This document shows positions 1-64,000 of a DNA stretch of 64,000 nucleotides, piece by piece. Source of the stretch: Actinospica robiniae DSM 44927 (lineage in GTDB: Bacteria > Actinomycetota > Actinomycetes > Streptomycetales > Catenulisporaceae); NCBI RefSeq assembly GCF_000504285.1, contig NZ_KI632511.1:6926154-6990153 (forward strand). Reading direction: 5' to 3'. How positions within the stretch are numbered: the first letter of the stretch is position 1; each line of letters opens with the position of its first letter. A program made the position numbers and the translations under genes. The notes under the pieces were generated by a model. The model did not search any database and was not told where the DNA came from. It saw only the letters and a list, made by a program, of their open reading frames with translations.

Positions 1-1014
1 GGCGGCCGGCCGCACGACGAGGTATGCGAACGAGTCCCCCCGCACCACGCCGAACGGGAACCAACTGCCGCCTTCGTCCACCATCGACATTCCGTCGTCC
101 GCGGCGAACTTGCAGAAGCCGTCGAGGAAGCTCGCAAACCACAAGTGGAGCGTCGCGAAGGACGCGCCTCGTCCGAGGGTGACGCCGGACCACATTGCCT
201 TCCGCTCGGTGGCCAGCACTTTGTCGAGTCGGTGCGGATTTTCGAGCGTGCCGTCGTCATACCGCAGCTTGATCGCCTTGCCGCGGCCGTCCGGGAGCTC
301 GTAGACCTTCTCCGGATGCGCCCCCTCGCCCTGCATGGCGACGAACCCCGCGACCTGGGCGGACGTGCTGACCAAGTGATCACCGTCGCGGCGGAACGCG
401 ATCGTGCGAGTCACGCCCTTCATGCGGAGCGGCAGCACGATCCGCCCTCCATCGGCCAACTGCTCCAGCCAGCTGGGCGCGATCTCCCAGGCCCCGACCG
501 TCACCACGATGCGGTCGAAGTGCTCGACATCGGGGACGCCGTGCCCGGCATCTCCCAGGACGACCCTGACCCGATCGCTGTAGCCCGCCTCAGCCAGGGC
601 GGCTTCGGCCCGGTCGATGACGTCCTTGTCGATGTCCATGCTGACGACGAGGCCGTCCGGACCCACGACCTCGGCCAGGAGCGCGGCGTTGTATCCGCCA
701 CTCCCGATCTCCAAGACGCTCATACCAGGCTCGATCGCGGCTTGCTCGATCATCTGGGCCTGGATGAACGGCGCCGAGACGGACGAGATGACCACTCCGT
801 ACTGGTCGGTCTTGGTCGGGACCGCGTCGTCGGCGTTGTAGACCGTCTCCAGGGGAGTACCTGCCGGAGCGAACCTCTCTCGGGGCACACGCCGGAAGGC
901 GGTCTCCACGGCAGGCGTCGTGATCATTCCTGTCGCCAGCAGCTTCTCCACCAAGGCGTCACGGAACGTCGCCTCGCTGCCCGTGTCTTTCATCAGATCC
1001 ACCGCTCGTGTCAT
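1..1014 (-). CDS. PCMT-like methyltransferase, FxLD-system type (3' end cut by window)
   Basis: SAM-dependent methyltransferase related to protein-L-isoaspartate O-methyltransferase. Reading the minus strand from the ATG at 1014 gives an N-terminal helical segment ending in VPRERFAP and then a Rossmann SAM site, VLEIGSGGYNAALLAE, around residues 99-114. After that come an acidic strand end (SMDIDKD) and a DRIVVTVGAWEI stretch. This layout matches the methyltransferases annotated as 'FxLD system', which accompany short FxLD-class lanthipeptide precursors in actinomycetes; that assignment is from memory of the family. The gene runs off the left edge after about 338 codons. A Shine-Dalgarno AGGGAG lies 7-8 bases upstream. 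No FxLD precursor is visible on the upstream side; it may lie beyond the window. The chance stop of the overlapping upstream frame forms an ATGA with this start. Confidence 0.75.
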   Translation of the reverse strand, partial: MTRAVDLMKDTGSEATFRDALVEKLLATGMITTPAVETAFRRVPRERFAPAGTPLETVYNADDAVPTKTDQYGVVISSVSAPFIQAQMIEQAAIEPGMSVLEIGSGGYNAALLAEVVGPDGLVVSMDIDKDVIDRAEAALAEAGYSDRVRVVLGDAGHGVPDVEHFDRIVVTVGAWEIAPSWLEQLADGGRIVLPLRMKGVTRTIAFRRDGDHLVSTSAQVAGFVAMQGEGAHPEKVYELPDGRGKAIKLRYDDGTLENPHRLDKVLATERKAMWSGVTLGRGASFATLHLWFASFLDGFCKFAADDGMSMVDEGGSWFPFGVVRGDSFAYLVVRPAA

Positions 1015-2033
1015 GTCCAACTCCCTACTGATGTCGTGCTCGCTCGCTGACGTCGTTGTTCTCTGCTGGCCGCCGGCCTCGGTATTCGCCCGCCGAGGCC
1101 GCCGATGCTCCCGGTTCCCGAGCGACCCCAGTACAGCGCGAGCAACAGACAGTCAGAAGTCTGCGGACGTCGAGCCATCGCGTGCGGCGTGCCGGGGGCT
1201 ACGCGGCCAGCCCCGGCAGAACGTCCGCCAGTACGGCATCCGATGCTGATGCTTCGGCGCCGGAACGAGTTGCGGCTCAGCAAGGACTGGGAGCGCGATG
1301 GTGTCGGCAGGAGGAGAGCTGAGCTCGGCCAATTCGCCCTGGTAGATGCGCTGAATCTCTGAGCAGCTGAACGCCACCGTGCACGGTAGGGTCTTGCCGC
1401 ACATGCAGAGCCCGTGGCCCGTTCCGAGATGCCCGGTGAGGATCTCGTTGGCCACGTCGATCTGACGTCGTGCGAACTCGACCGCCGCGACGGGATCGTA
1501 GGGATGTCGCATGGTCGGCTCATCTCCCCGGTAGTGGCCGGGCGGGTCTCCGGCCCGATGCCGCTGCGTTCGGCGACCGCCCGCGGCCCGCCCGGCAGCG
1601 TGTCGAGGTACCGGATGAGGAAGTGGACGGTCGTGCCGTCCTCCGTGCACTCGTGGCCCCAGGTCTCCGCCAGTTCCTCGACGAGCAGCAGCCCACGACC
1701 CGACTCCATGAGGTCGGCAGGCTCGCCTGCTTCCGGCCTCCACTGGGAGCCTTCGTTCTGCACGCGGACGAGGAGACCCTGCTCGGTTTCGTCCAACTCC
1801 ACCCGCACCCAGGCCACGGCAGCATCCGTGGCTGTGCCGTACAGAATCGCATTGGTGACGATCTCGCTGAGGAGAAGTTCCACGTCCTCGAGTTGGACGA
1901 GAGTGCTCCAGGCGCGGAGCACCGCGAGCACCTCGCGCCGACAAACAGCTACTTGGCCCGGGCGCGCCAGGAATCGCAACGTCTCACGATGCCGACTGGC
2001 TCCGCCAACGAGCTTGGCCGATGCGAGTTTCAT
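1011..2033 (-). CDS. anti-sigma-like ATP-binding protein (HATPase_c), 3' end uncertain
   Basis: GHKL-fold ATPase of the SpoIIAB/RsbW type common in Streptomyces. The first ~145 residues carry the domain: ELLLSEIVTNAILYG is the N-box helix (residues about 58-72), ESGRGLLLVEELAETWG is the G-box, and TTVHFLIRYL closes the sheet. Such proteins bind sigma factors or anti-anti-sigma partners, or act in conservon-like membrane complexes. The open frame runs to 1011 (340 codons), but after about position 1512 its codon bias collapses to an Arg/Ser-rich pattern while another frame (1153-1512) keeps strong bias. The true C-terminus is therefore unclear: either the frame has simply lost its stop, or there is an indel near 1510. 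The domain assignment is secure, the end is not. Confidence 0.7.
   Translation of the reverse strand: MKLASAKLVGGASRHRETLRFLARPGQVAVCRREVLAVLRAWSTLVQLEDVELLLSEIVTNAILYGTATDAAVAWVRVELDETEQGLLVRVQNEGSQWRPEAGEPADLMESGRGLLLVEELAETWGHECTEDGTTVHFLIRYLDTLPGGPRAVAERSGIGPETRPATTGEMSRPCDIPTIPSRRSSSHDVRSTWPTRSSPGISERATGSACAARPYRARWRSAAQRFSASTRANWPSSALLLPTPSRSQSLLSRNSFRRRSISIGCRTGGRSAGAGRVAPGTPHAMARRPQTSDCLLLALYWGRSGTGSIGGLGGRIPRPAASREQRRQRASTTSVGSWT
1153..1512 (-). CDS. small hypothetical protein with Cys-rich centre
   Basis: A 119-residue protein starting MRHPYDPVAAVEFARRQIDV. A compact CMCGKTLPC motif followed by FSCSE sits near residues 34-49 and could bind a metal. The last third is basic. GC at third codon positions is strong in this frame through the cysteine region, and a GGGGAG sits about 11 bases before the ATG, so I take it as real even though it lies inside the 3' part of a longer open frame. 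Small CxCG...PC proteins of this sort often sit beside anti-sigma-like ATPases and XRE/DUF397 regulators in actinomycetes, so a regulatory role is possible. I do not recognise a named family. Confidence 0.55.
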   Translation of the reverse strand: MRHPYDPVAAVEFARRQIDVANEILTGHLGTGHGLCMCGKTLPCTVAFSCSEIQRIYQGELAELSSPPADTIALPVLAEPQLVPAPKHQHRMPYWRTFCRGWPRSPRHAARDGSTSADF

Positions 2034-2194
2034 CTGGCATCACCTCCCGCGAATTTCGGAGCCGCTTCGTAACTCGGCGTTAGATCTCTTCCTCGATCAC
2101 GAAGGTACGGCTACGCAACCGGCTGAGACAGTGACCGGCAGTACAGGTAGTCTTTGCTCATGCGCCGGGTCGGCCGAGGAGATGGTTGCCAACT

Positions 2195-3274
2195 ATGACT
2201 GGCAGTCAGGCCGCGCCGCGCAACGTGATCGCGGGCTTCGTCCTACGGCTGGCGCGTGACACCACGAAGCCATCGGTGAGCAGGGAACAGTTCGCGGCTT
2301 TGCTGTCCGTCTCCGCGGACACCGTGGCGGGCTGGGAGTCGGGCCGAAGGCCCCTCGCGTCGACCCAAGTCGGCCAGATGGCGGCCATACGCCACCGACT
2401 CATGAGCAACGGCGCGCGGCCCGACCTCGTGAGTCTGTTGGACCAAGCCCTCGAAGCCGACCACATCGTCGACTTCGCGATTGCTCTCGGCGCCGACTAT
2501 CGACCCGGCGACGTCCACCCCCTCGGCATCTGGGTCCTCCGCCGCGAGACCGTCGACCTCATCGCGTGGCCGATCAGCACCCGCAGCCCGGCCGGTCTCG
2601 ATCTCCCGCAAAGCCGCGGCCAGCGGCACCCTCGACCGTTCCTCGATGCCCAGAGCCGCACGAGGTTCTTCGACCACCTTCGCCAGATCGTCGACGTCAC
2701 AGAAGCCTCCGGAGACACCCTGCTGCGTCGCCAAGCGCTGTACCTGCTCAGCTTCGACTCAAGGGACGACGCCCGCAGCTTCCTCGCGGCGCATCGGAGC
2801 CGCCTTCTCCACGGTCTGAACGGCTGGTCCGAATCGTGGCCGGCCGCGCGGTCACTCGCCGCGTCCATGACGCGTCGCGGTGACCGGACGCTGCTCCTCG
2901 ACTTCATCGAGCGTGGCCTGGCTGACGAGCAGAGCCAGATGGCCAACCTGCGCTACTGGGCCTACTGGGTCGGTGAGGCGCGGCACCAGCAGCGAGACGA
3001 CAGCTTCATGGTCGCGGGCATGAGCGGGTGGCACGGAGACATCCTTCTGCGCCACCTCCTCGACCGCCTTGACCCAAGCCTCGGCTACCTCGAACTCAAC
3101 GTGCACACACTGTGGGCACTGGTCGGGGTACGAGCACGCCTGCTCAGCGAGCAGCCGGGTGTGGTGCAGGAGCTGACTGGGAAGATTGAGAGACTGCTGG
3201 ACGAGTCCTTCGAGTCAGATCGGACGATCTCCGAACTGAACGCGCTAAGGTACGCCCTCAAGTTGCACCGTTGA
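2195..3274 (+). CDS. XRE-family regulator with large C-terminal region
   Basis: A 359-residue protein (ATG at 2195; a TTG at 2186 in the same frame would add three residues). GAGGAG at about 2175-2181 can serve either start. Residues ~12-60 form a helix-turn-helix: VSREQFAALLSVSADTVAGW followed by ESGRRPLAS is the classic XRE recognition pattern. The long C-terminal part is mostly helical, rich in Leu/Arg and Trp, with no recognised domain; in similar actinomycete proteins this region is TPR-like. The gene is divergent from the anti-sigma-like ATPase and reads straight into the HD-domain gene 20 bases downstream, so the two are probably co-transcribed. Confidence 0.8.
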   Translation: MTGSQAAPRNVIAGFVLRLARDTTKPSVSREQFAALLSVSADTVAGWESGRRPLASTQVGQMAAIRHRLMSNGARPDLVSLLDQALEADHIVDFAIALGADYRPGDVHPLGIWVLRRETVDLIAWPISTRSPAGLDLPQSRGQRHPRPFLDAQSRTRFFDHLRQIVDVTEASGDTLLRRQALYLLSFDSRDDARSFLAAHRSRLLHGLNGWSESWPAARSLAASMTRRGDRTLLLDFIERGLADEQSQMANLRYWAYWVGEARHQQRDDSFMVAGMSGWHGDILLRHLLDRLDPSLGYLELNVHTLWALVGVRARLLSEQPGVVQELTGKIERLLDESFESDRTISELNALRYALKLHR

Positions 3275-3294
3275 TCGCTAGGAAGGCTAGACGC

Positions 3295-3873
3295 ATGGAG
3301 AGCTCCGAGGCAGACCGGGTTGCACACTTGATCCACGAGGCGGGAGTACTCAAGCTCCTGCCGCGCACAGGCTGGTCCTACTGCGGTATCAGCAGCCCCG
3401 AGTCCATCGCGGAGCACAGCTTCCGAACGGCACTCATCGCCGGACTGCTCGCCAAGGCCGAAGGCGCCGATCCTGCGAGGGCGACATACCTCGCGGTCTG
3501 GCACGACACCCAAGAGACGCGCGTCCTCGACATCCCGCACCTGGGTCGCAAGTACCTCGACGCAGCCTCGAACGAGACCGTCACTGCAGACCAGGTCTCC
3601 GGCCTCCCCGAGGACGTCGCCGCGGACGTGCGGGCGCTGATCCACGAGTACGAGAGCGCCGAGAGCCCGGAAGCGCAGTGCGCACGGGACGCGGACAAGC
3701 TGGAGTGCCTGTTCCAGGCGATCGAGTACCGCGACGCCGGCGCGCGCAACGTCGGCGGCTGGATCGAGACCAGCCGGTCCAAGCTGCGTACCAAGGCAGG
3801 CAAGCAGATCGCGGACGCGGCGCTGAGCCAGGAGTCGTCACAGCAGTGGCACGCCGAGGCGATTCGAAGCTAA
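3295..3873 (+). CDS. HD-domain phosphohydrolase (YfbR/5'-deoxynucleotidase-like)
   Basis: A 192-residue HD-superfamily enzyme. Metal ligands are visible in order: H41 (AEHSFR), H70-D71 (WHDTQE) and D134 (RDADKLE), the same spacing as in YfbR-type nucleotidases, which dephosphorylate deoxyribonucleoside monophosphates. The ATG at 3295 is chosen over the TTG at 3271 because AGGAAGG at 3280-3286 is correctly spaced for it and the TTG start would overlap the upstream stop. It follows the XRE gene by 20 bases and probably forms a two-gene operon. The substrate cannot be read from the sequence: nucleotide clean-up or a defence-related nucleotide-depleting role are both possible. Confidence 0.85.
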   Translation: MESSEADRVAHLIHEAGVLKLLPRTGWSYCGISSPESIAEHSFRTALIAGLLAKAEGADPARATYLAVWHDTQETRVLDIPHLGRKYLDAASNETVTADQVSGLPEDVAADVRALIHEYESAESPEAQCARDADKLECLFQAIEYRDAGARNVGGWIETSRSKLRTKAGKQIADAALSQESSQQWHAEAIRS

Positions 3874-4333
3874 CTGGACGCGGCGCGGCTTGCAGATCGT
3901 CGAGACTTCATCGGCCATGAACGGACGTCTCGCCGGCACGTGCTCGCCACCAGATTCAGGGCCGCCCGTCTTCTGGATGATGCGGCAGGACGGTTGCGGT
4001 CAAGGGCGGCTCCGCCGTCGCTGACGCGATGCGCTGCCGCGCACCCTGGACCGCGCCCGCCCGGCCGACTACATGGACCAGCGGGCGGCCCTCCAAAGCG
4101 AACGCCATAGAAATGCGCGAGAGCACTCAAGTCCGCCTCAAAGTACCCTTCCTTAACTCCCCAGTGAAAAGCATCGAGAAGCAACGAGAAGAATCCAGCT
4201 AGAAAACCCTACTGCCCTCCGTCAGTCGCCAAGATTCAATCATCGAACCAGCTCAGCGCACCCAAGAGCTCGACAAGACACCTCTTGCAGAAAACATCGA
4301 AGACGCGCTTACCTGCGTGCTAGAGTCACCAAT
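3874..4333. other. 460-base gap without a convincing gene
   Basis: This stretch marks the left side of the accessory island. Composition drops from about 300 bases into the gap, with AT-rich runs around 4140-4330. A 104-codon minus-strand frame (3870-4184) has poor codon bias and I do not call it. A possible promoter for the relaxase unit is TAGAGT at 4321-4326, shortly before the small ORF at 4334. No clear oriT inverted repeat or attachment site was recognised by eye. Confidence 0.4.
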
Positions 4334-4432
4334 ATGGCGACCGAATGGCGACAGGTAATGGCTCTGAAAATAGGCGCCTCCCTGACGTCTCTCGCCCCCA
4401 AGTGCGACGAGGTATCGAAGGGTGGGTGGTGA
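4334..4432 (+). CDS. putative 32-residue small protein upstream of relaxase
   Basis: A short frame starting ATG GCG ACC GAA TGG and ending KCDEVSKGGW, with the stop 5 bases before the relaxase ATG. The start lies 7 bases after a TAGAGT box, consistent with leaderless expression. The frame overlaps the uncalled N-terminal extension of the relaxase frame, and its amphipathic composition looks more protein-like than that extension. It could be a real small protein or a leader that couples translation to the relaxase. Conservation is untested, so confidence is low. Confidence 0.3.
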   Translation: MATEWRQVMALKIGASLTSLAPKCDEVSKGGW

Positions 4433-4437
4433 CTGTG

Positions 4438-7400
4438 ATGACCATCCACAAGCTCACCGCCGGCAACGGGTACACGTACCTCACCCGTCAGGTCGCGGGC
4501 GGCGACGTCCAGCGTGAACGCGGGATGTCCGCGTCGGAGTACTACACCGCAGAGGGCAATCCGCCCGGAGTGTGGGCTGGCCGAGGCGCGCCGATGCTCG
4601 GCGTCGCCGGGCAGAGGGTGACGGAAGAGGAGATGTTCTACCTCTTCGGCCTGGGGATGCACCCGCGCACCGAGCAGCTCGTCGACCGATACATAGAAGA
4701 GCACCAAGACGCGGTTCGTGGAACGCGCGGGATCAACGCGATGGTCCGCCGCGCGTACACGTCGGCCGCTCTTGGCCGCGCGTTCCCGATGTACGAAGGC
4801 CTTGAGAACTTCGAGACGCGCGTAGCTGCGCGGCTCGGCCGAATCGCGGCTGAGACTGGGCGAGCGGTGACGGCTGCCGAGACGAAGAAGGTTAAGGCGG
4901 AGGAAGCACACAGACAGCGTGCTGCCGTTGCCGGATTCGACGTCGTGTTCGCACCGGTGAAGTCCGCCGCCGTCATGTGGGCGCTCGACGAGCGTGCCGA
5001 GGTACGAAAAGCGGTGCGCGCCGCCCACGAGGCCGCGCGTGACGCTGCCCTCGGACTGCTCGAGGACCACGCCGCGTTTACTCGGACGGGTAGCCGCGGC
5101 CAGGCACAGATCGAGACGCACGGCCTCATCGCCGCGGTGTTCGACCACTACGATTCGAGGGCCGGCGACCCCAACCTGCACACCCACGTGGCGCTCAGCA
5201 GCAAAGTCCTCGGTGTCGACGGGAAGTGGCGAGCGCTCGACGCACGCGGCCTGTACCGGATGACAGTGGCAGCCTCCGAGTTCTACAACACCCGCTTCGA
5301 GACCGAGCTGACCGCCCGGCTCGGGGTGGCATTCACGGTCAGGCCGGACACCGTTCCAGGCCGGGAACCGGTACGTGAGGTAGTCGGCGTGCCCACCGCA
5401 CTGATTCAGCACTTCTCATCTCGGCGCACGGAGATCGAAGCGCGATACGACCAGCTGGTGCGACAGTACCGGCGGGATCACGGCCACGATCCTGCGGCCG
5501 GTGCGTGCCACAAGCTGGCCCGCCAGGCGAACCTGGAGACGAGGGAAGGCAAGAAGGCGCCGCGCTCCCTCCAACAGATGCGCGCAGACTGGACCCAGTC
5601 GGCGGCGGACGCTCTCGGACCAGCGATCGTCACCCAGGTGATGGCCGCAGTGCCCGCACAGCGCGCGATACCGGCCCCGACCATCGCGCTCGATCCAGTC
5701 GAGACCGCCGCCAGGGTCGTGGCGAACGTGGCTGAGATGCGATCGACGTGGACCATCTGGAACCTGCGTGCCGAAGCGGAAAGACTTGCACGTATCGAGG
5801 GCGGCATCGCCGATCCCGACGCACACGAGCCCTTCATCGGGAAGGTCCTTGAGCACGCCGTCGGCCCGGATCTGTGCATACGGGTAGACGCGATCGCGCT
5901 CCTCGACGAGCCAGCGCGACTGCGACGTTCGGACGGCGCATCGATCTTCAGCGAGCACGCCGCCGCCCGCTACACCAGCTCGCTGATCCTGGACGCCGAG
6001 TCGCGCCTCATAGCAGCGGCTACCACCACCTCCGCGCGGCAAACGCCTGTCCCGTCTGCTATCGCGGATGTAGCCCTCGCCCGCTTCGAGGCCGAACTCG
6101 GCCGACTCGACCAAGGTCAGCGCGCTCTGGCCCTCGCCTTCGCCACCGATCCCCACCAAGTCAGCGTCGGCCTCGGCCCGGCCGGCTCCGGCAAAACCAC
6201 TGCCATGCGTGCGTTCGCGGCGATATCCGAAGCGTCCGGACGACGCGTTATCGCGCTCGGCACGTCCGCCGCATCGGCCGCCGTCCTGGGTGACGAGCTC
6301 GGCGTGAAGGCCGAGAACCTGCACAAGTTCCTATGGGAGTACACCCAAGGCCCGGCCGCAGAGGCTCTGCGCTCAGGCAAGGCAGTATCCGCGGACCGCG
6401 AGCGTTTTCGCATCCGCGAGGGCGACGTCATCCTGCTCGACGAAGCGGGCATGGCCGGCACCCTCAACCTCGACCGACTCGTTCAACTCGCCGCAGACCG
6501 CGGCGTAGCCGTACGCCTGCTGGGCGACCATCGACAACTCGGAGCCGTCGAATCCGGCGGCGCCCTCCGCCTGCTCGTCAACGAGGCCGGCGCCACCGAA
6601 CTCACCACGCTCCACCGCTTCCGCGACCCGGCCGAGGCCGACGCGACGCTGAAGCTGCGCGACGGAGACGCGACCGCGCTCGACTTCTACGAGCAGCATG
6701 ACCGGATCAAGGGCGGCTCTCGCGGTGCGATGATCGAGGCCGCATACGAAGGCTGGCGAACCGACGTGCTCGCCGGCAAAACCAGCCTGATGGCCGCCGC
6801 CACGAATCAAGACGTCACCGTCCTCAACGCCCGCGCCCGCGAGGACCGCGTTGCCGCTGGCCAAGTCGAAGCCGTCGGCGCGGTCCTGCGCGACGAGAAC
6901 CAAGCCGGTGTCGGAGACTGGATCGTCACCCGCCGGAACGACCGGCGCATGTCCGTCTGCTCAGGCCGAGACTTCGTCAAGAACGGCGACACCTGGACTG
7001 TCACTGACCGCCGCGACGACGGTTCGCTGATCGTCAAGAACCAGGGGCATAGTGGGCGTGCCGTCCTACCCGCCGACTATGTCCGTCAGCACGTCGAGCT
7101 CGGCTACGCGACCACCGCATACCGCGCTCAGGGCTCGACCGTGGACACAGCTCATCCGCTGATCACGGAGGAGGTGAGCCGCGAGAACCTTTACGTCATA
7201 GCGACCCGCGCCCGCGAACACACGACGCTCTACGTCGCCACGCACCAGGTCCCCGGCTTCGATCCCGATGACCGCCTCGACAGAGTCCGTATCGACCCGA
7301 GCGCGTACGCGGCCACGGAGATCCTCGAGCGCGTCATCACGCGTGAGACCGCCGATCTGTCGGCCACCGAGAGCATCCGCAAGGCCCAAAACGACGCGAT

Positions 7401-8145
7401 GGACCTGAGCGTGCTGATCCCCAACTACCAACACGCCCACCAGGTTCTAACCACGAACCTCAAGGCGGCGCTGGTCGAGTTCACCACCCAGGACCCGGCC
7501 GATATCTTCCCGCTTCCGGCGTGGCTGCCCGCACCGCCCGCACTCGGCACCCTCGAACCGAGCGAGTGGGTGTACCTCCAGTCGGCTGCCAACCTCATCC
7601 GCGGTCGCATCGCCGAGGTGACAGAGAAGGTTATCGCCGAGCGTCCCGCGTGGACCAAGAGGCTGGGCAACGAACCCACCAACGCGCTCGAGCGCACCGC
7701 ATGGGCGTCGCGTATCTGCGTCATCGCTGTTTACCGTGAACAGCAGCAGGTCGCCGATAACGATCCGCACCACCCCCTCGGCCCCAGCGTGGAGTTCAAC
7801 CATTCCGACTACAACGCCTACGCCTATGCTTACCGCGCCGCCGCTGACCTCAGGCAGGTTGCGCGAGGCCGGGCATGGTCCGACATTGACCCATGCATAC
7901 CGGAGCTCCTTGCTGGCCCCCGTGGTGACGCACAGACCCAGGCACGTGAAGAGTGGCGCGCTGCCTTTAACCTCGGGGAACGCCAGAGAATCGCCGAGGC
8001 TGTAACGAATCGAGCAGCGCGTCAGGTGCGGACCTATAGAGAGCTTGGGCGCGCGTATGACGAGCCCACCCACCAGCCGCGGCCGACACTGCATCTGCCA
8101 ATCCCCGAGCCGCAACACAGCCGCGGCCCCACGATCGGCTGGTGA
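4438..8145 (+). CDS. traA: MobF-family relaxase-helicase (TrwC/TraA type)
   Basis: About 1235 residues. The N-terminal HUH relaxase domain starts MTIHKLTAGNGYTYLTRQVA, with candidate catalytic tyrosines there and in SASEYYTAEGNPPG. The metal-binding histidines lie in DPNLHTHVAL (H248, H250). The C-terminal half is a superfamily-1 helicase: Walker A GPAGSGKTT at residues 580-588, Walker B VILLDEAGMAG, and motif VI TTAYRAQGSTVDTAH. The enzyme nicks a transfer origin, stays covalently bound to the DNA and unwinds it for conjugation. The ATG at 4438 was chosen because it opens the conserved relaxase N-terminus; the frame is open back to 4345. No coupling protein, mating-channel gene or integrase is in the window, so this is a mobilisable-element or plasmid remnant. 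GC is lower than in the flanking chromosome. Confidence 0.93.
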   Translation: MTIHKLTAGNGYTYLTRQVAGGDVQRERGMSASEYYTAEGNPPGVWAGRGAPMLGVAGQRVTEEEMFYLFGLGMHPRTEQLVDRYIEEHQDAVRGTRGINAMVRRAYTSAALGRAFPMYEGLENFETRVAARLGRIAAETGRAVTAAETKKVKAEEAHRQRAAVAGFDVVFAPVKSAAVMWALDERAEVRKAVRAAHEAARDAALGLLEDHAAFTRTGSRGQAQIETHGLIAAVFDHYDSRAGDPNLHTHVALSSKVLGVDGKWRALDARGLYRMTVAASEFYNTRFETELTARLGVAFTVRPDTVPGREPVREVVGVPTALIQHFSSRRTEIEARYDQLVRQYRRDHGHDPAAGACHKLARQANLETREGKKAPRSLQQMRADWTQSAADALGPAIVTQVMAAVPAQRAIPAPTIALDPVETAARVVANVAEMRSTWTIWNLRAEAERLARIEGGIADPDAHEPFIGKVLEHAVGPDLCIRVDAIALLDEPARLRRSDGASIFSEHAAARYTSSLILDAESRLIAAATTTSARQTPVPSAIADVALARFEAELGRLDQGQRALALAFATDPHQVSVGLGPAGSGKTTAMRAFAAISEASGRRVIALGTSAASAAVLGDELGVKAENLHKFLWEYTQGPAAEALRSGKAVSADRERFRIREGDVILLDEAGMAGTLNLDRLVQLAADRGVAVRLLGDHRQLGAVESGGALRLLVNEAGATELTTLHRFRDPAEADATLKLRDGDATALDFYEQHDRIKGGSRGAMIEAAYEGWRTDVLAGKTSLMAAATNQDVTVLNARAREDRVAAGQVEAVGAVLRDENQAGVGDWIVTRRNDRRMSVCSGRDFVKNGDTWTVTDRRDDGSLIVKNQGHSGRAVLPADYVRQHVELGYATTAYRAQGSTVDTAHPLITEEVSRENLYVIATRAREHTTLYVATHQVPGFDPDDRLDRVRIDPSAYAATEILERVITRETADLSATESIRKAQNDAMDLSVLIPNYQHAHQVLTTNLKAALVEFTTQDPADIFPLPAWLPAPPALGTLEPSEWVYLQSAANLIRGRIAEVTEKVIAERPAWTKRLGNEPTNALERTAWASRICVIAVYREQQQVADNDPHHPLGPSVEFNHSDYNAYAYAYRAAADLRQVARGRAWSDIDPCIPELLAGPRGDAQTQAREEWRAAFNLGERQRIAEAVTNRAARQVRTYRELGRAYDEPTHQPRPTLHLPIPEPQHSRGPTIGW

Positions 8146-8185
8146 TAAGTCCTATCTACGTAGGGCCGAAGGGTATGGTCGCCCG

Positions 8186-9592
8186 TCAATAGGAGGGAGT
8201 TCGGCCAAAACCAATGCTGTTGCGGTCTAAGTGCAGTCCGCGCTGAGCCAGTAGGGTAAGTACGTCCCTGCCAGTGCCTAGCGGCAGGGATGCGGCTGAG
8301 TGGGCGAGAGCGAGCGGGATAACTGCGTTCGGATATAGCCGCGTCTGGAAGCGGTCGAGTGCTTCCAATGTGGCTCGAAGGGTTGGGTAGCTTTCGAGCA
8401 TTTCGCACGGATTGGCATCAACTGGGCCGCTCTCGTAAGGTTGGCCGGACGGTATGCGAGGTACAGTGAGTACGAGCATCTGTTCTGTCGTCGTCTTATA
8501 GAAGAAGCGGCGACCGTAAAATTCATCCTTTCCATAGATGCCGGCGCTGGCGCGTCGGCGGATTTTTTCACTAATGTAAGTATTATCTAGTGTCATAACG
8601 CTGCCTGCAGGGATATGCTCGGAAATTGCGGCGGCGTGATCGACAAAAGTGCCGGTCTTCTCAATACCAACAAGCAGCGGTACGCCGTGGCCTTGTTCTT
8701 GTAGCCATCGACATAACCTGCCCCAGTATTCGACCATGCGTCGCTTCAAGGGAGCAGTGGGTCCGTGGAATGCCAATGGGCCGTCGGTTATGAACATGCC
8801 TGAGCTGAGAGCCATCGGTGCATATCGTGCGAAGTTGTCGATATAAGCGAGTGAGAGAAGCCGTTCTGCGACATTCATCGTTCGCGTCAGAATATCTGCG
8901 TTCGGCCCCTCATCGGCATATTCTTCGTGCGTGCGAAGAAGGTCTGTCGGGTACAACGCGCCATGGCATCCGGAACATTGCGTCGGCTCACTCCCAACCT
9001 CCTGGTTGGGCTGGCCGCACTCGGGGCACTTGCCAAGGGTCGTTCGGACGCTCGCCTCTGGCTGTCCTGGGTCGCCGTGTAGGCGGAGTAGTGCATCCAC
9101 CAGTGAGTACGGGGTTCCAAAGTCGGCAATGGCCTGCCGCTTGAAGGTCTCGAACAGCTCGACCCGCCACGACTCGACCCCGGACATCTTCGGCCGAGTC
9201 ACTTGTGAGCCAGGTAAAACAGTCTGGATAGTCTGGCGCGTCTGAGCGCGTTGCACTTTACGGGCATCGACGAGGCCGTCTACGCGCGCATTGAGAAACT
9301 CATCGACGCGAACGAGCACGCCGGCGATTTGGATATACCCAACTCGTACGGACGGATAAGCTTGCCGCGCTTCAATCTCTTGGTCTGAGCCATCGAACGA
9401 GATTACAAAGGTTGGGCCGTTGTGCCGATCTAACGACAACTCGCTTAGGTCGTGGCAACGACTCACGACAGCCGGAGGCTCGTCCACGGATAGAGTAGGG
9501 GTCTCCCACCGGGAAAGAGCCTCGACTATGAGTGGGCTCTCGGCGGAAGGCAGATGGCCGAGCCGGGAAGCTCTCTCATTGGAGTAGGGCAT
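8186..9592 (-). CDS. NurA-like nuclease with zinc-ribbon insertion
   Basis: A 468-residue protein with the NurA layout. SFDGSDQE (D67) is the first metal site, ITDGPL (D270) and LVGIEKTGTFVDHA (E311) follow, and a C-terminal ALAHSAASLPLGTGRDVL segment carries a His (H431). NurA proteins are 5'-3' exonucleases/endonucleases that work with a hexameric HerA translocase. The HerA-like gene lies immediately upstream and shares one base (TGATG), so the two are translationally coupled. An unusual insert, CPECG...CSGCH (C189, C192, C206, C209), forms a predicted zinc ribbon. Composition is lower in GC than the chromosome. Family membership rests on motifs and partnership; catalysis is inferred. Confidence 0.8.
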   Translation of the reverse strand: MPYSNERASRLGHLPSAESPLIVEALSRWETPTLSVDEPPAVVSRCHDLSELSLDRHNGPTFVISFDGSDQEIEARQAYPSVRVGYIQIAGVLVRVDEFLNARVDGLVDARKVQRAQTRQTIQTVLPGSQVTRPKMSGVESWRVELFETFKRQAIADFGTPYSLVDALLRLHGDPGQPEASVRTTLGKCPECGQPNQEVGSEPTQCSGCHGALYPTDLLRTHEEYADEGPNADILTRTMNVAERLLSLAYIDNFARYAPMALSSGMFITDGPLAFHGPTAPLKRRMVEYWGRLCRWLQEQGHGVPLLVGIEKTGTFVDHAAAISEHIPAGSVMTLDNTYISEKIRRRASAGIYGKDEFYGRRFFYKTTTEQMLVLTVPRIPSGQPYESGPVDANPCEMLESYPTLRATLEALDRFQTRLYPNAVIPLALAHSAASLPLGTGRDVLTLLAQRGLHLDRNSIGFGRTPSY

Positions 9593-11688
9593 CAGGCGAC
9601 CGTCTCGACTTCGTTAGGGGGCAGGCCAGCAGCTTTCCGTGCACGATTGATCATATCGTGATCGAATTTTGCAATCTGAACTGGGACAATATACTTCCCG
9701 GAAAATGTCTTCATCCTGGCGAACCCTCGCTCCTCTGAACGCCGGATTTCGTCGGAGAAAACTGCAAAATCATAATAGTGCGCAAGCTCCCTGGTCTCAT
9801 GATCTGAGTTCAGGTGCGCAATGATCCAGTTGTGCGTATTTGACAGAATTCGCCGGTCGACAGAAGAGACCTCTTGGGTCGCGTAGATTAGTCCAATTTC
9901 ATATTTGGCAGACTCTTTGGCCAGACGCACCCACGGGTCGGTTTCGTTCTTATTCGCCTTTTCGCGATCGAATAGGCGGTGAGCTTCCTCTACGACTATC
10001 TGCATGGGCAGGGGGTCCTGGTTGCTTCGGAAGCGTTGGTTAGCCATATCTAGCAGGCCACGGACGAGACGCTCGGAAAGCATAGTTGCGACGCGTTCGG
10101 AGCCGTATGAAAGGTCAACGATGACGACCATTCCTGCCGTCAGATCCTTAATGACTTCGGGGAGCAAGCTTGTGGAGGCTTTGGGATCATGAAAATCCGT
10201 GGACGCCCTCAGCCTATTAAGAACGGCGGATCCGCCACTCCCATCGTACGCCGCACGTATGGCCATAAATGGCGCACAATTGCGCCAGGTAGCCACATCT
10301 GGTCCCTGGTACGGCTTGTTGGTCGTGGCCTTCTCGGCTGCTTGGATATTCCTGCACAACCAGTCCATCGTGTTCTTGAGCCCGTCCATGGTCCTGATTC
10401 TGACCATGCCCTTATCTTCCTTCTGCAAGGTCGACGGGCCAAAATCTAATATAATGGCGTCAGATAAGGTCGAGGCCATTATGAATGTTATACCAGGCCA
10501 ATTATTTGGGACCTTGAAGCCGGCCTTCGCGAGCAGAGCATACAGGGCGAAGCGCCCACGGAACATGCCCGTTCGGGCCGCACGGTATCCGTCATCGTTC
10601 CTGCCGCCGGGATAATTGTCAGCATCAGGGTCGTCAATCTCCGCGGCCCTGAAGGCTTGCACGTAGCCCGCTTCCAGGTCCCCAACACATTCGTCTATCA
10701 GGCCGCGGGCTGCCGAGAGTTCGGCTTGACCATAGAAGTTGATGGTCAACGAGCGTTCCTGCTTATTATCCGCACTCGCGCCCAGCCTGTAGATTCTTAC
10801 CCATTCTTCGCCGAGAAGTCTGAGTCCGGTCTGGTCCTGCTGATTGACTGAGGCATATTCGCCTTGAGGGTCGAAGATCAATTGCCCTATCGGGCGCTTC
10901 GTTGCGACCGAGTGCTCAAAAATTGCAGTGCATATTGTCTTGTTCGTATTTGACTTGCCGGCACGCGTCATACCGAGGACAGCGGTCTTGCGGGCGATGA
11001 AATCTGTGACGCGGACCTGTACGGGAACCTCGCTAAGGCCGGCAGAAACGGCCCGCCTACGGGTTGCGGCAAAACGTACGCGTCCTAGTTCGATCAGGGC
11101 AGGCTTCACATTATCGCGGATCTCGTCAGGAGTACGCTGAGGATATGAAGCTAGGAATTCAAGTACCTTGGCGGAAGGCGTATAGACGAAGTAGCGCGCA
11201 CCAGCGTATACATTATCGATGTCGGCACCGAACTGGACATACTGCTGGTTCTTTACGCTGTCTGGATAAAAGGTTCCGAGCACGTCGCATTCGAAGGCTG
11301 ACATTTGGATCTGCCCCTCGGTCAAGGTGTCGAGGATTTCGGATGGCCGGCGGTCACGCAGGTCGGCATCGCGCATGGCAGCCATACGGGTCGCAACGAC
11401 TTCTGACTGGTTGGGCAAGTGAGCGACGCCTCGCACGCGCAGAAGGATGATCTCGTCCTCGTCCAGCGGTTGCTGGGTCTCCTGGTTGGGTGCCGTAGCA
11501 GCTGCGAGGAGGAAGCCATGCCGTGGCACGCCACCGCACTCTCGCTTGAGAAGATCATCTGTGATGACCGTCGCGCGCTCGTAGTCCAGGTGGTAGATCC
11601 CGCCCAGCCTTTTGGCATCCTTGAGCAAAGCGAGTAGAGGGCTTGCTTCAGCGATCGCCTGCGCGGCGATCCCAGAGTACGTAGTCAT
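9592..11688 (-). CDS. HerA-like hexameric ATPase (DUF87/FtsK-HerA superfamily)
   Basis: A 698-residue protein. An N-terminal beta-barrel-like part of ~230 residues precedes Walker A GMTRAGKSN (residues 239-247), LIFDPQGEYAS (270-280), Walker B IVVEEAHRLF (564-573), and a sensor/arginine-finger stretch GLIYATQEVSSVDRRILSN (599-617). The FDPQGEY and ATQxxxxVD motifs are typical of HerA ATPases, which pump duplex DNA through a ring and drive NurA nuclease. The ATG at 11688 has GGAG nine bases upstream. It lies 78 bases after the methyltransferase stop and overlaps the NurA start by one base. HerA-like ATPases also occur in several phage-defence systems with other effectors. Confidence 0.88.
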   Translation of the reverse strand: MTTYSGIAAQAIAEASPLLALLKDAKRLGGIYHLDYERATVITDDLLKRECGGVPRHGFLLAAATAPNQETQQPLDEDEIILLRVRGVAHLPNQSEVVATRMAAMRDADLRDRRPSEILDTLTEGQIQMSAFECDVLGTFYPDSVKNQQYVQFGADIDNVYAGARYFVYTPSAKVLEFLASYPQRTPDEIRDNVKPALIELGRVRFAATRRRAVSAGLSEVPVQVRVTDFIARKTAVLGMTRAGKSNTNKTICTAIFEHSVATKRPIGQLIFDPQGEYASVNQQDQTGLRLLGEEWVRIYRLGASADNKQERSLTINFYGQAELSAARGLIDECVGDLEAGYVQAFRAAEIDDPDADNYPGGRNDDGYRAARTGMFRGRFALYALLAKAGFKVPNNWPGITFIMASTLSDAIILDFGPSTLQKEDKGMVRIRTMDGLKNTMDWLCRNIQAAEKATTNKPYQGPDVATWRNCAPFMAIRAAYDGSGGSAVLNRLRASTDFHDPKASTSLLPEVIKDLTAGMVVIVDLSYGSERVATMLSERLVRGLLDMANQRFRSNQDPLPMQIVVEEAHRLFDREKANKNETDPWVRLAKESAKYEIGLIYATQEVSSVDRRILSNTHNWIIAHLNSDHETRELAHYYDFAVFSDEIRRSEERGFARMKTFSGKYIVPVQIAKFDHDMINRARKAAGLPPNEVETVA

Positions 11689-11766
11689 CGCTGTCTGCTC
11701 CAGGAGTCTGGGAGTCTCTAGGCTGCTGGTACCTTCCTAGCAGAAGACGGCGACACCGCGGCGGGT

Positions 11767-12762
11767 TTAGATGACTTGGCTCCGTGACTCAGGCGGCAGG
11801 TCTGGGTAGTTGGTCACGAGCAACTCACTGCGCACTGAGCGTTTCTCCGAGCCTGCTGCCGTGTACCTGTGAGGGATGCTGAGGCGAGTGACCCCTGGGA
11901 CATGTGCGTAAAGAGTTCTGATCGTCTCGTTGTCATCGTATGACAGCAGCCATCGAAAGTTCGTAGCTTGAGCAAGCTCTCGAGCAAGCGCCTCGTGTTG
12001 GTCGGACTCGAAGGACCATTCATAGAGGTAAGGAGCCTTCTCGACGTACGGAGGGTCGAGGTAGACGGCGAGCTCGTCCAAACTAAGGTGGGCATACTCC
12101 TGCATGAGGCGTTGGAAGGTCTCTCGCCAGTCGAGATTCCATACGTCCAGGATTCGACCCGTCGCAGCGAGATCGCCGACGGCCTTCAGGCGACGCTCCA
12201 GGCCTGCTTTGCCGAACCTGCAGTCGATCTTATAGGGCGAGGCTTGAGCCCGGCCGCCGATGGGTCCAGCGCGGCCATGCAAGATGCCGGAGAAGGTCGT
12301 GCGGTTCAGGAACAGGCACTTCATGGCCTTGTCCCTTCGACTTCGCGGTTCTGCGAGCCGCCACCAGTCCCATCGATCCAGCGTCACTGGTTCGGCATGC
12401 ATGGCCCCGATGAGCCAAGACGTGTCGAAGGCCGCGACGTACCAAAATGCCGCAACTAGTGGGTCAGCGTCGGCGAGGATCACATGATCAACGATGCCTC
12501 GGCCTGCCATGTGCAGTGCTGTCGTAGCTCCACCGCAAAAGGGTTCTACGAAAAGCCGTGGCGGGGGTACGTTCGCGCGGATCATGTTCTCAATGACGGG
12601 CGTGAGCTGGCGCTTCGCGCCAGGGTACCGCAACGGGCTCACGACGCTCTGCTCGAAGAAGCGGCTGTCTGTAAGCGGGCCCGGCTTGTCCCTAACATCA
12701 GCCGGAGTCCAAGGCGTCCGGCGAGCAGCCCGTTGGGGAGAGCTACCGCCGCCTGCCACCAC
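11767..12762 (-). CDS. Dam-type adenine-specific DNA methyltransferase (D12 class)
   Basis: N6-adenine DNA methyltransferase. SPLRYPGAKRQL opens the catalytic domain, FVEPFCGGAT (residues 71-80) is the SAM-binding motif, ILADADP follows, and YLDPPYVEKAPYLY carries the DPPY catalytic motif (236-239). Arrangement and size (331 residues) fit the D12 class that includes Dam and DpnM. The GTG at 12762 or the next GTG at 12759 follows a strong GGGAGG, giving ~40 residues before the domain; an internal GTG at 12642 would start just before it. Its recognition site is unknown. No ordinary restriction endonuclease is next to it; the neighbours are HerA and NurA, so it may protect self DNA from that pair. 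Confidence 0.92.
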   Translation of the reverse strand: MVAGGGSSPQRAARRTPWTPADVRDKPGPLTDSRFFEQSVVSPLRYPGAKRQLTPVIENMIRANVPPPRLFVEPFCGGATTALHMAGRGIVDHVILADADPLVAAFWYVAAFDTSWLIGAMHAEPVTLDRWDWWRLAEPRSRRDKAMKCLFLNRTTFSGILHGRAGPIGGRAQASPYKIDCRFGKAGLERRLKAVGDLAATGRILDVWNLDWRETFQRLMQEYAHLSLDELAVYLDPPYVEKAPYLYEWSFESDQHEALARELAQATNFRWLLSYDDNETIRTLYAHVPGVTRLSIPHRYTAAGSEKRSVRSELLVTNYPDLPPESRSQVI

Positions 12763-12996
12763 ACCTCCCGTTTACGCTTGTGTCCTACGGATGTAGGCCA
12801 GCACGCAAGCGTAGTCTCCCACGTGCGGCTGCTGCTGCAACAGGGTCGATCGACCTTCTTAGCAGGGGGCTTACGACCGAGCTGGGTTGGGCAAGTTGCT
12901 AACGCAGGGCCTCCTCTCGTGACGGCTTGCGGGCAAATATGAAGATATCGGGCACCTGTTTTCCATCTTCGCTACGAGCTGCATTGGAGACGACGC

Positions 12997-13797
12997 CTAC
13001 AGGCGGTCTAGCATGGCTTTGGCGATTGCTGCGCTGGTACGTGCTGCCATATCAGCCTCCCGGTTGGCGACTGACGCAGGTGCTGGCCGGCCGTGGCCCG
13101 TGCCCTGAGCATTGCGGAACCTGTTCACGCTGAGTGCCAGAGCAAAAAGCCCCTCTTCGATTGCCTTCGCGGGGTTGGCGTTCGCCGCAGCGTTTGGCGT
13201 TGGGACGGACATGCCGAGCAGCTGAAAGGCTCCGGCAAGGGTGCTGGGGAAGTTCTGGCCAGGGCTATATCCACCGCCACGCTCTGTCAGGACGTGCCGG
13301 GCGACGGCTTCGACCAGATCCTTGCTGCTGCCGAGCTTAAGTTCCGCGTCGGCCCCGGCGACGTTGATCCGGCGCACGTATCCATGGAGCGCCTTCGTCA
13401 ACTGCTTGCCTGTCAACTGCTCGATGACGGTCGCGTGAAGATCGCCTTCGGCCGTGAGGACGAAGCCGACGCGCTCGAAGGCGCGCTGGGCCGCAGCAAT
13501 TGCTTCGGCGCCCGCGTACTGGTCGCCGGCCTTGAGAAAACAGCCTTTAGCGCGCATCAGGGCAACCAGCCGCTCTGCGAGGTGTAGCCCGGCAGCGGGA
13601 TTCTGCTCCGAGGCGTAGTCGAAGACCTCACGGACGCGTTTCATCTTTGACACTGTCGTAGTCGCCGTCAGTCTGGGATCTCCACCGGACAGACCCGTCT
13701 TGGCGAATGCCTGGGTGAGCTGGTCATGTGACGGACCGAGACCGGTGGGTCCGAAGAAGGCGCCGAGCACGGCTCCGATCTCGAACAGGTCTTGCAT
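12997..13797 (-). CDS. Abi_C/HEPN-like abortive infection protein
   Basis: A 266-residue protein starting MQDLFEIGAVLGAFFG; this ATG is chosen over one at 13857 because AGGAGAGG lies just upstream. The C-terminal half resembles the abortive-infection C-terminal (Abi_C) domain: GSSKDLVEAVARHVL (156-170), FPSTLAGAFQLLGM, and near the end NRFRNAQGTGHGR. R228-x6-H235 in that last stretch fits the HEPN RNase pattern (R, 4-6 residues, H). HEPN proteins commonly act as RNase toxins in defence. It is first in the minus-strand cluster, followed after 234 bases by the adenine methyltransferase. Whether it is co-transcribed with the rest is not known. Confidence 0.72.
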   Translation of the reverse strand: MQDLFEIGAVLGAFFGPTGLGPSHDQLTQAFAKTGLSGGDPRLTATTTVSKMKRVREVFDYASEQNPAAGLHLAERLVALMRAKGCFLKAGDQYAGAEAIAAAQRAFERVGFVLTAEGDLHATVIEQLTGKQLTKALHGYVRRINVAGADAELKLGSSKDLVEAVARHVLTERGGGYSPGQNFPSTLAGAFQLLGMSVPTPNAAANANPAKAIEEGLFALALSVNRFRNAQGTGHGRPAPASVANREADMAARTSAAIAKAMLDRL

Positions 13798-14182
13798 CGC
13801 AGCCTCTCCTGGGGAAAGTCGAACAAGGTGTCCCAGGATACGCAAAGATCCAGTCATATCATAGTTCGTTTATTTCGCCAGGTTCGCCACCCTATGTAAG
13901 CCTCGTGGAGCTTCGTGATCATAACGGCCTCCCGGTTCTTGCCCTGTTGTTTCGAGTCTTTTTGGTGATGGCCGCACTGGGTACCCGTCGGGCCGGCTCC
14001 GGGGACGGGCTTCCGGCTGCGTTACCCATCGGGTCTGGCGCACGTTCCGTCGGCGGTGCCCCGCCGTACGCTCTCGAACGTGGGTTCGTTCGAGCATTGA
14101 CTACTCCCGGCTACGATGCTCTAATCCAACTAGATCTAGCCACGGTGGCTTGATTTGGACCCACATCTTGTGGAGGTCTGCG
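13798..14182. other. 385-base gap between HEPN-like and DUF1883 genes
   Basis: Divergent upstream regions for the minus-strand defence cluster and the plus-strand DUF1883 gene. AGGAGAGG for the HEPN-like gene is at 13803-13810. AT-rich patches occur near 13850-13875 and 14110-14150 and probably hold the two promoters. Open frames here have poor codon bias, so no gene is called. Confidence 0.4.
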
Positions 14183-14452
14183 ATGTCGTTCCTCAACTAC
14201 GATCTCGGGAGCCTTGCTGCGGGTGAGATCGTGACTGTGACCCTCGAGGGGGTTGCGTCAAACGTCATGCTCATGCGTCCGGCGGAAGTGCAGAACTTCG
14301 TTGCGCGCCGTCGCTTCCGGTACCACGGCGGGTATGTTCGGAAGTCGCCGGTGTCCCTTCAGGCGCCGAGCGCTGGCCAGTGGCATCTCATCGTGCAGCC
14401 GAAGGGTGGTGACGTTCGGGCCAGCGTGCGTGTCCGCCACAGGGTTTTGTGA
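14183..14452 (+). CDS. DUF1883 domain protein
   Basis: An 89-residue single-domain protein, MSFLNYDLGSLAAGEIVTVT at the start, then YHGGYVRKSPVSLQAPSAGQWHLIV and a closing ASVRVRH. This is the DUF1883 pattern: a small beta-rich domain, found alone or fused to TIR domains in bacteria. Its biochemical role is not established. The ATG at 14183 follows TGGAGG at 14170-14175. It sits at the right edge of the accessory island, after the HerA-NurA cluster, and its 3' flank carries a strongly folded repeat (14529-14612). Confidence 0.8.
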   Translation: MSFLNYDLGSLAAGEIVTVTLEGVASNVMLMRPAEVQNFVARRRFRYHGGYVRKSPVSLQAPSAGQWHLIVQPKGGDVRASVRVRHRVL

Positions 14453-14528
14453 CCGGGTCTGTTCCGTCGCTGTTCCGTGAGAGCTCGGAAAGCAGCCGAA
14501 ACGGATGGAAGAGGTTGAGAAGTGAAAG

Positions 14529-14612
14529 GCCAGGTGGGAGTGGTTGTGCGGCGCTTCCATCGCACAACCACTCCCCGCAGGGAGAGATCAAGCTCTTCTT
14601 CCCCGACCTGGC
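14529..14612. repeat. three-way-junction inverted-repeat element
   Basis: Nested complementary arms seen directly. An outer 7-bp stem pairs GCCAGGT (14529-14535) with ACCTGGC (14606-14612). A perfect 15-bp hairpin pairs 14536-14550 with 14561-14575 around a 10-base loop. A short AGAG/CTCT hairpin (14583-14586 with 14593-14596) completes a three-way junction. The element lies 76 bases after the DUF1883 stop. It could be a structured RNA, a terminator or a recombination site; there is no U tract, so a simple intrinsic terminator is not the obvious reading. Confidence 0.55.
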
Positions 14613-14639
14613 GTAGGACCGCCCCGGGGGAGGGGCGAA

Positions 14640-14664
14640 GACGAATCAGCTAGGACGAATCAGC
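14640..14664. repeat. short direct repeat, 11 bases x 2
   Basis: GACGAATCAGC occurs at 14640-14650 and again at 14654-14664. A GC-rich imperfect hairpin (about 14664-14693) follows and probably terminates the minus-strand MarR gene. The repeat pair may be a protein-binding site or a chance duplication. Confidence 0.4.
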
Positions 14665-14703
14665 CCGGTGCGACGCGAAGGCGCGCGCCGGGCTTCGTCG
14701 TGC

Positions 14704-15162
14704 TCAGCCCGTCGGCGCGAGGAGCTGTCGCAGTAGTCCGATGAACTGATCCCGCTGCGCTGCCGTCAGCGGTGCCAGTAAGGCGTCTTGGACGCCTCCG
14801 ACGACCGCGTCGAGGTCGGCGAGTGTCTGCATGCCCGCGGGGGTGATCGTGACGATGTTGCGGCGCTTGTTCTCGGGGTCGACGCGGCGCTCGACGAGGT
14901 CGCGCGCTTCGAGGTCGGTGAGCGCCGCGGTCACGTCGCTGCGGTCGATGCCGGTGCTGCGGCCGAGTTCGGCCTGGCTCGCCTGGCCTTCTTCCAGCGC
15001 GGCGAGGAGCCGGAAGTGGTAGCCGCGCAAGCCGTCGCCATGCTCTTCGAAGCCCGAGGCGAGCAGCGCGGACGAACGGGCGAAGGTGCGGCTGATGAGC
15101 CAGGTCGGGCGGTCTTTGACGCGGTCGGGGGCGCGGTCGGGCTCATGGTGGCGGGTCGGCAT
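14704..15162 (-). CDS. MarR-family transcriptional regulator
   Basis: A 152-residue winged-helix regulator starting MPTRHHEPDRAPDRVKD; the ATG at 15162 has GGGAG 4 bases upstream and longer frames have no support. The core reads LRGYHFRLLAALEEGQASQAELGRSTGIDRSDVTAALTDLEARDLVERR, then the wing DPENKRRNIVTITPAG, which is the MarR signature. Such proteins usually repress their own gene and a divergent neighbour until a small ligand or oxidant releases them. Three overlapping palindromes between this start and the divergent gene at 15248 are the likely operator. Confidence 0.92.
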   Translation of the reverse strand: MPTRHHEPDRAPDRVKDRPTWLISRTFARSSALLASGFEEHGDGLRGYHFRLLAALEEGQASQAELGRSTGIDRSDVTAALTDLEARDLVERRVDPENKRRNIVTITPAGMQTLADLDAVVGGVQDALLAPLTAAQRDQFIGLLRQLLAPTG

Positions 15163-15181
15163 GGCTCCCAGACTAGCCGTC

Positions 15182-15236
15182 GTTGGCGCGGCCAACATCT
15201 GATATGTTGGTCGAGCCAACTGTTGGCGCGACCAAC
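15182..15236. promoter_or_regulatory. MarR operator: three GTTGG-N5-CCAAC palindromes
   Basis: GTTGG-N5-CCAAC occurs at 15182-15196, 15206-15220 and 15222-15236. The first and second are also linked by CCAACAT-N5-ATGTTGG (15192-15210). The sites fill the space between the divergent MarR and 15248 starts, so occupancy would control both. Confidence 0.75.
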
Positions 15237-15247
15237 AAGGAGAGCTG

Positions 15248-15904
15248 ATGCGCGTCCTGATCGTCGGCCGGAGCCCGAGCGTGCTCCTCGAAGCTGTCGA
15301 CATCCTCCGCGGCCGGGGCTACCGGGCCGACGCCACCAACCAGTTCGACGACGTCTTGACCGATTACGACGCCGCGGACCTCGACATCCTCGTCTTCGGC
15401 GGCATGGTCCCCGTCGATACGAAGCAGTTCCTCCGTGAGGAGGTGGCGAAGGCGAACCCCGCAGTGACCTTCGTCCAGGGGCTTGCCGGCATGCCCGGAC
15501 TGATCGCGGCCCAGGTCGACGGGGTGGCCGCCGCCGAGGCTGTCGCGGCCGACGCGTCGGCGGGCACGTCAGTCGTCTACGACAGCCCTCGACGTTCCGT
15601 GCTGGTCACCCTCGTCGCGGCCGCTCACGTCACCGTCGAGGCCTGGTGGGGCACGTCCTTCCAGCCACCGGAGCCCCGAAGTGCGCACGCGGTCGTCTTC
15701 GACGAGCGGCTCTTGCCCGGCGAGCATGCGATCGCCATGCCCGACGACGTCCCCTCCGTGGCCTCGTTCGCGGCCGTCAGGATCGACGGTTCGGTCCACG
15801 TGTTCACGGTCGGGGAGATGCCGACCGCGATCACCCGGCTGGCGCCCGCCTCATCGTCGGATCAGCGGTTACCGCCGGTCGCGGCGGTGAACACGCACAG
15901 CTGA
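15248..15904 (+). CDS. Rossmann-like hypothetical protein, MarR target
   Basis: A 218-residue protein. The N-terminal half, MRVLIVGRSPSVLLEAVDIL then ADLDILVFGGMVP, looks like a small Rossmann-type nucleotide-binding fold, as found in NAD(P)-dependent or response-receiver-like proteins. The C-terminal half (about 100-205) is beta-rich without a recognised motif. It is transcribed away from the MarR gene with three palindromes between them, so it is most likely the regulated target and may act on the MarR ligand. GGAGAG lies at 15239-15244 just before the ATG. No catalytic residues can be named. Confidence 0.7.
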   Translation: MRVLIVGRSPSVLLEAVDILRGRGYRADATNQFDDVLTDYDAADLDILVFGGMVPVDTKQFLREEVAKANPAVTFVQGLAGMPGLIAAQVDGVAAAEAVAADASAGTSVVYDSPRRSVLVTLVAAAHVTVEAWWGTSFQPPEPRSAHAVVFDERLLPGEHAIAMPDDVPSVASFAAVRIDGSVHVFTVGEMPTAITRLAPASSSDQRLPPVAAVNTHS

Positions 15905-15966
15905 TCCCCCGTCGGCGGCGCCTGTGGACCGAAGCCTCCGGATCTCGGTCCTGGCATACTCGCGCC

Positions 15967-16407
15967 ATGACGACTGATCACAGCGCGCCGCACCTGATCA
16001 CCGGCGACCAGGACCCCGAACTCTCCGCCGTGCTGGATGCCGGACTGGACGAGTACAACTTCGCCGCGACCGGCACCAGCAAGGAGGATCAGGGGCACTT
16101 CTCGGTGAAGGTCGTCGACGGTGCGGGGCAGATCGTCGGCGGCCTGACCGCGTGGTACTGGGCCGGGCTGTGCGGCATCAGCATGCTGTGGGTCCGCGAG
16201 GGGCACCGCAAGGACGGCTGGGGCAGCAAGATCCTGCTCGCCGCCGAGCAGGAGGCCCGCCGACGCGGCTGCGACCGCGTCTGCGTGTCGTCTTTCACCT
16301 TCCAGGCGCCCGAGTTCTACCAGCGGCACGACTACGTCGAAACCGGCCGCACGCTGGGCATTCCCGGCGGCGCGGAGGACGTGCACATGTTCAAGCGGTT
16401 GATCTGA
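15967..16407 (+). CDS. GNAT-family N-acetyltransferase
   Basis: A 146-residue single GNAT domain. ISMLWVREGHRKDGWGSKIL is the acetyl-CoA binding segment (motif A, R/Q-x-x-G-x-G/A-like), AAEQEARRRGCDRVCVSSF follows, and FYQRHDYVETG is the closing motif. The substrate is not predictable. The ATG at 15967 follows a TACTCG box at 15957-15962 with almost no leader, so leaderless translation is plausible. It lies 62 bases after the MarR target and may or may not be under the same control. Confidence 0.9.
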   Translation: MTTDHSAPHLITGDQDPELSAVLDAGLDEYNFAATGTSKEDQGHFSVKVVDGAGQIVGGLTAWYWAGLCGISMLWVREGHRKDGWGSKILLAAEQEARRRGCDRVCVSSFTFQAPEFYQRHDYVETGRTLGIPGGAEDVHMFKRLI

Positions 16408-16462
16408 GCAAGTCCGGAAAACCGGCGGTGGGCCGAAGTTCGGCTCGGCTAAGATCCGCGGC

Positions 16463-17394
16463 ATGCCCTTGATACGCCGTGCCAAACGCCCCGCCGAGCC
16501 GCCGCCGGAGCGGCTGGCGGACCTCGAGTTCCTCGCGCTGGTCAAGGCGAGCCTGGAAGCGTACGTGCCGGGCGTCACCCGGGGCGCGGAGCTCAGGGGC
16601 AACTCGCTGATCAGCCCGCAGGGGTGGGCGGTGGCGGTCGTGCCGCCCCGGCATGGCGGCGGACGCCACTACGACCTCGCCGCGCTGCCGGACGTGAGCG
16701 TGCAGCCGGAGGTGCCGCACTTCCTGGACTGCGTCGCGGCGATGGCCGGAGAAGAGCGGCGCGCCGCGGACAACTGGGTGCAGACCGCAGGGGTCTGCCT
16801 GCTCGAACTGCTCGACCGGCGCGAGCGTTTCGCCGGCCACACGGGGCCGGATCACGAGCGTGGCGTGCGCCGTTCTTCAACGGGGTGAAAGTCTTCTACG
16901 GCGGCATGCCCGAATCGATGGAGTGCGAGATCCGCGTCAACGGCGAGCGGCACGAGGCCGCCTCCGCCGCGATGGCCCCGCTGAACCTGCCGGTGCCGAA
17001 GGCGTTCACCGCCGTGCGTTACTACGCACTGCTCATTCCACTGCCGCCCGGCCGAACCGAGCCGGTGTTCCCGAACGTGCGGCTCGATCTCGATGAGCCG
17101 GCCGCGGGCGAGGTAGCCGGCCACGGGCCTGGTCATCAGCACGACGACGCCTGCGCCGGAGCGTGCCAGTGCGGCGGGTGCCTCGACGGCGAACATCCGG
17201 GCTTCGCGCTGCCCGCCCCCTACCTCATCGAGCAACTCTCCGACGATGAGCGCACCCGGCTCGTGCGCGTCAGCACCGACGTGATGGTGATCGCCGAGGG
17301 AGTGGGCAACTTCCTGCTCGCCGAAGTGCTTCGGAAGCGCTGGCCGGCGGCGCAGGTGCTCGGCGACCGGGACCCGCGGCTACGGGTCGGCTGA
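16463..17394 (+). pseudogene. DUF6348-like gene broken by a one-base frameshift
   Basis: The N-terminal part reads from ATG 16463 (MPLIRRAKRPAEPPPERLAD) and stops at 16888 after a run of nonsense residues. The protein clearly continues in another frame from about 16860 (WRAPFFNGVKVFYGGM) to the stop at 17394. Adding one base near 16857-16861 would join them into ~310 residues. Both halves keep strong third-position GC. The second half contains a CAGACQCGGC cysteine cluster and ends VLRKRWPAAQVLG. The family assignment (DUF6348) is from memory. It may be a real pseudogene or an assembly error. Confidence 0.65.
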
Positions 17395-17483
17395 GCCCGG
17401 CGGGGCCCGGGCTCAGCCCATCTCTGGAAGCACTAAGGTGGAGTCGGCCCGCGTCAGCCACGTAAGAACGGAGCTCCCCGACC

Positions 17484-20400
17484 GTGTCTTCCGACTCCTT
17501 CGTCCACCTGCACGTCCACACCGAGTATTCCAAGCTGGACGGTGCGGCCAAGATGAAGCCGCTGGTCGCGGAGGCGGCGCGGCTGGGCATGCCCGCGGTC
17601 GGGATGTCCGACCACGGCAACATGTTCGGCGCCTACGACCTGTGGAAGACGGCCAAGGACGCCCGGGCCTCGGGTGCCGATATCAAGCCCATCATCGGCA
17701 TCGAGGCGTACGTCGCGCCGGAGTCGCGGTTCACCAAGAAGCCGGTGTTCTGGGGCGGTCCGGCGCACCTGCGGCCGTCTGCGGGCGGGGACGACGAGGA
17801 AGAGGGCGGCAAGGACGTCTCCGGGCGGGGCGCCTACACCCACATCACCATGCAGTCGGTCAACGCGACCGGGCTGCGCAACCTGTTCAAGATCTCCTCC
17901 ATCGCCTCGTTCGAGGGCTTCTACAAGGCCCCGCGGATGGACCGCGAGCTGATCTCGCAGCACGCCGAGGGCATCGTCGCCACCACCGGCTGCCCCTCCG
18001 GCGAGGTGCAGACCCGGCTGCGGCTCGGCCAGTTCGACGAGGCGGTCAAGGCGGCCTCGGCCTACCAGGACATCTTCGGCAAGGACCACTACTTCCTCGA
18101 GCTGATGGACCACGACCTCGGCATCGAGCGCCAGGTGCGCGACGGCCTGCTCGAGATCGGCCGCAAGCTCGGGATCCCGCCGCTGGCCACCAACGACTCG
18201 CACTACATCACCGAGGACCAGGCCCCCGCGCACGACGCGATGCTGGCCATCGGCGTCGGCCGCAACCTCGACGACCCCACCCGCTTCCGCTTCAACGGCA
18301 CCGGCTACTACATCAAGCCGGCCGAGGACATGCGCCGGCTGTTCGACTCCGTGCCCGGCGCCTGCGACAGCTCGCTGCTGATCGCCGAGATGGTAGCCCC
18401 GGACGCGTACGACGAGGTCTTCGCCGAGAACAAGTCCTGGATGCCGCAGTTCCCGGTGCCCGAGGGCGAGACCCAGGCGTCCTGGCTGCGCAAGGAGGTC
18501 TACGCCGGAGCGCACCGCCGGTTCGGGCCGGAGCTGAGCCAGGAGTACGCGGACCGGATCGAGCTCGAGCTCGCGCTGATGGAGCGGATGGACTTCAGCG
18601 CGTACTTCCTCATCGTCGGTGACATCTGCCAGTACGCCAAGCGCACCGGCATCGCGCTCGGCCCGGGCCGAGGCTCGGCCACCGGCTCGATGGTCGCCTA
18701 CTGCCTGCGCATCACCGAGCTCGACCCGATCGAGCACGCGCTGCTGTTCGAGCGGTTCCTGAACCCCGAGCGCATCTCGCCCCCCGACATCGACCTCGAC
18801 TTCGCGGACGACCGGCGCGACGAGATGCTGCGCTACGTCACCGACAAGTACGGCGCCGAGTGCGTGGCGCAGGTCAACACCTTCGGCCGGATCAAGACCA
18901 AGCAGGCGATCAAGGACGCGTCCCGGATCCTGGGCTACCCCTTCGCCCTCGGCGAGAAGATCACCAAGGCGCTGCCGCCGCCGGTGATGGCCAAGGACAT
19001 CCCGATCTACGGCATCTTCGACGAGAAGCACGACCGGTACAAGGAAGCCGGCGAGATCCGCTCGCTCTACGACGCGGACCCGGACGTGAAGAAGGTCATC
19101 GACACCGCACGCGGCGTCGAGGGCATGATGCGCAACTTCGGCGTGCACGCGTGCGCCGTCATCATCGGCTCGCAGCCGCTGACCAACGCCGTCCCGCTGC
19201 ACCAGCGGGAGAAGGACGGCGCGGTCATCACCGGGTTCGAATACCCGAGCTGCGAGGCCATGGGCCTGCTGAAGATGGACTTCCTGGGGCTGCGCAACCT
19301 CAAGGTCATCTCCGACGCGATCGCGCTGATCAAGGTGAACCACGGGGTCGAGATCGACCTCGAGACGCTGGAGCTGCAGGACGACAAGACCTTCGAGCTG
19401 ATGTCCCGCGGCGACACGCTCGGGGTGTTCCAGCTCGACAACTCGGGCATGCGCAACCTGCTCAAGTCGATGGGCGTGACCAAGTTCGGCGACATCGCGG
19501 CCGTGCTCGCGCTCTACCGGCCGGGCCCGATGGAAGCGAACTCGCACATCAACTACGCCGAGCGCAAGAACGGCCGGCAGGAGGCCACCCCGATCCACCC
19601 GGAGCTGGCCGAGGTGCTCGAGCCGATCCTGGGGGAGACCTACGGCCTGGTGGTCTACCAGGAGCAGGTCATGGCGATCGCGCGGAACCTGGCCGGCTAC
19701 TCGCTGGGCGGCGCCGACCTGCTGCGCCGGGCGATGGGCAAGAAGAAGAAGGAGATCCTGGACGCCGAGTTCGAGCGCTTCTCCGCCGGCATGGCGGACA
19801 ACGGCTACTCGAAGGAGGCGATCCAGTCCGTCTGGGACGTGCTCGTGCCCTTCTCCGGGTACGGATTCAACAAGTCGCACACCGCCGGCTACGGCATCGT
19901 CTCGTTCTGGACCGCGTACCTGAAGGCCAACTACCCGGTCGAGTTCATGGCCGCGCTGCTCACCTCGACCGGTGGCGACAAGGACAAGTCGGCCGTCTAC
20001 CTGGCCGAATGCCGGCGCATGGGCATCCGGGTGCTGCCGCCGGACGTGAACGACTCGGCCCACCAGTTCACCCCGGTCGGCGCCGACATCCGCTTCGGCC
20101 TCGGCGCCGTGCGCAACGTCGGCGAGAACGTGGTGGACGCGATCATCCGGGCGCGCAAGTCGAAGGGCACGTACACCTCGTTCGGCGACTTCCTGGACAA
20201 GGTCGAGCTGGTCGTGTGCAACAAGCGCGCGGTCGAGTCGCTGATCAAGTCCGGCGGGTACGACTCGCTCGGCCACCCCCGGCGCGCCCTGATCGAAGTG
20301 CACGAATCCGCGGTCGACTCGGTGATCAGCCTGAAGAAGGCCGAGGCCTTCGGCCAGGACTCGCTGTTCGGCGAGCTCGGCGCGGACGAGCCCGACGCCG

Positions 20401-21074
20401 GCTCCTTCGGCGGCGCCGCGATCGCGCAGGACGCGCCGGAGTGGAGCAAGAAGGTCCTGCTCAGCTACGAGCGGGAGATGCTCGGCCTCTACGTCTCCGA
20501 CCACCCGCTCGGCGGCGCGGAGCCGCTGCTGGCCCGCAACCGCGATCTGTCCATCCCGGATCTGCTGGAGAACGAGCGGACCGAGGGTCCGGTGCGTATC
20601 GCCGGCCTGATCACGAAGGTCGACCGCAAGGTCAACCAGCGTGGCGAGACGTGGGCGGCCGTGGTGGTCGAGGACCTCGACGCGAGTATCGACGTGCTCT
20701 TCTTCCCGCAGGCCTACCAGCTGTACATGGACGAGCTGCGTCCGGACGCCGCGGTCTCGGTGCTCGGCAACCTCAAGGAGCGCGACGGGGTCAAGTCGGT
20801 GATGGGCAAGGAGCTCGCCCCGCTGGACATCTCCACCGTCGGCTCCGACATGCCGGTGCTGCTCACGCTGCGCGAGCGGCGGGTCAACGCCCAGTCCGTG
20901 GCCGAGCTCAAGCGGATCCTGGAGACCTACCCGGGCGGCCAGCGGGTGCAGCTGAACGTCGTCGGCAGCGACACGACGGCGAAGTACGCGCTGCCGGCCT
21001 ACCGGGTGGACGCGGGCAACGGCTTCTACTCCGAGGTCAAGGCCCTGTTCGGCCCGGGGGTCATGGCCGCGTGA
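17484..21074 (+). CDS. dnaE: DNA polymerase III alpha subunit
   Basis: The replicative polymerase, 1196 residues, normal for actinobacterial DnaE1. The PHP domain opens with FVHLHVHTEYSKLDGAAK. The catalytic aspartates lie in PDIDLDFADDRR (D435, D437, D439). Further on are GPGRGSATGSMVAYCL, the fingers, the tandem helix-hairpin-helix region and an OB-fold (VRIAGLITKVDRKVNQRGE). The GTG at 17484 is chosen because it starts the conserved PHP domain and has GGAG about 10 bases before it. It stands alone as a single gene. Confidence 0.98.
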   Translation: MSSDSFVHLHVHTEYSKLDGAAKMKPLVAEAARLGMPAVGMSDHGNMFGAYDLWKTAKDARASGADIKPIIGIEAYVAPESRFTKKPVFWGGPAHLRPSAGGDDEEEGGKDVSGRGAYTHITMQSVNATGLRNLFKISSIASFEGFYKAPRMDRELISQHAEGIVATTGCPSGEVQTRLRLGQFDEAVKAASAYQDIFGKDHYFLELMDHDLGIERQVRDGLLEIGRKLGIPPLATNDSHYITEDQAPAHDAMLAIGVGRNLDDPTRFRFNGTGYYIKPAEDMRRLFDSVPGACDSSLLIAEMVAPDAYDEVFAENKSWMPQFPVPEGETQASWLRKEVYAGAHRRFGPELSQEYADRIELELALMERMDFSAYFLIVGDICQYAKRTGIALGPGRGSATGSMVAYCLRITELDPIEHALLFERFLNPERISPPDIDLDFADDRRDEMLRYVTDKYGAECVAQVNTFGRIKTKQAIKDASRILGYPFALGEKITKALPPPVMAKDIPIYGIFDEKHDRYKEAGEIRSLYDADPDVKKVIDTARGVEGMMRNFGVHACAVIIGSQPLTNAVPLHQREKDGAVITGFEYPSCEAMGLLKMDFLGLRNLKVISDAIALIKVNHGVEIDLETLELQDDKTFELMSRGDTLGVFQLDNSGMRNLLKSMGVTKFGDIAAVLALYRPGPMEANSHINYAERKNGRQEATPIHPELAEVLEPILGETYGLVVYQEQVMAIARNLAGYSLGGADLLRRAMGKKKKEILDAEFERFSAGMADNGYSKEAIQSVWDVLVPFSGYGFNKSHTAGYGIVSFWTAYLKANYPVEFMAALLTSTGGDKDKSAVYLAECRRMGIRVLPPDVNDSAHQFTPVGADIRFGLGAVRNVGENVVDAIIRARKSKGTYTSFGDFLDKVELVVCNKRAVESLIKSGGYDSLGHPRRALIEVHESAVDSVISLKKAEAFGQDSLFGELGADEPDAGSFGGAAIAQDAPEWSKKVLLSYEREMLGLYVSDHPLGGAEPLLARNRDLSIPDLLENERTEGPVRIAGLITKVDRKVNQRGETWAAVVVEDLDASIDVLFFPQAYQLYMDELRPDAAVSVLGNLKERDGVKSVMGKELAPLDISTVGSDMPVLLTLRERRVNAQSVAELKRILETYPGGQRVQLNVVGSDTTAKYALPAYRVDAGNGFYSEVKALFGPGVMAA

Positions 21075-21176
21075 CGCGCGGCCGGCGGGCGGCGGCGCCT
21101 GTCCGACGTGCGGCTACGACGGGCGGCACGGCCTGACCTGTCCGATTTTGTCGGTAGCGGGTGATTGACTCGATGT

Positions 21177-21965
21177 ATGGAGACCACACGCCTTCGAGCC
21201 GATCTGAACCACGAGTTCCAGCTGCTGCGCGCGGCGATCGCCAGTGCCGAGCGTTCGGCGAAGGTGCCGTGCTGTCCCGATTGGACGGCGGATCAGCTCG
21301 CCCACCACGTCGCCCAGACGTACCTGCACAAGGTCGAGTGCATCCGGCTGGGCGCGTTCCCGGAGAACTGGCCGCCGGAGGGTATCGACCCTGATCCGGT
21401 CGCAGCCCTCGACGAGGAGTTCGCCGCGCTCACCGCCGCCTTCGACGCCCACGATCCGGCGGATGCGGCGGCCACCTGGCACGACCCGGACCAGACGGTC
21501 GGCTTCTGGATCCGCCGGATGGCGCACGAGTCGGTCATCCACCGCGTCGACGCGGAGCAGGTGGCCGGGATCGAGCTCGCGCCGATCGACGAGGACATCG
21601 CGCTGGACGGGATCGACGAGTTCCTGACGCTGTTCGTCGGCTTCTTCAGCCGGAAGTACCCCGAGGAGTACGGCTCCGCCCTCCGCGAGCCCGACCCGCG
21701 CCCGCTCGCCGTGAGCGCGGGCGGCAGCACCTGGACGCTGACCACGTCGGAGACAGGGGTCGACGTCGCCCACAGCGCGCCCGGCGAGGCCGCGGCCGCG
21801 GCGACTGCGGCGTCGGCCGAGCCCGCTGCGGTGACGGTCTCCGGCTCTCCCGCCGAGGTGCTGCTGTGGCTCTGGGTCAGGACGGACGACGCCGCGGTGC
21901 AGATCGAGGGCGACGATCGGGCGGTGGCGCAGCTCAAGGCCCTGCGAAAGGAGGCGACGCAGTAG
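21177..21965 (+). CDS. mycothiol-dependent maleylpyruvate isomerase family protein
   Basis: A 262-residue protein. The N-terminal DinB-like helical bundle includes CCPDWTADQLAHHVAQTYLHK, the metal/thiol-contacting helix of the maleylpyruvate isomerase family (TIGR03083), and HESVIHRVDAEQ later supplies the second histidine. The C-terminal part is the usual MDMPI C-terminal domain ending in EVLLWLWVR. Members use mycothiol, the actinobacterial thiol, but many are not maleylpyruvate isomerases, so the substrate is open. The ATG at 21177 is preferred to the TTG at 21165. Confidence 0.88.
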   Translation: METTRLRADLNHEFQLLRAAIASAERSAKVPCCPDWTADQLAHHVAQTYLHKVECIRLGAFPENWPPEGIDPDPVAALDEEFAALTAAFDAHDPADAAATWHDPDQTVGFWIRRMAHESVIHRVDAEQVAGIELAPIDEDIALDGIDEFLTLFVGFFSRKYPEEYGSALREPDPRPLAVSAGGSTWTLTTSETGVDVAHSAPGEAAAAATAASAEPAAVTVSGSPAEVLLWLWVRTDDAAVQIEGDDRAVAQLKALRKEATQ

Positions 21966-22050
21966 CCAGTCGAAGGTCGAAGTTCGAAGGTGAAAGTGAA
22001 CGCGGGTCCAAGTGCTTCGGCCTGCGGCGGAGCGTTCGGCGCGCGTCAGC

Positions 22051-22941
22051 TCAGCTTGCTGCGACCGTCGCCTCAAGCAGTTCGGCCCGCAACGCCGCGA
22101 CTGTCGCTTCGGTCAGTCCGTGCGCCTCGAGGTACCCGCGCGGCGAGCCGTAGCGCTCATCCAGTGCGGCGAGCGTGTCCTCCAGCAGCCCGGCCGAGAC
22201 GTTCGTCCGGATGCGGCCGAGCAGGCCGTTGTTGCTCGCGACGTAGTCGGCGACGATCGCGGTGCGCGGCACGCCGAGCAGGTCGAGCAGCAGGGCGATG
22301 GTCAGTCCGGTCCGGTCCTTGCCCGCGGTGCAGTGCACCAGCGCGGGCGCCGCGTTCGGTCGGCCGAGTTGCTCGAGCAGGTCGACGATCCCGGTCGCGC
22401 TGCGCTCGACGATGTGCAGGTACATCTCCATCTGGCCGCCGGGCAGATCGTCGAGTGTGCCGAGGTAGTCGAGGACGACCAGGTCGACCGCGGTGAGTTC
22501 GGCGTGGGACAGCCGGCTCGGAGCTTCGTCGCGCTCCTCTTGCGTGCGCAGGTCGAAGATGGTGCGGAGGCCGAGGTCGGCGAGCGTCCGGGCGCCAGCG
22601 GGCGTCAGCTTGTCGAGGGCGGCGGAGCGCAGCACGCGGCCGCGACGCACTGTGCCTAGCGTGCCGGACAGGCCGCCGAGGTCGCGGGCGTTGTGCACGC
22701 CGGCGATGTTCAGCACGCGCTCGAGGCCGACCTCGTCGAGGTACGCGGCGGGCAGGCCGACGTCGAAGGACGCGGCCGCCTTCGCTGGCGCATCGGCTTT
22801 GAGCAGCGAATATGCCGGGCTGGACGCGCCCGAGTCCGATGTGGCGGGGGGCAGGTTCACGGGCGCGGGCGGGTGCACGGGCGTGGAGGCATGGGCGGAG
22901 AGGGTGATGGCGGACTGGTCGTGTTCCTCGACGCTGCTCAT
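22051..22941 (-). CDS. tyrosine/dual-specificity protein phosphatase (PF13350 type)
   Basis: A 296-residue protein. After a low-complexity N-terminus, GVHNARDLGGLSGTLGTVRRG and ALDKLTPAGARTLADLGLRTIFDLRT match the Y_phosphatase3 family, and VHCTAGKDRTGLTIALLLDLLG carries the CX5R catalytic loop. LGVPRTAIVADY follows. Related enzymes include secreted PtpB-like phosphatases and bacterial lipid phosphatases. No signal peptide is visible. It is monocistronic and convergent with the mycothiol enzyme. A TAACCC/GGGTTA inverted repeat lies 11 bases before its start. Confidence 0.93.
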   Translation of the reverse strand: MSSVEEHDQSAITLSAHASTPVHPPAPVNLPPATSDSGASSPAYSLLKADAPAKAAASFDVGLPAAYLDEVGLERVLNIAGVHNARDLGGLSGTLGTVRRGRVLRSAALDKLTPAGARTLADLGLRTIFDLRTQEERDEAPSRLSHAELTAVDLVVLDYLGTLDDLPGGQMEMYLHIVERSATGIVDLLEQLGRPNAAPALVHCTAGKDRTGLTIALLLDLLGVPRTAIVADYVASNNGLLGRIRTNVSAGLLEDTLAALDERYGSPRGYLEAHGLTEATVAALRAELLEATVAAS

Positions 22942-22951
22942 TCGGCCACGC

Positions 22952-22967
22952 TAACCCAGACGGGTTA
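22952..22967. promoter_or_regulatory. inverted repeat TAACCC-N4-GGGTTA
   Basis: A perfect 6-bp inverted repeat with a 4-base spacer, directly upstream of the phosphatase start at 22941. It may be an operator; the spacing would let a bound dimer block initiation. No cognate regulator is in the window. Confidence 0.45.
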
Positions 22968-23016
22968 ACGGAGGTTGGTCGACGAGGGCCGATCCGGAGG
23001 CCCGGACGAGCTAGCG

Positions 23017-23102
23017 CGCCGGTTCGAACTCCGCGCGGCGGCCCGGCTCCCAGGCGGGCTCGCGACGCCGGTTCGAATTCCGCGCGGCAGGGCCGGCTCC
23101 CA
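23017..23102. repeat. two ~36-base imperfect direct repeats
   Basis: 23017-23052 and 23066-23102 share CGCCGGTTCGAA, TCCGCGCGGC and CCGGCTCCCA blocks in the same order, with a period of 49 bases. They lie in the gap between the phosphatase and MFS genes. They could be a repetitive extragenic element or a regulatory array. Confidence 0.55.
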
Positions 23103-23160
23103 TCCCGCCCGCTGAATACTGGGGGTACGTAAGGTTCAAGTAGCTGTACCATTCTTTACC

Positions 23161-24510
23161 GTGTCGTCCGTGACCTCCATCCCGTCCTCCGCTCCGTCCG
23201 AGCCGGATGACGAGGGATCCGCGACGGACACTCTCCGGCTCGACGCGACTCCGCCGAGTGACGAACCGTCGGTGCGGCGCGGGCGGCTGCGGAAGCTGGC
23301 CGTGGACACGCGGCCGCTGCGGCACCCGTCCTACCGGCGGCTGTGGACCTCCAGCATCGTCACGGCCATGGGCAGCCAGATGACCGCGGTCGCCGTGCCG
23401 TTCCAGGTCTACCAGCTCACCGACTCCTCGGGCTGGGTCGGCATCGCCAGTTTCTGCGGGCTGCTTCCGCTCATCGTCTTCGGGCTGTGGGGCGGCGCGG
23501 TCGCGGACACCATGGACCGGCGCACGCTGATGCTGCTGACCAACACCGGCGTCGCGGCCTCGTCGATCGCGCTGTGGGTCCAGGCCGCCCTGCACGTCGA
23601 CTCCATAGCCCTGCTGATCGGCCTGCTCATGGTCCAGCAGGCGATGTTCGGCATGAACTCGCCCGCGCGCCAGGCCACCATCCCGCGGCTCGTGCCGTCG
23701 GAGGAGCTGCCCGCGGCCAACGCGCTCGGCGGCACCGTCATGTCCGCCGGGTCGCTGATCGGGCCGATGGTCGGCGGCGCGCTGATCCCGATCACCGGGC
23801 TCTCCACGCTCTACCTGCTCGACGCGTGCGGCCTGACCGTCACGCTGTGGGCGGTGCTGCGGCTTCCGTCGCTGCCGCCGCTGGGGTCGGCGCCCAAGCG
23901 GGCCGGAGTCTCGCACATCACCGAGGGCTTCAAGGTCGGCCTGAACAACCGGCTGCTCGCCTGGTCCTTCGGCGTCGACCTGATCGCCATGACCTTCGGC
24001 ATGCCGCGCGCCCTGTTCCCGCAGTTGGCCGATACCACCTTCGCCGGCCACTCGCTCGCGCTCGGCTGGCTCTACGCCGGCATCCCGCTCGGCTCGCTGC
24101 TCGGCGGGCTGCTGTCCGGGTCCTTCTCCCGGATGGCGCGGCACGGAATGCTGACGATCGTGGCCGTCGGGGCCTGGGGCGCGGCCATCATCGGCTTCGG
24201 CCTGTCCGGCAACGTCACCCTCGCCACGACCTTCCTCGCCCTCGGCGGCGCGGCCGACCTGATGTCGATGGTCTTCCGGCAATCGATCCTGCAGACCGTC
24301 GTCACCGACGAGCTCAAGGGACGGATGCAGGGCGTCTTCACGGTCGTCGTGGCCGGCGGGCCGCGGCTGGCCGACCTCGTGCACGGGATCGGGGGCGCGG
24401 CGATCGGCACCCGGGCCACGATCACGGGCGGTGGCGTGCTCGTCGTGCTCGGGATGATCGCCGTGGCCGTGTTCGTGCCGCAGTACCGGGACTACCGCGC
24501 CGAGATCTGA
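23161..24510 (+). CDS. MFS exporter (MFS_3/EntS-like)
   Basis: A 449-residue major facilitator protein. A ~55-residue hydrophilic N-terminus precedes LRHPSYRRLWTSSIVTAMGSQMTAVAVPFQVYQLT, the typical first helix of the MFS_3 group. GLWGGAVADTMDRRTLMLL is the loop 2-3 motif A, and FGMNSPARQATIPRLVPSEELPAANAL is the family's conserved central stretch. Twelve hydrophobic segments can be counted. Relatives export siderophores or drugs; the substrate is not readable here. The start is the GTG at 23161; gene and promoter lie downstream of a tandem repeat. Confidence 0.93.
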   Translation: MSSVTSIPSSAPSEPDDEGSATDTLRLDATPPSDEPSVRRGRLRKLAVDTRPLRHPSYRRLWTSSIVTAMGSQMTAVAVPFQVYQLTDSSGWVGIASFCGLLPLIVFGLWGGAVADTMDRRTLMLLTNTGVAASSIALWVQAALHVDSIALLIGLLMVQQAMFGMNSPARQATIPRLVPSEELPAANALGGTVMSAGSLIGPMVGGALIPITGLSTLYLLDACGLTVTLWAVLRLPSLPPLGSAPKRAGVSHITEGFKVGLNNRLLAWSFGVDLIAMTFGMPRALFPQLADTTFAGHSLALGWLYAGIPLGSLLGGLLSGSFSRMARHGMLTIVAVGAWGAAIIGFGLSGNVTLATTFLALGGAADLMSMVFRQSILQTVVTDELKGRMQGVFTVVVAGGPRLADLVHGIGGAAIGTRATITGGGVLVVLGMIAVAVFVPQYRDYRAEI

Positions 24511-24835
24511 CGGTCCCCGGTCCGCCGGCCGCGACGACGGCTGACCGCGGCGAGGACTGACCGCGGCGACGGCAGCCGCCACCACCTCTCCGCGACCCGT
24601 TCGCTCACTCGGCCGCTCGATCAGCGAAGCTCTTTCGTCACTCGACCAGGCGAACAGCCGTTTCCGCCGACACGCCCACCGGGAAGGCCCCAGGCGTCAC
24701 GGAACAGGCCGTGCTTGTGGCTAGGATCGACGGGAAAGCTCACTCGGCGTCAGAAATCCCTCGCTCTGGGTGATCGCGCTCGACCGCCCCGCCCTCGCGC
24801 AGGCCGGTCAGCGCTCGCGGAAGGTTGCTACAGCT
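24511..24835. other. 325-base gap upstream of mreB
   Basis: No gene is supported. This should hold the promoter for the mre/mrd operon; GGAAGG at 24819-24824 precedes the mreB ATG at 24836. A TAGGAT box at 24722-24727 is a possible -10 element. Three longer frames through here are shadows of coding sequence. Confidence 0.4.
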
Positions 24836-25861
24836 ATGGGCATGTCGGTCGTCGGCCGGGACATCGCGGTGGATCTGGGTACCGCCAACACCTTGGTATA
24901 CGTCCGGGGGCGGGGCATCGTGCTGAACGAGCCTTCCGTCGTCGCGGTCAACACGCACAACGGGGCCGTGCTGGCGGTGGGCGCCGAGGCCAAGAAGATG
25001 ATGGGGCGCACCCCCGGCAACATCGTGGCCATCCGGCCGCTCAAGGACGGGGTGATCGCCGACTTCGAGATCGCCGAGCGGATGCTGCGCTACTTCATCC
25101 GCAAGGTCCATCCGCGCCGGCTGCTGGCCCAGCCGCGGGTGGTCATCTGCGTGCCCAGCGGCATCACCGGGGTGGAGCGGCGGGCGGTGGAGGACGCGGC
25201 GGACGCGGCCGGGGCCCGGCAGGTGCACCTGATCGAGGAGCCGATGGCGGCGGCGATCGGGGTGGGGCTGCCGATCCAGGAGGCCACCGGGAACATGGTG
25301 GTGGACATCGGCGGCGGCACCACCGAGGTCGCGGTCATCTCCTACGCCGGCATCGTGACCGCGAACTCGGTGCGGGTGGCCGGGGACGAGCTCGACAACG
25401 CGGTCATCCAGTACGCCAAGAAGGAGTACTCGATCCTGCTCGGCGACCGCACCGCCGAGGAGATCAAGCTGGCCATCGGCTCGGCCGACGAGACCGACAA
25501 CGAGCTGCACGCCGAGGTGCGCGGCCGGGACCTGGTCTCCGGCCTCCCGAAGATCATCGTGCTCACCTCCACCGAGGTCCGCCGGGCCATAGAGGAGCCG
25601 GTGGCGCAGATCATCGACGCGGTGCGCGACACCCTGGACAAGTGCCCGCCGGAGCTGTCCGGCGACATCATGGACCGCGGCATCGTGCTGACCGGCGGCG
25701 GGGCCCTGCTGCGCGGCCTGGACCAGCGGCTGCGCCGGGAGACCGGGATGCCGGTGCTGGTCGCGGAGAACCCGCTGGACTCGGTCGTGCTCGGCTCCGG
25801 CCGCTGCGTGGAGGACTTCGACGCGCTCCAGCCGGTGCTCGGCACCGGAGTCCGCCGCTAG
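24836..25861 (+). CDS. mreB: rod-shape-determining actin homologue MreB
   Basis: A 341-residue actin-fold ATPase that polymerises under the membrane and directs lateral wall or spore-wall synthesis. DIAVDLGTANTLVYV is phosphate-1, VVDIGGGTTEVAVISYAGIV is phosphate-2, and GIVLTGGGALLRGLDQRL is the adenosine motif. The ATG at 24836 is chosen because the family starts just before GRDIAVDLGTANT; an in-frame start at 24770 would add a non-conserved 22 residues. It is first in the mreB-mreC-mreD-mrdA-rodA operon. Confidence 0.97.
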   Translation: MGMSVVGRDIAVDLGTANTLVYVRGRGIVLNEPSVVAVNTHNGAVLAVGAEAKKMMGRTPGNIVAIRPLKDGVIADFEIAERMLRYFIRKVHPRRLLAQPRVVICVPSGITGVERRAVEDAADAAGARQVHLIEEPMAAAIGVGLPIQEATGNMVVDIGGGTTEVAVISYAGIVTANSVRVAGDELDNAVIQYAKKEYSILLGDRTAEEIKLAIGSADETDNELHAEVRGRDLVSGLPKIIVLTSTEVRRAIEEPVAQIIDAVRDTLDKCPPELSGDIMDRGIVLTGGGALLRGLDQRLRRETGMPVLVAENPLDSVVLGSGRCVEDFDALQPVLGTGVRR

Positions 25862-25913
25862 CCGGGGCGCCGAGCCCGCGGACCCCGCCGTACCTGACGA
25901 AGGACCTTGATTC

Positions 25914-26786
25914 ATGCGAGACACCCGCCGCACCCGGCTCGGGCTCCTGGCGCTGCTGCTGGCCGGATTCGCGCTGATCACCGTGGACGCGCACGGGCGG
26001 CAGCCGGGCGAGCGGGGGCCGCTGGACCAGGCCAGGAACGTGGCCGCGGGCGTGTTCGGGCCGGTGGAGCGCACGGCGGACTCGGCCACCCGCTCTGTCG
26101 GCTCGCTGTTCGACGGCTGGGGGCACTCCACCGCCGACCTCACCCGGATCAAGAGCCTGCAGGCGCAGGTCTCCACGCTGCGCACCGAGGTGGAGACGGG
26201 CTCGCAGGACCGGGACCGGGCGGCCCAGCTGGACGCGCTGGAGAAGATCACCGCGATCGGCGGCCTGTCCACGGTGCCGGCCCGGCTGGTCGCGCTCGCG
26301 CCGACCCAGGACGGCAGCTGGACCGCGACCCTGGACGCGGGCAGCCGGGACGGGGTGGCGGTGGACCAGACCGTGATCACCGGCGACGGACTGGTCGGCC
26401 ACGTGGCCGGCGTCGGGCCGCAGACCTGCACCGTGCTGCTGGCGGTGGACCCGGACTCCATCCTCGGCGTGCGGCTGGCCGGGTCGGGGCCGATCGGCAC
26501 CGCGGTGGGCCAGGACCCGCACACGCTCAAGGTCCAGTTCTTCGATCCGCAGCTGAAGATCCCGGTCGGCACGCCGGTGCTCACCCTCGGCACGGCCGAC
26601 GCGGCCACCAGCGTCCCGGGCGTCCCGGTCGGCACCGTCACCAAGGTGCTCGACACCCCGGGCCAGCTCACCCGGACCGCGCTGGTCTCCACCTACGTGG
26701 ACGAGACCTCGGTGGACACGGTCGGCATCGTGACCCGGCCGGTGCGCAACGACCCGCGGGACACCATGCTGCCGGGGGCCCACTGA
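25914..26786 (+). CDS. mreC: rod-shape-determining protein MreC
   Basis: A 290-residue membrane-anchored protein. A short cytoplasmic start (MRDTRRTR) precedes one TM helix (LGLLALLLAGFALITV), a coiled coil (IKSLQAQVSTLRTEV) and the beta-rich MreC core with DAGSRDGVAVDQTVI, GLVGHVAGVGPQ and FFDPQLKIPVGTPVLTLG. It links MreB outside-in to penicillin-binding proteins. The stop overlaps the mreD start by one base (TGATG). Confidence 0.95.
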   Translation: MRDTRRTRLGLLALLLAGFALITVDAHGRQPGERGPLDQARNVAAGVFGPVERTADSATRSVGSLFDGWGHSTADLTRIKSLQAQVSTLRTEVETGSQDRDRAAQLDALEKITAIGGLSTVPARLVALAPTQDGSWTATLDAGSRDGVAVDQTVITGDGLVGHVAGVGPQTCTVLLAVDPDSILGVRLAGSGPIGTAVGQDPHTLKVQFFDPQLKIPVGTPVLTLGTADAATSVPGVPVGTVTKVLDTPGQLTRTALVSTYVDETSVDTVGIVTRPVRNDPRDTMLPGAH

Positions 26787-27367
26787 TGCACGCCGTCTAC
26801 CGGGCGCTGCTGGCGACCGCCGCGATCGCCCTGGCCCTCGCCTGCCAACTCAGCATCCTGCCGCATCTCGCGCTGCCCTACGCCGTGCCCGACCTCGTGC
26901 TGCTGACCGTGCTCGCGCTCGCCGCGGCGTGGGGTCCGAACCAGGGCGCGCTGGCCGGGTTCTGCGCCGGGCTGGCACTCGACCTGGTCCCGCCCTCGGT
27001 GACCGCGGCCGGCCGGCACGCCCTGGTGCTCACCCTGGTCGGCGCGCTGGCCGGGCACGCCGCGGCCGAGGCGCGGCGCTCCGCGCTGCGCACCAGCCTG
27101 CTCGCCGGGGCCTACGCCGGCGCGGCCACCCTGGCCAACGCCGTCCTCGGCAGCCTGGTCGGCACCGGCGGCACGCTGACCAGCCCGGGCCTGCTGCGCG
27201 GCGCCGGGGCCTGCGCGCTCTACACCGCGGTGGCCACGCCGCTGGTGCTGCCCGGCCTGACCGCGCTGGCCCGGCGGCACGAGGGGCGGCGCAGCGCGAT
27301 CCTCGCGCCGGCGGGCAACGCCCTGGACCAGCCACAGCCGTCCACCCGCACGGTCGCCGAACTGTAA
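26786..27367 (+). CDS. mreD: rod-shape-determining membrane protein MreD
   Basis: A 193-residue hydrophobic protein with about five TM segments (ALLATAAIALALACQLSILP, VLLTVLALAAAWGPNQGALAG and more). The ALPYAVPDLVLLTVLALAAA pattern and FCAGLALDLVPPS fit MreD. Sequence conservation in this family is weak; position after mreC with a TGATG overlap is strong support. Confidence 0.92.
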   Translation: MHAVYRALLATAAIALALACQLSILPHLALPYAVPDLVLLTVLALAAAWGPNQGALAGFCAGLALDLVPPSVTAAGRHALVLTLVGALAGHAAAEARRSALRTSLLAGAYAGAATLANAVLGSLVGTGGTLTSPGLLRGAGACALYTAVATPLVLPGLTALARRHEGRRSAILAPAGNALDQPQPSTRTVAEL

Positions 27368-27424
27368 CGAAAGACCTCCATCGGATCAGCCGACACGTCA
27401 AGCGATCAAGCAACGGAGCCCGCG

Positions 27425-29668
27425 ATGCACCGACCGCACCGACTCGACGGGGCCCGCGCCCGCCTGGGCGTCGTCCAGCTCCTGGTGCTCGCCCTGCTGG
27501 CCACCCTCGGCGCCCGGATGTGGTACCTGCAGGTGCACTCCGGCGCCCAGTTCCAGGCCGCGGCCGCGGCCAACGACGAGCGCTCGGTGGCCACCGCGGC
27601 CGTGCGCGGGGACATCCTGGACGACCAGGGCCACCCGCTGGTGGACAACCGCAGCACGCTCGAGGCCACCGTCGATCCCAGCACCCTGCGCCTGCAGCCG
27701 AAGGGCGGCCAGGACGCGCTGAACCGGCTGGCCGCGCTGCTCGGCACGCCGGTGGCGCAGATCGAACAGAAGATCCGGCTGTGCACGCCCAAGGTCGCCC
27801 AGCCGTGCTGGGCCGGCTCGCCGTACCAGCCCGTGCCGGTCGCCGCCAACGTGCCCACGAACGTCGGGCTGGAGATCCTCGAGGAGCACGACAAGTTCCC
27901 CGGCATCACCGTCCAGCCGGCCGCCATCCGCACCTACCCGAAGCCGTTCGGGGTCAACGCGGCGCAGATGCTCGGCTATCTCTCGCCGGTCAGCCCGAAC
28001 GAGCTGGCCGAACCCGGCAACGACTATCAGCCCACGGACATGGTCGGGCGCTCCGGGCTGGAGGAGGAGTACGACTCGCTGCTGCGCGGCCGCTCCGGCG
28101 TGGCCCAGGTGGCGGTGGACAACATGGGCCGGGCCGTGCGCACCGTCTCGCAGAGCGCGCCCCAGCCCGGCGACGACATCGTCACCACCCTCGACTCGCA
28201 CGTCCAGGCGATCGCCGAGCAGCAGCTGGCGGCCGCGATCCAGAGCGCGCACGGCGTGTGGGACTCGGAGACCGGGCAGTTCGGCAAGGCCGACTCCGGC
28301 GCCGTGGTCGTGCTCGACGTGAACACCGGCGGCGTGGTGGCCATGGCCACCTACCCGAACTACGACCCGAACGTGTGGACCGGCGGCATCGACCCGAAGG
28401 CCTACGCCAAGCTGACCAGCACGGCCGCGGGCACCCCGCTGCTCGACCGGGGCTATCAGGGCATGTATCCGCCCGGCTCCACCTTCAAGGCGATCACCAC
28501 CGCCGCCATGCTCCAGGACGGCTTCCCGGCCGACGGCACCTACGACTGCTCCACCTCGTTCGCCATCGGCAACCAGGTCTTCCACAACTTCGAGGGCGAG
28601 GCGTTCGGGCCCATCACGCTCAAGCAGGCGATCGAAGTCTCCTGCGACACCGTGTTCTACGGCGCGGCCTACAAGATGTGGGTGGCCGACGGCGGGAACA
28701 AGCCGGTGGCGCACCCGGCCGACCCGGTGCAGACCATGGCCGTGAACCTCGGCCTCGGCCACGACACCGGGATCGACCTGCCCGGCGAGTCTCCCGGCCT
28801 GATCCAGACCCGGCAGGAGAAGCTGGCGTCCTGGAAGGAGAACAAGGTCAACTGGTGCGCGCACGGCCAGAACGGCTACCCGGAGGTGGCGGCCACCGAC
28901 CCGGAGCGGGCCGCCTACCTCAAGCAGATCGCCTACGAGAACTGCGAGGACGGCTACGCGTTCCTGCCCGGCGACGCCGTGCTCGAGGCGATCGGGCAGG
29001 GCGGGGTGGAGGTCACGCCGCTGCAGCTGGCCCGGGCCTACGCCACCATCGTCAACGGCGGCACCCTCTACCAGCCGCACCTGCTCCAGGCGGTGCTCAG
29101 CCCCGGCGGCAAGGTCCTGTCCACCTACAAGCCGAAGGTGGTGCGGCACGTCGCCATCACGCCGGCCGCCCGGCAGTTCGTGGTCAACGCGCTCGAGGGC
29201 GTGGCCCTGGAGGGCACCGCCTCCGGCGTCTACGGACCCTGGCCGCAGGGGCAGATCCCGGTGGGCGCCAAGACCGGCACCGCGGACGTCTACGGCCAGA
29301 ACCCGACCTCGGTGTTCGCCTCGGTCGTGCCGGCCGACCACCCGCAGTACGCCATGGTCATGATGATCCCGCAGGGCGGCCAGGGCGCGCAGGTCTCCGG
29401 CCCGGCGGTGGAGAAGATCGAGGAGGCCATGTTCGGGGTGCAGGGCGGCGGCGCGGACCTGAAGGCGGCGCTGCTGCCGACCCCGCCGGTCCACCTGCCG
29501 GTGGTCAGCCCGGACGGACTGCTGCCGGTCAGCTACCCGTACCCGCAGGCGTGGCCGCCGGCCCCGCCCAAGCCCACCGCGCCGCCCACCCCGCCGTCCA
29601 CGCCGCCGCCCGGCTCACCCGTGGTCCCGGCCCTGCCCGAGGCCAAGCCCAACGGCGGAGGGCAGTGA
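27425..29668 (+). CDS. mrdA: penicillin-binding protein 2 (elongation transpeptidase)
   Basis: A 747-residue class B PBP. One N-terminal TM helix (LGVVQLLVLALLATLGARMWYL) is followed by the dimerisation domain and then the transpeptidase. The active-site Ser is in STFK (S352), the second motif is SCD in EVSCDTVFYGAA (where many PBPs have SxN), and the third is KTGTADVYG (K616). The last ~55 residues are proline-rich. It cross-links peptidoglycan during elongation with RodA, whose gene starts in an ATG overlapping this stop (TGATG at 29666-29670). Confidence 0.97.
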   Translation: MHRPHRLDGARARLGVVQLLVLALLATLGARMWYLQVHSGAQFQAAAAANDERSVATAAVRGDILDDQGHPLVDNRSTLEATVDPSTLRLQPKGGQDALNRLAALLGTPVAQIEQKIRLCTPKVAQPCWAGSPYQPVPVAANVPTNVGLEILEEHDKFPGITVQPAAIRTYPKPFGVNAAQMLGYLSPVSPNELAEPGNDYQPTDMVGRSGLEEEYDSLLRGRSGVAQVAVDNMGRAVRTVSQSAPQPGDDIVTTLDSHVQAIAEQQLAAAIQSAHGVWDSETGQFGKADSGAVVVLDVNTGGVVAMATYPNYDPNVWTGGIDPKAYAKLTSTAAGTPLLDRGYQGMYPPGSTFKAITTAAMLQDGFPADGTYDCSTSFAIGNQVFHNFEGEAFGPITLKQAIEVSCDTVFYGAAYKMWVADGGNKPVAHPADPVQTMAVNLGLGHDTGIDLPGESPGLIQTRQEKLASWKENKVNWCAHGQNGYPEVAATDPERAAYLKQIAYENCEDGYAFLPGDAVLEAIGQGGVEVTPLQLARAYATIVNGGTLYQPHLLQAVLSPGGKVLSTYKPKVVRHVAITPAARQFVVNALEGVALEGTASGVYGPWPQGQIPVGAKTGTADVYGQNPTSVFASVVPADHPQYAMVMMIPQGGQGAQVSGPAVEKIEEAMFGVQGGGADLKAALLPTPPVHLPVVSPDGLLPVSYPYPQAWPPAPPKPTAPPTPPSTPPPGSPVVPALPEAKPNGGGQ

Positions 29669-30927
29669 TGATCATCGGCGAGACGGCCGGGGTGCCCCCG
29701 GTCCATACCGCGCAGTCGCTCGGCGACGCGCGGGTGGACCGAGCCCGGAGCGCGGTGCGGGCCGGCGGGGTGCTGCGGCGCTTCGACTGGCCGCTGTTCG
29801 GCTCGGCGGTGGCGCTCTCGCTGCTCGGCGCGGTCATGGTCTGGTCGGCCACCCGCGCCCGCACCGAACTGACCGGCGGGGACCCGCAGTACTTCCTCAA
29901 GCGGCACGTGCTGAACCTGGTGGTCGGCGTGGTGCTGGCCCTGGTGGTCAGCGCGCTCGACCACAAGCGCATCCGGGCTCTGACGCCGATCGTGTACGTG
30001 CTCTCCTTCGTCGGCCTGCTCGCCGTGCTCTCCCCGCTCGGCTCGGTGGTCAACGGCGCCCGGTCCTGGATCGAGCTCGGCGGCGGCTTCTCCATCCAGC
30101 CGGCCGAGTTCGCCAAGCTCGGCGTGGTGATGGCGCTCGCGCTGATCCTGGCCCACCGCCCGGCGGTGCGCGGCAGCCGGCTGATGATCGCCCAGGTCGA
30201 GGACCGGCGGATCGACGACACCCGGCCCGGCAACCCGCAGCTGCTGCTGGCGCTGGCCGCGGCCGCGCTGCCGATGGCCGTGATCACCCTGCTGCCGGAC
30301 CTCGGCAGCACGATGGTGCTGGTGGCGATCACGGCCGGCCTGGTGGTCATCTCCGGGGTGCCGCTGCGCCGGCTGGCCGTGCTCGGCGTGGCGCTGGGGG
30401 CGGTGGGCTTCGCCGCGGTCAAGCTGCACCTGCTGGCCCAGCACCAGCTCAACCGGTTCGCCGCCTTCGCCGACCCGAACCTGGACCCGCAGGGCGTGGG
30501 CTACAACACCCACCAGGCGCGCCTGGCCATCGGCTCGGGCGGGGTGTTCGGGCAGGGGCTGTTCCACGGCACCCAGACCAACGGCCAGTTCGTGCCCGAG
30601 CAGCAGACCGACTTCGTCTTCACCGTGATCGGCGAGGAGCTCGGCCTGGCCGGCGGCCTGGTCGTGATCGGCCTGTTCGCGCTGCTGCTCTGGCGCGCCT
30701 GCGTGATCGCGCGACAGGCGAGCGAGCCGTTCCCGCTGCTGCTGGCCGGCGGCGTGGTGTGCTGGTTCGCCTTCCAGATGTTCGAGAACGTGGGGATGAC
30801 GCTCGGGATCATGCCGGTCGCCGGCATCCCGCTGCCGTTCGTCTCCTACGGCGGTTCGTCCATGTTCGCCAACTTCATGGCGATCGGGCTGCTGGAGAAC
30901 GTGCGGCTGCGCTCCACGGCGCGGTGA
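29668..30927 (+). CDS. rodA: SEDS-family peptidoglycan polymerase RodA
   Basis: A 419-residue integral membrane glycosyltransferase with about ten TM helices. GARSWIELGGGFSIQPAEFAKLG is the SEDS motif, LLPDLGSTMVL follows, and the C-terminal IMPVAGIPLPFVSYGGSSM is the conserved periplasmic loop/TM10 signature. It polymerises lipid II and pairs with PBP2. Start at 29668 is chosen from the overlap with mrdA; the frame is open far upstream but has no coding reason there. It is last in the operon. Confidence 0.97.
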   Translation: MIIGETAGVPPVHTAQSLGDARVDRARSAVRAGGVLRRFDWPLFGSAVALSLLGAVMVWSATRARTELTGGDPQYFLKRHVLNLVVGVVLALVVSALDHKRIRALTPIVYVLSFVGLLAVLSPLGSVVNGARSWIELGGGFSIQPAEFAKLGVVMALALILAHRPAVRGSRLMIAQVEDRRIDDTRPGNPQLLLALAAAALPMAVITLLPDLGSTMVLVAITAGLVVISGVPLRRLAVLGVALGAVGFAAVKLHLLAQHQLNRFAAFADPNLDPQGVGYNTHQARLAIGSGGVFGQGLFHGTQTNGQFVPEQQTDFVFTVIGEELGLAGGLVVIGLFALLLWRACVIARQASEPFPLLLAGGVVCWFAFQMFENVGMTLGIMPVAGIPLPFVSYGGSSMFANFMAIGLLENVRLRSTAR

Positions 30928-30972
30928 CCTGCGGCGTTCATGCGCGGCCAGCTGGGCGGCTACCCTTGGCGC

Positions 30973-32919
30973 ATGAGTACTGCGCCCTTCGACCGGGTCA
31001 CCGGCCGCTCCGTCTGGCCCGACCTCGAGTCGCTGCTGCCGTCGGTCAAGAAGCCGATCCAGTACGTCGGCGGCGAGCTCAACTCCACGGTCAAGGAGTG
31101 GGACGTGTGCGACGTGCACTGGGCGCTGATGTACCCGGACGCGTACGAGGTGGGCCTGCCCAACCAGGGCGTCATGATCCTCTATGAGGTGCTCAACGAG
31201 CGCGAGGGCGTGCTGGCCGAGCGCACGTACTCGGTCTGGCCGGACCTCGAGGAGAAGATGCGCGCGGCCGGCGTGCCGCAGTTCACCGTGGACGGGCACC
31301 GGCCGGTCGGCGACTTCGACCTGTTCGGCGTCTCCTTCTCCACCGAACTCGGCTACACCAACATGCTCGCCGCGCTCGACCTGGCCGGCATCCCGCTGGA
31401 GGCGGCCGACCGCGGGCTGGAGCACCCGGTCGTGATCGCGGGCGGGCACGCGGCGTTCAACCCCGAGCCGATCGCCGACTTCATCGACGCGGCCGTGATC
31501 GGCGACGGCGAGCAAGCCGTGCTCACCATCACCGACCTCGTGCGCGCCTGGAAGCAGGAGGGCCGCCCGGGCGGCCGGGACGGGCTGCTGCTGCGCCTGG
31601 CCGCGACCGGCGGGGTGTACGTGCCGCGCTTCTACGACGTCGAGTACCTGGCCGACGGCCGGATCCAGCGGGTCGCCCCGAACCGCTCCGGCGTGCCGTG
31701 GCAGGTGGCCAAGCACACGGTGATGGACCTGGACGAGTGGCCCTACCCGAAGAAGCCGCTGGTGCCGCTGGCCGAGACGGTGCACGAGCGGATGAGCGTG
31801 GAGATCTTCCGCGGCTGCACCCGCGGCTGCCGGTTCTGCCAGGCCGGCATGATCACCCGGCCGGTGCGCGAGCGCTCGATCACCGGCATCGGCGAGATGG
31901 TCAAGGCGGGCCTGGAGGCCACCGGCTACGAGGAGGTCGGCCTGCTCTCGCTCTCCTCCGCCGACCACTCCGAGATCGCCGAGGTCTCCAAGGGCCTGGC
32001 CGACCGGTATGAGGGCACGAACACCTCGCTCTCGCTGCCCTCGACCCGGGTGGACGCGTTCAACATCGACCTGGCCAACGAGCTCTCCCGCAACGGCCGT
32101 CGCAGCGGCCTGACGTTCGCGCCGGAGGGCGGCTCGGAGCGGATGCGCCGTGTGATCAACAAGATGGTCTCCGAGGAGGACCTGATCCGCACCGTCACGG
32201 CGGCCTACTCGGCCGGGTGGCGGCAGGTGAAGCTGTACTTCATGTGCGGGCTGCCGACCGAGACCGACGAGGACGTGCTGCAGATCGCGGACATGGCCCG
32301 CAACGTGATCAAGGCCGGCCGCGAGGCCACCGGCTCCCGCGACATCCGCTGCACCGTCTCCATCGGCGGGTTCGTGCCCAAGCCGCACACCCCGTTCCAG
32401 TGGTGCGGGCAGCTCGGCGCGGACGAGACCGACGCGCGGCTGCGCAAGCTGCGCGACGTCATCCGGGCCGACAAGCAGTACGGCCGGGCCATCGGCTTCC
32501 GCTACCACGACGGCAAGCCGGGCCTCGTCGAGGGCCTGCTCTCCCGCGGGGACCGCCGCGTGGGCAAGGTCATCCGGGCCGTGTACGAGGACGGCGGCCG
32601 CTTCGACGGCTGGTCCGAGTTCTTCTCCTTCCAGCGCTGGATGGCCGCGGCCGAGCGCGCGCTGGCCGACGAGCCGGTGGACGTGGCCTGGTACACCACC
32701 CGCGAGCGCGACCAGATCGAGGTGCTGCCCTGGGACCACCTGGACTCGGGCCTGGACCGGGACTGGCTGTGGGAGGACTGGGAGGACGCGCTGCGCGAGA
32801 CCGAGGTCGAGGACTGCCGCTGGACCCCGTGCTTCGACTGCGGCGTGTGTCCGCAGATGGGCACCGAGATCCAGGTCGGGCCGACCGGGAAGAAGCTGCT
32901 GCCGCTGAGCGTGGTCTGA
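30973..32919 (+). CDS. B12-binding-like radical SAM protein (TIGR03960 family)
   Basis: A 648-residue radical SAM protein. An N-terminal B12-binding-like fold (LMYPDAYEVGLPNQGVMILYE) precedes the iron-sulphur cluster motif FRGCTRGCRFCQAGM (CxxxCxxC). LSLPSTRVDAFNID, SGLTFAPEGGSERMRRVINK and LYFMCGLPTETDED are typical of the family, and the C-terminus has CRWTPCFDCGVCPQMG. TACCCT at 30961-30966 sits right before the ATG at 30973, which suggests leaderless expression and supports that start over 30940. Its usual partner gene (DUF2344/TIGR03936) does not follow here. The reaction is unknown. Confidence 0.93.
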   Translation: MSTAPFDRVTGRSVWPDLESLLPSVKKPIQYVGGELNSTVKEWDVCDVHWALMYPDAYEVGLPNQGVMILYEVLNEREGVLAERTYSVWPDLEEKMRAAGVPQFTVDGHRPVGDFDLFGVSFSTELGYTNMLAALDLAGIPLEAADRGLEHPVVIAGGHAAFNPEPIADFIDAAVIGDGEQAVLTITDLVRAWKQEGRPGGRDGLLLRLAATGGVYVPRFYDVEYLADGRIQRVAPNRSGVPWQVAKHTVMDLDEWPYPKKPLVPLAETVHERMSVEIFRGCTRGCRFCQAGMITRPVRERSITGIGEMVKAGLEATGYEEVGLLSLSSADHSEIAEVSKGLADRYEGTNTSLSLPSTRVDAFNIDLANELSRNGRRSGLTFAPEGGSERMRRVINKMVSEEDLIRTVTAAYSAGWRQVKLYFMCGLPTETDEDVLQIADMARNVIKAGREATGSRDIRCTVSIGGFVPKPHTPFQWCGQLGADETDARLRKLRDVIRADKQYGRAIGFRYHDGKPGLVEGLLSRGDRRVGKVIRAVYEDGGRFDGWSEFFSFQRWMAAAERALADEPVDVAWYTTRERDQIEVLPWDHLDSGLDRDWLWEDWEDALRETEVEDCRWTPCFDCGVCPQMGTEIQVGPTGKKLLPLSVV

Positions 32920-33052
32920 CGCGCGCGCCGGCCGCCGTTCGGCGCGGCCGGGTTCCGGTCGGCGCATTTGACCGGAACTTTGTGCTTCGTCACCAGGTCT
33001 GTTGCCCCGTACGCGGTTTCGCCGAGGCCTCGTGGCGGCCTAATCTGTCCGT

Positions 33053-34681
33053 ATGACTGCAGGCGACACGACCGCGAACGCTTCCCGGACCGGCACGGCC
33101 GCGCCGGCGCGCGAGGACCGGCTCGAGACCATCCGGCCCCACCTGCCCAGGGAGTTCGCCGCCCGGCTGATCGAACAGCTCACCGTGGGCTCCCATCCCC
33201 AGGTGGTGGAGGTGGTCGCGCCGCTGACCGGCGAGACGATCGTGGACCTGCCGCAGTCCGGCCCGGGCGACGTGCGCCACGCCTTCGAGAAGGCCCGCGC
33301 GGCGCAGGCGGCCTGGGCCGCGCGTCCGGTGGGGGAGCGGGCGGCGGTGCTGCGCCGGCTGCACGACCTGATCCTGGACAACACCGAGCACCTGCTGAGC
33401 CTGCTGCAGGTGGAGACGGGCAAGACCCGGCTGCACGCGTACGAGGAGGTGGCCGTCTCGGCGTCCACCGCGCGGCACTACGCGCACGCGGCCGCGGGCT
33501 ACCTCAAGGCGCGCCGCCGGCCGGGCGCGATCACGCTGCTGACCAAGACGGTGGAGTACCGCCACCCCAAGGGCGTGGTCGGGGTGATCACGCCGTGGAA
33601 CTATCCGCTGGCGCTGGCCGCGATGGACATCCTGCCGGCCCTGGTCGCGGGCAACGGCGTGGTGCACAAGCCGGACAACCAGACCGCGCTCAGCGGGATC
33701 TACCTGCGGCAGCTGGCGGTGCAGGCCGGGATGCCGGCGGAGCTGTGGCAGATCGTCACCGGCGACGGCCCGGTGACCGGCCCGGCCGTGGTCGACCACG
33801 CCGACTACGTCGCCTTCACCGGCTCCACCCGCACCGGCCGGCAGGTGGCCCAGCAGGCGGCTGGCCGGCTGATCGGCTGCTCGCTCGAGCTAGGCGGTAA
33901 GAACGCGATGATCGTGTTCGACGACGCTGATCTGGACAAGACTGTGGCCGGGGCGATGCGGGCCTGCTTCACCTCGGCCGGGCAGCTGTGCATATCCATC
34001 GAGCGGATGTACGTGCACCACTCGATATACGACCAGTTCGTCGAGCGGTTCGTGACCGAGGTGAAGGCGCTCAAGCTGGGCTCCAAGCTGGACTTCGCCG
34101 CCGACATCGGCTCGCTGACCAACACCCGGCAGCTCGAGACGGTCACCCAGCACGTCGAGGACGCCCGGATCAAGGGCGCGAAGGTGCTGGCCGGCGGCCG
34201 GCGCCGGCCGGACGTCGGCCCGCTGTTCTACGAGCCGACGGTGCTGAGCGAGGTCGCGCCGGGCATGACCCTGTACGCCGAGGAGACCTTCGGCCCGGTG
34301 GTCTCGCTCTACCGGTTCGAGAACGAGGCCGAGGTGGTCAAGGCGGCCAACGACACCAGGTTCGGCCTGAGCGCCTCGATCTGGACCCGCGACTCCAAGC
34401 GCGCCACCGAGACCGCGCTGCGGCTGCACACCGGCATGGTCAACGTGAACGAGGGCTACGCCGCGGCCTTCGGCTCGGTCGCCGCGGCGGCCGGCGGCAT
34501 GGGCGACTCCGGCCTCGGCCGGCGCTCCGGCGCGGACGGCCTGTGGCGCTACACCGAGATCCAGACCGTCGCCCGTCAGGCCCTGCTGCCGATCGGCCCG
34601 AGCCTGGGCATGTCCCCGGAGCGCTTCACCCGGGTGCTCGGCTCGGCGCTGCGCATCATCAAAACCCTGCGAATGAAGTAG
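33053..34681 (+). CDS. gabD2: succinate-semialdehyde dehydrogenase (NADP+)-type aldehyde dehydrogenase
   Basis: A 542-residue aldehyde dehydrogenase. GVITPWNYPLALAAMDILPAL is the cofactor/oxyanion region, FTGSTRTGRQVAQQA the Rossmann turn, LELGGKNAMIVF carries the catalytic Glu, and FTSAGQLCISIERMYV the catalytic Cys. The C-terminus EGYAAAFGSVAAAAGGMGDSG matches the GabD2 group of actinobacteria. It oxidises succinic semialdehyde to succinate, a feed into the TCA cycle also served by sucCD later in the window. Exact substrate is inferred from the group. Confidence 0.9.
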   Translation: MTAGDTTANASRTGTAAPAREDRLETIRPHLPREFAARLIEQLTVGSHPQVVEVVAPLTGETIVDLPQSGPGDVRHAFEKARAAQAAWAARPVGERAAVLRRLHDLILDNTEHLLSLLQVETGKTRLHAYEEVAVSASTARHYAHAAAGYLKARRRPGAITLLTKTVEYRHPKGVVGVITPWNYPLALAAMDILPALVAGNGVVHKPDNQTALSGIYLRQLAVQAGMPAELWQIVTGDGPVTGPAVVDHADYVAFTGSTRTGRQVAQQAAGRLIGCSLELGGKNAMIVFDDADLDKTVAGAMRACFTSAGQLCISIERMYVHHSIYDQFVERFVTEVKALKLGSKLDFAADIGSLTNTRQLETVTQHVEDARIKGAKVLAGGRRRPDVGPLFYEPTVLSEVAPGMTLYAEETFGPVVSLYRFENEAEVVKAANDTRFGLSASIWTRDSKRATETALRLHTGMVNVNEGYAAAFGSVAAAAGGMGDSGLGRRSGADGLWRYTEIQTVARQALLPIGPSLGMSPERFTRVLGSALRIIKTLRMK

Positions 34682-35020
34682 CCGCCGTCGCGGCCGCGGC
34701 GCGGCGGGCCGGGAAACAGCCGGCGACGTACGGCCGACGTGCCGTCAGATCCCCCTCCCCGGGCCGCGAAAAGGCGCGCGCGCCCGGGGGGAAACGTAAA
34801 GGGAAGGTAATATCGGGCGTCCGACTACCGCTGTCCGCGGGTCGGGAAGTAGCTTGGTACCCGCGGGCGATACCGCGGTCGGCACCTCTGGGCGGAGTTG
34901 AAAGTCGGGGGGGCACCGGGCGGGGCGGAGGCTCGCAGTATTCTGCGACACGACGGGGCTGCCCTCGACGTGCTGCGCAGTCAACTCCATTCCTACGACG
35001 GGGAAAGGTGGCGTGTTACG
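34682..35020. promoter_or_regulatory. 339-base leader/promoter region of the WXG100 genes
   Basis: No gene is supported. TATTCT at 34939-34944 is a plausible -10 element for the first WXG100 gene, and AGGTGG at about 35005-35010 a ribosome-binding site for its TTG start. A G-rich run (34907-34913) and several palindromic patches near 34840-34885 (CCGCGGGT, ACCGCGGT) are also present. Confidence 0.4.
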
Positions 35021-35332
35021 TTGAGTTCCTCATTCGGAACAACAACCGATGAGATGGCCAAGGCGGCCCAGCAGGTTCAGCAGGTCTCCGAGAGCCTTCA
35101 GCAGCAGATGCGCTCGCTGATGAACAACCTCGAGCCGCTCGCCAGCACCTGGAAGGGCGACGCGTCCGCTGCCTTCCAGCAGCTGATGGAGCGCTTCAAC
35201 GGCGACTCGCAGAAGCTCTCGACGGCGTTGGGCAACATCGCCAACGCGCTGGACTCGAACACCAAGAGCTACAACGCTTCCGAGACGGAGAACACCTCCG
35301 CGATCAGGAACATTCTCGGCGGCCTGACCTGA
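35021..35332 (+). CDS. WXG100/ESAT-6-like secreted protein (first of pair)
   Basis: A 103-residue helical-hairpin protein with STWKGDASAAF, where WKG is the WXG turn, between two amphipathic helices (AQQVQQVSESLQQQMRSLMN and SQKLSTALGNIANALDS). Such proteins form homo- or heterodimers and leave the cell by type VII secretion. No ATG is in frame nearby; TTG at 35021 gives the standard ~100-residue length. The second WXG100 gene lies 84 bases downstream. No EccC or other ESX component is in the window. Confidence 0.9.
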   Translation: MSSSFGTTTDEMAKAAQQVQQVSESLQQQMRSLMNNLEPLASTWKGDASAAFQQLMERFNGDSQKLSTALGNIANALDSNTKSYNASETENTSAIRNILGGLT

Positions 35333-35416
35333 TTCGTCTCGGCGCGCCGATGCGCGCCGAAGCGGACGCTTTCGACAGCCGTCCGCAGTTGCTACTTTCA
35401 CGAGGGGAGAAGATCC

Positions 35417-35704
35417 ATGGCTCAAATCGCCGTTACATTCGAGGCGTTGGCGAACGCCGAGCAGCAGATCAACCAGTGCGCCAGCCAGCTCACCCAGCAG
35501 CTCGACGAGCTGCGCCAGATGCTCCAGCCGCTGGTGTCCTCCTGGACCGGTCAGGCGATGGAGAACTACCAGGTGCAGCAGCAGGCCTGGACCCAGGCCC
35601 AGCAGGACGCCCTGCAGGTGCTCCAGGGCATCGGCCGCGTGGTCGGCGCCGCGCACGACGCCTACCAGTCCACTGAGAAGTCGAACGCCGCGGCCTGGAA
35701 CTGA
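35417..35704 (+). CDS. WXG100/ESAT-6-like secreted protein (second of pair)
   Basis: A 95-residue protein, MAQIAVTFEALANAEQQINQ at the start, with the turn motif SSWTGQAMENY (WTG) between two helices. It is likely to dimerise with the preceding protein as an EsxA/EsxB-type pair. GAGGGGAG lies at 35401-35408, well spaced for the ATG. Sequence is distinct from the first copy, so this is not a recent duplication. Confidence 0.92.
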   Translation: MAQIAVTFEALANAEQQINQCASQLTQQLDELRQMLQPLVSSWTGQAMENYQVQQQAWTQAQQDALQVLQGIGRVVGAAHDAYQSTEKSNAAAWN

Positions 35705-35834
35705 GTCGCGTCGCACGCACCGCCGCGCCGGTGTGCGGAGGGAGCGGGAGGGGCGAGGAGTCCGTCGTCCGTTCCCGTCATCCGCAAGGCGGCGCGACAC
35801 GAGGGCCCGAGCGGCCCTCTGCTAAGGTCGAGCC

Positions 35835-35909
35835 ATGAGTTCTCGCGCCCGGCGATTTAGCTATGGCCACCGGATCGTTCCGGCCGGCCTGGTCGTCGTC
35901 GAGCGCTGA
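35835..35909 (+). CDS. putative 24-residue leader peptide upstream of chorismate mutase
   Basis: A short frame starting MSSRARRFSYGHR. Its Phe and Tyr codons are TTT and TAT, both rare in this genome, and lie close together (codons 8 and 10). TAAGGT at 35823-35828 just ahead of the ATG would make the transcript almost leaderless. A long GC hairpin with a U-rich end follows the stop by 21 bases and precedes the chorismate mutase gene. The set fits amino-acid attenuation, with Phe/Tyr as the sensed amino acids; this is an inference. Confidence 0.5.
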   Translation: MSSRARRFSYGHRIVPAGLVVVER

Positions 35910-35930
35910 GACACAGCCGACAGACCTTAC

Positions 35931-35972
35931 GGCGCCCCCGGACCGATCCCGGTCCGGGGGCGCCGAGCTTTT
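35931..35972 (+). terminator. intrinsic terminator inside the chorismate mutase leader (attenuator candidate)
   Basis: A perfect 14-bp stem pairs 35931-35944 (starts GGCGCCCCCGGACC) with 35951-35964 around a 6-base loop, followed by GAGCTTTT. It lies after the 24-residue leader frame and 57 bases before the chorismate mutase ATG, so termination here would cut off that gene. It could instead simply end an upstream transcript. Confidence 0.75.
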
Positions 35973-36029
35973 GCGCGCAGCGCCCCTCGCCGCCGGATCC
36001 TCCCGCGCCCGAGACGAGGAGCGAGACCC

Positions 36030-36380
36030 ATGAGCAGCATCTCCGACACCACGCCCCAACCGGCCGCGAAGACACAGGCCGCCGCGCAGACAGTGATCGC
36101 GGCGGAGGCAGAGACAGCGGCGTCGCCCGCGGAGGCCACCCCGCTCGGCGTACGCGGCGGGCGCGAACAGATCGACGCGATCGACGCCGAACTCATCGCG
36201 CTCATCCAGCGCCGGACGGCCGTCTCCGCCGAGATCCAGGCCTCCCGCATCGCCGAAGGCGGCCGGCGCTTCGACCTGCGCCGGGAGACGGACGTCATCA
36301 GCCGCTACACCCGCGCCCTCGGCCGCCCCGGCCGGGACGTCGCCATGGCGCTGCTGGAGCTCGGCCGCGGTCGGCTGTGA
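36030..36380 (+). CDS. chorismate mutase (AroQ type)
   Basis: A 116-residue protein. After a ~45-residue Ala/Thr-rich N-terminus, REQIDAIDAELIALIQRRTAVSAEIQASR is the AroQ helix with the catalytic Arg/Lys positions, and RRETDVISRYTRAL follows. It converts chorismate to prephenate at the branch to Phe and Tyr. The all-helical AroQ core is about 70-80 residues, so this is a stand-alone enzyme. GACGAGGAGCG before the ATG holds the ribosome-binding site. Regulation by the attenuator-like leader would match its pathway. Confidence 0.9.
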   Translation: MSSISDTTPQPAAKTQAAAQTVIAAEAETAASPAEATPLGVRGGREQIDAIDAELIALIQRRTAVSAEIQASRIAEGGRRFDLRRETDVISRYTRALGRPGRDVAMALLELGRGRL

Positions 36381-36787
36381 CGGTCGTGGCGATACCGTCG
36401 GCGCCACCGCCACCGCCACCGCCACCGCCACCGCCACCGCCACCGGCGCGCGGCGCACGGCCGCGTCACCTCCGGTGCGATCGGCGGCTGCAACCTGCTC
36501 CGCCGTGCAACACGTCCCGCGTAACCGGAAGTCCGCTCAGTCGTTGTCCCCCGTGAATGGATCCGGAGCGATCGGCTCGGGTCAGGCGCTTCCGGTCGCC
36601 GGCCCGGCTGTGGGACCTCGCCCCGGCACGCGTCGCGCGGGCGGTCGTTCGCCCGCCACTGCCATTCGGACCTTCACCCCGCCGCCGCTCAGCGCGGGGT
36701 GAAGGCTTTCGTCCCGCGGCCGCCGCGTCCACCCGTGGACAGCGCGGAACGGGGGCAAGCTGCGCGGGGCCGTAGAATCGAATCATC
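36381..36787. other. 407-base gap between chorismate mutase and guaA
   Basis: No gene is supported. It contains a seven-copy hexanucleotide tract (36404-36445) and, at about 36610-36735, two GC-rich inverted patches around GCGGGGTGAAGG. guaA translation starts at 36788 with ATCATC just before, and no strong Shine-Dalgarno, which fits a leaderless or short-leader transcript (TAGAAT at 36775-36780 is a good -10 element). Confidence 0.45.
36404..36445. repeat. (CCACCG)7 hexanucleotide tandem repeat
   Basis: Seven perfect CCACCG units, intergenic, 23 bases after the chorismate mutase stop. Such tracts can change copy number by slippage. No gene is read through it in a biased frame. Confidence 0.9.
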
Positions 36788-38365
36788 ATGGATACGGACG
36801 CCACCACCCCCCTGGTCCTCGTCGTCGACTTCGGCGCGCAGTACGCCCAGCTCATCGCCCGCCGCGTCCGCGAGGCGCGCGTGTACAGCGAGATCGTGCC
36901 GCACACCGCGACGGTCGAGGAGATCCTCGAGCGCAAGCCGGCCGCGATCATCCTCTCCGGCGGGCCGTCCTCGGTCTACGCCGAGGGCGCCCCGAACGTG
37001 GGGGCGGAGCTGTTCGAGTCCGGCGTGCCCACCTTCGGCATGTGCTACGGGTTCCAGGCCATGGCCCGCGCGCTCGGCGGGACGGTGGACCACACCGACG
37101 GCCGCGAGTACGGGCGCACCGCGCTCTCCGTCGCGGACACCGGCTCGACCCTGTTCGCCGGGTCGCCGGACGCCCAGATCGTCTGGATGTCGCACGGCGA
37201 CGCCGTGGTGGCCGCGCCGGCCGGGTTCAGCGTCACCGCGTCGACCGCGGGCACGCCGGTGGCGGCGTTCGAGGACGACGCGCGGCGGCTCTACGGCGTC
37301 CAGCACCACCCCGAGGTCATGCACTCGGAGTTCGGCCAGCGGATGCTGGAGAACTTCCTCTACCAGGGCGCCGGCATCACCCCGACCTGGACCATGTCGA
37401 ACGTGGTCGAGGAGCAGGTGGCCCTCGTCCGCGAGCAGGTGGGCAGCCGCCGGGTGATCTGCGGGCTGTCCGGCGGCGTGGACTCCGCGGTCGCCGCGGC
37501 CCTGGTCCAGCGCGCCGTCGGGGACCAGCTGACCTGCGTCTTCGTCGACCACGGCCTGCTGCGCAAGGGCGAGGCCGAGCAGGTCGAGCGCGACTTCGTG
37601 GCGGCCACCGGCGTGGCGCTCAAGGTCGTCGACGCCCGCGAGCGCTTCCTCAAGGCGCTGGCCGGGGTGTCCGACCCGGAGGCCAAGCGCAAGATCATCG
37701 GCGCCGAGTTCATCCGGGTCTTCGAGCAGGCCGAGCGCGAGCTGCTGGCCGACGCCGCGGCCGAGGGCGAGCCGATCGAGTTCCTGGTGCAGGGCACGCT
37801 CTACCCGGACGTGGTGGAGTCCGGCGGCGGCACCGGCACCGCGAACATCAAGTCCCACCACAACGTCGGCGGGCTGCCCGAGGACCTGCGGTTCAAGCTG
37901 GTCGAGCCGCTGCGCAAGCTGTTCAAGGACGAGGTGCGCAAGGTCGGCGAGGAGCTCGGTCTGCCGCACGAGATCGTCTGGCGCCAGCCGTTCCCGGGCC
38001 CGGGCCTCGGCATCCGCATCGTCGGCGAGGTCACCGAGGACCGGCTCGAGCTGCTGCGCGAGGCCGACGCGATCGCCCGCGAGGAGCTGACCGCGGCCGG
38101 GCTGGACCGGGAGATCTGGCAGTGCCCGGTGGTGCTGCTGGCGGACGTGCGCTCGGTCGGCGTGCAGGGCGACGGGCGCACCTACGGACACCCGATCGTG
38201 CTGCGCCCGGTCTCCTCCGAGGACGCGATGACGGCGGACTGGACCCGGCTGCCCTACGAGGTGCTCAGCCGGATCTCCACCCGCATCACCAACGAGGTGC
38301 GCGAGGTCAACCGGGTGGTGCTGGACGTCACCTCCAAGCCCCCGGCCACCATCGAGTGGGAGTAG
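36788..38365 (+). CDS. guaA: GMP synthase (glutamine-hydrolysing)
   Basis: 525 residues. The N-terminal glutamine amidotransferase has the nucleophile in [10 protein letters not shown] (C86) and the triad His/Glu in VQHHPEV. The synthetase has the P-loop [12 protein letters not shown], the [16 protein letters not shown] stretch and ends [12 protein letters not shown], the family's typical C-terminus. It aminates XMP to GMP in purine synthesis. A GC-rich palindrome (38377-38396) just downstream may end the transcript. Confidence 0.98.
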
Positions 38366-38376
38366 CCGGCCCGCCC

Positions 38377-38396
38377 GGGGCGGCCGCGGCCGCCCC
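38377..38396. terminator. GC-rich palindrome after guaA
   Basis: A 20-base self-complementary sequence, GGGGCGGCCG and its complement, 12 bases after the guaA stop. It has no U tract, so its terminator role is uncertain. Confidence 0.4.
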
Positions 38397-38570
38397 CGGC
38401 GAGTTCGAGGACGAAGATCCCGACCGGATTGTCTAGCTCTGGTAACGAAAACTTCGACACGGCGGCGACGCTCCCGGCGCGCCGCCGACCCGGGTGTAGC
38501 ATCGCAACACCCTCAGGGGTAGTGCGCCTTTACCAACGCAGTGCAACTCTCGGTGTCGGAGGGAATCTCG

Positions 38571-39809
38571 GTGTCCCAGGGCCCGGACTGCCATGGCAGT
38601 GCCCGCCAGGAGTACGAACGGGAACTGGCCGAATTCGCCGCCCGCTGCCGGGAATTCGCGCAGAACGAAGGGGTGCCGGCCGCGCTCTCGCATTCCGAGA
38701 GCGGTTCACGGCAGTGGATATCCGACGAGCTGACCCGGCGCGCGCAGCGGCTGGCCGCGGCCGCCCGGGCGGAGAACTCGGCCTGGCTCGCCCTCGTCGG
38801 CAAGCAGGCCATGCGCGGCAGCTGGGGCCTGTTCGGCCTGGTCGCGCTGATCGATCTGGCCACCGCGCCGCTCGCCGCCGGCTGGACCCTGCCGCGCACC
38901 GCCGTGCTCTTCGCCTTCGCCGCCTTCGGCCTGCTGGTGACCAGCCTCAGCCTGGTGCACAGCGAGCTCGGCGGAGTGCTGTGCTTCATGGTGGGGGCGG
39001 ACGGGCGGCTCTCCCCGGCCAAGGCCCTCGGCCTGCTCTGGGGCGCGGCGCTGAGCACCGCCCTGGTCTACTTCGCGGTGGAGGACTTCGCCGCCGCCAC
39101 CTCGGCCGAGCGGGCCGAGGTCAACGCGGCGATCTCGCATCCGCGCTGGGAGTATCTGGCCCTGCTGGCCGCGCCGGTGCTGGTGTCCATCGTGACCAAC
39201 GCGGTGGCGGCGAGCCGGATGCGCCGCCGTGCGATGCCCTATCTGCCCGGCCAGCGCTCGCAGCTGCGCGACCTGGCGCTGGACGAGACCGGCCTCGGCT
39301 CGCTCGCCTCGGCGGTCTGGCTGCCCTCGTACCTCGCCGCGGTGCTGTTCCTGGTCGCCGGCCTGGCGAAGAACCCTTACGCGCTCCCGCAGCTGCCGAG
39401 CACCGTGGTGTGGATCTCACTCGGCTCGGCCGTGCTGTTCGCCGCGGTGCGCCTGGTCGAGGCCCGCGGCCCGGTCGTGGTCTCGGTGGTCCGGGTGCGC
39501 CCGCCCGGCGGGCTGGACGGCCCGGTCCGGCAGGGCGACGAGATCGAGATCAGGGGCCTGGGATTCGTGCCGCCGGCCGCGGCCGCCCCGGACCAGCTGG
39601 CCCGGATAGCCGTGAAGCTGGGCCCGATCCACATCCACGTCCCGCTGGTGCCGGGCGCGGAGGGCGGGTTCAGCAACCCGACCGACACCTCGGTCACCGT
39701 GCCGATCCCGCCGGACGTCGACCCCGGCCCGTGGACGGTGCGCGTGGTCACCGCCTCCGGGCTGGAGACCGAGGACTACGCCCTCGACATCGCCGCGGCC
39801 GAGGACTGA
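38571..39809 (+). CDS. multi-pass membrane protein with C-terminal Ig-like domain
   Basis: A 412-residue protein I do not recognise by name. The ~90-residue N-terminus is hydrophilic and helical. Four to six hydrophobic segments follow (LFGLVALIDLATAPLAAG, TAVLFAFAAFGLLVTSLS, LALLAAPVLVSIVTNAVAA, YLAAVLFLVAGLAK, VVWISLGSAVLFAAVRL). The last ~110 residues look like an IPT/TIG or Ig-like beta-sandwich: GDEIEIRGLGFVPP then DPGPWTVRVVTASGLET. The GTG at 38571 has GGAGGG 7 bases before it and is preferred to 38541. Confidence 0.8.
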   Translation: MSQGPDCHGSARQEYERELAEFAARCREFAQNEGVPAALSHSESGSRQWISDELTRRAQRLAAAARAENSAWLALVGKQAMRGSWGLFGLVALIDLATAPLAAGWTLPRTAVLFAFAAFGLLVTSLSLVHSELGGVLCFMVGADGRLSPAKALGLLWGAALSTALVYFAVEDFAAATSAERAEVNAAISHPRWEYLALLAAPVLVSIVTNAVAASRMRRRAMPYLPGQRSQLRDLALDETGLGSLASAVWLPSYLAAVLFLVAGLAKNPYALPQLPSTVVWISLGSAVLFAAVRLVEARGPVVVSVVRVRPPGGLDGPVRQGDEIEIRGLGFVPPAAAAPDQLARIAVKLGPIHIHVPLVPGAEGGFSNPTDTSVTVPIPPDVDPGPWTVRVVTASGLETEDYALDIAAAED

Positions 39810-39825
39810 GCGCCCGCCCGCGGCC

Positions 39826-40008
39826 TCAGCGCCGGCGCCGGGTCAGCAGGCCGACCACGGCGGTCAACCCGAGGCCCAGCACCAGCAGCGAGAAGGCCCA
39901 GCGCGCTCCGACCGTGACGTGGCCGCCGCTCGAGAGCAGGTAGACCAGGCCGATCGCGATGAAGACGAGTCCGGCCAGGATCGACGCGGCATCCGGCTTG
40001 ATTCTCAT
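39826..40008 (-). CDS. small two-helix membrane protein
   Basis: A 60-residue protein, MRIKPDAASILAGLVFIAIG at the start, with two TM helices (ILAGLVFIAIGLVYLLSS and FSLLVLGLGLTAVVGLL) and a basic tail LTRRRR. It follows the PspC gene with an ATGA overlap and a strong GGAGGAGGGG, so it is translated with it. Small membrane partners of this kind are common after PspC genes in streptomycetes. Confidence 0.8.
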   Translation of the reverse strand: MRIKPDAASILAGLVFIAIGLVYLLSSGGHVTVGARWAFSLLVLGLGLTAVVGLLTRRRR

Positions 40009-41300
40009 TGCCCCTCCTCCACGTTCACGTCGCCGCACCCCACGTCGATCACCAGCACGATCGTGCCCTGCGGATGCGCGGCGCGGGTCGGCATGTCAAA
40101 GCTCTCATTCACGTTCCAGCGGCTGGTGTTCACCGTGTCGCCGGTGTTCACCGTCTCGCCGGCGGCGTCCAGGCTGCCGACGCCGTCGTGCGCCTGTACC
40201 CGCACGTCGACGGACGGCGGCAGGACCACGTCCAGGTCGCCGATCCCGATCTGGGCCTTGACCTGCAGGGTCCGGCCCGCTCCGGGCGCGGCGTGGCTCA
40301 GGTCCAGCGACCCGTCGCCGATGCCGATCTGGTAGAGCGCACGCACGTCCGCGGCGGACGCGGGCGCCCAGTCGGCGTCGCCGACGGTGCCGTGCAGCGG
40401 GACGCCCACCGCGGTCAGCAGGATCAACGGGATCGCGAGCACCAGGCCGATCGGCACCAGCCCGGTCGTCTTGCCGAACAGCCCGCCGATCACCATGCCC
40501 GCGCCGAGCAGCAGCAGGACCAGCGCCCCGCCGGAGAGCCAGTTCAGGCTGATCACGCCGGCCGCGTTGAGCACGCCGAGGCTGCCCGAGACGGCCAGCA
40601 GGCTCGCCAGTACCAGCCCGCCGTAGCCGCGCCGCCGGCTGCGCACCGGCCGCGTGTTCTCGGCCTCGGCGAGGCCGACGTCCGGGCCGGTGCCGAAGGA
40701 CGGCGCGGCGGCGGTGTACGCGGCGTAGTGCGGCGGGACCTCGTCCCGCGGCTCGGCGCTCTCCTCGGCCGCTTCGTCAGGCCCCTGCGTCTGCTCGCGT
40801 TCGGCCTCGGCGCCCTCCTCGGCCTCCGCGACCGGCTGCTGCCACCAGGTCGGCGGCCGCTGCGGCAGCCCGAAGGTGACGTAGCGCCCCAGCTTGATGT
40901 CGCCGCGCCACAGCAGCACGGCGAAGACCGCGCCGGCGATCAGCCACATCGGCCACATGCCGCTCAATCCGTTGCTCAGCGCCGAGACCGCGGCGATCAC
41001 GCCGAGCCCCAGGCCGACCGCCATCAGCGCGGCCATCCACGGGTTGTTCCCCGTCAGCATCCGGTGCGCCTCCGACTGCTCCGCCCCCTCCTGCGGCACG
41101 AACAACCACGCCGCGGCGTACGCCAGCAGGCCGAGGCCGCCGACGAACGAGAAGACCACGAACAGAATGCGGAAGATCACCGGGTCGGTGCCCAGGTGCC
41201 GGCCCAGTCCGCCGCACACCCCCGCCACGGCCTTGGACCGCCGGTCGCGGCGCAACGGGCCGCGCGGGTTCGCCCCGCCGTATGTCCTCGGTTCGCTCAT
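40005..41300 (-). CDS. PspC-domain membrane protein
   Basis: 431 residues. RRSKAVAGVCGGLGRHLGTDPVIFRILFVVFSFVGGLGLLAYAAAWLFVP is the PspC domain, here read only in pieces: RRDRRSKAVAGVCGGLGRHL and LGLLAYAAAWLFVPQ. Five further hydrophobic segments follow, with an acidic linker between them, and a C-terminal ~110-residue beta-rich DUF4097-like region (IGIGDLDVVLPPSVDVRVQA). It starts MSEPRTYGGANPRGPLRRD at 41300. It is divergent from the PspC-fused histidine kinase, with which it probably shares an envelope-stress role. Confidence 0.88.
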   Translation of the reverse strand: MSEPRTYGGANPRGPLRRDRRSKAVAGVCGGLGRHLGTDPVIFRILFVVFSFVGGLGLLAYAAAWLFVPQEGAEQSEAHRMLTGNNPWMAALMAVGLGLGVIAAVSALSNGLSGMWPMWLIAGAVFAVLLWRGDIKLGRYVTFGLPQRPPTWWQQPVAEAEEGAEAEREQTQGPDEAAEESAEPRDEVPPHYAAYTAAAPSFGTGPDVGLAEAENTRPVRSRRRGYGGLVLASLLAVSGSLGVLNAAGVISLNWLSGGALVLLLLGAGMVIGGLFGKTTGLVPIGLVLAIPLILLTAVGVPLHGTVGDADWAPASAADVRALYQIGIGDGSLDLSHAAPGAGRTLQVKAQIGIGDLDVVLPPSVDVRVQAHDGVGSLDAAGETVNTGDTVNTSRWNVNESFDMPTRAAHPQGTIVLVIDVGCGDVNVEEGQ

Positions 41301-41449
41301 GTTCCCAACGATCGCAGCCGACGCGCCCGCGCCACCATCGGGCACCGCCCGGATTCGACCCTGAACCGGCCGGCCCCGGATCTCAGGGTAGGTCTCGGGG
41401 TCGGCCCCCGATGACCGCCGGGCACAAGGCGTGTGACCATGTGACGGTG

Positions 41450-42724
41450 ATGCCACCCCTGCCCGAGGACACCCCCCGCCTGTGCCGGTCCGCCCGCGGC
41501 CGCCTGGCCGGCGGAATCGCCCGCGGCCTCGCCGTGCACCTGGGCGTCAGCGTGTGGCTGCTGCGCGCGCTCTTCCTGGAGTACACCTGGATCGGCGGGC
41601 TCGGCGCGTTCGCCTACGGGCTGTTCTGGCTGCTGGTGCCGCTGCGCCCGATACCGCAGTCCGAGCACGCCGCGCCGCGTCCGGGCGTGCGCAAACTGCT
41701 GCTGATCATGTTCGGCGTCGGCCTGCTGGTGCTCTTCGGGCTGTCGCCGATCCAGATCCCGCGGGACTGGCACACGATCCTGCCGCTGATCGCGGTCGGC
41801 CTGGGCTTGGCGGTGCTGTGGCGCCAGGCCGACGACGCCCAGCGCGCGGACACCGAGTCGGACTCGCGCTGGATGTCGCGCGGCAACCACCTGGCCCGCT
41901 CCGGCCTCGGCGCCGCGGTGGCGCTCGGCGGCCTGCTGGCGTTGACGAAGACGCACACGAGCTGGACCGAGGCGGGCCGGACGCTGCTGGCGGCGCTCGC
42001 GCTGCTGGTGGGCGCGGGACTGATCGGCCTGCCGTTCTTCCTCAGGGTCCTGCGGGACCTGGCCCAGGAGCGGACCGAGCGGGCCCGGTCCCAGGAGCGG
42101 GCCGAGGTGGCGGCGATGATGCACGACTCGGTGCTGCACACGCTGACCCTGATCCAGCGCCACCACGACGATCCCGGCCAGGTGGCGCGGCTGGCCCGGG
42201 CGCAGGAGCGCGAGCTGCGCGACTGGCTCTACGGCGAGCGCAAGACGGCGGCGGAGAGCTTCGCCGAGGCTCTGCGCGGCGCGGCCGCCGAGGTGGAGGA
42301 CCGCCACGGCGTGCGCCTGGACCTGGTCACCGTGGGCGACGCGGCCGTGGACGCCCAGCTCGAGGCGTGCGTCGCCGCGTCGCGGGAGGCTATGGTCAAT
42401 GCGGCGAAATACGCCGCCGAGGCGGCGATATCCGTGTACGCGGAGGTGGCGGAGGACCGGGTCGAGGTGTTCGTCAAGGACCGCGGCCAGGGCTTCGACC
42501 TCGACGGGGTGGCGCCGGACCGGATGGGCGTGCGCGAATCCATCCTCGGCCGGATGCGCCGGCACGGCGGCAAGGCCGAGATCCGCACCGCGCCCGGCGA
42601 AGGCACCGAAGTGCGGCTGACCGCGCGCCGGGCGACGGCCGGCGCGCGGCGCGGCGAGTCAGTGGAACCCGAGCAGGAAGAAGAAGTCCACAGTGGAGAA
42701 CGCGGTGAACCCGAGTACGGCTGA
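41450..42724 (+). CDS. PspC-fused sensor histidine kinase
   Basis: 424 residues from ATG 41450. An N-terminal PspC domain (RSARGRLAGGIARGLAVHLG, then GLFWLLVPLRP) is followed by several TM segments and a NarL-class kinase: MMHDSVLHTLTLIQRH carries the phospho-acceptor His, and REAMVNAAKYA and GVRESILGRMRRHGG the ATP-binding N and G boxes. It lies head-on with a LuxR response regulator that starts inside its 3' end, so the two form a two-component system sensing the cell envelope. Upstream starts at 41411 are possible but less likely. Confidence 0.92.
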   Translation: MPPLPEDTPRLCRSARGRLAGGIARGLAVHLGVSVWLLRALFLEYTWIGGLGAFAYGLFWLLVPLRPIPQSEHAAPRPGVRKLLLIMFGVGLLVLFGLSPIQIPRDWHTILPLIAVGLGLAVLWRQADDAQRADTESDSRWMSRGNHLARSGLGAAVALGGLLALTKTHTSWTEAGRTLLAALALLVGAGLIGLPFFLRVLRDLAQERTERARSQERAEVAAMMHDSVLHTLTLIQRHHDDPGQVARLARAQERELRDWLYGERKTAAESFAEALRGAAAEVEDRHGVRLDLVTVGDAAVDAQLEACVAASREAMVNAAKYAAEAAISVYAEVAEDRVEVFVKDRGQGFDLDGVAPDRMGVRESILGRMRRHGGKAEIRTAPGEGTEVRLTARRATAGARRGESVEPEQEEEVHSGERGEPEYG

Positions 42725-43439
42725 GGCGGTGGCGCGGCACGACGCCGCCTCGCGCGCGATCCGCGTGGTACTGGTGGACGATCACAAGCTGTTCCGCACC
42801 GGTGTGCGGGCCGAACTCGACGAGGCCGGCAGCGGCGTGGTCGAAGTGGTGGGCGAGGCGCCGGACGCGCCGAGCGCGGTGGCCGTGATCGCGCAGGTGC
42901 GCCCCGAAGTCGTCCTGCTCGACGTCCACCTTCCCGGCGGCGGCGGCATCGAGGTGCTGCGACGCTGCCTCGCCCGCGGCGGCAGCGGGAGCGGCGGAGC
43001 CGGCGTGGGGCAGGCCCCTGATACCCGCTTCCTCGCGCTCTCGGTCTCCGACACGGCCGAGGACGTCATCGGCGTCATCCGGGCCGGCGCCCGCGGCTAC
43101 GTGACGAAGTCGATCTCCGGTGCGGACCTGGTGGACGCGATCCGGCGCGTGGCCGACGGCGACGCCGTGTTCTCACCGAAGCTCGCCGGCTTCGTCCTCG
43201 ATGCGTTCTCCGGCGCCGCCCCCGCGCCCGCGTCGGTGGACGAAGAACTCGACCGGCTGACCGCCCGCGAGCGCGAGGTGCTCCGGCTGATCGCGCGCGG
43301 CTACGCCTACAAGGAGATCGCGCGCGAGCTCGTCATCTCGATCAAGACCGTGGAGACGCACGTCTCCTCGGTGCTGCGCAAGCTCCAGCTCTCGAACCGC
43401 TACGAGCTCTCGCGCTGGGCCAACGACCGGCGCCTGTAG
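42693..43439 (+). CDS. LuxR/NarL-family response regulator
   Basis: 248 residues. The receiver has DDHKLFRTGVRAELDEAG and the phosphorylation Asp in VVLLDVHLPGGGG. A Gly/Ser-rich insert follows, and LTAREREVLRLIARGYAYKE then IKTVETHVSSVLRKLQLSNR forms the helix-turn-helix. It overlaps the PspC histidine kinase gene by 32 bases (GTG at 42693; another GTG at 42708), implying coupled translation. It is the output of that system; targets are unknown. Confidence 0.95.
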   Translation: MENAVNPSTAEAVARHDAASRAIRVVLVDDHKLFRTGVRAELDEAGSGVVEVVGEAPDAPSAVAVIAQVRPEVVLLDVHLPGGGGIEVLRRCLARGGSGSGGAGVGQAPDTRFLALSVSDTAEDVIGVIRAGARGYVTKSISGADLVDAIRRVADGDAVFSPKLAGFVLDAFSGAAPAPASVDEELDRLTAREREVLRLIARGYAYKEIARELVISIKTVETHVSSVLRKLQLSNRYELSRWANDRRL

Positions 43440-43470
43440 CCGCGCTCCAGTAGCGTTCAGCTTCATTCTA

Positions 43471-43594
43471 TTGCAACGGTCGCAGCAGTCTTCGTTGCAT
43501 TGATTCTTCTCCGGTTGCAATGATTTATGCAGTATGAGCTGTATGGATGACTCCACTGTGCAACGAACTAGTTGCCGGATCATGAAAAGCAACG
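43471..43594. promoter_or_regulatory. cluster of GTTGCA/TGCAAC motifs upstream of DUF4097-like gene
   Basis: TTGCAACG (43471-43478), GTTGCAT (43494-43500), GTTGCAA (43514-43520), TGCAAC (43559-43564), GTTGCC (43571-43576) and GCAACG (43589-43594) cluster in an AT-richer stretch of about 200 bases. The density of one motif in both orientations suggests a multimeric regulator binding site ahead of 43642. No cognate regulator gene is adjacent. Confidence 0.5.
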
Positions 43595-43641
43595 TAGCGT
43601 TTCTGTTGTCGGAAACAACATCGAAGCAACCGGAGATCCTC

Positions 43642-44112
43642 ATGCAGAAGTTCGAGACCCCCGCCCCGATCCTCGCCGTGCTGCAGATCCCGGCCGGACG
43701 GGTGCGATTCGTCGCCGCGGACCGCGGGGACACCATCGTCGAGGTGCGGCCGGCCGACCCGGCCAAGGGCCGCGATGTGCAGACCGCCGCGCGCACCACC
43801 GTCGCCTACGCGGACGGCGTGCTGCGGATCGAGGCCGCCAAGGCCAAGAACCAGCTCTTCGGTCCCGGGTCGGTGGAGGTCACCGTCCAGCTGCCGGCCG
43901 GGTCCGGTGTCCAGGGCAAGGCCGCCTGCTCGGAGCTGCGCTGCGTCGGACGGCTCGGCGACGTGGCCTTCTCGGGCGCCTACCGGCAGATCAAGATCGA
44001 CGAGGCCGCGAGCGCCCGCATCACCGCCGTCGACGGCGACGTCGAGGTCGGCCGGCTCTCCGGGGCGGCCGAGATCAGCACCGCGCGCGGCGAGATCCGG
44101 ATCGGTCGCTGA
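43642..44112 (+). CDS. DUF4097-like beta-repeat protein
   Basis: A 156-residue protein, MQKFETPAPILAVLQIPAGR at the start, made of short beta repeats (RFVAADRGDTIVEV, VEVTVQLPAGSGVQGKAACS, ARITAVDGDVEVGRLSGAAE) as in DUF4097/YvlB proteins. GGAG at 43632-43635 supports the ATG at 43642; a start at 43534 would add unlike residues. It precedes an alpha/beta hydrolase gene by 59 bases, a pairing often seen in streptomycetes. No signal peptide is visible. Confidence 0.85.
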   Translation: MQKFETPAPILAVLQIPAGRVRFVAADRGDTIVEVRPADPAKGRDVQTAARTTVAYADGVLRIEAAKAKNQLFGPGSVEVTVQLPAGSGVQGKAACSELRCVGRLGDVAFSGAYRQIKIDEAASARITAVDGDVEVGRLSGAAEISTARGEIRIGR

Positions 44113-44171
44113 TCCGGCCGGGAAACAGCATTCTGCTGATAAGAACCCTGACTGAGGAGAAGGTGGAAGAG

Positions 44172-44963
44172 ATGACGAACGGCGAGCACGCCTCCTGGTC
44201 CGGCCTGGTGCCGGTGGACGACACCTCCCTGGCGGTCACCGACGGCGGCGGCCCCGGCATCCCGGTGCTCTACCTCAACGGCCAGTTCGCCACCCAGGGC
44301 TACTGGCGGCGGGTCATCGCCGATCTGGGCGGCGACTGGCGGCACATCACCTTCGACGAGCGGGCGCGCGGCCGGAAGTCGGGGCGCTCGGCGGACTACT
44401 CCTTCGAGGCCGCGGTCCGCGACGTCGACGCGGTGCTCGCGGCCCGGGGCGTGGAGCGGGCCGTGCTGGTGGGCTGGTCCTACGGCGCGGTCGTGGCGGC
44501 GCACTGGGCCGAGCGCAACCCGGCGCGCACCCTCGGCGCGGTGCTGGTCGACGGGGCCTTCCCGTACGACTGGCTGGACGAGGCGATGGAGGCGCGGATC
44601 CGCAAGCTGTTCCGGCGGATCGGCTGGTTCACCCCGCTGCTGCGCCCGACCGGCATCACGCCGCGGATGACCGCGGCCGAGCAGGCCGAGTCGAACATCG
44701 AGCTCGGCCGGCTCTCCCGGGCGAGCGAGCTCGGCCCGGTGCTGGACCGCATCAGCGTGCCGACCCGGTACGTGGTCGCCTCCGGCACGTCCTTCGGCAG
44801 CCGCGGCGACGAGCAGGAGCAGATCCGGTCCGGGCTCGAGGCGGCGACCGCGGGCAACGGCAACATCCGGATCAGCGCGAAGGTCGAGAGCAACCACGGC
44901 GCGATCCTGCGCAAGGAGTTCCCGGCGATCGCCGCGGCGGTCCGGGAGGTCGCCGGACAGTGA
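44172..44963 (+). CDS. alpha/beta-fold hydrolase
   Basis: 263 residues. Oxyanion-strand region VLYLNGQFATQGYWRRVIAD, nucleophile elbow in VGWSYGAVVAAHWAE (GxSxG), a lid of helices (MEARIRKLFRRIGWFTPLLR), and the catalytic His in VESNHGAILRKEFP. Esterase/lipase/haloperoxidase-like; substrate unknown. GAGGAGAAGGTGGAAGAG before the ATG gives several possible ribosome-binding sites. Likely co-transcribed with the DUF4097-like gene. Confidence 0.9.
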   Translation: MTNGEHASWSGLVPVDDTSLAVTDGGGPGIPVLYLNGQFATQGYWRRVIADLGGDWRHITFDERARGRKSGRSADYSFEAAVRDVDAVLAARGVERAVLVGWSYGAVVAAHWAERNPARTLGAVLVDGAFPYDWLDEAMEARIRKLFRRIGWFTPLLRPTGITPRMTAAEQAESNIELGRLSRASELGPVLDRISVPTRYVVASGTSFGSRGDEQEQIRSGLEAATAGNGNIRISAKVESNHGAILRKEFPAIAAAVREVAGQ

Positions 44964-45011
44964 GGACACGGCAAGAGCCCGCTCGGAGCCCCGACCGCCC
45001 GCGGCCGGGGC

Positions 45012-46316
45012 TCAGCCGCGTCCCCAGAACGGCGGCGTGGTGAACAGCGAGCGGCGGTAACGGAGGGTCAGATGCATGCGGTTGCCGTAGTGCACGGCGC
45101 CCACCGCGAGTCCCATGGGCAGCGGGGCGGGCGGGGCGTACCACAGCGCGCCGGTGCGCACGGCCCCGAACCACAGCGGCGGGGCGCTGCCGACGTGGGC
45201 CAGCATCGTGGTGTCCACCCGCGAGGCGGTGCGCCGGTCGGCCGGGCGTTTCAGGGCTTTGCGCACACCGAAGGGGGCCCACGGCTCGGCGAAGGCCCGG
45301 GCGACCCGGTCCGCCTCGGCCGCCTCCCGGCGCAGGTGCTTGGTCTGCGCGGACACCGACGCCAGCGGGTTTCCGGCCACCTCGGTCAGGTCCAGCACCA
45401 CGGTGCCGTAACCGGCCCGGTTGCCCAGGCTCAGGTGCTTCTCCTCGGGGCCGCGGTGGTCGATCGGGACGGTCACCCGCACCTGGCCCCAGGCCTTGCC
45501 GAGTGAGGCGTTCCACTCGAAGATCGCCCGCGCCACCTCCGTCAGCAGCGCGTCCTCCTCGGTGGCCTCGGCGTAGTACGACGCGGCGTTGGTCAGGTCG
45601 CGCAGGTCCATCGCCACGTGCCGGAACCGGTAGCCGGTGGTGGGCGCGCCCTCGTCCTGCGCGGTGCGGCCGGGCTCGATCCGCAGCGGCGGGCCCTGCG
45701 AGCGCGGCGGCCGGGCGGCGCCGGCCGAGGAGGGGCGCACCGGGGGCGCGGGGGCGTGCGGCGGGCCGCCCGAGTACGCCGACGCTATCGCCTGGAGCAG
45801 ACCCATCGTCGCGAACGCGTCGAACCGGGCGTGGTGGGCCGCCAGAATCAGATTCGTGATGCGGCCCTGGGGCATGACGTGCAGGCGGAAGAGCGGTCCC
45901 GTACGCATGGGCAGGGTGGCGGCGAAAATCTCCTCCCGCGCGTCGCCGAGCTCGCGGCGCCCGGCGACGGTACGTTCCACTACAGGGTCGGTCTCGGCGC
46001 GGTCGGGCACGGCCCACTGGGACCACAGGCGCAAGGGGGAGGTGGTGGCGATTCTCGCGCGGGCGGAGGGCTCGGCCTCGAGCACCGCGGAGACCGCCGC
46101 GCGCAGTCGGGGCATCTCGAGCTTTCCGGCCAGAGCCGCCTCCACATAGTGCAGATTCGGCTCGTCGGGGCGCTCGGTGAGCAGGTGGATCTCGTCGACT
46201 GCGGAGCAGGCTTCGGTGTGCACGACGTCCCATCTTCGGCTGACCACGATGCCGTCAAGCTGAGACCAGATTGTAGCCGGGAGCCGGAGCGGGTGGCGTT
46301 GGTGAGGTAGGCTCAC
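45012..46316 (-). CDS. condensation-domain-type acyltransferase (PapA/WS-DGAT-like)
   Basis: Up to 434 residues, a single condensation/CoA-acyltransferase fold. The HHxxxDx catalytic motif is in ILAAHHARFDAFATMGLLQA, and the N-terminus holds SAVDEIHLLTERPDEPNLHY as in PapA-type proteins. A Pro/Ala-rich linker (PPHAPAPPVRPSSAGAARPP) joins the two lobes. Such enzymes acylate lipids, polyketides or peptides. The start is unsure: the ATG at 46316 would sit on the promoter of the divergent ABC gene, and a GTG at 46223 just before HTEACSAVDEIHLL is a likely alternative. Confidence 0.75.
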   Translation of the reverse strand: MSLPHQRHPLRLPATIWSQLDGIVVSRRWDVVHTEACSAVDEIHLLTERPDEPNLHYVEAALAGKLEMPRLRAAVSAVLEAEPSARARIATTSPLRLWSQWAVPDRAETDPVVERTVAGRRELGDAREEIFAATLPMRTGPLFRLHVMPQGRITNLILAAHHARFDAFATMGLLQAIASAYSGGPPHAPAPPVRPSSAGAARPPRSQGPPLRIEPGRTAQDEGAPTTGYRFRHVAMDLRDLTNAASYYAEATEEDALLTEVARAIFEWNASLGKAWGQVRVTVPIDHRGPEEKHLSLGNRAGYGTVVLDLTEVAGNPLASVSAQTKHLRREAAEADRVARAFAEPWAPFGVRKALKRPADRRTASRVDTTMLAHVGSAPPLWFGAVRTGALWYAPPAPLPMGLAVGAVHYGNRMHLTLRYRRSLFTTPPFWGRG

Positions 46317-46319
46317 TTA
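46303..46319. promoter_or_regulatory. iron-box-like palindrome between acyltransferase and ABC genes
   Basis: TGAGGTAGGCTCACTTA at 46303-46319 centres on AGGCT and contains GTGAG-N5-CTCAC. It agrees with the IdeR/DmdR consensus (TTAGGTTAGGCTAACCTAA) at about 12 of 17 positions by my count. A DtxR-family regulator would control the divergent pair through it. Weak match; could be a different operator or a -10 element (TAGGCT). Confidence 0.35.
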
Positions 46320-46326
46320 TGCTGGG

Positions 46327-49300
46327 GTGGCTGAAACGAACCTGAAGGGGAGCAGTGTGGCGAAGAGTACGGAAACGGACGGCCGCGGCGGCATAGATCC
46401 CGGCGGGGCGAAGGCGGGCGGGGACCGGGCCGGCGACGGGGGCGACGGCTGGCTGCGGCGCCTGCTCGGCTACGTCGTGCACTACCGCAAGCTCGTCCTG
46501 ATCGCCTCGGGCTGTTCCATAGCCATCGCCGGCATCGGCGTCGTGGTGCCGCTGGTGCAGCGCACCATCATCGACGGCGTCATCCTGCACGGGAACCAGC
46601 CGGTGCTGCCCTGGGCCTGCGCCCTGATCGGCATAGCCCTGCTCAACTTCCTCGTCTCGCGCACCCGCCGCTATCTCGGCGGCGCCATCGGCATCGAGGT
46701 GCAGACCGACCTGCGCCGGGACGTGTTCGACTCGCTCAGCCGGCTCGACGGGCGCGGCCAGGACAGCCTGGAGACCGGGCAGATCGTCTCCCGCTCCTCC
46801 TCCGACATCGGCATGGTCTCCCAGCTGATCGGCATGGGCCCGATGCTGGCCGGCACCATCCTGCTCTTCGTCAGCTCGCTGATCGCGATGCTCTTCCTCT
46901 CGCCCGAGCTCACCCTGGTCGGCCTGGCCGTGGCCCCGCTGCTGCTCGCGGTCAACACGCTCGCCCGGCGCAAGCTGTTCCCGGCCACCTGGGACGCCCA
47001 GCAGAAGACCGGCGCGCTGGCCGGGGTGGTCGAGGCCGCGGTCACCGGCGTGCGCGTGGTCAAGGGCTTCGGCCAGGAGGCGCAGGAGGTCGACAAGCTC
47101 GACCGGGCCGCGAGCACCCTGTTCGGCGCCCGCCTGCGCTCGGTCCGGCTGACCGCGCGGTACAACCCCACCCTCAGCGCCATCCCCACCCTCGGCCAGC
47201 TCGGCATCCTCGCCTTCGGCGGCTGGATGGCGCTGCACGGCGAGATCAGCATCGGCACCTTCTTCGCCTTCTCCAGCTACCTGGCCTCGTTCGTCGGCCC
47301 GGTCCGGATGCTCTCCACCCTGATCACCTTCGGCCAGCAGGTGCGCGCCAGCGCCGTGCGGGTGTTCGAGGTGATCGACTCCAAGCCGGACATCACCGAC
47401 CAGCCCGGCGCGCCCGACCTCGAGCGCGAGGCGCTGGACGTGGAGTTCGCCGACGTCACCTTCGGCTACCTGGCCTCCCAGCCGGTGCTGCGCGGCTTCG
47501 ACCTGACCGTGCGGCACGGTGAGACCATGGCCGTGATCGGCACCTCCGGCTCCGGCAAGTCCACCCTGGCCATGCTGCTGCCCCGGTTCTACGACCCGCA
47601 GGGCGGCGCCGTCCGGATCGGCGGGCACGACCTGCGCGAGGTCACCACCGAGTCGGTGCGCGGCTCCATCGGCCTGGTGATGGAGGAGGCCTTCCTCTTC
47701 TCCGACAGCGTGCGCGCGAACATCGCCTACGGCGCGCCCCACGCGACCGAGGAGCAGGTGCGCGCCGCCGCCCGCGCGGCCGAGGCGGAGAGGTTCATCG
47801 AGGAACTGCCGCAGGGCTATGACACGGTCGTCGGCGAGCAGGGCCTGACCCTCTCCGGCGGCCAGCGCCAGCGCGTCGCCCTGGCCCGCGCGCTGCTGAC
47901 CGACCCGCAGATCCTGCTGCTCGACGACGCCACCTCGGCCGTGGACGCGGCCACCGAGGCCGAGATCCACGCCACGCTTCACCGGGTGATGCGCGATCGC
48001 ACGACGCTGCTGATCGCGCACCGCCGCTCCACCCTGCAGCTGGCCGACCGGATCGCGGTGCTGGACAAGGGAAAGCTCGTCGCCGTCGGCACCGCCGAGG
48101 AGCTGGAGCGCGACTGCGCCCTCTACCGGCTGCTGCTGTCCGGCCCGGGCGACGACGCCGAGGGCGTGGACGCCGGCGAGCTGCCGGTGGACAACGCGCT
48201 CGAGCAGATCAACGGCGTCACCCCGTCGCTGTGGGACCGCTCGAAGCTGCCCGCCGCGCGCAGTTCCGCCGCCGCCGCGGCCGCCGCGGCCAACCGGGTG
48301 CCCACCGGCGGAGGCGGCGGCTTCGGCGGCGGACGCGGCATGATCAGCGCCGTGCCGGCCACCCCGGAACTGCTCGCCCGGGTCGACGCGCTGCCCCCGG
48401 CCGACGACCGGCCGCGGGTGGACAGGGGCGAGGCGACCCGCGAGGACTACGGGTTCTCGCTCAGCCGGCTGCTGCGGCCGTTCCTGGCGCTGCTCGTCTT
48501 CGGGCTCGTCCTCGAGGCGGCCGACGCGCTGGCCAGCCTGACCATCCCGGCGCTGCTGCGCACCGCCGTGGACAGGGGCATCGAGGGCGCCGCGTTCCAC
48601 GTGCTGCTGGCCATGGCCGGGATCGGGCTCGCGGTCGTGCTCGCCGACTGGGTGATCGAGTCGGTGCAGACCAGGATCACCGGGCGCACCGGCGAGCGGC
48701 TGCTCTACACGCTGCGGATGAAGACCTTCGCGCACCTGCAGCGGCTCGGCCTTGACTACTACGAGAAGGAGATGGGAGGCCGGTTGATGACGCGGATGAC
48801 CACGGACATCGACGCGCTCTCCTCCTTCCTGCAGAACGGCGTGTCCACCGCGGTCGTCTCGGTGCTCACCTTCGTCGGCATCGCCGGCGCGCTGGTGGTG
48901 GTCGACTGGCGGATGTCGCTGGTCGTCTTCGCGGTCATGCCGGTGCTGCTGGTGGCCACCATCATCTTCAAGCGCCGCTCCTCCCAGGCCTACAACGAGG
49001 CGCGCGACCGGATCAGCGCGGTCAACGCCGACCTGCAGGAGAACGTCGCGGGCATGCGCGTGACCCAGGCGTTCCGGCGAGAGGGGGTCAACCGCGACCG
49101 CTACGCCGGCAAGACCGACGCCTACCGCCGGTCCCGGCTGCGCGCGCAGCGCTACATCGCCACCTACTTCCCGTTCGTGCAGCTGCTCGCGGACCTGACC
49201 GCGGCCTTCGCGATCGCCTACGGCGCGCACCTGATCCACACCGGCGTGCTCTCCGCGGGCGCGCTGATCGCCTACCTGCTCTACGTCGACATGTTCTTCG

Positions 49301-50214
49301 CGCCGGTGCAGAGCCTGTCCCAGGTCTTCGACAGCTACCAGCAGGCCGCCGTCGGCCTGCGCCGCATCAGGGAACTGCTTCACACCCGGACCAACACCCC
49401 GGTGGCCGAGAGGCCCAAGCAGGTCAGCGGCCTGACCGGGCTGATCGAGTTCAAGGACCTGCGCTTCGGCTACACCGCCGACGCGAAGCCGGCCCTCGGC
49501 GGCGCCGACGGCGCGGGCGTCAACGTGGTGATCGACCCGGGCACGACCGTCGCCCTGGTCGGGGAGACCGGCGCGGGCAAGTCCACGCTGGTGAAGATGG
49601 TGGCCCGGTTCTACGACCCGACCGCCGGCGCGGTGCTGGTGGACGGGGTGGACCTGCGCGGGTACGACCTGAGCGGCTACCGCAACCGGCTGGGCGTGGT
49701 GCCGCAGGAGGCGTACCTGTTCCCGGGCACGGTGGCCGAGGCCATCGCGTACGGCCGGCCGGAGGCCTCGGACGCCGAGATCGAGGCGGCCGCCCGCGCC
49801 GTCGGCGCGCACGAGATGGTGGCCCGGCTCTCCGACGGCTACCTGCACCAGGTCGGTGAGCGCGGCCGCAGCCTGTCGGCCGGCCAGCGCCAGCTGCTCG
49901 CGCTGGCCCGGGCCTACCTGGTGGACCCGGACATCCTGCTGCTGGACGAGGCCACCGCGTCGCTCGACCTGGCCAGCGAGGCCGCGGTCACCCGCGCCAT
50001 GGACGAGGTCTCCCGCTCCCGCACCACCCTGGTCGTCGCGCACCGCCTGACCACGGCGGCCCGGGCCGACCGGATCCTGGTGCTGGAGGGCGGCCAGGTG
50101 GTCGAGGACGGCACCCACGACGGCCTGCTCGCCGCCGACGGCGCCTACGCCCGGCTGTGGAACTCCTTCATGCACGCCTCGACGGACCAGGAGACGGTCC
50201 AGGCGGAGGTCTGA
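46327..50214 (+). CDS. fused two-half ABC exporter
   Basis: 1295 residues joining two TMD-NBD halves. NBD1 has Walker A GTSGSGKST, signature LSGGQRQR, Walker B ILLLDDATSAVD and H-loop LIAHRRST. NBD2 has GETGAGKST, LSAGQRQL, ILLLDEATASLD and VVAHRLTT. NBD1 has Asp where the catalytic Glu is expected, so one ATP site is probably degenerate, as in heterodimeric exporters. A Gly/Ala-rich linker (around residues 635-675) joins the halves. GTG at 46327 or 46357 (after AGGGGAG) could be the start. Substrate unknown; the iron-box-like site hints at a siderophore or a lipid precursor. Confidence 0.93.
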   Translation: MAETNLKGSSVAKSTETDGRGGIDPGGAKAGGDRAGDGGDGWLRRLLGYVVHYRKLVLIASGCSIAIAGIGVVVPLVQRTIIDGVILHGNQPVLPWACALIGIALLNFLVSRTRRYLGGAIGIEVQTDLRRDVFDSLSRLDGRGQDSLETGQIVSRSSSDIGMVSQLIGMGPMLAGTILLFVSSLIAMLFLSPELTLVGLAVAPLLLAVNTLARRKLFPATWDAQQKTGALAGVVEAAVTGVRVVKGFGQEAQEVDKLDRAASTLFGARLRSVRLTARYNPTLSAIPTLGQLGILAFGGWMALHGEISIGTFFAFSSYLASFVGPVRMLSTLITFGQQVRASAVRVFEVIDSKPDITDQPGAPDLEREALDVEFADVTFGYLASQPVLRGFDLTVRHGETMAVIGTSGSGKSTLAMLLPRFYDPQGGAVRIGGHDLREVTTESVRGSIGLVMEEAFLFSDSVRANIAYGAPHATEEQVRAAARAAEAERFIEELPQGYDTVVGEQGLTLSGGQRQRVALARALLTDPQILLLDDATSAVDAATEAEIHATLHRVMRDRTTLLIAHRRSTLQLADRIAVLDKGKLVAVGTAEELERDCALYRLLLSGPGDDAEGVDAGELPVDNALEQINGVTPSLWDRSKLPAARSSAAAAAAAANRVPTGGGGGFGGGRGMISAVPATPELLARVDALPPADDRPRVDRGEATREDYGFSLSRLLRPFLALLVFGLVLEAADALASLTIPALLRTAVDRGIEGAAFHVLLAMAGIGLAVVLADWVIESVQTRITGRTGERLLYTLRMKTFAHLQRLGLDYYEKEMGGRLMTRMTTDIDALSSFLQNGVSTAVVSVLTFVGIAGALVVVDWRMSLVVFAVMPVLLVATIIFKRRSSQAYNEARDRISAVNADLQENVAGMRVTQAFRREGVNRDRYAGKTDAYRRSRLRAQRYIATYFPFVQLLADLTAAFAIAYGAHLIHTGVLSAGALIAYLLYVDMFFAPVQSLSQVFDSYQQAAVGLRRIRELLHTRTNTPVAERPKQVSGLTGLIEFKDLRFGYTADAKPALGGADGAGVNVVIDPGTTVALVGETGAGKSTLVKMVARFYDPTAGAVLVDGVDLRGYDLSGYRNRLGVVPQEAYLFPGTVAEAIAYGRPEASDAEIEAAARAVGAHEMVARLSDGYLHQVGERGRSLSAGQRQLLALARAYLVDPDILLLDEATASLDLASEAAVTRAMDEVSRSRTTLVVAHRLTTAARADRILVLEGGQVVEDGTHDGLLAADGAYARLWNSFMHASTDQETVQAEV

Positions 50215-50225
50215 CGCGCCTGACG

Positions 50226-50268
50226 CGCGAAAAGCGTGCTTCCGCCCGGCGGAAGCACGCTTTTCGCG
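50226..50268. terminator. long hairpin terminator after ABC exporter
   Basis: 21-base arms 50226-50246 and 50248-50268 are exact complements (CGCGAAAAGCGTGCTTCCGC at the left), so about 19 base pairs form with a tight loop. The A run on one side becomes a U run in the other arm, so it can work on both strands. It sits between convergent genes. Confidence 0.8.
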
Positions 50269-50311
50269 TATCCGGATGCGCCGAAGTGAAGGCGGCCGAA
50301 GGCAAGAAGAA

Positions 50312-50393
50312 CGCCCGGGTCGTTCTCGGTGGGTGCGGGCCCGTCGCGCGGAGGGGGGAGAGTCGCGGCGGACCTGCGAGAACGACCCGGGCG
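50312..50393. terminator. second long inverted repeat between convergent genes
   Basis: 17-base arms CGCCCGGGTCGTTCTCG (50312-50328) and its complement (50377-50393) flank a 48-base G-rich loop. With the hairpin at 50226 it forms a double barrier between the ABC and NlpC/P60 genes. The loop could carry its own structure. Confidence 0.55.
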
Positions 50394-50527
50394 TCGGTGG
50401 GCAGCGTCCTCGCAAGGGGGAGGGGGGAGAGAACGCCGCCAGGTCGGGTTGCCTGTTTCGCCGGCGCCGCTTGCCGTACAGGCGAGCGACACCGTAGCGC
50501 CGCTATCGGCGCTTGCCTAGGGGTTGG

Positions 50528-51544
50528 CTAAGGACGGCCGTAGCCGGCGACCGGACCGACGTTGTCGATCTGGCCGTACTGCACCACCGTGCCGGTGTGC
50601 GGGGCGTGTATGACCATGTCGTTGCCCACGTAGATGGCCACGTGCGTGATGCCCTCGCCGTAGTTGTAGAAGACGAGGTCGCCGGGCTCGAGGCTGGAGC
50701 GGGAGACGTGCTGTATGCCGTCGTACTGCTGGGCCGCGGTGCGCGGCAGCGAGACTCCGGCCGCCTTCCAGGACTCCAGCGTCAGCCCGGAGCAGTCGAA
50801 GGTGGTGGGGCCGGTGGCCGCGTACACGTATTCGTCGCCGAGCTTGGACTTCGCGTAGGCGACCGCGGCGGCGGCGCGCGCGTCCGGGGCGACGTCGGTG
50901 ATGACGACGTTGGTCGCGCCCGAGTTGGCCCGGTTGATCGCCTGCTGCTGGGAGGCGTTGAGGCTGTTGTAGAGCGACTTCGCCGACGCGGCGTCCTGCA
51001 GGGCCTTGGTCTTGGCGGCCGCGCGCTGGGTGACCAGCTGCTGCTGCTGGGCCAGGGCGCTCTGCGCGAGCTTGGTGTCCGCCGCGATCTGGGACTTGGC
51101 CGCGGCCAGCTCCTTGAGCTGCTGGGCCTCCTGCGCGGTGATCTGGTTGCCGGCCAGGGCGGCGTTGAGGTAGCTGTCCGGGCTGTCGTCGAGCACGGCC
51201 TTGAGCGAGTCGGACAAGCCGGAGTCGCGGTACTGCTGCGCGGCCTGGCGTCCCATCGCGGCCTCGAGCGTGGAGGCCTTCTGGTCGTCCGTGGAGATCT
51301 CGCTCTGCAGCGCGTTGATCTTCTGCTGCAGCTGGGCGACCTGGCCGGTGGCGGCGTTGTACTGCTCGGTGGCCGCTTCGGCGTCGGCGTTCTTCTTGTG
51401 GTAGTCGGCCAGCGCCTGCTGAGTGGTCTCGGCGTGCGCGCTGCCCTGCATCAGCAGAACGGATCCGGCGGCGACGCCGGCGATGGCGACGGCCGAGGTG
51501 GTCCGGCGTACCGCGAGCTTGGGAGCACGGTGAGACGACGGCAT
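50528..51544 (-). CDS. NlpC/P60 peptidoglycan hydrolase with coiled coil
   Basis: 338 residues. A signal peptide (TTSAVAIAGVAAGSVLLMQGSAHA) precedes a coiled coil of ~160 residues rich in Gln/Ala (QVAQLQQKINALQSEIS, AKSQIAADTKLAQSALAQQQ). The C-terminal NlpC/P60 domain has the catalytic Cys in TFDCSGLTLESW and His in ITHVAIYVG and HAPHTG. It is a DL-endopeptidase-type cell-wall enzyme that acts outside the membrane, RipA-like in plan. A c-di-AMP riboswitch (51551-51705) precedes it on the same strand. Confidence 0.96.
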   Translation of the reverse strand: MPSSHRAPKLAVRRTTSAVAIAGVAAGSVLLMQGSAHAETTQQALADYHKKNADAEAATEQYNAATGQVAQLQQKINALQSEISTDDQKASTLEAAMGRQAAQQYRDSGLSDSLKAVLDDSPDSYLNAALAGNQITAQEAQQLKELAAAKSQIAADTKLAQSALAQQQQLVTQRAAAKTKALQDAASAKSLYNSLNASQQQAINRANSGATNVVITDVAPDARAAAAVAYAKSKLGDEYVYAATGPTTFDCSGLTLESWKAAGVSLPRTAAQQYDGIQHVSRSSLEPGDLVFYNYGEGITHVAIYVGNDMVIHAPHTGTVVQYGQIDNVGPVAGYGRP

Positions 51545-51550
51545 GCGTGT

Positions 51551-51705
51551 CCTCTTCCCTGGGCGCCTGCCGAGTTAGCTGACGGGTTCGGACGGGAAAG
51601 TTCGCCCTACGCCTTGCCCTGGCCGGCGAGCCGGTGAGGGCTCTTCGGATCAGGCGCGGCGATTCACCCCGATGGGACGGTTGGGTCCCCGGCTCCGAGC
51701 GGCGC
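51551..51705 (-). promoter_or_regulatory. c-di-AMP (ydaO-yuaA) riboswitch
   Basis: On the minus strand the conserved ydaO blocks appear in order: GGGGACCC (51683-51690), GGGGTGAATC (51661-51670), GTAGGGC (51604-51610) and GAACCCGTCAGCTAAC (51574-51589), then GGCAGGCG before the gene. This RNA binds cyclic di-AMP and turns off downstream wall-hydrolase genes. Ends are approximate, and it stops just before the NlpC/P60 start codon at 51544. Confidence 0.85.
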
Positions 51706-52131
51706 CCCGGGCCGCTCGGCCGATCGCTCGGCCGGGGTTCGGGTCGTCGCCGATGGATTCGGCGCGGATGTCCGCCGGGTGTCTGGCGACTCCGCGTGGG
51801 GCGGACATCTGGTGTGGGACTCTAGCGATTCCGGCCGGGCGCCACGCTTTTTCTCATCGGCTCTTTAACTTCCTTTTGCCGCGCGGGCGCGCCAAACCGG
51901 GACATAACGGCAGAGTCGATCGACGGTGAATCGTCGGGTTCTGGCGTCGATAGTCCGGTTTGCCCGGGCGGCAATCGCGGAAAAACGGACAAGTGTCGCA
52001 GGATCCTGCCGTCGAGGCGGCCGGAGAAGATTTTATCGACGTATTGTCGGCAAACCTGAGGGCTCCGATCATGCCGGAGAACCCCGGCGGCGGCCACCGC
52101 TGTCGGTGGACGGGCCTACACTCTTAGAGCG
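51706..52131. other. 426-base gap between NlpC/P60 promoter and pcrA
   Basis: Contains the promoters of the riboswitch-controlled gene (minus strand) and pcrA (plus strand). Sequence around 51845-51990 is AT-richer. The pcrA ATG at 52132 has no strong Shine-Dalgarno close by; TACACT at 52117-52122 is a good -10 element, so leaderless expression is plausible. No gene is supported. Confidence 0.45.
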
Positions 52132-54606
52132 ATGAGCGGCTACGAGATCCCCCTGTTCGATCTGCCCAAGCCCCCCGCCCCGGTGCGGCGGCGGGTCGAG
52201 TCGGTGCTGCCCGGCCTCAGCCGCCTCCACCAGGACCGGGAGCCGTCCGGCCGGGACGAGCCGGGCGAAGCGCCCGCGCCCGAGCGCCCGGCCGCCCCGC
52301 CGCCCGCCGCCGCGCCGGCCCCGAACCGCCCGTCCGGCGGGCGCGATCCGCAGGAGCTGCTCGAGGGCCTCAACCCGTCCCAGCGCGAGGCGGTCGAGCA
52401 CGCGGGAAGCCCGCTGCTGATCGTGGCCGGCGCCGGTTCGGGCAAGACCCGGGTGCTCACCCACCGCATCGCCTACCTGCTCGGCGAGCGCGGCGTGCAC
52501 CCCGGCGAGGTCCTGGCCATCACCTTCACCAACAAGGCCGCCGCGGAGATGCGCGAGCGGGTCGAGGCGCTGATCGGCCCGCGCGCCCGGATGATGTGGG
52601 TCTCCACCTTCCACTCGGCCTGCGTGCGCATCCTGCGCCGCGAGCACGAGCACCTGGGCCTGCCCTCGTCCTTCACCATCTACGACGCGGACGACTCGCG
52701 CCGGCTGATGGCCCAGGTGGCCCGGGACCTCGACCTCGACGTCAAGCGGCACCCGCCGCGCGGCCTGCTCGCCGCGGTCTCCGCGCTCAAGAACGAGCTG
52801 ATCGACCACGAGTCGGCCCGCGACGGAGCCGAGTCGGAGCGCGAGGCGCTGATCGCCGAGGTGTACGGCAGCTACCAGAACCGGCTGATCGCCTCGCGCG
52901 CGCTGGACTTCGACGACCTGATCATGACCACGGTCAACCTGTTCCAGGCCTTCCCGGCGGTGGCCGAGAGCTACCGGCGCCGGTTCCGGCACGTGCTCGT
53001 GGACGAGTATCAGGACACCAACCACGCGCAGTACGTGCTGGTGCGCGAGCTCGTCGGCAGGTCCAAGGCCGCGCCCGGCCGCCGGGAGGCGGCCGAGGGC
53101 GAGGCCGTGCCGCCGGCCGAGCTGTGCGTGGTGGGTGACGCGGACCAGTCGATCTACGCCTTCCGCGGCGCCACCATCCGCAACATCCTCGAGTTCGAGG
53201 CGGACTACCCGGACGCCAAGACCATCCTGCTCGAGCAGAACTACCGCTCCACCCAGACCATCCTGTCCGCCGCGAACGCGGTGATCGAGCGCAACCGGGG
53301 CCGCAAGCCGAAGAACCTGTGGACCGACTCGGGCCAGGGCGAGTCGATCGTCGGCTACGTCGCCGACAGCGAGCACGACGAGGCCGCGTTCGTGGCCAAC
53401 GAGGTGGACCGGCTCACCGACGAGAGCCTGGCCAAGCCGGGCGACGTGGCCGTGTTCTACCGCACCAACGCGCAGTCGCGTGCGTTCGAGGAGTGCTTCA
53501 TCCGGGTCGGCCTGCCCTACCGCGTGGTCGGCGGCGTGCGCTTCTACGAGCGCAAGGAGGTCAAGGACGTCCTGGCCTACCTCAGGGCCCTGGTGAACCC
53601 GGACGACTCGGTCTCGCTCAAGCGCGTGATCAACGTGCCCAAGCGCGGCATCGGCGACCGGGCCGAGGCGATGCTGGACGCGCTGGCCACCCGCGAGCGC
53701 ATCTCCTTCGGTGCGGCCGTGGACCGCGCGGCCGAGGCGTACGGCCTCGCCGCCCGCTCGCTCAAGGCGGTGCAGGGCTTCGCCGCGCTGATGGCCGACC
53801 TGCGCGAGAAGGTGGCCGAGGGAGTCGGGCCGTCCGAGGTGCTCGAGGCGATCCTGGAGCGCACCGGATACCTCTCCGAGCTGCAGGAGTCCACCGACCC
53901 GCAGGACGAGAGCCGGGCCGAGAACCTGCAGGAGCTGGTCGCGGTCGCGCACGAGTACGAGGGCACCGAAGGCTCCGAGGGCGTCACCGGCTTCCTCGAG
54001 CGGGTGGCCCTGGTCGCCGACGCGGACCAGCTGCCCGACGGCGGCGAGGGCATGATCACCCTGATGACACTGCACACGGCCAAGGGCCTGGAGTTCCCGG
54101 TGGTCTTCCTCACCGGCCTCGAGGAGGGCGTCTTCCCGCACACCCGGGCGCTGGGCAACGTGCAGGAGCTGGAGGAGGAGCGGCGGCTGGCCTACGTCGG
54201 CATCACCCGCGCCCGCCAGCGGCTGTACTTCTCCCGCGCGGTGCTGCGCTCGGCCTGGGGTGCCCCGTCGTACAACCCGCAGTCGCGCTTCGTCGAGGAG
54301 GTGCCCGCGGAGCTGATCAACTGGGAGCGCGAGGCCCCGGCCCCGTCCTCGACCGCCTTCGGCACCCAGACCCCGGCGCTGACCGCGTCCGCGGCCAAGT
54401 TCCGCAGGCCCGGCTTCAAGTCCCTCGGCGCGGGCGGGCGCGAGCCCATCTCGGTCGCCGCCGGCGACCGCGTCGTGCACGACACCTACGGCCTCGGCAC
54501 CGTGGTCGCGGTCGAGGGCCGCACCGGCGAGCACGCCACCGTCGACTTCGGCTCCGAGGGCGTCCGGAAGCTGGTGCTGGCCTTCGCGCCGCTGACGAAG
54601 CTGTAG
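52132..54606 (+). CDS. pcrA: ATP-dependent DNA helicase PcrA (UvrD family)
   Basis: 824 residues. SF1A helicase motifs in order: LNPSQREAVEH (Q motif), AGAGSGKTRVLTHRIAYLL (Walker A), TFHSACVRILR (Ia), VDEYQDTNHAQY (Walker B), VVGDADQSIYAFRGA (III), LEQNYRS (IV), LHTAKGLEFPVVFL (V), YVGITRARQRLYF (VI). A ~75-residue Pro/Ala-rich N-terminal extension is unusual but known in actinobacteria. It works in mismatch/nucleotide-excision repair and clears RecA and stalled RNAP. Confidence 0.97.
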   Translation: MSGYEIPLFDLPKPPAPVRRRVESVLPGLSRLHQDREPSGRDEPGEAPAPERPAAPPPAAAPAPNRPSGGRDPQELLEGLNPSQREAVEHAGSPLLIVAGAGSGKTRVLTHRIAYLLGERGVHPGEVLAITFTNKAAAEMRERVEALIGPRARMMWVSTFHSACVRILRREHEHLGLPSSFTIYDADDSRRLMAQVARDLDLDVKRHPPRGLLAAVSALKNELIDHESARDGAESEREALIAEVYGSYQNRLIASRALDFDDLIMTTVNLFQAFPAVAESYRRRFRHVLVDEYQDTNHAQYVLVRELVGRSKAAPGRREAAEGEAVPPAELCVVGDADQSIYAFRGATIRNILEFEADYPDAKTILLEQNYRSTQTILSAANAVIERNRGRKPKNLWTDSGQGESIVGYVADSEHDEAAFVANEVDRLTDESLAKPGDVAVFYRTNAQSRAFEECFIRVGLPYRVVGGVRFYERKEVKDVLAYLRALVNPDDSVSLKRVINVPKRGIGDRAEAMLDALATRERISFGAAVDRAAEAYGLAARSLKAVQGFAALMADLREKVAEGVGPSEVLEAILERTGYLSELQESTDPQDESRAENLQELVAVAHEYEGTEGSEGVTGFLERVALVADADQLPDGGEGMITLMTLHTAKGLEFPVVFLTGLEEGVFPHTRALGNVQELEEERRLAYVGITRARQRLYFSRAVLRSAWGAPSYNPQSRFVEEVPAELINWEREAPAPSSTAFGTQTPALTASAAKFRRPGFKSLGAGGREPISVAAGDRVVHDTYGLGTVVAVEGRTGEHATVDFGSEGVRKLVLAFAPLTKL

Positions 54607-54643
54607 CAGCGCGGAGGCGGGCCGCCGCCCGGTGCTGCGGCCG

Positions 54644-55291
54644 CTACTCGATGCCCAGGTAGCGCAGCACGGCCAGGACCCGGCGATGGTCCGTGCCGGA
54701 GACCGGCAACTCGAGCTTGCTGAAGATGCTGGCCACGTGCTTCTCCACCGCGCGCTCGGAGACGAACAGCGCGGCCGCGATGGCCGCGTTCGAGCGGCCC
54801 TCGGCCATCAGCCCGAGCACCTCCCGCTCGCGCGGAGTGAGCGCGTCGACGGTGCGCCGGCGCTGGCTCGCGCCGAACAGCTGGGTGACCACCTCCGGGT
54901 CCAGCGCGGTGCCGCCGGCCGCCACCCGCTCGAGCGCGTCCATGAAGTCCTTGGTGTCCATCACCCGCTCCTTGAGCAGATAGCCGACGCCGGCCGAATT
55001 CCCGGCCAGCAGACGACTCGCGTACTGGGTCTCGACGTACTGCGAGAAGATCAGGATCCGCAGTCCCGGATGCGCGGCCCGCAGTTCGATCGCCGCGCGC
55101 AGACCCTCGTCGGTGTGCGTGGGCGGCATCCGGATGTCGGAGACCACCACGTCCGGCTCGTGCTCGACCACGGCGTCGCGCAACGCCCCGGCGTCGGGCA
55201 CCGCCGCGACCACCTCGTGCCCCTCGTCCTCGAGCAGGCCGACGAGCCCGGCCCGCAGGATCGGCGAGTCCTCCGCCACCACGATCCGCAT
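54644..55291 (-). CDS. LuxR/NarL-family response regulator
   Basis: 215 residues. Receiver MRIVVAEDSPILRAGLVGLL with the acceptor Asp in VVVSDIRMPP, and C-terminal HTH LTPREREVLGLMAEGRSNAA then SERAVEKHVASIFSKL. It starts 6 bases after the histidine kinase stop on the minus strand, so it is the last gene of the four-gene ABC/two-component operon. Confidence 0.96.
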   Translation of the reverse strand: MRIVVAEDSPILRAGLVGLLEDEGHEVVAAVPDAGALRDAVVEHEPDVVVSDIRMPPTHTDEGLRAAIELRAAHPGLRILIFSQYVETQYASRLLAGNSAGVGYLLKERVMDTKDFMDALERVAAGGTALDPEVVTQLFGASQRRRTVDALTPREREVLGLMAEGRSNAAIAAALFVSERAVEKHVASIFSKLELPVSGTDHRRVLAVLRYLGIE

Positions 55292-55296
55292 GATTC

Positions 55297-56574
55297 TCAG
55301 CGCCTCATCTCCGGTACCGCGTCCGACACGTCTTGCGCCGGCAGCTCCACCATGACCGTGGTCGGACCGCCCAGGGGGCTGGTGACCGACACGTGTCCGT
55401 CCAGTCCGCGCACCCGCTCGCTCAAGCCGCGCAGACCCGAGCCCTCGCCCTGCGCGTTCGCCCCGCCGCGGCCGTCGTCGGTGACGACGAGGCGGGCCGA
55501 GCCGTGCGAGTCGCCGAACACGCTGATCGCCACCGAGTTCGCGCCGCTGTGCTTGCCGGCGTTGGTCAGCAACTCGGCGGCGGCGAAGTAGAGCATCGTC
55601 TCGGCGGCTGAGGAAAGCCGGACCGGCAGGGCCGTGCGGACCGTCGTCGGTATCGGGGTGAGCGCGGCGAGCGTGGTCAGCGCCGGCTCGAGCCCCGAGT
55701 CGAGTGCGGGCGGGTGGATGCCGCGGACCAGGTCGCGCAGGTCCCCGATGACCTGCTTCGTCTCGGCCCGCGACTCGCGCAGCAGCTCGAGGCCGGCCTC
55801 GGTCCGGCCCTTCTCCAACAGCCGCTCCGCCCGGCCCAGCCGGATGCCGAGCGCCACCAGCCTGGCCTGGGCGCCGTCGTGCAGGTCGCGCTCGATCCGG
55901 CGCAGCGTCGCCGACGCCTCGTTGATCGCGTGCGACCGGGTCTGCTCCAGCTCCCTGATCCGCAGCGAGTCCTCGGTGGGGCCGAGCAGCCGCCGCATCA
56001 GCAGGACGTCGAGCTGCAGGAGCAGCTCGGTCAGGCTCGGCGCGGCCCAGAACAGCACAGCCGCGAAGATCATGAACTTGACCTGCGACGCGTGCTGACC
56101 CCCGGGTTGGAAATAGCCGCTGACGGTCATCGGCAGCAGCAGCCGGAAGCCGACTCCGAACAGGAACTCCAGGATCAGCAACAGCGGCTTGAGGGCCATG
56201 TGCGCGATCGACCGCCAGGCGATCGGTTCGGCGAAGTGGCGCACGATGAAGCCGAGGAAGCCCGGCCGGCGCGGCGCCCGGACCGGGGCCGCGATGTTCG
56301 CGTCGAGCAGTCCGTTGGCCGTCGCCCGGAAGCCGCCACCGCTCAACCGGGCGAAGCCGAGGACCGGCGGGAGCAGCACCAGGGCCGGGATTCCGGCGCC
56401 GGCCAGCGAGAGCGCGATGGCCACGGCGACCACCACGATCGAGCCCGCGGTCAGGAACGGCTGGCAGAAGCAGTACACGAACGCCCGTCCGGACCGCGCG
56501 GTGAACGGTGCGCGCAGCATGCGCCAGACGGATTTCACTGCTGGATTCTCGCGCATCCGCATGTCAGACGTCAC
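55297..56574 (-). CDS. sensor histidine kinase (NarL class)
   Basis: 425 residues. Four or more TM segments (IVVVAVAIALSLAGAGIPAL, MALKPLLLILEFLFGVGFRL, MIFAAVLFWAAPSLTELL), then the DHp helix with IERDLHDGAQARLVALG (phospho-acceptor His) and ATP-binding boxes AAELLTNAGKHSG and GRGGANAQGEGSGLRGLSERV. It is followed by its response regulator 6 bases downstream. The permease gene end overlaps its start by 11 bases, so it is co-expressed. Confidence 0.95.
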   Translation of the reverse strand: MTSDMRMRENPAVKSVWRMLRAPFTARSGRAFVYCFCQPFLTAGSIVVVAVAIALSLAGAGIPALVLLPPVLGFARLSGGGFRATANGLLDANIAAPVRAPRRPGFLGFIVRHFAEPIAWRSIAHMALKPLLLILEFLFGVGFRLLLPMTVSGYFQPGGQHASQVKFMIFAAVLFWAAPSLTELLLQLDVLLMRRLLGPTEDSLRIRELEQTRSHAINEASATLRRIERDLHDGAQARLVALGIRLGRAERLLEKGRTEAGLELLRESRAETKQVIGDLRDLVRGIHPPALDSGLEPALTTLAALTPIPTTVRTALPVRLSSAAETMLYFAAAELLTNAGKHSGANSVAISVFGDSHGSARLVVTDDGRGGANAQGEGSGLRGLSERVRGLDGHVSVTSPLGGPTTVMVELPAQDVSDAVPEMRR

Positions 56575-57397
56575 GTCGCTTGAGCGAGAACAGCGCGGCC
56601 CCGCCGAGCAGGGCGACCCACCCGAGCAGCAGGCACAGGCCCTGCGCCGGGGTGTAGACGTCGCTCGCGTTGTGGCCGCTGCCCATCATCACGTCCGTGC
56701 CGCTCGGCATGGCGCCGGCCAGGTGCTTGCCGACCGTGCCGGGGATGAGCGAGAGCACGCCCGCCAGCACGAACTGCATGCCCAGCACCAGGCTGACGCC
56801 CGCGGCCGGGTGCCGCAGCAGGGTGCCGATGGAGAGCGCGACGAGGCCGATCAGCGCCATATAGAGGCCGAAGGCCAGCACCGCGCGGATCGAGGTCGGG
56901 TCGGTGATCGAGACCACGGAGTGCGCGCGCACGATCCGCGAGCCGATCAGGAAGCAGGAGATCGCGACCACCTCGGCCAGCGCGAACACCAGGCCGGCGA
57001 AGGTGGCCGCCTTGGCCAGCAGCGCGGGCGTGCGCCGGGGCGTGGCCAGCATCGTGGCCCGGATCATGCCGGTGGAGAACTCGGAGGCGATCAGCAGCAC
57101 CCCGAGCACGCACACCGCGAGCTGTGCGAACTGGGCCGCGGGCTGCAGGATCAGCCCGACCGTGTCGGTGCGGAACTGGGTCTGGGTGGCGGCGTCGAGG
57201 TGCGGGTAGTCGTGCGTGTAGACCGCGGTGGCGGCGATGGTGAAGGCCAGGCTGACCACGATCATCGCGCCGAGCGACCACCAGGTCGAACGCAGGGACC
57301 TGAGTTTGGTCCATTCGCAGCGGACCAGGTCGGTGAAGTCGGGCCGGTGCGTCGGACGTACGGCGGCCTGGGTGCGGAGCAGGGTGGCGGTGCTCAT
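56564..57397 (-). CDS. ABC transporter permease (ABC-2 type)
   Basis: 277 residues from ATG 57397 (strong GAGGGGAACG before it). Six TM helices: SLGAMIVVSLAFTIAATAVYT, FAQLAVCVLGVLLIASEFST, AGLVFALAEVVAISCFLIGS, VLAFGLYMALIGLVALSIGT, AAGVSLVLGMQFVLAGVLSL and GLCLLLGWVALLGGAALFSL. EFSTGMIRATMLATPRRTP is typical of ABC-2 permeases that export antibiotics or lipids. The partner ATPase gene is upstream. Confidence 0.93.
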   Translation of the reverse strand: MSTATLLRTQAAVRPTHRPDFTDLVRCEWTKLRSLRSTWWSLGAMIVVSLAFTIAATAVYTHDYPHLDAATQTQFRTDTVGLILQPAAQFAQLAVCVLGVLLIASEFSTGMIRATMLATPRRTPALLAKAATFAGLVFALAEVVAISCFLIGSRIVRAHSVVSITDPTSIRAVLAFGLYMALIGLVALSIGTLLRHPAAGVSLVLGMQFVLAGVLSLIPGTVGKHLAGAMPSGTDVMMGSGHNASDVYTPAQGLCLLLGWVALLGGAALFSLKRRDV

Positions 57398-57461
57398 CGA
57401 CGTTCCCCTCGTCATCTGAAAGCGGGCAGGCATCTCGGGCGGTTCGGCGCTGCGGGACGGC

Positions 57462-58298
57462 TCAGCGGGCCGCGTACTGGACGGCGCCCGCGGTCAGGCG
57501 CATGAACGCCTCCTCGAGCAGCGCGGGCTTGGCCACGTCCGGGGTGGCCGCGTACACGGCCGGGTCGGTGTGCCGCTCGATGAACTCGGCGGTGGCGCAG
57601 TCGGCCAGCAGCCGGCCCTGGCCGATCACCAGCAGGTGGTCGGCGGTGACGGCCATCTCGTTCATCAGGTGCGAGGAGACCAGCACCGCCCGGCCCTCGG
57701 CCGCCAGCCGCTTCATCAGGTTTCTGATCCAGAGGATGCCCTCCGGGTCCAGGCCGTTGACCGGCTCGTCGAGCAGCACGATGGCCGGGTCGCCGAGCAG
57801 TGCCGCGGCGATGCCCAGGCGCTGGGACATGCCGAGGGAGAAGGCGCCGGCCCGCTTCCCGGCCGCCGAGCCCAGGCCGACGAGGTCGAGCACCTCCTCC
57901 ACCCGACCGTCGGGCAGCGCCTGCGACCGGGCCAGCGCGAGCAGGTGGGCGCGGGCGCTACGGCCCTTGTGGAAGGCCTTCGCGTCGAGCAGCGCGCCGA
58001 CCCGGGTCATCGGCGCGATCAGGTCGGCGTACGGCCGGCCCTCGATCAGCGCCTCGCCCGACTCCGGCCGCTCCAGCCCGAGCAGCAGCCGCATCGTGGT
58101 GGACTTGCCCGCGCCGTTGGGGCCGAGGAAGCCGGTGACCCGGCCCGCGCGCACCGAGAAGCTGAGCCCGTCCACGGCCTTGCGCCCGCCGTAGGACTTC
58201 GTCAGCCCGCGTGCTTCGATCGCCGGGGCGCCGGACCCGGCCGTGGTCGTCACGGTGATCACCGTGTCGGCGAAGTTCGCAACATCCGTCGTGGTCAT
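57462..58298 (-). CDS. ABC transporter ATP-binding protein
   Basis: 278 residues. Walker [21 protein letters not shown], signature [19 protein letters not shown], Walker [18 protein letters not shown]-loop [10 protein letters not shown]. Typical of DrrA/CcmA-type exporters that pair with ABC-2 permeases. It is first of the minus-strand operon, with the permease following 64 bases later, then the two-component genes. A self-regulated antibiotic- or stress-export module is likely. Confidence 0.96.
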
Positions 58299-58522
58299 AT
58301 CTCAAGGCTGCCGTCCGGCACCGGTCCGCCGCGATGGCGCGGCCCCCCGAGTCCTTGGTGGTGCCAGCACCACCAAGCGCCCGGCGCCCGTGCCCGACAT
58401 CACACGCCCTTCGCCCGGCCGTGGGCAGTCAGCGGACCCGCCCTCGGTTAGTCTTCGAACCGTCCGGTCGAAAGTGTCGAGCGCAAGGGCGTTCCATCGG
58501 CCGAGATCACAAAGGAGTGGTC

Positions 58523-58939
58523 ATGAGCGCTGCATCCGATTCGACGAACACCGCCCCCATCCGCGTCGTCATCGCCAAGCCGGGCCTGGACGGGCACGAC
58601 CGCGGCGCGAAGGTGGTGGCGCGGGCGCTGCGTGATGCGGGCGTCGAGGTCGTCTACACCGGCCTGCACCAGATGCCCGAGCAGATCGTGGCCACCGCGA
58701 TCCAGGAGGACGCGGACGGCATCGGCATGTCCATCCTCTCCGGCGCGCACATGACGCTGTGCCCGCGCGTGGTCGAGCTGCTCAGGGAGAAGGACGCCGC
58801 GGACATCAAGGTCTTCGTCGGCGGGATCATCCCCGAGGCCGATATCCAGGCTCTGCGTCAGGCGGGCATCGCGGCCGTGTTCACCCCCGGCACCCCGACC
58901 CAGGAGATCGTCGACTGGGCTTACGCGAACCTGCGCTAG
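58523..58939 (+). CDS. stand-alone B12-binding protein (acyl-CoA mutase small-subunit type)
   Basis: 138 residues, one B12-binding domain. [20 protein letters not shown] carries the DxHxxG cobalamin His motif, followed by [21 protein letters not shown] and [24 protein letters not shown]. It matches the small chain of isobutyryl- or hydroxybutyryl-CoA mutase-type enzymes (IcmB-like). AAAGGAG precedes the ATG at 58523. The catalytic large subunit is not in the window, so it must be encoded elsewhere. Proximity to sucCD (succinyl-CoA) is suggestive. Confidence 0.9.
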
Positions 58940-59184
58940 CGGGCCGCCGCCGCTCGGGGGGCCTCACTCGGGATCCGAACGATTATCGGACGTGACCGCG
59001 CGCGCAGCGCATCGGGCCCGCGCCGCGGGACGGGTCGGGCCCCGTCTCGCGCCTTGAGCGGCGTAGCTCACACCAGCGGCGTTCCTTCCCGGTAACCCGG
59101 ACGGGATAACCTCGAATCAGCATCTAGTCCAGGACGGGGACCCCAGTGCCCCGAGCCGCAGCACGTCATTGAGGACGGACGAGC

Positions 59185-60357
59185 GTGGATCTTTTCGAAT
59201 ACCAGGCGAGGGACCTCTTCGCCAAGCACGGCGTACCGGTGCTCTCGGCGAAGATCGCCGACACTCCGGCGGAGGCCGAGGCGGCGGCTGCCGAGCTCGG
59301 CGGCAAGGTGGTCGTCAAGGCCCAGGTCAAGACCGGTGGACGCGGCAAGGCCGGCGGCGTGAAGGTGGCCGACGGCCCCGCCGACGCCAAGGCGAAGGCC
59401 GAGCAGATCCTCGGCCTCGACATCAAGGGGCACGTGGTGCGCCGGCTGATGCTGGCTCAGACCGCCTCCATCGAGAGCGAGTACTACGTCTCGTTCCTGC
59501 TCGACCGGTCCAACCGCACCTTCCTGGCCATGGCCTCGGTCGAGGGCGGTATGGAGATCGAGGAGATCGCGGTCAGCAAGCCCGAGGCGCTGGCGAAGGT
59601 CGCCGTGGACGCGACCGTCGGCGTCACCCCGGCCAAGGCCGCCGAGATCGTGGCCGCCGCGAACTTCCCGGCCGAGGTGGCCGAGCAGGTCGCCGACGTG
59701 CTGGTGAAGCTGTGGGACGTCTTCGTCAAGGAAGACGCGCTGCTGGTCGAGGTCAACCCGCTGGTCAAGACCACGACCGGCGAGATCGTCGCGCTCGACG
59801 GCAAGGTCTCGCTGGACGGCAACGCCGACTTCCGCCAGCCGGAGCACGCCGAGCTCGAGGACAAGGCCGCGGCCGACCCGCTGGAGGCCAAGGCCAAGGA
59901 GAAGCACCTCAACTACGTCAAGCTCGAGGGCGAGGTCGGCATCATCGGAAACGGCGCCGGCCTGGTCATGTCCACCCTGGACGTGGTGGCCTACGCGGGC
60001 GAGGCGCACGGCGGCGTGAAGCCGGCCAACTTCCTGGACATCGGCGGCGGCGCCTCGGCCGAGGTGATGGCCAACGGCCTGGAGATCATCCTGGGCGACA
60101 CCGACGTCAAGTCGGTGTTCGTGAACGTGTTCGGCGGCATCACCGCGTGCGACGCGGTCGCCAACGGCATCGTGCAGGCCTTCGCGCTGCTGCAGGGCCG
60201 CGGCGAGGCCGTGACCAAGCCGCTGGTGGTCCGGCTCGACGGCAACAACGCCGAGCTCGGCCGCAAGATCCTGACCGAGGCCGCCCTGTCGGGCCTGGAG
60301 CAGGTCGACACCATGGACGGCGCCGCCGCCCGTGCCGCCGAGCTGGCCGCGAAGTAA
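59185..60357 (+). CDS. sucC: succinyl-CoA synthetase beta subunit
   Basis: 390 residues, starting with GTG ([20 protein letters not shown]). ATP-grasp fold: [15 protein letters not shown] binds nucleotide, [24 protein letters not shown] the metal/phosphate, and [18 protein letters not shown] the CoA-proximal loop. TCA-cycle enzyme that makes ATP/GTP from succinyl-CoA. sucD starts 13 bases downstream. Confidence 0.98.
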
Positions 60358-60370
60358 AGAGGGCTGACGA

Positions 60371-61252
<882 letters not shown>

Positions 61253-61271
61253 GGGTCCTGGCAGTCCGACA

Positions 61272-61316
61272 CGCGAACGTCCCCCACGGCCCGAGCGGTC
61301 GCGGGGGACGTTCGCG
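61272..61316 (+). terminator. sucCD terminator
   Basis: A perfect 14-bp stem pairs 61272-61285 (CGCGAACGTCCCCC) with 61303-61316, loop 17 bases, followed by TTCTG. It lies 20 bases after the sucD stop. Confidence 0.8.
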
Positions 61317-61341
61317 TTCTGCGACGGGCTAAGCTGCCGTC

Positions 61342-61836
61342 ATGCTGATCGATGACGAGCAGGCGATCCTGGAGCGTCCCGGCGTGCGTCTGGTCCGCGA
61401 CGCCCTGCTGGCCGCGGGGATCGCCGACGAAGTACGAGTGCTGCCGTCCACCGCGCAATCCGCCGCGACGGCCGCCGAGCAGATCGGCTGCCCGGTCGGC
61501 GCGATCGCCAACAGTCTGATCTTCGAGGCCGACGGCGCGCCGCTGCTCGTGCTCACCAGCGGCGCCCACCGGGTGGAGACCGCCGCGCTGGCCGAGCGGA
61601 TCGGGGTCGGCAAGATCCGCCGCGCCTCGGCCGACTTCGTGCGCGAGGCCACCGGCCAGGCGATCGGCGGGGTCGCGCCGTTGGGGCACCCGGCGCCGGT
61701 GCGCACGCTGGTGGACGAGACCCTGGCCGGGTACGAGGTGATCTGGGCCGCGGCCGGGCACCACCAGGCCGTGTTCCCGACCGACTTCGCCCGTCTGGTC
61801 GCGGCGACCGGCGGCGAGATCGTCGCGGTGGACTGA
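61342..61836 (+). CDS. YbaK/ProX-type aminoacyl-tRNA deacylase
   Basis: 164 residues. The YbaK core reads GAIANSLIFEADGAPLLVLTSGAHRVE, then KIRRASADFVREATGQAIGGVAPLGH and EVIWAAAGHHQAVFPTDFARL, with the catalytic Lys in the VGKIRRA region. These proteins hydrolyse mischarged tRNAs (Cys-tRNA-Pro or Ala-tRNA-Pro). TAAGCT at 61329-61334 lies just before the ATG at 61342, so a leaderless transcript is possible. Confidence 0.9.
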   Translation: MLIDDEQAILERPGVRLVRDALLAAGIADEVRVLPSTAQSAATAAEQIGCPVGAIANSLIFEADGAPLLVLTSGAHRVETAALAERIGVGKIRRASADFVREATGQAIGGVAPLGHPAPVRTLVDETLAGYEVIWAAAGHHQAVFPTDFARLVAATGGEIVAVD

Positions 61837-61929
61837 TCCGGAGGCCGGGCGTTCCCCGTTCGGGTGACGCTGGCGGCGTGCCGGGCGAGCCGGGCCCGGC
61901 GGCGCGCGGGCGCGGGCCAGCATGGGACG

Positions 61930-63510
61930 GTGGCCGACACCGATCAGGCGCCCGCCGGGGCTGAGGCGGCCGAGCCGGTCGGGCTCGGTCTGCGCCGCGC
62001 CGTCCTCCCGCCGCTGCCCGACGCGCTGCGCGAGCTGCCCCGCCGCGTCGGCGCCGACCTGTCCGGACATGCCGCCGACTATCTGACCGGAGTGCGCTCG
62101 GGGCTGATCGTCGCGGCCTGCGGCTGGCTGCTGGCGGCGGCTCTCACGCTCACGCTGTGGGCCACCGCGGCCCCGGACGGAGCCGATCCGTGGGTCCCGG
62201 TCCGGATCAGCGGCCAGCTCTGGCTCGCCGCGCACCACGTGCTGATGCACGCCGTCGACGGCCCGTTCGGTCTCAGCCCCCTGGGATTCACGCTGATGCC
62301 GCTGCTCGGGCTGTTCGCGGCCGGGCGCCGGACCGCCCGCCGCAAGCCCGAGTTCGTGCCGCGGGCGACGCTCGGCGCCGCGGTCGGCTACGCGACCGCG
62401 GCCTTCGTCGTCGCGACCTGCAGCGCGGACGCGGGCCTGCACCCGCAGTACGCGCAGGTGTTCTTCTACCCGGCCGTGCTGGCGTTGGCAGGCCACGGGG
62501 CCGGGGCCGTCGACGCGATCAGGGAGCTGATCCCGGGGCCCACGGTGCGGCGGTTGCCCCCGCGCGCGGCCCGCGGCGCGGCGGTCGCGTTGTCCGTATG
62601 GCTCGGCGCCGCCGCGTTCGCGTCCGCGGCGGCCGTCGTCGTCCACGCCGACGCCCTCGCCGAGGTGCGCCGGGCGACCGGCGGCGGGATGGCCGGCGAG
62701 AGCGGGTTGTTCCTGATCGACCTGGCGTTGGTGCCGAACGCGGTGCTGTGGGCGGGGGCGCTGCTGCTCGGCCCGGGGTTCGCGCTCGGCACCGGCACCA
62801 GCGTGACGATGTTCGACGTCGTGCGCGGTCCGCTGCCCGGATTGCCGCTGCTGGCCGCCGCTCCGGCCTCGCAGCACCCGAACGCGTGGTGGCTCTCGCT
62901 GCTCCTCGTGCCGCTGCTGGCCGGCGCCGCCGGCACGTGGGTGATCGCCCGGTCGGTGCGGGAGTGGTCGGACCGGGTCGCCGCGGCCGCGGTGATGGCG
63001 GCGCTGTGCGGACTGGTCGCGGGCGTGCTGGAGATGTACGCGGGCGGGCCGGTCGCGTTCGGCCCGATGTCGCTGGTCGGATCCACCGCGTGGCTGGTGG
63101 GCGTGCTGACGACGCTCGAGTTCGGGCTGGCCGCGAGCATGGTGCTGGGGCTGCGCTACCTCCTGCCGAGGCTCGCGCTGCCTTCGCTGCCCACGTTGCC
63201 GTCCATGCCGTCCATGCCCTCACGGCCCTCGATGCCGGCCATGCCCTCGCTGTCCTGGCCCTGGCGGCGCGAACGCGGGCCGGAGCTGATGTACGGATGC
63301 GAGGTCGTCTCCGTCGGCGATGACGAGGATGTCCCGGTGTACGTCGTCGCGCAGCGGCAGGAAGCGCCCGCGGTCGTCACACCCGTGCCCGTGCCGGAGC
63401 CCGTGCCCGAGCCTGCGGCCGTCGCCGAAGAACCGGCCGCCGAGGCACCCGTGGCCGAGCCCGAGCCCGCCGAGCCCGCCGAGCCCGAGGCCGCTCCCGA
63501 AGAGCCCTGA
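61930..63510 (+). CDS. DUF6350 multi-pass membrane protein (PerM-like)
   Basis: 526 residues from GTG 61930 (the frame is open from 61864). About nine to ten TM helices begin GLIVAACGWLLAAALTLTLW, then SPLGFTLMPLLGLFAAGRRT. The C-terminal ~130 residues are Pro-rich, with LPSLPTLPSMPSMPSRPSMP and a Val/Pro/Glu tail (VPEPVPEPAAVAEEP). In actinobacteria this family follows sucCD and precedes purN-purH, as in mycobacterial PerM (cell-division related). The function here is inferred from that gene order. Confidence 0.85.
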   Translation: MADTDQAPAGAEAAEPVGLGLRRAVLPPLPDALRELPRRVGADLSGHAADYLTGVRSGLIVAACGWLLAAALTLTLWATAAPDGADPWVPVRISGQLWLAAHHVLMHAVDGPFGLSPLGFTLMPLLGLFAAGRRTARRKPEFVPRATLGAAVGYATAAFVVATCSADAGLHPQYAQVFFYPAVLALAGHGAGAVDAIRELIPGPTVRRLPPRAARGAAVALSVWLGAAAFASAAAVVVHADALAEVRRATGGGMAGESGLFLIDLALVPNAVLWAGALLLGPGFALGTGTSVTMFDVVRGPLPGLPLLAAAPASQHPNAWWLSLLLVPLLAGAAGTWVIARSVREWSDRVAAAAVMAALCGLVAGVLEMYAGGPVAFGPMSLVGSTAWLVGVLTTLEFGLAASMVLGLRYLLPRLALPSLPTLPSMPSMPSRPSMPAMPSLSWPWRRERGPELMYGCEVVSVGDDEDVPVYVVAQRQEAPAVVTPVPVPEPVPEPAAVAEEPAAEAPVAEPEPAEPAEPEAAPEEP

Positions 63511-63521
63511 GACGCCGGCCC

Positions 63522-64000
63522 CTACTGCGCCTTGACCACGACGGACGAGGCGACCTTGTCGCTCCAGGTCTGCGACTTCTTGTCCCACAGCGGCCAGAGG
63601 TAGTTCAGCAGCCCCGGAATGACGCAGATCACCCAGAACACGACGTTCATGAACAGGCGCAGCAGGCCGTAGCCGCCGCCGACGACCTGCCCGTCGACGT
63701 AGCGGGCGAGCCGGATGTGCATCATCCGCTTGCCGGTGGACTGGCCGGTCTGCCCGGCCTGGTAGGCGTTGTAGAGCGCCCAGATGCCGCCGATGACGGT
63801 GATCACCCAGCTCACCGCGCGGCCGCTGGTGTTCCAGTCGGAGTACGAGGCCTCCAACAGGTCGATGCCGACCGCGGCGACCAGGTTGTCGATCAGCCAC
63901 GCGACGACGCGCTGACCCCACCCGGCGTACGGCGGCATGCCGGCGGGACGGTCCGAGGGGAAGCCGTACTGGCCGCCGTATTCCGGCGGCGGGGGAGGGT
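63522..64000 (-). CDS. RDD-family membrane protein (5' end cut by window)
   Basis: The C-terminal part reads RVVAWLIDNLVAAVGIDLLE, WVITVIGGIWALYNAYQAGQ, TGKRMMHIRLARYVDGQVVG and WVICVIPGLLNYLWPLWDKK, the RDD pattern (R in GKRMMHIRL, D in WSDKVA). Three TM segments are visible. The frame stays open to the window edge with a Pro/Tyr/Gly-rich stretch (PPPPEYGGQYGFPSD), typical of the disordered N-terminus of actinobacterial RDD proteins; the true start lies beyond 64000. It is convergent with the DUF6350 gene. Confidence 0.85.
   Translation of the reverse strand, partial: PPPPPEYGGQYGFPSDRPAGMPPYAGWGQRVVAWLIDNLVAAVGIDLLEASYSDWNTSGRAVSWVITVIGGIWALYNAYQAGQTGQSTGKRMMHIRLARYVDGQVVGGGYGLLRLFMNVVFWVICVIPGLLNYLWPLWDKKSQTWSDKVASSVVVKAQ

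Follow-up and report, generated by a model that had tools for sequence, protein, structure and literature searches.

A conserved short leader with rare phenylalanine and tyrosine codons, very probably an attenuator of chorismate mutase, in Actinospica robiniae and other actinobacteria

Leader-peptide attenuation is a classical principle, and in enterobacteria the pheL and pheM leaders, the latter being the leader gene of the pheST attenuator, contain many Phe codons. To our knowledge, these leaders share no sequence with the chorismate mutase leader described here. In Escherichia coli, Phe leaders precede pheA and pheST, and pheA also has chorismate mutase activity (PMC11802643). Attenuation by charged tRNA-Phe, as in pheL-pheA and pheM-pheST, resembles the control proposed below, whereas the leader from Actinospica robiniae has few Phe codons combined with Tyr, uses rare codons and probably starts without an untranslated region. 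A nearer counterpart is the aroR leader of Corynebacterium glutamicum (Phe-Tyr-Phe), which precedes the DAHP synthase gene aroF and is described as responsive to Phe limitation (PMC4046766; PMC11802643, citing Neshat 2014), with Tyr availability reported to be without effect on aroF (PMC11802643). Both are actinobacterial peptides with Phe and Tyr codons and an aromatic pathway gene downstream. In contrast to aroR, the A. robiniae leader encodes a different peptide and is sited ahead of chorismate mutase rather than aroF, and chorismate mutase leaders usually carry a core F-(x)-Y-G with the Tyr codon at the foot of a hairpin, here called 1:2. An earlier note on this DNA, made from the sequence alone, had supposed that attenuation by Phe and Tyr was undescribed in actinobacteria; aroR-aroF contradicts this in part (PMC4046766; PMC11802643).

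Streptomyces and Corynebacterium also possess trpL, leuL, ilvL and similar leaders, which like the present one are short, mostly leaderless open reading frames (ORFs) that contain end-product codons, the gene often being preceded by hairpins; in contrast, none is for Phe or Tyr in the parts of PMC1262725 and PMC8079986 covered here. The 2005 survey of Actinobacteria, in those parts, reports phenylalanine/tyrosine operons without an observed conserved RNA regulatory structure (PMC1262725), and Table 4 of the S. lividans reannotation holds eight leader peptides, none ahead of chorismate mutase (PMC8079986). Our further literature search covered the main texts of PMC13236596, PMC4833913, PMC2965389, PMC4128351, PMC9094748 and PMC4633059, and found no chorismate mutase leader there. 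An earlier listing of one may exist; predicted attenuated loci of M. tuberculosis are shown in a figure of PMC13236596. We found no Phe/Tyr switch on chorismate mutase in the literature searched, although the principle itself is old.

The locus lies in a stretch of 64,000 nucleotides from A. robiniae DSM 44927, hereafter the window, and its features are collected in Table 1. The near-leaderless ORF of 24 codons described in the earlier note was recovered, as were its TTT and TAT two codons apart, which are codons 8 (35856-35858) and 10 (35862-35864). Both are indeed rare nearby: in four neighbouring genes of the window, TTT accounts for 0 of 34 Phe codons and TAT for 1 of 27 Tyr codons. The position of the TAAGGT hexamer predicts that transcription starts at or near the leader ATG; in S. 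lividans transcripts, the spacing from -10 box to start averages 6.3 nt (PMC8079986). In 117 of 128 leaders, the start is preceded at 4-10 nt by the end of a [TC]ANNNT hexamer, a pattern picked post hoc after inspecting the leaders; the background is 5%. The strict form TANNNT is found in 24 of the 128, and a Shine-Dalgarno-like sequence precedes the start in only four. These hexamers and the scarcity of Shine-Dalgarno-like sequences fit leaderless transcripts of the kind seen in S. lividans.

Table 1. Positions of the leader, its RNA elements and adjoining genes in the window, and leaders at related loci
Feature	Position or loci	Strand	Remarks
Small gene just upstream of leader	34898-35332	+	
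WXG100 gene (Pfam) just upstream of leader	35417-35704	+	
-10-like hexamer TAAGGT	35823-35828	+	ends 6 nt 5' of leader ATG
Leader ORF	35835-35909	+	product MSSRARRFSYGHRIVPAGLVVVER; 24 codons, TGA stop; position and F-x-Y motif conserved
Control codons TTT AGC TAT (Phe-Ser-Tyr)	35856-35864	+	read from sequence
Hairpin 1:2 (predicted)	35865-35889	+	directly 3' of Tyr codon; -16.5 kcal/mol, z -1.95
Segment 2 of predicted antiterminator	35875-35891	+	nascent-RNA fold, ribosome masked at Tyr codon
Segment 3, 5' arm of terminator	35930-35946	+	pairs with segment 2 in predicted antiterminator
Intrinsic-terminator-like hairpin with tail	35930-35975	+	AGCTTTTGCG; stem 35930-35965, perfect 16 bp, -40.0 kcal/mol
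Chorismate mutase (AroQ, PRK07857 / Rv0948c type), putative regulated gene	36030-36380	+	family and structure matches
Frameshifted Streptomyces-type leaders	L023, L028, L033, L061, L074, L080		
Class I DAHP synthase leaders	L287-L293		e.g. YWRFIEAP, YFWFSKPA

The predicted folding energy of the leader RNA (35835-35980) is -90 kcal/mol, compared with a mean of -60 (sd 3.88) in dinucleotide shuffles, affording a z of -7.7 that none of 200 shuffles equalled. The terminator-like hairpin begins twenty bases past the leader stop and is followed by CUUUUG. The earlier note had placed a 14-bp stem with a U-rich end between the ORF and the chorismate mutase gene; stem and U-rich end stand, but the stem has 16 bp. 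A generic terminator scan of the window leaves this hairpin unlisted; the scan rule requires five T within eight bases, a count that reaches only four at this site. The gene that follows, preceded by AGGAG at 36017-36021, is the chorismate mutase that the earlier note had named: its product matches Pfam PF01817 (CM_2) and NCBIfam PRK07857 and TIGR01808, and its closest solved structure is Rv0948c, an intracellular chorismate mutase (E 2.7e-15). A run of CCACCG repeats lies at about 36402-36444, between chorismate mutase and guaA. Elsewhere in the window, the sole Rfam match at gathering score is a c-di-AMP (ydaO/yuaA) riboswitch on the minus strand (51550-51714, 53.1 bits).

To trace the leader in relatives, we screened 99 genomes of the window's order, A. 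robiniae included, for chorismate mutase; 96 have it, and the upstream DNA was read for all 107 matches (96 best and eleven second-best). The rule, derived from the window finding itself, was an ORF of 8-45 codons with an ATG or GTG start, within 400 nt upstream, encoding Phe, at most one further residue, then Tyr. Among the best matches of the order, counting the window and setting aside one locus too short to test, 94 of 95 have such an ORF; the lone exception, L107, carries Phe-Thr-Phe-Gly. Dinucleotide shuffles contained one in 13 of 950 own-order cases, 10 of 800 for the named loci and 7 of 390 for other families; on the antisense strand, a single own-order locus of 95 had one. All 80 named loci, the best 80 of 364 candidates in a second collection and nearly all Streptomyces, have the ORF, in a set that overlaps the own-order one (same genus, at least three loci with identical upstream DNA). 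For other families of the class, upstream DNA was read at 40 loci, one in each of 40 of the 50 genomes with a chorismate mutase match at E < 1e-17. The ORF was found in 31 of 39 testable loci (one more too short) and lacking in eight, and a laxer rule (60 codons, TTG starts) gave 33 of 40 loci with a leader and seven without. L100, a false match, was taken out of the leader counts by hand. Conservation in other actinobacteria, whose absence the earlier note had regarded as fatal to its reading, is thus seen in all three sets, against 1-2% of shuffles.

Leaders are present in 11 family groups of the sample. The window's own family has RRFSYGHR and RRFFYGYG, Streptomyces leaders read F-x-FTYG, and peptides in other families include RRFFYGYRSAVPV, FYGGRARSPL, FFYALTGVRSGLGC and FYYGTGSPAAV, among others. 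The peptides vary in sequence and length by family, with Phe-Tyr as their common part. Codon choice is equally distinctive. The leaders use 136 TTT and 108 TTC, and 118 TAT and 37 TAC; in the chorismate mutase genes at these loci, the counts are 2 TTT and 21 TTC, and 2 TAT and 118 TAC. Streptomyces leaders have kept the start and stop as well as the Phe/Tyr codons, and TTT, TAT and the GGC that follows are invariant in all 57 aligned Streptomyces-type leaders.

The association with the gene was then examined at other loci of the aromatic pathway. No short F-x-Y ORF precedes any of the eleven second-best (paralogous) chorismate mutases in the same genomes. Across 26 genomes of the order, such an ORF was found at 1 of 28 class II DAHP synthase loci and at 1 of 28 prephenate dehydratase loci; this is chance level, and the idea that either gene carries the same leader in the order was rejected. 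Chorismate mutase domains of other types, from eight further genomes, yielded one F-x-Y ORF in 12, and that ORF lies across a tRNA-Thr gene. Upstream of the second chorismate mutase-like domain of A. robiniae itself (L305, G000:C1:6598879-6599115) there is no Phe/Tyr leader. Given these near-chance frequencies elsewhere, the leader goes with one orthologous group of chorismate mutases. As a separate observation, an ORF encoding CTFRFYRPPG lies about 200 nt upstream of the second prephenate dehydratase of the same genome (L259, G000:C1:4396073-4396603); as the only match among 28 loci, it is perhaps due to chance or perhaps a second Phe/Tyr leader.

Terminator-like hairpins were sought in 35 of the 95 own-order loci, hand-chosen for variety. 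Of these, 33 have a GC-rich hairpin shortly past the end of the leader ORF; in L004 the automatic pick is a later hairpin, and in L076 the pick is doubtful. Energies of all 35 picks range from -25.3 to -43.7 kcal/mol. The U-tracts are short, with at least three T within 10 bases past the hairpin in 23 of the 35 loci. Automatic picks were clearly off the core hairpin in several cases (L004, group f20), and in other families some picks are a later or larger hairpin; we therefore withhold a class-wide terminator count.

Hairpin 1:2 was surveyed in 68 leaders, the same 35 own-order ones and 33 from other families, by folding a 36-nt stretch that starts at the control codon; this anchor was the Tyr codon except in two leaders, where it was TTT. 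The start of the predicted hairpin falls within 0-3 nt of that codon's first base in 65 of the 68. Against shuffles, the mean z is -1.6 for the 35 own-order and -2.0 for the 33 other-family leaders. Pair types in the predicted folds differ by clade at Tyr+5 (C-G 41, G-C 24) and at Tyr+6 include A-U 24, G-C 21, C-G 7 and U-A 6. RNAalifold on 24 Streptomyces-type sequences recovered both hairpin 1:2 and the terminator. Its covariation term was nil (-0.01), with double changes in 4 of 19 pairs, because these sequences are alike. When 26 sequences from across the class were aligned with MAFFT, there were too many gaps, and four pairs resulted, one with seven double changes.

Alternative folds were evaluated on nascent RNA that ended at the terminator loop, once free of ribosome and once with a ribosome masked over an assumed footprint, from 14 nt upstream of the Tyr codon to 10 nt downstream. 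Without a ribosome, the window RNA is predicted to form hairpin 1:2 (0.87) and to sequester the terminator 5' arm at 0.25. With the ribosome at Tyr, sequestration of the arm rises to a mean probability of 0.77 through pairing with segment 2. With the ribosome at the stop codon the arm is likewise sequestered, at 0.79, and the model therefore needs prompt release at the stop. Among 24 hand-picked loci of the 68 leaders, a ribosome at Tyr gives arm sequestration of at least 0.6 in 21, and a gain of 0.3 or greater relative to ribosome-free RNA is seen in 13 (the window and 12 of 23 others); the fold with the ribosome at the stop failed to discriminate. In this GC-rich RNA, the pairing of segment 2 with the terminator arm is overall no more stable than in shuffles (mean z -0.20 for 35 own-order and +0.04 for 33 other leaders); z falls below -2 in two of the former and six of the latter, and is -0.8 in the window. 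The earlier note had proposed folding the leader for an antiterminator, and the outcome is divided: an alternative fold exists in the window (0.25 to 0.77), but relatives back it only in part. Support is thus good for the elements and their tie to Phe and Tyr, and weaker for the exact switch.

The ORF, its conservation and codon choice, the hairpin at the Tyr codon, the terminator-like hairpin and the gene-specific association were all computed directly, and together they favor the earlier note's reading of a Phe/Tyr attenuator. We place at roughly 0.87 the probability that chorismate mutase is controlled by transcription attenuation in which a translating ribosome senses charged tRNA-Phe and tRNA-Tyr. 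The start site, stalling, antitermination and regulation in the cell are inferred to fit together as follows. Transcription would begin at the leader ATG, with a ribosome trailing RNA polymerase closely. When Phe and Tyr are abundant, the ribosome would clear TTT-AGC-TAT and depart, hairpin 1:2 would form, the terminator 5' arm would remain free, and the 16-bp hairpin would end transcription. When charged tRNA-Phe or tRNA-Tyr is short, the ribosome would stall at codons 8-10 and occlude the 5' arm of hairpin 1:2, freeing segment 2 to pair with the terminator 5' arm, so that polymerase could continue into chorismate mutase.

The alternative that comes nearest keeps ribosome stalling at Phe and Tyr codons and dispenses with the 2:3 antiterminator. 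Stalling might then act through Rho access, for which Rho-based leaders are a precedent, through polymerase pausing or at the level of translation. Translation attenuation acts on cysteine genes in M. smegmatis (PMC13236596), and the statistically weak pairing of segment 2 with the arm in relatives, the failure of the ribosome-at-stop state to discriminate and the short U-tracts are all in keeping with such control. The GC-rich hairpin near the leader stop in nearly all own-order loci examined speaks against it, however, as does the alternative fold of the window RNA; furthermore, in the window the hairpin ends about 50 nt before the ribosome site at 36017-36021 and leaves that site uncovered. 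On balance, we consider this alternative unlikely. Far less probable is a functional small peptide acting in trans, with the terminator incidental. The Phe-Thr-Tyr-Gly core is strongly conserved in Streptomyces, which speaks for such a peptide, but in 6 of 78 Streptomyces-type leaders (Table 1) the frame shifts past this core, leaving the RNA nearly unchanged and the C-terminus unrelated, a pattern that we read as selection acting on the upstream codons and on the downstream RNA. Moreover, the wide divergence of the peptides between families, with Phe/Tyr alone in common, and the preference for rare TTT and TAT, which peptide function would not need, run counter to a trans-acting product.

A metabolite-binding riboswitch or other structured RNA overlapped by a chance ORF would account for the strong leader structure (z -7.7), yet no match at gathering score was found in Rfam release 15 for the window leader, nor for any of 15 loci comprising relatives and the window locus. 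The retention of start, Phe/Tyr codons and stop in Streptomyces, and an F-x-Y ORF far more frequent than chance, make this explanation barely credible. A further notion is that the hairpin merely terminates the upstream WXG100 gene pair and that the ORF arose by chance. In 13 loci, relatives of both small upstream genes do stand before chorismate mutase and share its orientation. In contrast, guaA is the upstream neighbor, divergently oriented, in 80 of 147 loci, and the leader is kept in these 80; in four of the 147, the window included, guaA follows chorismate mutase with the same orientation. The leader thus remains with chorismate mutase despite differing neighbors, and the F-x-Y ORF, present in 94 of 95 loci as compared with about 1.4% of shuffles, leaves this last explanation with next to no probability; it is contradicted by the relatives, and we rejected it together with the riboswitch and the trans-acting peptide. 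The leader is real and strongly conserved, and it very probably attenuates chorismate mutase in response to Phe and Tyr.

Chorismate mutase draws chorismate toward Phe and Tyr rather than toward Trp and other products, and in Mycobacterium and Corynebacterium it acts in complex with DAHP synthase. We found no description, in the literature searched, of how actinobacteria set the amount of this enzyme; a switch spanning eleven family groups would explain such control. It would also add to the record a Phe/Tyr element in Actinobacteria that is absent from the covered parts of the 2005 survey (PMC1262725). Removal of the terminator should free the branch point, and the element could therefore aid the engineering of strains for aromatic products.

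Upstream DNA of class I DAHP synthase was read at eight loci from eight genomes of group f6. At seven of the eight, a leader encodes Tyr-Trp-Arg-Phe or Tyr-Phe-Trp-Phe and is followed by a predicted hairpin (Table 1), possibly a sensor of three amino acids on the entry enzyme of the pathway. With three amino acids at the entry enzyme and two at the branch enzyme, the codons thus seem to track end products, a pattern that rests on a small sample (the eight DAHP synthase loci). We lean slightly toward a broader reading, in which these leaders belong to an overlooked aromatic attenuation regulon that would span actinobacterial families, with Phe and Tyr leaders on chorismate mutase and, in groups without these, Tyr, Trp and Phe leaders on DAHP synthase, codons following the end products and control having moved between genes. 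In five of the seven genomes with a DAHP synthase leader, the chorismate mutase leader is absent under the laxer rule. One genome with a DAHP synthase leader (G228) belongs to a group whose tested chorismate mutases are without a leader, and another (G272) has both leaders, one on DAHP synthase and one on chorismate mutase.
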